This document shows, piece after piece, positions 1 through 21,256 of a stretch of DNA of 21,256 bases (within the stretch, counting starts at the first letter, position 1; each line of letters begins with the position of its first letter). Source of the DNA: a virus; the IMG/VR virus record IMGVR_UViG_3300032241_002568, positions 1 through 21,256 of that record, one strand, 5' to 3'. Position numbers and translations under genes: made by a program. A model generated the notes under the pieces. It ran no database searches, was not told the DNA's origin, and worked only from the letters and a program-made list of their open reading frames with translations.

Positions 1-1
1 C

Positions 2-166
2 GGTGATATTCAATGGAATGGACGCAGCCTAACTGAAATGTTAAAAACTATTGAAGATCGTTTGGCTATTTTGGTTCCCGATCCTGCCAAATTAGAAAAA
101 TATGAAGCCTTACGAAAGGCATACGATCATTATATTTTGTTAGAAAAGCTAATCGGAGAAGATTAA
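2..166 (+). CDS. C-terminal end of a small phage protein, unknown function
   Basis: An open frame enters from the left edge and ends at TAA 164-166, leaving 54 visible residues. The visible part has a short strand-like start (DIQWNG), then two predicted helices separated by VPDP, and ends in an acidic LIGED. The helices are charged and amphipathic, suggesting a small helical-hairpin or coiled-coil protein. I have the impression of similar short proteins in marine T4-like phages, but I cannot name a family. The start lies outside the window, so total length and neighbours to the left are unknown. A late-type promoter follows immediately, so this gene probably ends a transcription unit. Confidence 0.7.
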   Translation, partial: GDIQWNGRSLTEMLKTIEDRLAILVPDPAKLEKYEALRKAYDHYILLEKLIGED

Positions 167-170
167 TTTT

Positions 171-178
171 TATAAATA
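171..178 (+). promoter_or_regulatory. T4-type late promoter TATAAATA
   Basis: Exact match to the T4 late promoter box TATAAATA, just after the stop of the preceding gene. By T4 spacing (box at -13 to -6) transcription would start near G184, giving a leader of about 60 nt before the ATG at 245. That leader holds a small GC-rich palindrome (TTGC...GCAA, about 193-206) and a Shine-Dalgarno AAGGA. One of six exact copies in the window, all placed directly upstream of genes. Confidence 0.6.
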
Positions 179-244
179 TAATCGCTTCAATCTTGCGCCG
201 CGGCAAATATGATTATGTTAAATAGATAAAATTAAGGAATCATA

Positions 245-538
245 ATGTTAATTAATAAAGGTGTATCTACAGACGAATTAGTAACTATAAGAACTTTGTC
301 TGGCGAAGAAATTATCGGAAAGTTAGTGGAAGATAATGATAAATTTATTTCTCTTAATAAACCCAGAGCATTAGTGGCTACGCAGAATGGAGCAGCTCTC
401 GCACCGTTTTTATTTACAACAGAAGCAGAAACAGTTGCTTTTGCTAAACATGCATTAATGACAGCACCTTTGCCAACGGCTAAAGATGCTTCAGATCTTT
501 ATATACAGCAAACCACTGGTATAGCATTGGCCAAATAA
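245..538 (+). CDS. Small Sm-like beta-barrel protein (conserved phage hypothetical)
   Basis: A 97-aa protein with Shine-Dalgarno AAGGA at 233-237 and an ATG at a normal distance. Residues about 10-45 (VTIRTLSGEEIIGKL, then DNDKFISLNKPRAL) have the alternating pattern of an Sm/LSm-like barrel: strand, GEEIIGKL turn, strand, KPR. Residues about 46-75 are Ala-rich with an APFLF hydrophobic stretch. Small proteins with the phrase SGEEIIG...LxKPR occur in marine T4-like phages; their job is unknown. RNA or protein binding is only a guess from the fold. It ends one base before the next gene's ATG, so the two are probably translationally coupled. Confidence 0.75.
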   Translation: MLINKGVSTDELVTIRTLSGEEIIGKLVEDNDKFISLNKPRALVATQNGAALAPFLFTTEAETVAFAKHALMTAPLPTAKDASDLYIQQTTGIALAK

Positions 539-539
539 T

Positions 540-1619
540 ATGGCAGATTTGACCAGTTCGACCAGCACAATTAATACTGCAGGAATAGAATACATTTCTA
601 TTCCGGCTAAAATTGTTATTGATTTATCTAAGGGATTTACTATGCAGACTATATATGATGACATAGTTGCACAGTACCCCACAGATCCTAATACCGTGGT
701 CCTTGGAGTCTCTGTTCCTTATATTGGGTTGCCGTGTATATATACCGGAACTATCGACCCCATAAGTATTATTAAAGATATTGCTTCCAAGTTATATGAA
801 GAGGCTTTTAAAGCCATTATGAAACCTATATGGGATATTTTAGAAGCATTGTTTAATGCACTTAAAAAGTTTGGTTTAGGATTTTTAGATTTTTCCTTAG
901 GAATATTTGATTTGCATGTCAGCGATTTATTCAGTCCAGATCTTTATAATAAAATAATTGATTCGATTAAAAACCTTTATTATAAAGAAAGAGATAAGTT
1001 AACGTCGTTTTTATCTAAATTAGGAATAACTTTTCCCCTGTTTACTGAGATACAAAATCCTGCAGAAGAAATTAAAAGAATCGCACAAAATATTATGGTC
1101 AGCCTATGGGATGCATTTTGGAAAATTGTCAACAAGATTACTGCTTTAATCCATACAGGACTATTAGCATTTGACATTGCAACCTACAAAATTCCCACGT
1201 TGTCAGTTTTATGGCAAGAATTATTTGATGCGACTATTGGGAAAATTATTAGTTATTTCACAACACCGTTTAGTATTGATGATCTAATCAATAGAATGAA
1301 AGAATTAGCCAAATCGATCACCGGTAAATTAGAAGTTACTTTTGAAGATCTAATAAATGTTGTTAAAAATTTCAAATTGCCTATTTTTGGTTTTCCATTG
1401 GATTGGAAATTGCCTATCAACCCTAAAGTATTTCAACCTAATATTGATTTTCATCAAATAATTACAGATATGAAAAGATGGATCAATAATTTCATAGTAA
1501 ACATAATTAAGAAATTTATTGAATTAATTGGAAAAATATTGTCTGTATTTGGTCTTAATTTTTTGTTACCTAAATTTGAAATTCCTATTGGTCTTTGTGC
1601 AGTTAAAATTCCTACATAA
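540..1619 (+). CDS. 359-aa amphipathic helical protein, possible virion protein
   Basis: No recognised family. ATG 540 follows the upstream stop by one base with no separate Shine-Dalgarno, consistent with coupling. After an N-terminal Ser/Thr-rich and mixed segment (about 1-75), the rest is dominated by long amphipathic helices rich in Ile, Leu, Phe, Lys and Trp (for example about 85-115, 145-165, 180-215 and 325-350). There is no signal peptide and no clean transmembrane segment. Repeated patterns of the type 'helix, LGITFPLF / FKLPIFGFPLDWKLPINP' are visible. Such proteins in T4-like marine phages are often structural or membrane-active, but nothing in the sequence proves either. Late promoter context (171) fits a virion role. 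Confidence 0.75.
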   Translation: MADLTSSTSTINTAGIEYISIPAKIVIDLSKGFTMQTIYDDIVAQYPTDPNTVVLGVSVPYIGLPCIYTGTIDPISIIKDIASKLYEEAFKAIMKPIWDILEALFNALKKFGLGFLDFSLGIFDLHVSDLFSPDLYNKIIDSIKNLYYKERDKLTSFLSKLGITFPLFTEIQNPAEEIKRIAQNIMVSLWDAFWKIVNKITALIHTGLLAFDIATYKIPTLSVLWQELFDATIGKIISYFTTPFSIDDLINRMKELAKSITGKLEVTFEDLINVVKNFKLPIFGFPLDWKLPINPKVFQPNIDFHQIITDMKRWINNFIVNIIKKFIELIGKILSVFGLNFLLPKFEIPIGLCAVKIPT

Positions 1620-1622
1620 ATA
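1615..1622 (+). promoter_or_regulatory. Late-promoter-like box CATAAATA
   Basis: One mismatch from TATAAATA, spanning the stop of the preceding gene. The predicted start near 1628 would give a 14-nt leader that begins at the Shine-Dalgarno AAAGGAG (1628-1634) of the zinc-ribbon gene. Plausible but weaker than the exact copies. Confidence 0.35.
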
Positions 1623-1641
1623 AAATAAAAGGAGAACCGCT

Positions 1642-1806
1642 GTGGAGATCCGAGTAGAAAAAGAAACTATTTGGCATTTTACCTGCGGTAAATGTAAAGG
1701 CTGGTGGAGCATAGCCAGTATGGATGACTGGTATCCAAAAAAACTATTCTGCACACATTGTGGCGAACCCTGCTATAATATCGAAAAGAAAGATAAAAAA
1801 AACTAA
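1642..1806 (+). CDS. 54-aa zinc-ribbon protein
   Basis: A short gene starting with GTG, eight bases after a strong Shine-Dalgarno (AAAGGAG). The protein reads MEIRVEKETIWHFTC then GKC, GWW, and later CTHCGEPC. Two Cys pairs (C15/C18 and C37/C40) form a typical zinc-ribbon knuckle arrangement, with an aromatic segment (GWWSIASMDDWYPKK) between them and a Lys-rich tail. Small CxxC...CxxC proteins with HFTCGxCxGWWS are common in marine T4-like phages. Function is unknown; nucleic-acid or protein binding is the usual role of this fold. The following gene has its own sigma70 promoter, so this one ends the late unit. Confidence 0.8.
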   Translation: MEIRVEKETIWHFTCGKCKGWWSIASMDDWYPKKLFCTHCGEPCYNIEKKDKKN

Positions 1807-1845
1807 ATTTGGATAACGGATCCTATTCGAATCTATTATTGTATC

Positions 1846-1874
1846 TTGACATTCTGGTAAAATTTTGCTATTAT
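1846..1874 (+). promoter_or_regulatory. Sigma70-type promoter, TTGACA-17-TATTAT
   Basis: The -35 TTGACA (1846-1851) and -10 TATTAT (1869-1874) are separated by exactly 17 bases. The expected start, 7-8 bases after the -10, falls on or next to the ATG at 1882, and no Shine-Dalgarno lies upstream. The nuclease gene is therefore probably translated from a leaderless transcript made by host RNA polymerase. Confidence 0.75.
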
Positions 1875-1881
1875 TTTTTTC

Positions 1882-2607
1882 ATGATTAATACTCTTACCA
1901 ATACAGAGCCGAAAACAATACCCATCTTAAATATGTCAACGGATGAGGCAGATAAACTTATCAAATTGAATTCTGAGTTAGAAAAAAGAATGCAGGAAGG
2001 AGAATTTGATAAGATTGATTTGGAATACGCATGTCGGGTTGCTCGTACGGTTTCCAATTCAAAAATTACTTCTCGATGGTGGGAGAGATTATTAGCATAC
2101 CATTTATCATGGGAAACTGATCCTACGTCAACCGATGGCAAAGATTATGGTGATTTGTTTGCAACTGGTAAAATTTTAGGTATTGATAATATTGAATTAA
2201 AAACAAGCGAAAAAGAAGGAAGTGGTCATATTGGCGGACAACAAATGCGCTTTTATGAGGACATTCCTTGGTACATGTTTGTTAAATTAAATCCTTATGA
2301 TAATAATGGTTTTCGAATCTTTATGCTTCATAAAAATGATATCCATGATGAAATTTTTAAACACAAAAGTATGTTGCCCGGAGTCAGTCAAGGATCCGGT
2401 AAAACAAAAAACAAAACAGATGATCAACGCCGCCTTATGATACAGGAAACTTTTGACAAAAAGAATGACATCCTTTGGGGATTTGGTGTTAACATGTCAA
2501 GTAAAGGTCAAAAAGAAGCATGGGATCGCTGGCAAAGTAAGTATGAGACAACGATAGATGAACTAAAAAATTGGAATGCGTTTAAGGAGAAAAATCTTGG
2601 AATTTGA
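1882..2607 (+). CDS. PD-(D/E)xK restriction-endonuclease-like nuclease
   Basis: 241 aa. The probable active site is D91 followed by E105-x-K107 (in IDNIELKTSE), the spacing expected of a PD-(D/E)xK nuclease, with G119-Q120-Q121 shortly after. The region GHIGGQQMRFYEDIPWYMF resembles the strand and helix that follow the catalytic strand in type II restriction enzymes. The N-terminal 75 residues are helical. It overlaps the start of a DNA adenine methyltransferase by 11 bases, so the pair looks like a restriction-modification unit; the nuclease could instead serve host DNA breakdown. It has its own sigma70 promoter and no Shine-Dalgarno. The fold call is from motif and context; target sequence cannot be told. 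Confidence 0.65.
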   Translation: MINTLTNTEPKTIPILNMSTDEADKLIKLNSELEKRMQEGEFDKIDLEYACRVARTVSNSKITSRWWERLLAYHLSWETDPTSTDGKDYGDLFATGKILGIDNIELKTSEKEGSGHIGGQQMRFYEDIPWYMFVKLNPYDNNGFRIFMLHKNDIHDEIFKHKSMLPGVSQGSGKTKNKTDDQRRLMIQETFDKKNDILWGFGVNMSSKGQKEAWDRWQSKYETTIDELKNWNAFKEKNLGI

Positions 2608-3784
2608 TTATTGCATTAGTAATCCTGCATTTAATGTAGCAGAATCAAATAATATTGCAGGTACAGGCGGCAATACAACTCTATATAAAACAGCTACACG
2701 TAATAATTTTAAAAATCATCTAAAGAATAACGGAACACTAATCAATATTACCCTTAAGGGAATTATCCCCGATTTAATAAACGGCTATTTTAAAAATTAT
2801 CAAGTAAATTGGATACACCTAATGGATAATATTGATATATGGCCTTACAACACCTGTATTTTTTCTGTCAGCAAAACTCCCCGAAATTCGCCTCCGGTGA
2901 TTCTTGGCGGACTTGCTGCTAAAATATATAGCCCAATACCTTCTGATTGTTTTGATTTCGTTTATTATAGCGGAAGTAACAATGGAATGAATAAAAAGTT
3001 CGGACCAAATAAGAAAAATAGGGTAATTAGACAACTTCCCGGAAAAGGTAGAGATACTGCGTCATATGATTATACAGACGAGGAAATTCCCAATGGTCCT
3101 AAGTTTGCGTTTTATACAATGGAGAGTCGTAAAAGTTATTTGGTAACTTCAGATCCTGTATATGGAGGTACTATCTGTTATGTTCCTTTTTCTACAGAAG
3201 AAGAAGCTAAAAAACTAAAACTTTTTGTAGAAAAAAATCCTGTATTTTCTGAATATGTAAAACGTATGAAATTTCGAGGCCATGCATTTGGATTGCGCAA
3301 TATGCGCAAATTTGATATAAATCAAATCGAAACAGGATTAGAAATTCCTAAAGAATGGAATATTACTGACGAAGATATGATGTCTCCGATAAAATTTGAA
3401 AATGACACGATCGAAGATCGTAGCCGTGTTAAAGGATTTGGGGAGGTTTTTACTCCTACTAATTTAGTAAAATTTGTTTTAGATCTTCTGGAAAAATATG
3501 ACCCTAACTCATTAAAAAATCCAGAAAATACATTTATAGATTCAATGTGCGGAAATGGTCAATTTTTAAAAGAATTTTTAGAGCGTAAAAAAATACATGG
3601 GTCAACAGTCGAACAAGCGTTGTCAACAATCTATGGTGTGGAAATTATGCAGAATAATGTAAATTTATGTCGTGAAAGACTTCTTTCTGGTCAAGAATCT
3701 TTTCAAAATATTGTAGAAAGAAATATTATATGTGCTGACGCATTAACTTATGATTATAATTTTAAAGAATTTGAAGTATTATAA
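2597..3784 (+). CDS. N6-adenine DNA methyltransferase with circularly permuted motif order
   Basis: Start chosen at TTG 2597: AAGGAG at 2584-2589 sits seven bases upstream, whereas the earlier in-frame ATG (2576) has no Shine-Dalgarno and adds only MRLRRKI. The 395-aa protein begins at catalytic motif IV (residues 5-13, YCISNPAFN). The SAM-binding half comes last: motif X (about 280-287, GFGEVFTP), motif I (313-323, FIDSMCGNGQF), motif II (GVE, 347-349) and motif III (ICADAL, about 378-383). The end, FKEFEVL, is what normally precedes NPPY, so the protein is a clean permutation (IV first, I-III last; beta-class order). Motif IV reads NPAF, with Ala replacing the second Pro of NPPY/NPPF. It overlaps the nuclease gene and likely protects against it. 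Confidence 0.8.
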   Translation: MEFDYCISNPAFNVAESNNIAGTGGNTTLYKTATRNNFKNHLKNNGTLINITLKGIIPDLINGYFKNYQVNWIHLMDNIDIWPYNTCIFSVSKTPRNSPPVILGGLAAKIYSPIPSDCFDFVYYSGSNNGMNKKFGPNKKNRVIRQLPGKGRDTASYDYTDEEIPNGPKFAFYTMESRKSYLVTSDPVYGGTICYVPFSTEEEAKKLKLFVEKNPVFSEYVKRMKFRGHAFGLRNMRKFDINQIETGLEIPKEWNITDEDMMSPIKFENDTIEDRSRVKGFGEVFTPTNLVKFVLDLLEKYDPNSLKNPENTFIDSMCGNGQFLKEFLERKKIHGSTVEQALSTIYGVEIMQNNVNLCRERLLSGQESFQNIVERNIICADALTYDYNFKEFEVL

Positions 3785-3787
3785 ATA
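3780..3787 (+). promoter_or_regulatory. T4-type late promoter TATAAATA driving the tmRNA
   Basis: Exact TATAAATA overlapping the methyltransferase stop codon. T4 spacing predicts +1 at A3793, three bases before the first paired base of the tmRNA acceptor piece (G3796). With the terminator at 4084-4114 this makes the tmRNA an independent late transcript. Confidence 0.65.
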
Positions 3788-3792
3788 AATTT

Positions 3793-4083
3793 AATGGTAG
3801 TAAACTTTTAACTAAAGGTGTTTTGGATCCGGGTGCGATTCCCGGCATCTCCACCAAATTAAGGGAACTGGAAACTTGTAATCTCCAGTTTTAAACGAAG
3901 AGACTTCTCTCGCCCACTATGGGGATGATCAGTTTCGACAGAGCAAGTAATAACCTAAAAGCTACCGGTGAGATGACTGACCTAATCAGCATAAAAACGT
4001 AAATGCAAACGATAACGCATACGCATTAGCAGCCTAAAAACTTCTATGCCGAGGTAGGAAACACCTTGTTAAATAAGACACCT
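3793..4083 (+). ncRNA. ssrA: Two-piece (circularly permuted) tmRNA, tag ANDNAYALAA
   Basis: The acceptor piece comes first. It has a T arm with stem CCGGG/CCCGG (3829-3833/3841-3845) and loop TGCGATT, then acceptor strand CATCTCC (3846-3852), discriminator A and encoded CCA (3854-3856). A 64-nt intervening segment with a 7-bp hairpin (AACTGGA/TCCAGTT) follows. The coding piece starts GGGGATG at 3921 and pairs with CATCTCC in seven base pairs; the third pair is G-U, the alanine identity element. The D-loop region is GATCAGTTTCGACAG. The long P2-type helix joins the pieces: CTACC/GGTAG, AAAAG/CTTTT and ACCT/AGGT (3953-3966 with 3796-3819). The tag frame 4005-4037 reads ANDNAYALAA then TAA. Both ends of the mature pieces are approximate. 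It rescues stalled ribosomes and marks the chain for proteases such as ClpXP. Confidence 0.93.
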
Positions 4084-4114
4084 GCTAGAGACTTCGGTCT
4101 CTAGCATTTTTATT
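4084..4114 (+). terminator. Rho-independent terminator of the tmRNA
   Basis: A perfect 9-bp stem GCTAGAGAC/GTCTCTAGC (4084-4092/4097-4105) closed by a stable TTCG tetraloop and followed by ATTTTTATT. It ends the tmRNA transcript 13 bases before the next ATG, so the following gene needs read-through or another promoter. Confidence 0.9.
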
Positions 4115-4127
4115 CAAAGGAACAAAA

Positions 4128-4367
4128 ATGAAAAAATTATTGACAACTTTAATTATTGCAAGTAGTCTAATTACAGCACCATCCTATGCAGGTGATGTTA
4201 AAACAAAGGATGTTAAACTCTGTTATCATCCGATTCCTTTAACAGTAGGAATTGTTGTTGGGGCATTAACTGGAGGAGTTGGTGGATTGGTAGTTGGTGC
4301 ACTCTTAGGTGAAGGCACTGCTCGAGTTGTTGAAAATGGTTCATTAAAGTGCGAGGAAAAGAAATGA
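4128..4367 (+). CDS. Small exported protein with a glycine-zipper membrane segment
   Basis: 79 aa with Shine-Dalgarno AAGGA 6-7 bases upstream. Residues 1-21 are a clear signal peptide (MKK, hydrophobic core, cleavage near PSYA|G). After a short polar stretch with one Cys, residues about 40-62 are a Gly-rich hydrophobic segment (VGIVVGALTGGVGGLVVGALL), the pattern of glycine-zipper two-helix domains in bacterial envelope proteins. The tail has a second Cys (KCEEKK). It probably sits in the periplasm or envelope of a Gram-negative host. It overlaps the next gene by ATGA. The role is unknown; it could alter the envelope during infection or be a captured host gene. Confidence 0.8.
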   Translation: MKKLLTTLIIASSLITAPSYAGDVKTKDVKLCYHPIPLTVGIVVGALTGGVGGLVVGALLGEGTARVVENGSLKCEEKK

Positions 4368-4678
4368 AGAAGTTATTTTTAATTGCGGCTCTTTTAATTC
4401 CTCTATCATCATTCGCTGGTCCTAGAGAACATCATCATGAAGGTGGCCATCATGAATGGCATGAACGATATGGTAGTGGTAATGGATGGGCATTCTTTGG
4501 TGGATTAATTCTCGGCGGAATTATTGCCCACGAGGTTGACGGCCATTATTATGATCAAGATGATTATGAAGTAAGACGGATTACTGTTTGTAAAGACGTT
4601 CCGTTATATACCCGGTACGGTGATGTTTACGGTTATGAACGTCAATGCCATGAAGAATGGGTTAGAGTAAATTATTAA
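4364..4678 (+). CDS. Small exported His/Gly-rich protein
   Basis: Start chosen at ATG 4364 because GAGG lies 7 bases upstream and the product then begins with a proper signal peptide (MKKLFLIAALLIPLSSFA|G); an in-frame ATG 15 bases earlier would place MRGKE in front. The 104-aa protein has a His-rich section directly after the signal (HHHEGGHHEWHERYG), a Gly-rich hydrophobic segment (about 36-48, FFGGLILGGIIAHE), and a C-terminal domain with two Cys and many Tyr. His clusters suggest metal binding, but that is a guess. The ATGA overlap with the previous secreted gene indicates joint translation and perhaps a joint envelope function. Confidence 0.75.
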   Translation: MKKLFLIAALLIPLSSFAGPREHHHEGGHHEWHERYGSGNGWAFFGGLILGGIIAHEVDGHYYDQDDYEVRRITVCKDVPLYTRYGDVYGYERQCHEEWVRVNY

Positions 4679-4712
4679 TTGAATAAACAGCGACTTAATA
4701 CTTTTATTTAAT

Positions 4713-5003
4713 ATGATAAGTGTAAATTGTCTACAGGATCTTAAGGTCCGTTTAATTACAGCAGGCTTTGAGATCAAAGGCAGTCGAGGATGGTATTTAG
4801 ATACTATTCATGGCCGCTGGGGAATGGCACATGGGGTTGTTTATCTTAATTCACAACCTATTAAAAATATCAATGATGCGACTATTCCTGAAAAGAAGCC
4901 TATCGAAAAAAAGATTAAGAAACCGGCTGTAAAGGAAAAGAAGATAATTAAACGGGCTGTTAAAAAGAAAACAGCCAAAAAGGTTAAGAAAGGTAAAAAA
5001 TAA
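4713..5003 (+). CDS. Small protein with Lys/Ala/Pro-rich histone-H1-like tail
   Basis: 96 aa. Residues 1-50 form a small mixed domain (CLQDLKVRLITAGFEIKGSRGWYLDT then GRWGMAHGVVYL). Residues 58-96 are almost wholly Lys with Pro, Ala, Val and Ile (KKPIEKKIKKPAVKEKK...KKTAKKVKKGKK), like the tails of histone H1 or bacterial Hc1-type proteins. Nucleic-acid binding or DNA compaction is a reasonable inference from charge, not proven. No clear Shine-Dalgarno precedes ATG 4713, and an in-frame stop lies close upstream. The stop overlaps the next start (TAATG), so the two are coupled. Confidence 0.7.
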   Translation: MISVNCLQDLKVRLITAGFEIKGSRGWYLDTIHGRWGMAHGVVYLNSQPIKNINDATIPEKKPIEKKIKKPAVKEKKIIKRAVKKKTAKKVKKGKK

Positions 5004-5248
5004 TGCATAATATGCTTTGGCAAATCGTTAAAAGATTACCCACAGATTACAAGGATTATGGTGGGGATGTTGAACGATGGAAAGAAGTTGAAGGATATTA
5101 TCCTGATTGTGCAACAGGATGCCGTTGTTTTGTACCTTTAAAAGGTGAATTAGGATCAGATTGGGGGGTTTGTGCCAGTCAATTTGGCCCTCGTTCAGGG
5201 TTGCTGACATTTGAGCATCAGGCAGGATTTGAGTGTTTTAAATCCTGA
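5003..5248 (+). CDS. Cys-containing conserved hypothetical protein
   Basis: 81 aa, starting in TAATG overlap with the upstream gene. Visible blocks are YPDCATGCRCF, GSDWGVCASQFGPRSGLLTFEHQAGFECF; five Cys in all. This 'CxxGCR.F..L....DWGVC....PR.GLLTFEHQ' pattern resembles small bacterial proteins of unknown function found in many genomes, so it may be a host-derived gene. The Cys spacing is compatible with a small metal-binding fold. No signal peptide. It is the last gene before the sigma70 promoter of the porin-like gene. Confidence 0.7.
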   Translation: MHNMLWQIVKRLPTDYKDYGGDVERWKEVEGYYPDCATGCRCFVPLKGELGSDWGVCASQFGPRSGLLTFEHQAGFECFKS

Positions 5249-5254
5249 TTTAAG

Positions 5255-5283
5255 TTGACTGCCCAAATTTTAGCATATATAAT
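5255..5283 (+). promoter_or_regulatory. Sigma70-type promoter, TTGACT-17-TATAAT
   Basis: The -35 TTGACT (5255-5260) and consensus -10 TATAAT (5278-5283) are spaced by 17 bases. The expected start near 5290 lies at the base of the hairpin at 5287-5310. It drives the beta-barrel gene with host RNA polymerase, so the gene can be on early or throughout infection. Confidence 0.8.
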
Positions 5284-5286
5284 ATT

Positions 5287-5310
5287 GCATCCTATAGAAA
5301 TGTAGGATGC
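5287..5310 (+). promoter_or_regulatory. 5'-end hairpin in the leader of the beta-barrel gene
   Basis: A perfect 8-bp stem GCATCCTA/TAGGATGC with an 8-nt loop (TAGAAATG), beginning around the predicted transcript start. Hairpins at the extreme 5' end stabilise mRNAs such as ompA against RNase E, and that is the likeliest role here. It is followed by CATTTT only, too short a T run to be a convincing terminator. Confidence 0.6.
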
Positions 5311-5338
5311 CATTTTAAACACAGAGAGGTAAATTAAA

Positions 5339-5788
5339 ATGAAGAAACTCGCAATTGCAACTTTGTTTGCTCTAGCCGCTGGCACCGCAAGTGCTGTTGA
5401 TGTTGGTGTAGTTGGTGGTACAGATGTTCAGCACGGCACGACCGTGGACAGCTATGGATTAACCGCTAGCCAGCATTTTGGCCCACTAAGTGCCACTGTT
5501 GGTGTTGATCGTGAAACCAACAGCGATACAACTAAGTTCAGCCTTCTTGGCGGATACGACTTTTACAAGTTCGGTTCTGCTACTGTTGCTGCTAAGGTTG
5601 GTGTTGCTCGTGTCGTTAACAACGAGGACGATGCCAAGGGTTATGCTACCCTCGTTGGTGCCGGAGTTACCGTTCCGGTCTCTAAGCACGTTGGTCTAAC
5701 TGTTGACTATCGTTATCAGTTTGGCCAGGCCGCTATTAAGGATCTTAATGGCAGCACCGTTCTTGTTGGCGCCAAGTACTCATTCTAA
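5339..5788 (+). CDS. Outer-membrane beta-barrel protein
   Basis: 149 aa with Shine-Dalgarno AGAGAGG upstream. Residues 1-19 are a signal peptide (MKKLAIATLFALAAGTASA|V). The mature part alternates hydrophobic and polar residues in strands separated by charged turns (TNSDTT, NNEDDAKG), and ends YRYQFG...VLVGAKYSF; a terminal Phe is the signature recognised by the BAM machinery. The size suits an 8-strand OmpA/opacity-type barrel. It has its own sigma70 promoter, 5' hairpin and terminator, so it is expressed alone. Codon choice (many GCC, GGC, AAG, AAC) looks richer in G/C than neighbours, as in highly expressed or captured genes. A role in altering the host surface, for example superinfection exclusion, is inference. 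Confidence 0.85.
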   Translation: MKKLAIATLFALAAGTASAVDVGVVGGTDVQHGTTVDSYGLTASQHFGPLSATVGVDRETNSDTTKFSLLGGYDFYKFGSATVAAKVGVARVVNNEDDAKGYATLVGAGVTVPVSKHVGLTVDYRYQFGQAAIKDLNGSTVLVGAKYSF

Positions 5789-5807
5789 TTTTTGATTAGG
5801 TGAGAAT

Positions 5808-5836
5808 AAAAAAGGGCCTTAACGGCCCTTTTTTTT
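5808..5836. terminator. Bidirectional rho-independent terminator
   Basis: GGGCC/GGCCC stem (5814-5818/5824-5828) with loop TTAAC, extended by six A-T pairs, A-run before and T-run after. The symmetry lets it stop both the plus-strand barrel gene and the minus-strand operon that converges on it from 5851. Confidence 0.9.
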
Positions 5837-5850
5837 GAGTTTAATTTCTA

Positions 5851-7041
5851 TTAAACTTTACCCCACTTAGCAATAGCTTGATGATATTCCTCTCCATATG
5901 TCTTATCAATAGCCTGACGCATAGCTTTAGCACCTGCAATAGTACCGCCCGGATGTCCGTGTACAGCACCCCCGGCATTAGCCAAATAATCAATACCAGC
6001 GATTTCGGTAACACGATCTACTAAGCCAGGATGCATCCCACAACTAAGAGCAGGAACTGTATTTCCGGCTGTTAGTATTTCAATGCACTGTTTAACTTCT
6101 TCTGGATCGTCATTGCTATATCCGCCTACCATTCCTGTTTGAATTGTGTCAGCACCCATTAATGTAGCCAATTGACACATTACAGGCCAGCTAATACTAA
6201 ATCTATGATTCTTATCTGTAGTTACTTTAGCACCACTACTCTGATAGTGTAGGTATAACGGTAAATCAAGTTTTCGAATACTGTTATAAGATCCGAACCC
6301 GCTAAACACATTAATATGCACGCCTGTTCCTCCTAATTCATGTACCCGCTTAACACGGTCAACTAATATATGTGGGTCGCAATTAATAGTGTGGCAGAAT
6401 ACAATCTTACGACTCTGTTTTGCCAAATAGTTAGCAATAATATCTACTCTGCGATCCAGCGGTGCACAAGCAGGATTGACCATGATCTCATCTTCCTTAA
6501 TGAAATCAACTCCGCCATCTACCATTTGTTTAACCATCTCCAATAATACTTCTGGAGTGATACCAATCTTAGGCTTAACAATACTACCAAATAATGGTTT
6601 ACCATATTGTCCGGTCATTGCTCTAAATCCTGACAAACCAAACTTAGGTCCTAGGAAATGTTTTGTAACAGTTTCAGGTAGTTCTAATTTAATCAATCGG
6701 CACTTAGTAACAATATCGATATCAACGTGGCCACCCATTAGTTGGCAAAGCAGATGGCTGATACCATCTGTGTCCCAATCTGTGTTTGCTACTGGAAAAG
6801 CAATTTCCACTGTGCCAGATGTAAGAGTTTTAAGTTCTTTTTCATCGCCTAATACAATGCAACTATGGTTTTCGAACAATTCATCCGTTTCCCATTCGTT
6901 GCGTACATTGGGGTTTCCTACACTTTGACCAATGGCTAAATTCCATGCTGCTTCTTTAAGATTAGCTGAACTGTACATATCATATGTGGCAATAAAGTAA
7001 TCATTTTGATTAATCTCATCTCTTGTTCTAAAGAACTTCAT
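5851..7041 (-). CDS. RuBisCO-like protein (form IV type)
   Basis: 396 aa from ATG 7041, which has Shine-Dalgarno AGGAG (7048-7052); earlier in-frame ATGs lie inside the cupin gene. Residues 1-125 match the RuBisCO N-terminal domain and 130-396 the TIM barrel. Kept: the K175-type Lys in SIVKPKIG (K156), the metal-site block FIKEDE (K182, D184, E185, equal to K201/D203/E204), H265 (H294), the phosphate-site SCG (333-335) and GG (357-358). Lost: loop-6 Lys (VGGYSN at 305-310 instead of VGKLEG) and H327 (Q301). It therefore should not fix CO2 but could enolise a related sugar-phosphate-like substrate, as known RuBisCO-like proteins do in methionine salvage or apiose breakdown. It is the last gene of an operon with a cupin, methyltransferase and nucleotidyltransferase. 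Confidence 0.9.
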   Translation of the reverse strand: MKFFRTRDEINQNDYFIATYDMYSSANLKEAAWNLAIGQSVGNPNVRNEWETDELFENHSCIVLGDEKELKTLTSGTVEIAFPVANTDWDTDGISHLLCQLMGGHVDIDIVTKCRLIKLELPETVTKHFLGPKFGLSGFRAMTGQYGKPLFGSIVKPKIGITPEVLLEMVKQMVDGGVDFIKEDEIMVNPACAPLDRRVDIIANYLAKQSRKIVFCHTINCDPHILVDRVKRVHELGGTGVHINVFSGFGSYNSIRKLDLPLYLHYQSSGAKVTTDKNHRFSISWPVMCQLATLMGADTIQTGMVGGYSNDDPEEVKQCIEILTAGNTVPALSCGMHPGLVDRVTEIAGIDYLANAGGAVHGHPGGTIAGAKAMRQAIDKTYGEEYHQAIAKWGKV

Positions 7042-7351
7042 ATTTGTCTCCTGGTATACTTGGTACTTTAACACACAATATCCGGCAGTCTTCGTGGAAG
7101 ACTGGATCAGCAACTACTCCAGGATCAAACCAAAATACATCACCGGAGTGTAATTCTTCTCCTGCAATAGTCATATGACCCTGTATCAATACATTATACT
7201 CTGTTCCAATTTTGTGATAATGTGCCGGCCACACTTCCCCTTTCTTATGAGTAAGTAGTCCAACTTCAAATTGATCAGTTTTAAGTACAGATGGTTCAAA
7301 ATTTCCAATAAACCATCCTCTAACAAATTCATTAATGTTTCGCTTTATCAT
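7028..7351 (-). CDS. Single-domain cupin
   Basis: 107 aa. A double-stranded beta-helix pattern is clear: HYHKIGTEYNVLIQG (about 43-57) is cupin motif 1 with the metal-binding HxH(x)E arrangement, and GDVFWFDPGVVADPVF (about 70-85) is motif 2 in which the usual His is absent or shifted, H87 following in HEDC. The protein could be an epimerase/isomerase, a dioxygenase or a sensor; the sequence does not decide. It starts just after the methyltransferase stop and overlaps the RuBisCO-like gene by 14 bases, so the products are made together. No independent Shine-Dalgarno is obvious. Confidence 0.85.
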   Translation of the reverse strand: MIKRNINEFVRGWFIGNFEPSVLKTDQFEVGLLTHKKGEVWPAHYHKIGTEYNVLIQGHMTIAGEELHSGDVFWFDPGVVADPVFHEDCRILCVKVPSIPGDKYEVL

Positions 7352-7352
7352 A

Positions 7353-8012
7353 TTAATTTTTTTGAAATACAGTCAATCCAATTCCATTTGGAAATGCAGG
7401 GGTATATTGATCAGCTTGATGAAACTCACCGACTTTTGTTAAATTTGGTAAAGCGTCTGGGATCTCAGCAACCCACTGTGTTATTTCTGTAATATGCGCA
7501 GTATCATGAAATATTAAATATCCGCCCTGTCTAACGATTGGCAAATAATTTATAGTATCATTTTTTACACCGTCATACGTGTGAGCTCCATCGATGAAAA
7601 GTATATCATACTTTTGAGTTTCTGATTTTTTTAATGCTTCGTCGATAACACGTTGTTCGGCTGAAGATCCTATAATTTCAAATAGAGGAATATCTTTAAG
7701 ATTTTGTGGCCTATTTAAATTTTTTCTATCATTTATATAGAAAGCTGGCCACTCTGCTCCGTTGTCATCTATAATAAGTAATTCTTTAAATTTTAAAAAA
7801 TTATACATACTTCGAGTGGTTCCGCCGGCGCATGCACCAATTTCTGCATAATAATCTAATTTTTCGCCCGATATTTGTTTTTTTAAAAAGAACTCAATGC
7901 AGCTGGCAAGTTCTCCGGGTCTTTGTTGGATCATTAAATTTAATTGGCTTGATACCCCAGCTGGCCCCCCAAAATGATTATCGTTAGTAGGACAAATCCC
8001 ACCAACATGCAC
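7353..8012 (-). CDS. Class I SAM-dependent methyltransferase
   Basis: 219 aa from GTG 8012. Motif I is YYAEIGACAGGTTRS (about 54-68), and the motif IV/V region KYDILFIDGAHTYDGV...GGYLIFHD matches the Methyltransf_24 family, often linked to sugar or small-molecule tailoring. The GTG start is doubtful: it lacks a Shine-Dalgarno, and the frame stays open upstream with protein-like sequence (LHKEIYDWIV). An ATT at 8042 is eight bases from AGGGG (8051-8055) and would give 229 aa overlapping the nucleotidyltransferase gene by 11 bases. Second gene of the minus-strand operon. The substrate is unknown; it may methylate the product made by the neighbouring enzymes. Confidence 0.8.
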   Translation of the reverse strand: MHVGGICPTNDNHFGGPAGVSSQLNLMIQQRPGELASCIEFFLKKQISGEKLDYYAEIGACAGGTTRSMYNFLKFKELLIIDDNGAEWPAFYINDRKNLNRPQNLKDIPLFEIIGSSAEQRVIDEALKKSETQKYDILFIDGAHTYDGVKNDTINYLPIVRQGGYLIFHDTAHITEITQWVAEIPDALPNLTKVGEFHQADQYTPAFPNGIGLTVFQKN

Positions 8013-8031
8013 AATCCAATCGTATATTTCT

Positions 8032-8760
8032 TTATGTAAAATTTTTTCTACCCCTATAATGTAAAAATCTCTCTAAATCAATAGGCACACCTACCGCATG
8101 ATGTTGTTCGATTGGAATATGATATATACCTATCTTTAGACCTTTCTTAATCATGTAATTATAGGTAGGTGCTATATAAAATTCTTCATTTGGCGCACGA
8201 TCATCGGCCACCATCATATCATAAGCACTCTGTACAAAATACTTTCCATGTTTCCAATAATGTATACCATTTAGACTGATATTACTAATGACTTCTTTTT
8301 CACGCATTTCGATCACTAAACCTTTGGAATCAATTCGTGCATAACTATTTTTATCAGTGTCACTATAATAAGTCACTACTGCGCCATCGTACAATCTAAC
8401 ATTATGAAAAAATAGATTAGAATTCCATTCCATAATCTGATCACAATTGGCCGTGATTAATTCATCTTCATTATTGATTAAATTTTCAAATAATAACACC
8501 GAACAGGCCGGACCTTCAGTAGTTTTATCTACAGCCACAAATTTCGGATTTCTAACAGTTTTGGATATAACGTCTTTAGTAATGTCCAAAAATTCATCTT
8601 TACGTAAAATAAAATGCCATCGTGCATCTATATCCAAACTTTCTATGGCCCTAACGATCATAGGTTTACCATTAACATCTATTAGAGGTTTTGGAAGATA
8701 ATATTGGTCTTTGGGAAATCTTGATCCCATACCGGCCATTGGAATTACGATATTAACCAT
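8032..8760 (-). CDS. Sugar-phosphate nucleotidyltransferase
   Basis: 242 aa. The N-terminus IVIPMAGMGSRFPKD...LPKPLIDVNGKPMI is the nucleotide-binding signature GxGxRF...PKPL of NTP transferases (glucose-1-phosphate thymidylyl/uridylyl and related). Further marks are TANCDQ (metal-binding D in the usual GD position is here CD), and NEEFYIAPTYNYMI near the sugar site. It is shorter than full RmlA or GalU (about 290), so it may be a minimal form. It activates a sugar or polyol phosphate by joining it to a nucleotide. First gene of the operon, with a late-type box (AATAAATA) placing +1 at its ATG and no Shine-Dalgarno. Confidence 0.85.
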   Translation of the reverse strand: MVNIVIPMAGMGSRFPKDQYYLPKPLIDVNGKPMIVRAIESLDIDARWHFILRKDEFLDITKDVISKTVRNPKFVAVDKTTEGPACSVLLFENLINNEDELITANCDQIMEWNSNLFFHNVRLYDGAVVTYYSDTDKNSYARIDSKGLVIEMREKEVISNISLNGIHYWKHGKYFVQSAYDMMVADDRAPNEEFYIAPTYNYMIKKGLKIGIYHIPIEQHHAVGVPIDLERFLHYRGRKNFT

Positions 8761-8765
8761 AGTTA

Positions 8766-8773
8766 TATTTATT
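8766..8773 (-). promoter_or_regulatory. Late-promoter-like box AATAAATA for the minus-strand operon
   Basis: On the minus strand AATAAATA (one mismatch) is followed by five bases and then the ATG of the nucleotidyltransferase at 8760. T4 spacing puts +1 on that ATG, the same arrangement as at 10417 and 19256. No Shine-Dalgarno is present, which fits leaderless translation. Confidence 0.5.
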
Positions 8774-8788
8774 TGGTAAAATTATTGG

Positions 8789-8817
8789 TTGATTTGTTCT
8801 TGATAATTTTGTATACT
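8789..8817 (+). promoter_or_regulatory. Sigma70-type promoter, TTGATT-17-TATACT
   Basis: -35 TTGATT (8789-8794) and -10 TATACT (8812-8817) with a 17-base spacer, one base from consensus in the -10. The expected start near 8824 gives a short leader with AAAGGAG before ATG 8848. It is divergent from the minus-strand operon promoter and overlaps its upstream region. Confidence 0.6.
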
Positions 8818-8847
8818 TATTATATGACATTTACAAAGGAGAATCAA

Positions 8848-9171
8848 ATGTCCGTTGAAACTACTCTTGAATCTTTGCGGAATTTTTGTCTTACCAGCAC
8901 CGGTGATACTCATCGTTGGCTCGGTAAGCAAGGTACTTATCATTGGAATCTAGGCCGTGACGCAGGTCCTGGACAGATTGTTAACGGCGTGGTGCGTAAG
9001 CTGGCCGGTAAGGACGCCGCAGGTAATGAAATTTGGGTCGTTGCTGGATCTCTAAAAATTGATCCTAATGGTGCTATTCTTCGTTTTACCGGACTACCAC
9101 GTAAGACGCAGAAGATTTTGGAATCTACTACACCTATTGTTATTATGGATAAGATTGCCGAGGTTGCTTAA
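8848..9171 (+). CDS. 107-aa protein of unknown function
   Basis: Start chosen at ATG 8848 because the strong Shine-Dalgarno AAAGGAG (8835-8841) lies seven bases upstream; an in-frame ATG at 8773 would run through the promoter and add an unlikely hydrophobic leader. The protein has an N-terminal helix, a segment WLGKQGTYHWNLGRDAGPGQIVNGVVRKLAG, and a beta-rich middle (NEIWVVAGSLKIDPNGAILRFTGLP). No family recognised. Codon use is somewhat richer in C/G third positions than flanking genes, which may reflect high expression. It overlaps the next gene by one base (TAATG). Confidence 0.8.
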   Translation: MSVETTLESLRNFCLTSTGDTHRWLGKQGTYHWNLGRDAGPGQIVNGVVRKLAGKDAAGNEIWVVAGSLKIDPNGAILRFTGLPRKTQKILESTTPIVIMDKIAEVA

Positions 9172-9473
9172 TGTTTAATGTCGACTTTACCATCGATTGG
9201 CCCAAATCCTCTCGATGGGGAGTTATTTTTAATAAAGATTGGTCTCTATCTAAAAATAAAGCTGTAGAGGTCAATTTTTATAAAACTTCTCATATTATCA
9301 ACTTTCATCTAAATGCTCAATTTGTCGGCGTAGATCACGCCGGTGCCAGTGTTTCTATAGGTCTGGTTGGCCTAAGTTTAGAAATACGGTTGTATGATTC
9401 CCGTCATTGGAATTATAATGCTAATCGTTGGATGACTGAAGAAGAATTCATCTTGGAGATGAAGGCCGAATAA
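9171..9473 (+). CDS. 100-aa protein of unknown function
   Basis: Starts in TAATG overlap with the gene before, so translation is coupled. The product is beta-rich with many aromatic residues (DFTIDWPKSSRWGVIFNKDWSLS; HWNYNANRWMTEEEF). The middle (HAGASVSIGLVGLSLEIRLYDSRHW) looks like two paired strands. No signal peptide or metal motif. I do not recognise a family. Confidence 0.75.
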   Translation: MFNVDFTIDWPKSSRWGVIFNKDWSLSKNKAVEVNFYKTSHIINFHLNAQFVGVDHAGASVSIGLVGLSLEIRLYDSRHWNYNANRWMTEEEFILEMKAE

Positions 9474-9485
9474 AGGTATCTAATT

Positions 9486-9890
9486 ATGAGTATGCATTTG
9501 GCACATCCTGCTCTTACAACCACAGGTAAGAAGAAGGGTAAGAAAAAGTGGGCTTCTGCTGAACACAAGCGTCGTGCTGAAATGGCTCAGACCATGAAAG
9601 CTAATTTGTACAGCGAGTACAATATCACTCCGCAGAAACGTAATAAGAAAGGATTTACGGCGCCTACCTATAAACCCAATTACGATCATCCTCGGTATGA
9701 GCGAGATGATTCCACCAGAAACATTAAAAGTTTAGAATCTACTTGGGCAACCTGTGCCAAACCTGTCGATCGAAAATATACAGGAGAGAGGCAACTGATC
9801 GGCATAGCCGTAATGCATAAATCTAATCTGGTACCGATCTTTGCAGATAATAAAGAAGTAGCGATAGATATTGCCAGAATGCGACGATAA
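9486..9890 (+). CDS. Conserved tailed-phage protein of unknown function
   Basis: 134 aa with Shine-Dalgarno AAGG before ATG 9486. The N-terminus MSMHLAHPALTTTGKKKGKKK and the C-terminus KYTGERQLIGIAVMHKSNLVPIF...IARMRR match a pattern I recognise from many unrelated tailed phages: MSMHL...TTTGKKK at one end and YTG...IG...HKSN.VP.F....DIARMRR at the other. The middle is basic and probably disordered. The function is not known to me. Wide conservation in phages supports the view that this window is viral. Confidence 0.85.
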   Translation: MSMHLAHPALTTTGKKKGKKKWASAEHKRRAEMAQTMKANLYSEYNITPQKRNKKGFTAPTYKPNYDHPRYERDDSTRNIKSLESTWATCAKPVDRKYTGERQLIGIAVMHKSNLVPIFADNKEVAIDIARMRR

Positions 9891-9914
9891 TATAATAAAA
9901 ATAAGGGGAGTCGT

Positions 9915-10421
9915 GTGTCTTTAAAAATCGAAGACTATCCGGAATTTCAAAAAGTTTGTGATGTTAAAGATGATGGATCAGGAGGATGGTGGTATCAAAA
10001 TATCAATGAAGAACTAATGTATTCAACCCATAGGTCTTGGCTATATTGTATTGTGGTAAACGGGATCATTTTTAAAATAGGGGAAACTGGAAATCCCCTG
10101 GGTATTGCCCAACAACAAGCACAGGAACAATACGATAATCAAACGCAGCCTATTACAGGATCGCAATCCAGGCTGGGGCGATATCGCAAAATGCAGGATG
10201 CCACTGACGGAGAAATTAGAAAAAAACTTATAGGATTTGTAGAAGCAGAAGTAGTCAGCATCTACGCTAAAAAATGCGAAATTATAATTCGCGAGGAAAT
10301 GATACGCGATCAAAAAATTCAAGTTCATTATGCATCTCATAAAGATCAAGAGATAGCCTATTTGGATTTTATTAAGAATTCTGTAGGTATTTTTCCCATG
10401 CTGAACCAGTGTAGGAAATAA
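9915..10421 (+). CDS. GIY-YIG-like nuclease-fold protein
   Basis: 168 aa starting with GTG after a strong Shine-Dalgarno AAGGGGAG (9903-9910). WLYCIVVNGIIFKIGETGNP (42-61) fits the GIY-YIG core, with LYC for GIY and KIG for YIG, followed by SRLGRYRK (85-92), the place of the conserved Arg. A Glu-containing helix follows (LIGFVEAEVVSIYAK), and the later part is helical. The tyrosine of YIG is replaced by Lys, so activity is uncertain. It could be a stand-alone homing-type nuclease or a non-catalytic DNA-binding relative. Confidence 0.6.
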   Translation: MSLKIEDYPEFQKVCDVKDDGSGGWWYQNINEELMYSTHRSWLYCIVVNGIIFKIGETGNPLGIAQQQAQEQYDNQTQPITGSQSRLGRYRKMQDATDGEIRKKLIGFVEAEVVSIYAKKCEIIIREEMIRDQKIQVHYASHKDQEIAYLDFIKNSVGIFPMLNQCRK

Positions 10422-10424
10422 ATA
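10417..10424 (+). promoter_or_regulatory. Late-promoter-like box AATAAATA
   Basis: One mismatch from TATAAATA, overlapping the end of the upstream gene. Five bases later comes ATG 10430, which coincides with the +1 expected from T4 spacing. The nearest Shine-Dalgarno-like AGGA is 13 bases from the ATG, too far to be optimal, so a leaderless start is plausible. Confidence 0.5.
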
Positions 10425-10429
10425 TTTTA

Positions 10430-11503
10430 ATGAATAACACTTTATCTTATAAATTCACCGCGTACTTAACTCTACTTAGCGGATTAACTATTTCTGCGGT
10501 AGCGGTCTATTATTCAGTCGCGGGGTTAACAGCTATCTTTTCTGCTGCTGTTATTCCCGTTATTGTAATGGGGGTGGCCTTAGAAATCAGCAAATTGGTA
10601 GCTACCGTTTGGTTAAAACAAAATTGGAATATTGCTCCCAAACTGATAAAACTTTACCTCATGTTGGCCATTATAGTTCTTATGATTATTACCAGCATCG
10701 GAATTTTTGGCTTTTTAAGCAAAGCACATAGCGACCAAAGTTTAGTATCTGGTGATGTGCAATCTCGAATTGCGATCTATGACGAAAAAATTCGTGTTGA
10801 AAAAGATACTGTTGACACCGATCGCAAAGCTTTGAAACAAATGGATGAGGCCGTTGATCAAGTCATGGGGCGTAGCAGCGACGAGAAAGGTGCAGATAAA
10901 GCCGTTGCTATTAGAAAATCACAACAAAAAGAACGTGCTCGTTTATTAGAAGAAATCTCATCTTCTCAAAAGAGGATTGCGAAACTCAACGAAGACCGCG
11001 CACCAATTGCAGCAGAAAATCGTAAGGTGGAAGCAGAGGTGGGGCCGATCAAATATATTGCTGCTTTCTTCTACGGTACTACTGATCAAACCATTCTGGA
11101 AAAGGCAGTCACCTGGGTAATATTGATTCTTATTTCAGTATTTGATCCGTTGGCAGTTATATTGTTATTGGCCAGCCAATATAGTTTTCAAAATTTAAAG
11201 AATCAAAATAATATACCAAAAAAAATTGAAGAGTCACCCGCACCTGTTGAGGAACAAACTTTAGAAGAAATACCTATTACTCCAGAAAATTATGTGCAAA
11301 ATGAAGAACAAACAAAGAGTAATCTTTGGTCCACTTCGACCGGTACTATAAGTCAAAAAGAGTATATGTCTAAAAGTCAAGAATCTTTGGGAGTGTCGGC
11401 AGAAGATCGAATAACTTCCTTAGCCTCGAGAGTTCGTTCTAAATTAATGAAATTAAATGAAGTTCCTGAAAATTTAAGAGACCAAGTTAAAAATAAACTT
11501 TAA
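10430..11503 (+). CDS. Membrane protein with central coiled coil
   Basis: 357 aa. Hydrophobic segments at about 10-31, 34-55, 70-96 and 222-250 indicate four transmembrane helices. Residues about 105-210 are a long charged coiled coil (many E, K, R, Q in heptads), which must lie on one side between helices three and four. The C-terminal 100 residues are acidic, Ser/Thr-rich and probably disordered, ending in a basic helix. Proteins of this outline occur in T4-like marine phages without a known function. A role at the inner membrane during infection or lysis control is speculation. Its stop overlaps the next start (TAATG). Confidence 0.8.
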   Translation: MNNTLSYKFTAYLTLLSGLTISAVAVYYSVAGLTAIFSAAVIPVIVMGVALEISKLVATVWLKQNWNIAPKLIKLYLMLAIIVLMIITSIGIFGFLSKAHSDQSLVSGDVQSRIAIYDEKIRVEKDTVDTDRKALKQMDEAVDQVMGRSSDEKGADKAVAIRKSQQKERARLLEEISSSQKRIAKLNEDRAPIAAENRKVEAEVGPIKYIAAFFYGTTDQTILEKAVTWVILILISVFDPLAVILLLASQYSFQNLKNQNNIPKKIEESPAPVEEQTLEEIPITPENYVQNEEQTKSNLWSTSTGTISQKEYMSKSQESLGVSAEDRITSLASRVRSKLMKLNEVPENLRDQVKNKL

Positions 11504-11901
11504 TGACCAATAAAATTACCCTAATTACCCCTCCGGATATCTACGAGAATGGAAACCTCAGTCTTTTGTTTATGCACATCAACGATCAAGATCAAGAAAT
11601 GGTAAGTCGTTGGTTGGCAGAAAGAGAATTATCCAGTAATATTAACTTTTACATTTATAATGGAGAAATTGATATTCCTTGGCTATTATGGGCCGTTAAT
11701 CTTTGCCAATACAAATATATAGATCTTGATTTAACAAATGAACTTTCGAAGTTAATAAGTAGTTATATATTAAGTAAAAATAATTTTTATTATAAAACAG
11801 CCGATGAAAATTTAGCTGCACTTTATAGTCATATTAACAATAATCGTGTAGTAAAAATTGAATCATTTTTAGAAAGGGCATTAAGTGAACAAAACAAATA
11901 A
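11503..11901 (+). CDS. 132-aa conserved phage hypothetical
   Basis: Begins in TAATG overlap. The start TLITPPDIYENGNLSLLFMH resembles a Rossmann-like first strand, followed by NINFYIYNGE and DIPWLLWAVNLCQYKYIDLDL, an alternating strand/helix pattern. I recall similar 'ITPPDI...LLW...' proteins in T4-like phages, of unknown function. It overlaps the clpX start by 17 bases, so clpX translation probably depends on it. Confidence 0.75.
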   Translation: MTNKITLITPPDIYENGNLSLLFMHINDQDQEMVSRWLAERELSSNINFYIYNGEIDIPWLLWAVNLCQYKYIDLDLTNELSKLISSYILSKNNFYYKTADENLAALYSHINNNRVVKIESFLERALSEQNK

Positions 11902-13114
11902 ACAGACCTGTGATTTTTGTGGTAAAGAAAAAGAATATGTAGGAAAACTAATAGTAGGCGAAGTTGCTGCAATCTGCAATGATTGTGTTTCTCTCTGTGT
12001 CGATATACTCAAAGAAGAAAAAATCAAAGATTTACCAGGAGATAAAAAGTTATTAAATCCTGTTCTGATTAAAGAATATTTAGATGATTATGTTGTAGGG
12101 CAAGAAGAAGCTAAAATTGCCCTTTCGGTCGCAGTCAGCCAACATTTTAAAAGAGTTAATAATCCATCTGCAACAATCAAATTAGAAAAAACCAATGTTC
12201 TATTATTAGGGCCAACCGGATGCGGTAAAACTATGATAGCTCGAAAGATTGCAGAATACTTAGGCACGCCATTTGCTATTTGCGATGCTACAGGTATTAC
12301 AGAAGCAGGATATGTAGGTGACGATGTAGAAAGTATTTTGTCAAGATTGATTGCTGCGGCAGATGGGGATATTGAAAAAGCCAGTCGCGGTATTGTTTAT
12401 ATTGACGAAATTGATAAGATTGCTCGTAAAGGTGAAAACGTCAGTATTACCAGAGATGTTAGTGGAGAAGGTGTACAACAAGCTCTGCTCAAAATGATCG
12501 AAGGATCTATTATGCGTATTCCCAGCACCGGAAAGCGCAAACATCCCAATAGTGACATGCAAGAAATTGATACCAGCGGAATCTTGTTTATTTGTGGTGG
12601 CGCATTTGTTGGGATTGATAAAATTATTCAACAGCGTACAAATGCTCGTGGTATTGGGTTTAATGCCGAAGTTGAAAATAAAAAGGAACACGAAAACATT
12701 TATCAACATGTTACTAACAAAGACATCATACAATACGGATTTATTCCCGAATTTGTGGGAAGATTTGGTTTAATAGCCAATGTCGATGAACTTACCGTAG
12801 AAAACTTGGTACAGGTTTTGAAAGAACCTAAAAATAGTGTTGTTAAGCAATATCAATATATTTTTGAATTAGATAATATTGATTTAGAATTTGAGGATTC
12901 TGCACTAACACATGTAGCAGAAAAAGCCAAAGAGCTTAAAACTAATGCCCGAGGTCTAAAGAATATCATTGAAAAGGCCCTATTGCCTTATCAATTTGAT
13001 GCTGTAAACCTTGTTGAGCGGGGCCTCAAGAAAATCTTGATAAGTAAAGACGCGGTAGAAGGAAAACCCGCCACATTAATCTTTAATAAAAAAGTGAAAA
13101 CAAACAATGGCTAA
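11885..13114 (+). CDS. clpX: ClpX, ATP-dependent unfoldase of the ClpXP protease
   Basis: 409 aa, close to bacterial ClpX (about 420), starting at GTG 11885 after AAAGGG. All functional parts are visible: zinc domain C9/C12/C31/C34, Walker A GPTGCGKT (109-116), Walker B IVYIDEID (170-177), pore-1 loop GYVG (142-145), RKH loop (218-220), arginine finger in FVGRF (R293) and sensor-2 ARG (R357). The IGF loop (257-259) that docks ClpP is intact, so it should work with host ClpP; no clpP lies in this window. It unfolds ssrA-tagged and other marked proteins. It overlaps the gene before by 17 bases and bS21 by 8 bases, forming one translation unit with the ribosomal protein. Confidence 0.96.
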
Positions 13115-13355
13115 AAGATATAGTAAAGAAACTGTAGTTTTACGTGGAAACAAAGTCATCGTAGGGGATATGCCTATTAATGCAGCTCTGCGCAAATTTA
13201 AGCAACGGGTAGATGATTCTGGTATTTTGGAAGAATTTAAGAAACGTATGACCTACGAAAAACCCACTGTTGAACGTAAACGACGCGCTGCTGCTGCACG
13301 CAGTCGATGGCTTAAAAAACAGAAAGAGTTAAATCAAATCGCTCGATACGATTAG
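13107..13355 (+). CDS. rpsU: Ribosomal protein bS21
   Basis: 82 aa. Residues about 24-72 (INAALRKFKQRVDDSGILEEFKKR, YEKPTVERKRRAAAARSRW) match bS21: the xALRxFKR helix, the YEKPTxERKR block and the Arg/Lys-rich C-terminal helix. It is about ten residues longer than E. coli S21, mainly at the N-terminus. bS21 binds the small subunit near the anti-Shine-Dalgarno and helps choose mRNAs; phage copies are known, including in pelagiphages, and are thought to bias ribosomes to viral mRNA. Its ATG lies inside the end of clpX. Several genes here lack Shine-Dalgarno sites, which makes a phage-specific S21 of special interest. Confidence 0.93.
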   Translation: MAKRYSKETVVLRGNKVIVGDMPINAALRKFKQRVDDSGILEEFKKRMTYEKPTVERKRRAAAARSRWLKKQKELNQIARYD

Positions 13356-13357
13356 CA

Positions 13358-13386
13358 TTGACAAATCATTACGTTGGCCTTATAAT
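13358..13386 (+). promoter_or_regulatory. Consensus sigma70 promoter, TTGACA-17-TATAAT
   Basis: Perfect -35 TTGACA (13358-13363) and -10 TATAAT (13381-13386) with the ideal 17-base spacer. The start would be near 13393, giving a roughly 19-nt leader with GAAAGG before TTG 13412. Such a strong host-type promoter suggests early expression of the exonuclease. Confidence 0.88.
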
Positions 13387-13411
13387 ATATCTTATTTGAA
13401 AGGTAATAATC

Positions 13412-13942
13412 TTGGCTAAACATCTGATGATTGATATGGAAACTATGGCAGTTTCGCCCTCGGCTGTAGTTCTGTCTTTGGGAGCTGTTCATTTTGATCC
13501 TTGGAGCAATGGTATCAAAGATCAAATATACTTCCGCATCGATCTGGATGATCAGGATAAATTAGGTAGAGAAATTGATCCCAATACGCTCGACTGGTGG
13601 GCTAAACAAGATTCTGCCGTCATGGAGGAAGCTTTTAGCCCAGACGATCGTATTCCTCTGGCAGAGGCTATAGATCGTTTTCATAAGTTTGCTTGGGGGT
13701 GTGATGCCTTTTGGAGTCACGGAGCTACCTTTGACTTGGTGATTATAGAAAACATCTATCGTCAACTAAATCGTACGCCACCTTGGAACTTTTGGCAACT
13801 GAGAGATACTCGTACTTTATTTGATCTGGGGCACGATCCTGATATGAGCAAAGAAGGCAAACATGACGCATTGCAAGATGCTATCCGTCAGGCTATAGGT
13901 GTTCAAAATATCTATGCCAAATTAAAGGTTAAAAAGAAATAA
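13412..13942 (+). CDS. DEDDh 3'-5' exonuclease, DexA-like
   Basis: 176 aa with TTG start eight bases after GAAAGG. The four acidic/His residues of the DEDDh family are in place: D8 and E10 (LMIDMETM), D108 (HGATFDL) and H151/D156 (KHDALQD). The segments LSLGAVHFDP, TLDWWAKQ and FWQLRDTRTLF are shared in outline with T4 DexA, although this protein is shorter (DexA about 227). It removes nucleotides from 3' ends of single-stranded DNA, or possibly RNA. It has its own consensus host promoter and ends two bases before a convergent gene, with no obvious terminator between them. Confidence 0.88.
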   Translation: MAKHLMIDMETMAVSPSAVVLSLGAVHFDPWSNGIKDQIYFRIDLDDQDKLGREIDPNTLDWWAKQDSAVMEEAFSPDDRIPLAEAIDRFHKFAWGCDAFWSHGATFDLVIIENIYRQLNRTPPWNFWQLRDTRTLFDLGHDPDMSKEGKHDALQDAIRQAIGVQNIYAKLKVKKK

Positions 13943-13944
13943 GT

Positions 13945-14364
13945 CTATTTAAACCAACCCAATTTCTTTCCTTCGATAACGCGCCGATCTGCTTCTTCTC
14001 TACTACCGGGTAAACGACTTGTCCAAATTAGTATTAGAACAAATAACAAACTCAACCCAACGATCAATTTCCAATTATGAGTAGTAAACCAAAGTATAAT
14101 TAGGCTACCATCCATACTGCTAAACATAGCCCATTTAGCCCAAGTTGGAAATACACTACGCTCACTCCAATTTTTGATTACTGGCCCGAAGAGTTTATGG
14201 TTGAGCATGTAGCTGTGAAAACGCTTGTTGCTACGTGCGAAACAGTAAGTAGCACCAATTGCGGGTGTACTCCAAGGAAGTCCGGGCACAAAGGTACCCA
14301 AATAGGCAATCCCCAAGCAGACCAGTCCTGCTGCAAACCAAAGTGTTTTTTTAATTTTTTCCAT
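13945..14364 (-). CDS. DUF454 (YbaN-like) inner-membrane protein
   Basis: 139 aa. The order FAAGLVCLGIAYLGTFVPGLPWSTPAIGATYCFARS...HSYMLNHKLFGPVIKNW is characteristic of the DUF454/YbaN family: a first membrane helix (about 8-28), PGLP-TP loop, second helix, FARSxxRFHxxLLxHxLFGP motif, then two more helices (about 85-118). The family is found in many bacteria and its function is unknown. Shine-Dalgarno AAGGG is upstream. The only minus-strand gene outside the RuBisCO-like operon; it is divergent from the gene at 14437. Probably captured from a bacterium. Confidence 0.85.
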   Translation of the reverse strand: MEKIKKTLWFAAGLVCLGIAYLGTFVPGLPWSTPAIGATYCFARSNKRFHSYMLNHKLFGPVIKNWSERSVFPTWAKWAMFSSMDGSLIILWFTTHNWKLIVGLSLLFVLILIWTSRLPGSREEADRRVIEGKKLGWFK

Positions 14365-14401
14365 GACATACCCTTTTGTTTATTTAACACAAATTAAATA
14401 G

Positions 14402-14430
14402 TTGACAAATTTACCAATTCAGTGTATAAT
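14402..14430 (+). promoter_or_regulatory. Consensus sigma70 promoter, TTGACA-17-TATAAT
   Basis: Perfect -35 (14402-14407) and -10 (14425-14430) with 17-base spacer. The start expected seven bases after the -10 is exactly ATG 14437. No Shine-Dalgarno exists, so the mRNA is probably leaderless. Confidence 0.88.
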
Positions 14431-14436
14431 CCTACA

Positions 14437-14709
14437 ATGAAACTGAAAAAATTGACCAAACAATATCGTGGACATAAACACTTTAAGTATTGTGATGAAT
14501 TCACATACAAGGATGGTCAAAAGTTTATGGAACGCCGTACGTGGTGTTGGGAGCAATGGGGGCCCAGTGCAGAATTGGATTTGTGGCAGGGTGTGTTTGA
14601 TAGTCCCAGCAAAAACCCGCAATGGTGCTGGATTACGGATCAACATAGAATTAGAATTTATTTGGCTACTGATGCAGAGGCCAGTTGGTATGGCTTAAAA
14701 TGGAGTTGA
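14437..14709 (+). CDS. 90-aa Trp-rich protein of unknown function
   Basis: Start chosen at ATG 14437, which lies at the predicted +1; the in-frame ATG at 14422 is inside the promoter and cannot be transcribed from it. The protein has a basic start (MKLKKLTKQYRGHKHF), then a domain rich in Trp, Tyr and acidic residues (TWCWEQWGPSAELDLWQGVF; NPQWCWITDQHRIRIYLATDAEASWYGLKWS). It looks beta-rich. No family recognised. It is the first gene of a run of eight small overlapping or closely spaced genes up to dnaK. Confidence 0.75.
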   Translation: MKLKKLTKQYRGHKHFKYCDEFTYKDGQKFMERRTWCWEQWGPSAELDLWQGVFDSPSKNPQWCWITDQHRIRIYLATDAEASWYGLKWS

Positions 14710-14710
14710 T

Positions 14711-15529
14711 ATGAAAATTAGTCTTGTAAGTGATCTTCATTTGGAATTTGGCTATCAGGAACTACCTGGTGGTGAGGTACTAATTTTGGCTGGCGATATT
14801 GCCGAAGCTCGTAGCATACAACGACACCACCATGAAACTAAACTAGTATCAGACTCTCCTAATGAGAAATATCGTTGCTCGGAGTTCTTTGCACACGAAT
14901 GTAAGAAGTATGACCGGGTGTTTTATGTTATGGGAAATCACGAACACTATCATGGTAAATTTCGGGATACTTACGATACACTTAAGTACATGATGCCCGA
15001 TAATGTTACTCTTTTGGAAGATGAAGCATTAGAATACAATGGTGTCCTATTCTTAGGTGCTACGCTGTGGACCGATCTCAATCGGCGTAATCCCATTACG
15101 GCCTATCATCTTAAAGATGGTATGAATGATTATCACGTGATCATGCATCGCAGCGATGGGCCAAATACTTCGTATAACAAACTACGTCCTGAGTATACCT
15201 GCGGAGTACATGAAAAAACTCTACAATATTTTCAAATTGTGTTGAGCGAGAATCGTGATAAACCTGTGGTAGTTATTACTCATCATGCTCCCAGTTTCGA
15301 AAGCGTGGATGATAAGTACCGCCATGATTATCATATGAATGGAGGTTATGCCAGCGATCTCAGTGAGTGGGTTCTCAACAACGAGAATATTAAATATTGG
15401 GTTCATGGCCATATGCATAATCCTGTTGATTATATGATCGGAAACACTCGTGTATTGAGCAATCCTCGAGGGTACGTTGGTTACGAAGATAACAATGGGT
15501 TTGATCCTAATTTTAACTTTGAGATTTAA
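14711..15529 (+). CDS. Calcineurin-like metallophosphoesterase
   Basis: 272 aa. The five metallophosphoesterase blocks are present in order: D8-x-H10 (SDLHLE), GD at 28-29 (LILAGDI), GNHE (75-78), the ITHH block (about 194-197) and GHMH near 239. These bind two metal ions and hydrolyse phosphomono- or diesters; the closest functional class by size could be a nucleotide or protein phosphatase or a phosphodiesterase, not decided by sequence. An insert with a cluster of His (RHHHETK) follows the second block. It starts one base after the previous stop with GGAG inside the preceding gene as Shine-Dalgarno. Confidence 0.9.
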   Translation: MKISLVSDLHLEFGYQELPGGEVLILAGDIAEARSIQRHHHETKLVSDSPNEKYRCSEFFAHECKKYDRVFYVMGNHEHYHGKFRDTYDTLKYMMPDNVTLLEDEALEYNGVLFLGATLWTDLNRRNPITAYHLKDGMNDYHVIMHRSDGPNTSYNKLRPEYTCGVHEKTLQYFQIVLSENRDKPVVVITHHAPSFESVDDKYRHDYHMNGGYASDLSEWVLNNENIKYWVHGHMHNPVDYMIGNTRVLSNPRGYVGYEDNNGFDPNFNFEI

Positions 15530-15531
15530 TT

Positions 15532-15675
15532 ATGAAACAAAAAGTAGTAGATATTAAAACTTATCGTGATCGTAAGCTGCTAAAAGAAGCAGTCAATAAA
15601 AAAGTCGTGATCTTTTATCCAAAGATATATCTTAAGGATGTGCAGTGGACATTAGAAAAGCCACCTACAAAATAA
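15532..15675 (+). CDS. 47-aa basic protein of unknown function
   Basis: Short frame starting two bases after the metallophosphoesterase stop. It reads MKQKVVDIKTYRDRKLLKEA then VNKKVVIFYPKIYLKDVQWTL, ending in KPPTK. A charged helix is followed by a strand-like stretch. No family recognised. Support comes from its exact packing in the gene chain and overlap with the next gene by 31 bases; no clear Shine-Dalgarno. Confidence 0.55.
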   Translation: MKQKVVDIKTYRDRKLLKEAVNKKVVIFYPKIYLKDVQWTLEKPPTK

Positions 15676-15890
15676 CTTTAGTAGAAGTTGGGTACCTAAA
15701 TAATAAAAAGCCCGGAGTGCTGATCGAATTTCCAGATTGGGGTGAATGGGGAACTATGTTAGAACCCAGTTTATTTGAACAAATTAGTGATTGGTGCGGT
15801 CGTAATCGTTGCGGACACAGAATAGCCTATGATGAATTTATATTTGATAATGAACAACAGCGTGCTATGTTCATATTGAGATGGTCATGA
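15645..15890 (+). CDS. 81-aa conserved small protein
   Basis: Starts at GTG 15645, seven bases after AAGGA (15634-15638), inside the end of the gene before. The protein has beta-like segments (ATYKITLVEVGYL; PGVLIEFPDWGEWGTM) and a helix (LFEQISDWCGRN), then IAYDEFIFDNEQQRAMFILRWS. It contains two Cys (WCGRNRCG). The style matches small proteins of T4-like phages, with no known function. ATGA overlap links it to the next gene. Confidence 0.7.
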   Translation: MDIRKATYKITLVEVGYLNNKKPGVLIEFPDWGEWGTMLEPSLFEQISDWCGRNRCGHRIAYDEFIFDNEQQRAMFILRWS

Positions 15891-16087
15891 AATATACGCC
15901 CGGTGAATCTTACGAACAATGGGCCGAAAAAGTTAAACAATATGAGCTTGGTAGGGCACTGATGCAAGTAGCACAAGGACAAGATCCTATCTTAGTTTTA
16001 GAAAAAATGAGTCACAGTATTGTAGAAAAAATGATGCATCCGTTGACACAGGCCATAAGAGACGTAGCCAAAAAGAGAGAAAAATGA
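15887..16087 (+). CDS. 66-aa protein resembling the glutamyl-tRNA reductase dimerisation helix
   Basis: Start chosen at ATG 15887 because it forms the ATGA overlap used throughout this gene chain; ATG 15881 would add two residues. The first half (MKYTPGESYEQWAEKVKQYELGRALM) is a helix pair; the second half (DPILVLEKMSHSIVEKMMHPLTQAIRDVAKKREK) resembles the end of glutamyl-tRNA reductase (HemA), which carries a LxxRLxxKLLHxPTxALR-type helix. Similar short proteins occur in T4-like marine phages. It lacks the catalytic part, so it cannot be a reductase; it may be a small helical dimer or bind the host enzyme. Confidence 0.65.
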   Translation: MKYTPGESYEQWAEKVKQYELGRALMQVAQGQDPILVLEKMSHSIVEKMMHPLTQAIRDVAKKREK

Positions 16088-16293
16088 ACAAACTAGATTT
16101 ACATGGCGTTAGACACGGTGAAGTTGATCTTATTGTAGAAAATTTCATTCTAATGAATCAAAATGATCTACCCTTAGAGATTATCTGCGGTAATAGTGAA
16201 CGTATGATCGAATTAGCCTTAATGGTAACTCGTAGATTAGGCTGCACAACTTCTACAATAAAATACGGTACTATAATTGTAAGAAACATATAA
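16084..16293 (+). CDS. Small Smr-domain-like protein
   Basis: 69 aa starting in ATGA overlap. LDLHGVRHGEVDLIVENFI (4-22) matches the opening LDLHGxxxxEAxxxVxxFI of Smr domains (C-terminal domain of MutS2), and LPLEIICGNSERMIELALMVTRRLG matches the second strand and helix. The usual GxG loop (HGKG) is here CGNS. Smr domains bind or nick nucleic acids, but the catalytic DLHG His is kept while the second loop is changed, so activity is open. It is shorter than a typical 80-90 residue domain. Confidence 0.7.
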   Translation: MNKLDLHGVRHGEVDLIVENFILMNQNDLPLEIICGNSERMIELALMVTRRLGCTTSTIKYGTIIVRNI

Positions 16294-16295
16294 TA

Positions 16296-16412
16296 GTGAA
16301 TTTTGATCCTACAGTAATGCAATCTCTATCCAAAAGTTTAACAGAAAAGCTGCTGCATCTCCTATATCTTGCGGATAGAAATCAACTTGACATAGGAAAG
16401 ATATTAAAGTAG
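16296..16412 (+). CDS. 38-aa peptide of unknown function
   Basis: GTG 16296 follows the preceding stop by two bases and the frame ends at TAG 16410-16412, directly against the late promoter of dnaK. The peptide reads MNFDPTVMQSLSKSLTEKLLHLL then YLADRNQLDIGKILK, one amphipathic helix. The piece SKSLTEKLLH again recalls the HemA dimerisation helix seen two genes earlier. No good Shine-Dalgarno, so the call rests on packing and on sensible amino-acid content. Confidence 0.45.
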   Translation: MNFDPTVMQSLSKSLTEKLLHLLYLADRNQLDIGKILK

Positions 16413-16420
16413 TATAAATA
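16413..16420 (+). promoter_or_regulatory. T4-type late promoter TATAAATA of dnaK
   Basis: Exact TATAAATA, abutting the previous stop codon. T4 spacing predicts +1 at G16426, which is the first base of the 5' hairpin shared with hsp20. Leader length to ATG 16477 is 51 nt. Confidence 0.7.
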
Positions 16421-16425
16421 ATCTA

Positions 16426-16471
16426 GCAAGTACCTAATGGACTTGTTAAAATTCTTACTTTTAAAGGAGAA
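16426..16471 (+). promoter_or_regulatory. dnaK leader RNA: 5' hairpin plus Shine-Dalgarno-masking hairpin
   Basis: Hairpin 1: stem GCAAGT/ACTTGT (16426-16431/16441-16446, outer pair G-U) with loop ACCTAATGG. Hairpin 2: TTCTT-A-CTT (16452-16460) pairs with AAGGAGAA (16464-16471) in eight base pairs with one bulged A and a TTA loop, so the whole Shine-Dalgarno AAGGAG is paired. The hsp20 leader (18399-18449) has the same loop, same masking block ATTCTTACTT and same order, but a different hairpin-1 stem. This suggests joint post-transcriptional control of the two chaperones, possibly by temperature or by a loop-binding factor. Confidence 0.75.
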
Positions 16472-16476
16472 CAAAA

Positions 16477-18366
16477 ATGAGAATGAAATCACCCGTTCTG
16501 GGCATAGATCTCGGAACCACTAATAGTTGCGTTGCAATCATCGAAGCAGGATCCCCAAAGGTTATTGAAAACGCAGAAGGTGCTCGTACGACACCCTCTA
16601 TTGTTACCTATACAGATAAAGAAATCCTGGTAGGAGCCAGTGCTAAACGCCAGGCTGTTTCAAATCCTAAGAATACCATCTACGCAGCCAAGCGTTTAAT
16701 TGGACGTAAGTTTACTGAAGAGGCTGTACAGAAAGATATTGACCTAATGCCCTACAAGATTGTAGAGGCCAAGAACGGAGATGCTTGGGTCAATGCTAAC
16801 GGAGAAGATTTAGCACCTCCGCAGATTTCAGCAGAAGTTCTTCGTAAAATGAAGAAGACCGCAGAAGATTATTTAGGTGAAGAAGTAACTCAGGCAGTTA
16901 TTACCGTACCTGCTTATTTCAACGATAGCCAACGTCAGGCCACTAAGGATGCAGGTAGGATTGCAGGATTGGAAGTCTTACGCATTATCAACGAACCTAC
17001 TGCGGCTGCATTGGCATATGGTGTAGATAAGCAGGATAAAAAGGATCGCAAGGTTGCGGTCTATGACCTCGGCGGTGGTACATTTGACGTTAGCATTATT
17101 GAAATTGCTAATGTCGATGGAGAGAAGCAGATCGAAGTATTGAGCACCAATGGTGATACATTCCTTGGTGGTGAGGACTTTGATCAACGTATTATGGATC
17201 ATCTGGTTGAGGAATTCCTCAAGGATACAGGTATTGATCTAACGAAGGATGTACTGGCACTACAGCGTCTTAAGGAAGCCGCCGAAAAGGCCAAGATTGA
17301 ACTATCCAGCAGTACACAGACTGATGTCAACCTTCCCTATGTTACGGCAGATGCTAATGGACCAAAACACCTTAATGTTAAATTAACCCGTGCTAAGTTA
17401 GAAAGTCTGGTTGAAAAGCTAATTCAACGTAGCATTGAGCCGTGTAAGACTGCTATGGCTGATGCTAAGGTTGCCCCCGGCGACATTGATGAAGTTATCC
17501 TGGTAGGTGGTATGACACGCATGCCCAAGGTACAGGAAACTGTTGAAAAGCTGTTTGGCAAAGCACCCCGCAAGGATGTTAATCCTGACGAAGCTGTTGC
17601 AGTGGGTGCAGCCATCCAGGGTGCTGTTCTTTCAGGAGATCGTAAGGATGTTCTCCTACTTGATGTTACTCCATTAAGCCTAGGCATTGAAACACTTGGC
17701 GGTGTAATGACCAAGTTAATTCAGAAGAATACCACAATTCCTACCAAGGGTACACAAGTATTCAGTACTGCTGAAGATAATCAGCCCGCTGTTACTATTC
17801 GGGTATTTCAAGGTGAAAGAGAACTTTGCCAGCACAATAAGCTGCTGGGAGAATTCAACTTAGAAGGTATTCCTCCTGCTCGGCGTGGTACTCCACAAAT
17901 CGAAGTTACATTTGACCTCGATGCCAACGGTATCATGCATGTTAGTGCCAAAGACAAGAATACTGGTAAGGAAAACAAAATTACTATTAAAGCTAACTCA
18001 GGCCTATCAGATGCCGAAATTCAGCAGATGATTAAGGACGCCGAACTTAATGCAGAAGAGGATCGCAAGCAGAGAGAATTGATCGATGCACGTAATTCTG
18101 CCGAAGCGTTGGCACATAGTACACGTAATGATCTAGCAGAAGTTAAAGATAAATTAACCAGTGATCAGATTAGCAAAATCGAATCTGCTATTAGCGATCT
18201 AGAAACCGCTGCTAAAGATACAGATCGTGAAGCTATTCAGCAAAAGACCAGTGATTTATTTGCAGCAGCACAGGACATTCAACAGGCCAAGGCCGCAGCA
18301 ACTACAGAATCCACAGAGTCAAAAAAAGATGACAATGTGGTAGATGCGGAGTTTACGGAGACTTGA
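16477..18366 (+). CDS. dnaK: DnaK (Hsp70) chaperone
   Basis: 629 aa, close to E. coli DnaK (638). It has the ATPase domain ([13 protein letters not shown] at about 9-21; [25 protein letters not shown]), the linker and start of the substrate domain ([19 protein letters not shown]), the beta domain with [20 protein letters not shown], a helical lid and the tail VVDAEFTET, like the conserved DnaK C-terminus. It is thus a complete chaperone, not a fragment. ATG 16477 is seven bases from AAGGAG; ATG 16483 is an alternative. It would need DnaJ and GrpE from the host, as neither is in the window. Controlled by a late promoter and a structured leader. Full dnaK genes are rare in phages. Confidence 0.96.
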
Positions 18367-18385
18367 CGTCGGCCGTGATTTCGTG

Positions 18386-18393
18386 TATAAATA
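18386..18393 (+). promoter_or_regulatory. T4-type late promoter TATAAATA of hsp20
   Basis: Exact TATAAATA 20 bases after the dnaK stop. T4 spacing predicts +1 at G18399, exactly the first base of the 5' hairpin stem, the same relation as in the dnaK leader. Confidence 0.7.
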
Positions 18394-18398
18394 TTTGT

Positions 18399-18449
18399 GT
18401 AGGGCACCTAATGGGCCCTACACCATGATTCTTACTTAATAAAGGAGAA
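18399..18449 (+). promoter_or_regulatory. hsp20 leader RNA: 5' hairpin plus Shine-Dalgarno-masking hairpin
   Basis: Hairpin 1: stem GTAGGGC/GCCCTAC (18399-18405/18415-18421), loop ACCTAATGG (18406-18414), identical to the dnaK loop on a quite different stem. Hairpin 2: TTCTT-A-CTT (18429-18437) pairs with AAGGAGAA (18442-18449), eight base pairs with one bulged A and loop AATA, covering AAGGAG. Conservation of loop and masking block while the first stem covaries is strong evidence for a functional RNA element. Confidence 0.75.
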
Positions 18450-18454
18450 ATATG

Positions 18455-18889
18455 ATGAATCAATTAGTACGGTTTGACACAAACGCTCTAAATAGAGCAC
18501 TTATTGGTTTTGACACATTGTTTGACAATTTCGAAAGACGGTTTGCCAATCAAATCAATACCAACTATCCTCCACACAATGTTCTTAGAATTGATGAGGA
18601 AAATTATGAAATTCATTTGGCTGTAACCGGTTTTGAGCCGAAAGAAATTTCAGTTGAACTTGATCAAAATACTCTTGTGATTAGAGGAGAAAGAGAAGAG
18701 TCGGCTACAGATGAGACACAGTATATTCACAGAGGTCTTGCTGCCCGTAACTTTACCCGAGGTTTCCTATTGCCCGATCATTTCGAAGTCGGGGATGCGG
18801 AAATTAAGAATGGCGTTCTTAAGGTTGCCCTTAAGCATGTCATACCTGAGGCTCTAAAGCCTCGTCAGATTAAAGTCAACGCACTTTAA
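18455..18889 (+). CDS. Small heat-shock protein Hsp20 (IbpA-like)
   Basis: 144 aa from ATG 18455, which has the same seven-base distance to AAGGAG as in dnaK; ATG 18452 is only four bases away. N-terminal part FDTLFDNFERRF (about 18-30), then the alpha-crystallin domain about 38-128: PPHNVLRIDEENYEIHLAVTGF, ISVELDQNTLVIRGER, and GLAARNFTRGFLLPDHFEV...NGVLKVAL, the conserved G-x-L motif. The C-terminus has RQIKV, an I-x-V-type tail (IKV) that binds neighbouring subunits. It holds unfolding proteins for refolding by DnaK. Hsp20 genes are common in T4-like marine phages. A stable hairpin follows directly. Confidence 0.92.
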   Translation: MNQLVRFDTNALNRALIGFDTLFDNFERRFANQINTNYPPHNVLRIDEENYEIHLAVTGFEPKEISVELDQNTLVIRGEREESATDETQYIHRGLAARNFTRGFLLPDHFEVGDAEIKNGVLKVALKHVIPEALKPRQIKVNAL

Positions 18890-18894
18890 CGAAC

Positions 18895-18923
18895 AAAGTG
18901 GGGGAGTTTTTCTCCCCCACTTT
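18895..18923 (+). terminator. Long hairpin between hsp20 and clpS, probable terminator or processing site
   Basis: A perfect 12-bp stem AAAGTGGGGGAG/CTCCCCCACTTT (18895-18906/18912-18923) with a TTTTT loop. The base after the stem is ACCAAA, so a classic T-run is missing beyond the three paired T residues. It may act as a weak terminator, as an RNA 3'-end stabiliser for hsp20, or separate hsp20 from clpS expression. Confidence 0.6.
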
Positions 18924-18939
18924 ACCAAATAGGAATATT

Positions 18940-19248
18940 ATGGCCACCGAAGATATTGTTATCGAAAAGAAAAAAGTTACATCAAAAGAACTTAAAGAAC
19001 CTCCTAAATATAAAGTTGTTGTGTTAAATGATGATGTTACTCCTATGGAATTCGTCATAGCTATGTTGATGTCATTATTCAAACACAGTCAAGATAGTGC
19101 TGTTAACCTAACAATGGAAATTCATCAAGAAGGTAGTGCAGTAGCTGGAATATATTCCCACGAGATTGCTGAACAAAAGGTACTCGATGCTACTACTATG
19201 GCTCGTAATAACAGGTTTCCTTTGATTTTAAAGGCAGAGGTTGAATAA
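18940..19248 (+). CDS. clpS: ClpS adaptor protein
   Basis: 102 aa from ATG 18940 after AGGAA; an upstream in-frame ATG (18898) falls inside the hairpin. The core PPKYKVVVLNDDVTPMEFVIAMLM (21-44) and HQEGSAVAGIYSHEIAEQKV (62-81) is ClpS: N30-D31-D32 with T34, M36 and H62 form the pocket for N-terminal Leu, Phe, Tyr or Trp. A flexible basic N-terminal tail of about 20 residues, which enters the ClpA pore in the host system, is present. ClpS normally works with ClpA, which is not in this window; the phage instead encodes ClpX. It may redirect host ClpAP toward chosen targets. Confidence 0.94.
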   Translation: MATEDIVIEKKKVTSKELKEPPKYKVVVLNDDVTPMEFVIAMLMSLFKHSQDSAVNLTMEIHQEGSAVAGIYSHEIAEQKVLDATTMARNNRFPLILKAEVE

Positions 19249-19255
19249 CGCATAA

Positions 19256-19263
19256 TATAAATA
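19256..19263 (+). promoter_or_regulatory. T4-type late promoter TATAAATA of the bilin operon
   Basis: Exact TATAAATA followed by five bases and ATG 19269, which is the predicted +1. No Shine-Dalgarno is visible, so the heme oxygenase transcript is probably leaderless. Confidence 0.65.
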
Positions 19264-19268
19264 TCAGT

Positions 19269-19808
19269 ATGAGTCTAAAAGAATTAACTAAAGATAGTCA
19301 TACTGCTGCTGAAAAAACTCCTTTTATGAAGTCGGTTTTTAAGGGGACAATGACTCAAGATATTTGGGCAGATTGGACATATCAAAAATCACTTTTTTAT
19401 AACGCAATCGAAAGTTCTGCAGATGCCGCAGTACTATTGATAGGCATGCACGATCTGCGAAGAACATTCTTATTATTGTCAGACTATAAGGCCATGGTCA
19501 AAACTGATACTGTAACTTATTACAAAAAGAGTGTACTCGACTACTACCAATATATAATGAACTTGTATCCCAATAGGGATCGAATTATGGCACATCTTTA
19601 TGTCTGGCATATGGGGGATCTTCACGGTGGGCAAATGATTAAGAAGGTTTTGCCCTTTAGTCACAAAAATTTAGAATTCGATCGGCCTGACTCACTTAAG
19701 AGCATGATTAGACAACAATTAGATGACAGCATGGCAGAGGAAGCCAATGTAGCGTTTAATTGGGCTATTCGTATGATGGGCGAGTATGATGAACAATTCA
19801 ACATTTAA
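19269..19808 (+). CDS. Heme oxygenase
   Basis: 179 aa. The proximal heme ligand is H11 in LTKDSHTAAEKTPFM (family pattern T...HxxAE), and the distal-helix block YVWHMGDLHGGQMIKK (about 111-126) matches the GDLSGGQ region of heme oxygenases. Length is a little short of bacterial and cyanobacterial enzymes (about 190-240). It opens heme to biliverdin, iron and CO with electrons from ferredoxin or another reductant. It overlaps the bilin reductase gene by 23 bases, so the two enzymes form a heme-to-bilin pathway. A host without phycobilisomes would have no obvious use for the pigment. Confidence 0.92.
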   Translation: MSLKELTKDSHTAAEKTPFMKSVFKGTMTQDIWADWTYQKSLFYNAIESSADAAVLLIGMHDLRRTFLLLSDYKAMVKTDTVTYYKKSVLDYYQYIMNLYPNRDRIMAHLYVWHMGDLHGGQMIKKVLPFSHKNLEFDRPDSLKSMIRQQLDDSMAEEANVAFNWAIRMMGEYDEQFNI

Positions 19809-20454
19809 TCAAAGTATAGATTGTGCATTAAAAATAAATGCACGTCTACGTAATAAGGGTAATCTTGTAGATCAGTATATAGATGATCGATACGGTATTA
19901 AAGATTTAGTTTATATTTCCTCTTGTTATCGTAGAGCACACGTTAGCATAATTGATGCACGCGAAACCAAAAAACTTTGGTTATTACACTTTACTATATT
20001 CCCCAATATTAATGATCCCAGTCCTATCTATGGATTTGACGTTATAGCAGGCCCTACCCGAGTCAGCGGTGCATTTCACGATTTTAGTGCAGGCGGAGAT
20101 ACTGCTCACCCCATGATGCAGTGGTTTTCTAACAGAACACAGGGATTAGAGTGGAACAAAGCACGCACATTGCCCGAATGGGCACAGAAAATTTTTAGTC
20201 CTAATATTGTAGCTATCGGTGCCGTAGGACCCGAAGAGTTAACAAATTTTATTGATTTAGGGTTAGAAACCTTGGATTATTACTTAGATAATGTGGGACA
20301 AAATACTGAACATGATTATAGCAGTAAGCACAATGAATATTGTTACTATCAGCGTCAAAACCCGCATACACCCCGTGTATTAGTTAATTTAGGTTTCTCA
20401 GAACAGCAAGCAAAGGATTTTGTAGAGAATAATCTATTCCCTAAAATTGCATAA
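19786..20454 (+). CDS. Ferredoxin-dependent bilin reductase (PcyA/PcyX/PebS family)
   Basis: 222 aa, starting at ATG 19786 or 19789 inside the heme oxygenase gene. Family marks are PIYGFDVIAG...VSGAFHDFSAGG (80-104), where D99 aligns with the central-sheet catalytic Asp of the PcyA family, and the C-terminal EYCYYQRQNPHTPRVLVNLGFS. The size is nearer to phage PebS (about 233) and PcyX than to cyanobacterial PcyA (about 245). It reduces biliverdin to a coloured bilin; whether phycocyanobilin or phycoerythrobilin is made cannot be read from the sequence. PcyX-type enzymes next to heme oxygenase are known from uncultured oceanic viruses, and this pair fits that description. Confidence 0.88.
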   Translation: MMNNSTFNQSIDCALKINARLRNKGNLVDQYIDDRYGIKDLVYISSCYRRAHVSIIDARETKKLWLLHFTIFPNINDPSPIYGFDVIAGPTRVSGAFHDFSAGGDTAHPMMQWFSNRTQGLEWNKARTLPEWAQKIFSPNIVAIGAVGPEELTNFIDLGLETLDYYLDNVGQNTEHDYSSKHNEYCYYQRQNPHTPRVLVNLGFSEQQAKDFVENNLFPKIA

Positions 20455-20457
20455 ATA
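20450..20457 (+). promoter_or_regulatory. Late-promoter-like box CATAAATA
   Basis: One mismatch from TATAAATA, overlapping the bilin reductase stop. Six bases separate it from ATG 20464, so the predicted +1 is at or one base before the start codon; no Shine-Dalgarno. Confidence 0.45.
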
Positions 20458-20463
20458 TTAATT

Positions 20464-20931
20464 ATGCGTTTATTTGAAATAGAAAATCTCAACAACATTA
20501 TAGGATCTGTTCCGCAATCTGATTCTGATAATTTAAATGTTTTAACCAAATCACGTAAAATAGCTGCTCCTTTCAAGGCAGAGGGGTTTGATCCAAACAA
20601 TCCTAAACATGCCTGGTGGAGTACAAATTTTAATAAACAAAAAAATAAAGCTCCACTCAAAGGGCTCTCGTGGTCAATTACAAAAGAATATGCCTGGGAT
20701 TTAATTAATAATAAACAACATTGGGTCTGTGCATTAACCGGATTGCAAATGACTGAATCACCGGGAGGAAGAAACCCAAACCAAGCAAGTCTCGATAGAA
20801 TAGATTCTAAAAGAGGATATGACCGAGGAAACGTTCAATATGTAACATTGCAGATTAATCTTGCTAAAAAAAATATGTCAGATTCCGATTTTATTGAAAT
20901 GTGTAAAAGAGTTGTTAAACATAATTTTTGA
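20464..20931 (+). CDS. HNH-endonuclease-like protein
   Basis: 155 aa. WVCALTGLQM (87-96) followed by ASLDRIDSKRGYDRGNVQYVTLQINLAKK (108-136) matches the HNH-related pattern SLDRIDxxxGYxxGNVQxV...N..K seen in many stand-alone phage and bacterial HNH proteins. Here the first His is replaced by the SLDR form and only one Cys of a zinc knuckle is visible. The N-terminal half has KHAWWSTNFNKQKNKAP and is likely a DNA-binding part. It may be a free-standing homing-type nuclease. Placed under a late-type box with a likely leaderless start. Confidence 0.7.
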   Translation: MRLFEIENLNNIIGSVPQSDSDNLNVLTKSRKIAAPFKAEGFDPNNPKHAWWSTNFNKQKNKAPLKGLSWSITKEYAWDLINNKQHWVCALTGLQMTESPGGRNPNQASLDRIDSKRGYDRGNVQYVTLQINLAKKNMSDSDFIEMCKRVVKHNF

Positions 20932-20965
20932 TTTTTCTCAAATCTCCCCACGAAAATAATTTTTT

Positions 20966-20973
20966 TATAAATA
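20966..20973 (+). promoter_or_regulatory. T4-type late promoter TATAAATA
   Basis: Exact TATAAATA preceded by a T-run. T4 spacing predicts +1 at G20979, the first base of the closing stem (GCAGA) of the structured leader that follows. Confidence 0.65.
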
Positions 20974-20978
20974 CCGTT

Positions 20979-21068
20979 GCAGACACAGAAATGAGGCGCA
21001 CATTTCGGCGGGTGTCGCCGGATCTGCAACCGGCAAGGGCACTTACGGGTTTATTGGTTGCCCGGGAG
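20979..21068 (+). promoter_or_regulatory. Structured 5' leader, riboswitch-like
   Basis: A closing stem GCAGA/TCTGC (20979-20983/21023-21027) encloses two hairpins: GAAATG/CATTTC with loop AGGCGCA (20988-21006) and GGCG/CGCC with loop GGTGT (21007-21019), making a three-way junction. A third, imperfect hairpin CCGG-CAA/TTG-C-CCGG (21030-21036/21058-21065) has its 3' arm overlapping the Shine-Dalgarno GGGAG (21064-21068) of the next gene. The G/C-rich leader stands out from the AT-rich surroundings. It does not fit the glutamine or other riboswitch consensus I could recall. Confidence 0.6.
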
Positions 21069-21075
21069 TAAAAAT

Positions 21076-21234
21076 ATGAAACAACGTAAATTGATTCATA
21101 AGATGTATGAAGCCTGTATTGAGCATGACGATAAGAAGATTGAGAAACTTCGAAAGAAGGAATTTCGCAAGATTTTTAAGCATAAGGAAAAGGGCAAACC
21201 GTTTGGGCCAAAATGGACCGTTGTTAAAGTTTAA
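21076..21234 (+). CDS. 52-aa basic protein, conserved in marine phages
   Basis: ATG 21076 follows GGGAG by seven bases. The protein [20 protein letters not shown]... has a charged helix rich in Lys ([21 protein letters not shown]) and ends [13 protein letters not shown] recall similar short proteins with '[13 protein letters not shown]...HD...KLR..EF.KI.KRKE.GKPF..KWTVV' in marine phages; the function is unknown. It is the sole gene of a late transcript with a structured leader, which suggests that its amount is tightly set. Confidence 0.75.
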
Positions 21235-21256
21235 TTAACAACATCAAGGGCAATAA

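Follow-up and report, generated by a model that had tools for sequence, protein, structure and literature searches.

Organisation of the tmRNA locus

The stretch of DNA analysed here, called the window throughout, comprises the 21,256 nucleotides of the IMG/VR viral record IMGVR_UViG_3300032241_002568. This freshwater-type phage encodes an intact circularly permuted (two-piece) tmRNA at 3796-4082 on the plus strand, the features of which are collected in Table 1. ARAGORN predicted one tmRNA* in the window, and two Rfam models matched it at full length and far above their cut-offs, namely beta_tmRNA RF01850 (3748-4106, 151.8 bits against a cut-off of 84) and tmRNA_permuted RF04321 (3796-4037, 138.1 bits against 47). 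A first-pass annotation of this DNA had placed the acceptor half before the coding half, read the tag as ANDNAYALAA and suggested a two-piece covariance search as a check; ARAGORN and both models agree on the permuted order, and the tag called by ARAGORN is identical.

Table 1. Features of the tmRNA locus and the linked clpX gene in the window
Feature	Position	Strand	Basis	Remark
T4-type late promoter box TATAAATA	3780..3787	+	exact box	overlaps stop codon of upstream methyltransferase-like ORF; predicted start about 3793
tmRNA acceptor piece	3796..3856	+	ARAGORN, Rfam, covariation, pairing	P2 5' arms, T arm (T loop TGCGATT), acceptor-stem 3' half, encoded CCA
Spacer, conserved structured RNA of 64 nt	3857..3920	+	conservation, folding	GGG/CCC closing helix around two hairpins
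tmRNA coding piece	3921..4082	+	ARAGORN, Rfam, pairing	acceptor-stem 5' half GGGGATG, D-loop-like GTTTCGAC, P2 3' arms, tag frame, 3' structured region
Tag reading frame	4005..4037	+	ARAGORN	ANDNAYALAA and stop
Intrinsic terminator	4083..4114	+	hairpin z -6.5	10-bp stem, TTCG loop, T tract
Phage ClpX	11885..13114	+	alignment	zinc domain, GYVG pore loop, RKH loop, IGF loop; downstream of tmRNA, kept in relatives

Several other genes of the window were noted. A RuBisCO-large-like protein of the form IV type (5851-7113, minus strand) lies with a cupin (7028-7351, minus strand); among solved sequences, RuBisCO-like proteins and DK-MTP-1-P enolase come closest to the former. The plus strand at 19269-20451 encodes a heme oxygenase and, after it, a ferredoxin-dependent bilin reductase of the PcyX-like type known from marine phages, for which PcyX is the best solved match (E 9e-44). 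We also observed a small GTG-start frame at 1642-1806 (plus strand) with two zinc-ribbon-like CxxC motifs, which is absent from the usual ORF list; the DNA around it is 86% identical to locus L121.

Structure and covariation of the tmRNA

The acceptor stem could be read directly from the sequence. CATCTCC-ACCA ends at 3856, with the CCA at 3854-3856, and GGGGATG begins at 3921, which gives the 7-bp stem with a G3-U70 pair and encoded CCA described in the earlier annotation, and a spacer of 64 nt. Among 122 distinct permuted tmRNAs, nearly all from phages, pairs 4, 5 and 6 of this stem each occur as GC, CG, AU or UA, and 117 of the tmRNAs retain the G3-U70 wobble. Since the stem is built from two separate pieces and covaries across this set, the window tmRNA is not a chance match. 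The multi-part P2 pairing was located as four blocks (3796-3801/3961-3966, 3805-3810/3956-3961, 3816-3819/3953-3956 and 3819-3825/3939-3945), the fold of the precursor beats 100 of 100 shuffles (z -3.9), and the tag frame ends in a ClpX-type degron (ALAA) and a stop codon. Judged by its sequence, the gene very likely specifies a functional phage tmRNA.

The T loop TGCGATT (3833-3839) carries a G instead of a U at position 55. The same loop was seen in 42 of the 122 distinct tmRNAs, a count that the scan pattern may bias.

Transcription signals

The exact late promoter and the strong terminator claimed earlier are both found (Table 1), the box lying at the right distance; its promoter activity is a prediction. 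TATAAATA occurs six times in the window, always on the plus strand and never on the minus strand, and its strand bias in 80 related phage loci is 68 against 7 (P about 1e-13). Among the upstream regions of relatives, 50 were distinct; 32% of these hold a sigma70 match of 10/12 or better (background 0.9%), and 14 of them a late box of at least 7/8 (background 2.6%). The promoter type thus varies among relatives, being sigma70-type or late-type, and the usual offset is constant: for 10 of the 16 relatives with a sigma70-type match, the end of the -10 box lies 9 nt upstream of the acceptor piece. T4 late and sigma70 promoters have a known spacing from box to transcription start, which for both types places the predicted start about 3 nt ahead of the acceptor piece. 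Initiation, and not processing, therefore probably sets the 5' end of the acceptor RNA.

These signals make late expression of the tmRNA likely. The claim that it has its own late transcript holds for the late box and the terminator; a separate transcript is predicted only, since no terminator was found between the end of the upstream ORF and the tmRNA (scan from 3500) and read-through transcripts are possible. In a related locus (L295), which has a complete permuted tmRNA at 1076-1340, a partial copy of the acceptor piece lies about 0.5 kb upstream of this gene, at 494-541, and runs into a hairpin, a T tract and TATAAATA; such a copy was also seen in L296.

Relatives of the tmRNA

The nearest tmRNAs are those of other phages (L030/L121, 86% over 285 nt; L043, 87% over 215 nt; L058, 74% over 222 nt), and in 300 genomes from the order of Gallionella just short conserved blocks match the window tmRNA. 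Capture of a bacterial host tmRNA was rejected because the closest relatives are phages and not bacteria. Members of this tmRNA lineage were found on contigs of 326,658 and 265,892 bp, which suggests that it belongs to large phages. We considered gp23 as a lineage marker and set it aside, as a complete match was obtained in one 322-kb record only and most records are fragments.

In a study reported in 2022, 53 of 133 unique phage tmRNA structures were two-piece, and 50 of these 53 were aquatic (PMC9004378). A phage two-piece tmRNA as such is hence an already known type. The earlier annotation regarded two-piece tmRNA as a bacterial trait and a phage copy as notable; the gene is indeed phage-encoded, but the surprise is removed by the many copies in aquatic phages (PMC9004378). 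As the clue to the host that it proposed, the tmRNA is weak, given that the nearest sequences are from phages, that the Gallionella-order genomes share so little with it, and that phage Melnitz carries a tmRNA from a lineage other than that of its host (PMC9004378).

The window tmRNA resembles the two-piece tmRNA of Betaproteobacteria (RF01850/RF04321) in piece order, G3-U70 stem, CCA, P2, tag frame and full-length match. It differs in being phage-encoded, in the late promoter abutting the acceptor piece, in the tag ANDNAYALAA and in the T loop TGCGATT. Like Melnitz, an aquatic myophage of Methylophilales, the window phage combines a permuted tmRNA with T4-like late promoters and an extra structured RNA linked to the tmRNA (PMC9004378). 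The tmRNA of Melnitz is of alphaproteobacterial type and follows an early promoter, with a glutamine riboswitch (PMC9004378), whereas that of the window is of beta type, has a late box, is linked to ClpX and holds a conserved element within its spacer.

ClpX and protein quality control

ClpX is an unfoldase that reads SsrA-type tags. In alignment, the window ClpX retains the zinc ligands, the GYVG pore loop, the RKH loop and the IGF loop, the last of which docks ClpP in ClpX generally. Among 80 IMG/VR records encoding a ClpX closely related to this one, 61 have a permuted tmRNA above cut-off, in each case upstream of clpX on the same strand and at a median distance of 4.6 kb. In the reverse direction, ClpX was found in just 1 of 50 tmRNA-bearing viral records, so that a general coupling of tmRNA and ClpX was rejected. 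As the link is one-sided, shared ancestry of one phage group is its simplest reading; the conserved neighbourhood of this group is compatible with a shared pathway and is not proof of it.

No SmpB (PF01668) was found in 46 related, fragmentary records, 8 of which have ClpP, or among the window ORFs, and host SmpB is therefore probably needed. It had been proposed that the virus brings its own ribosome rescue; the phage does supply the tagging RNA, and the SmpB that a self-contained trans-translation system would include is absent from this set. Beside the tmRNA and ClpX, the region 13107-19245 (plus strand) encodes ribosomal protein S21, DnaK, Hsp20 and ClpS, an unusually full set for protein quality control.

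A conserved element in the spacer

The two hairpins of the spacer are formed by AACUGGA/UCCAGUU, with an 11-nt loop, and by GAGA/UCUC. We compared the spacers of 116 tmRNAs. In the usual spacer, a hairpin, the two ends prolong the acceptor stem (AAAGCAYAYT...ARTRTGCTTT followed by TGAT); the window spacer is without this canonical closing stem. Among bacterial relatives, four of the five parsed spacers are hairpins of 30-31 nt, against a called length of 71 nt for the fifth (L284); as a bacterial control for the divergence of spacers, these five genes are a small set.

From one tmRNA to another, most spacers are unrelated, with a median identity of 0.56 at a body identity of 0.65-0.70. The window type, on the other hand, is 98-100% identical in otherwise unrelated phages whose tmRNA bodies share about 66-78%. 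Between the window and L303, 63 of 64 spacer positions are identical, against 45 of 68 in the acceptor piece and 84 of 127 in the coding piece, and the two contigs have no other DNA similarity; with L304 the spacer is identical at 64/64 and the body at 0.78. In IMG/VR the core of the element was found as spacer in L030, L043, L298 and L303-L307 and outside the spacer in L337, and each of the 10 viral copies, counting that of the window, is located within or next to a permuted tmRNA. The invariance of the core is partly by construction, since copies were found with an exact pattern; a relaxed pattern and a covariance model recovered no divergent copies.

The L337 copy precedes, by about 20 nt, a tmRNA whose own spacer is different, and it carries a compensatory change from A-U to G-C. 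This is the one compensatory pair, a count that shuffled columns equal in 75 of 500 trials. A weak, possibly decayed second copy (22 bits) lies upstream of the L304 tmRNA. The window spacer matches no Rfam family, and abiF RNA (RF03085) gave no match at E up to 10, so identity with abiF RNA or another Rfam family was rejected. The element was not found in 399 bacterial genomes of one order, in plasmids or in named phages, an empty answer of little weight.

The intervening segment thus has exactly the length given in the earlier annotation, and proves to be a conserved structured element instead of plain intervening sequence, which makes it the strangest portion of the gene. In the open literature we found no description of conserved or functional tmRNA spacers, and it is the conserved spacer element that is new in this phage tmRNA. 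As a separate observation, the spacers of L172 and L180 (91-92 nt) are 98% identical in tmRNA bodies that are 74% identical, and contain a tRNA-like T arm, GGTTCGATTCC.

Contents of the spacer slot in related phages

Relatives with the same acceptor-piece sequence as the window hold other contents in this slot. In L058 the spacer is an abiF RNA (41.5 bits against a cut-off of 37, E 2.5e-6), the antitoxin of AbiF/Abi_2 toxins (PMC12373285), which the window element is not. In L293, L297 and L299 just 4 nt (CCAC or CTAC) separate the CCA from the coding piece, and L292 and L294, of the same acceptor-piece lineage, have canonical hairpin spacers.

AbiF toxin is neutralised by abiF RNA in cis and in trans (PMC12373285). 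A search for Abi_2 genes, with a weak positive control, detected none in the 161-kb L058 and 87-kb L302 records, which are both fragments. In L302 an abiF RNA motif lies 20 nt after a tRNA-Ala. Among phage abiF-type motifs, 81 have ACCA upstream; 8 of these come directly after a tRNA or tmRNA end, against 1.9 expected in a rough test, which suggests that tRNA-type 3' ends may serve to release such RNAs. The abiF RNA motifs directly after phage tRNA genes were seen in L302, L342, L343, L346, L383, L393 and L410, with no long AbiF-like frame evident directly downstream. Small reading frames seem to be present in other spacers: MDDNLGSLAIGVVVVVVVFALVLL in L186/L243, where it has a ribosome-binding-like AAAGGAG, MKKLKEKFLTFIEMLAEALKGVGQSL in L301, and one of about 56 aa in the 183-nt spacer of L188/L242.

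Interpretation of the spacer element

The best explanation, to which we give a probability of about two in three, is that the phage tmRNA gene works and that its spacer carries an RNA cargo. The strongest competitor, which we consider unlikely, is that the spacer is just an aid to folding or processing, and that its identity reflects recent recombination between tmRNA genes via the CCA and GGGG that flank it and are conserved. Hairpins that extend the acceptor stem do make up most phage and bacterial spacers, other spacer families are likewise common to divergent bodies, and some shared spacers could have arisen by such recombination. However, intact relatives with spacers of 4 nt and 14 nt indicate that no such aid is needed, the canonical closing stem is missing from the window spacer, L337 has the element outside its spacer, and two crossovers within about 70 nt would be required every time.

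It is less probable still that the element regulates the tmRNA itself, as a riboswitch or protein-binding switch. Its constant linkage to tmRNAs, once from an upstream position (L337), would fit, and a glutamine riboswitch proposed for the Melnitz tmRNA is a precedent (PMC9004378). But the element lies mostly inside the spacer and would be cut off, it matches no known riboswitch, and relatives hold abiF RNA or nothing in its place.

A DNA-level mobile hairpin (REP/MITE-like) that landed by chance in tmRNA genes is a very improbable source. The element is an inverted repeat with a full copy beside the L337 tmRNA and a degenerate second copy in L304, but the 10 IMG/VR copies are all tmRNA-associated, there is one per contig except for the weak L304 match, one stem shows a G-U pair state, and the 399 bacterial genomes gave 0 copies.

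Least likely of all is a tmRNA that tags no proteins, being a decoy or a remnant such as an attachment-site copy: the CDS-less tmRNA-like RNA of phage DS6A inhibits host tmRNA (PMC11915505) and the window T loop has TGC in place of TTC, but the P2 is complete, the G3-U70 stem and the ALAA-ending tag frame are present with covariation over many phages, promoter and terminator are in place, many intact phage tmRNAs share the T loop, and the lineage is a long-diverged phage one and not a host copy.

Proposed mechanism and significance

For a working tmRNA gene with an RNA cargo, we infer a course of RNA processing, charging, host SmpB use, late tagging, ClpXP degradation and action of the free spacer RNA from the gene anatomy, acceptor-stem covariation, promoter and terminator signals, tag, and conservation and replacement of the spacer. 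Late in infection, the phage-modified polymerase would begin transcription about 3 nt ahead of the acceptor piece and end it at the terminator, and the precursor would fold through P2 and the acceptor stem. Host RNase P would generate the 5' end of the coding piece at 3921 and tRNA 3' processing would expose the CCA at 3856, and by these two cuts the spacer would be released. Host AlaRS could then charge the tmRNA via G3-U70, and host SmpB would bring it to stalled ribosomes, where proteins would receive ANDNAYALAA; this tag should be readable by ClpX, either the phage's own or the host's, leading to degradation by ClpXP.

The spacer itself would be a stand-alone structured RNA that is selected and moved between tmRNA genes, and the released RNA would act most likely as a protein-binding decoy or antitoxin. 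The spacer is somewhat more probably a functional RNA in its own right than not. In our reading, small functional RNAs would be carried as cargo in the slot of the excised spacer, and an anti-defence role is plausible for them; that the window spacer acts against host defence is a tentative proposal.

Phage tmRNAs are known but unexplained. The linkage of tmRNA and ClpX makes it testable whether phages steer tagging and proteolysis jointly. It is also conceivable, though we hold it with less than even confidence, that the spacers of phage permuted tmRNAs are a general cargo slot from which tRNA-processing enzymes release RNAs that neutralise host defence toxins, the antitoxin decoy abiF RNA in L058 and another class in the window being examples. 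If so, a single transcript would supply both ribosome rescue and anti-defence. Should spacers carry small RNAs, the thousands of sequenced permuted tmRNA genes would be an overlooked catalogue of short functional RNAs, and a possible new source of RNA-based anti-defence agents that could be found by excising and clustering the spacers.
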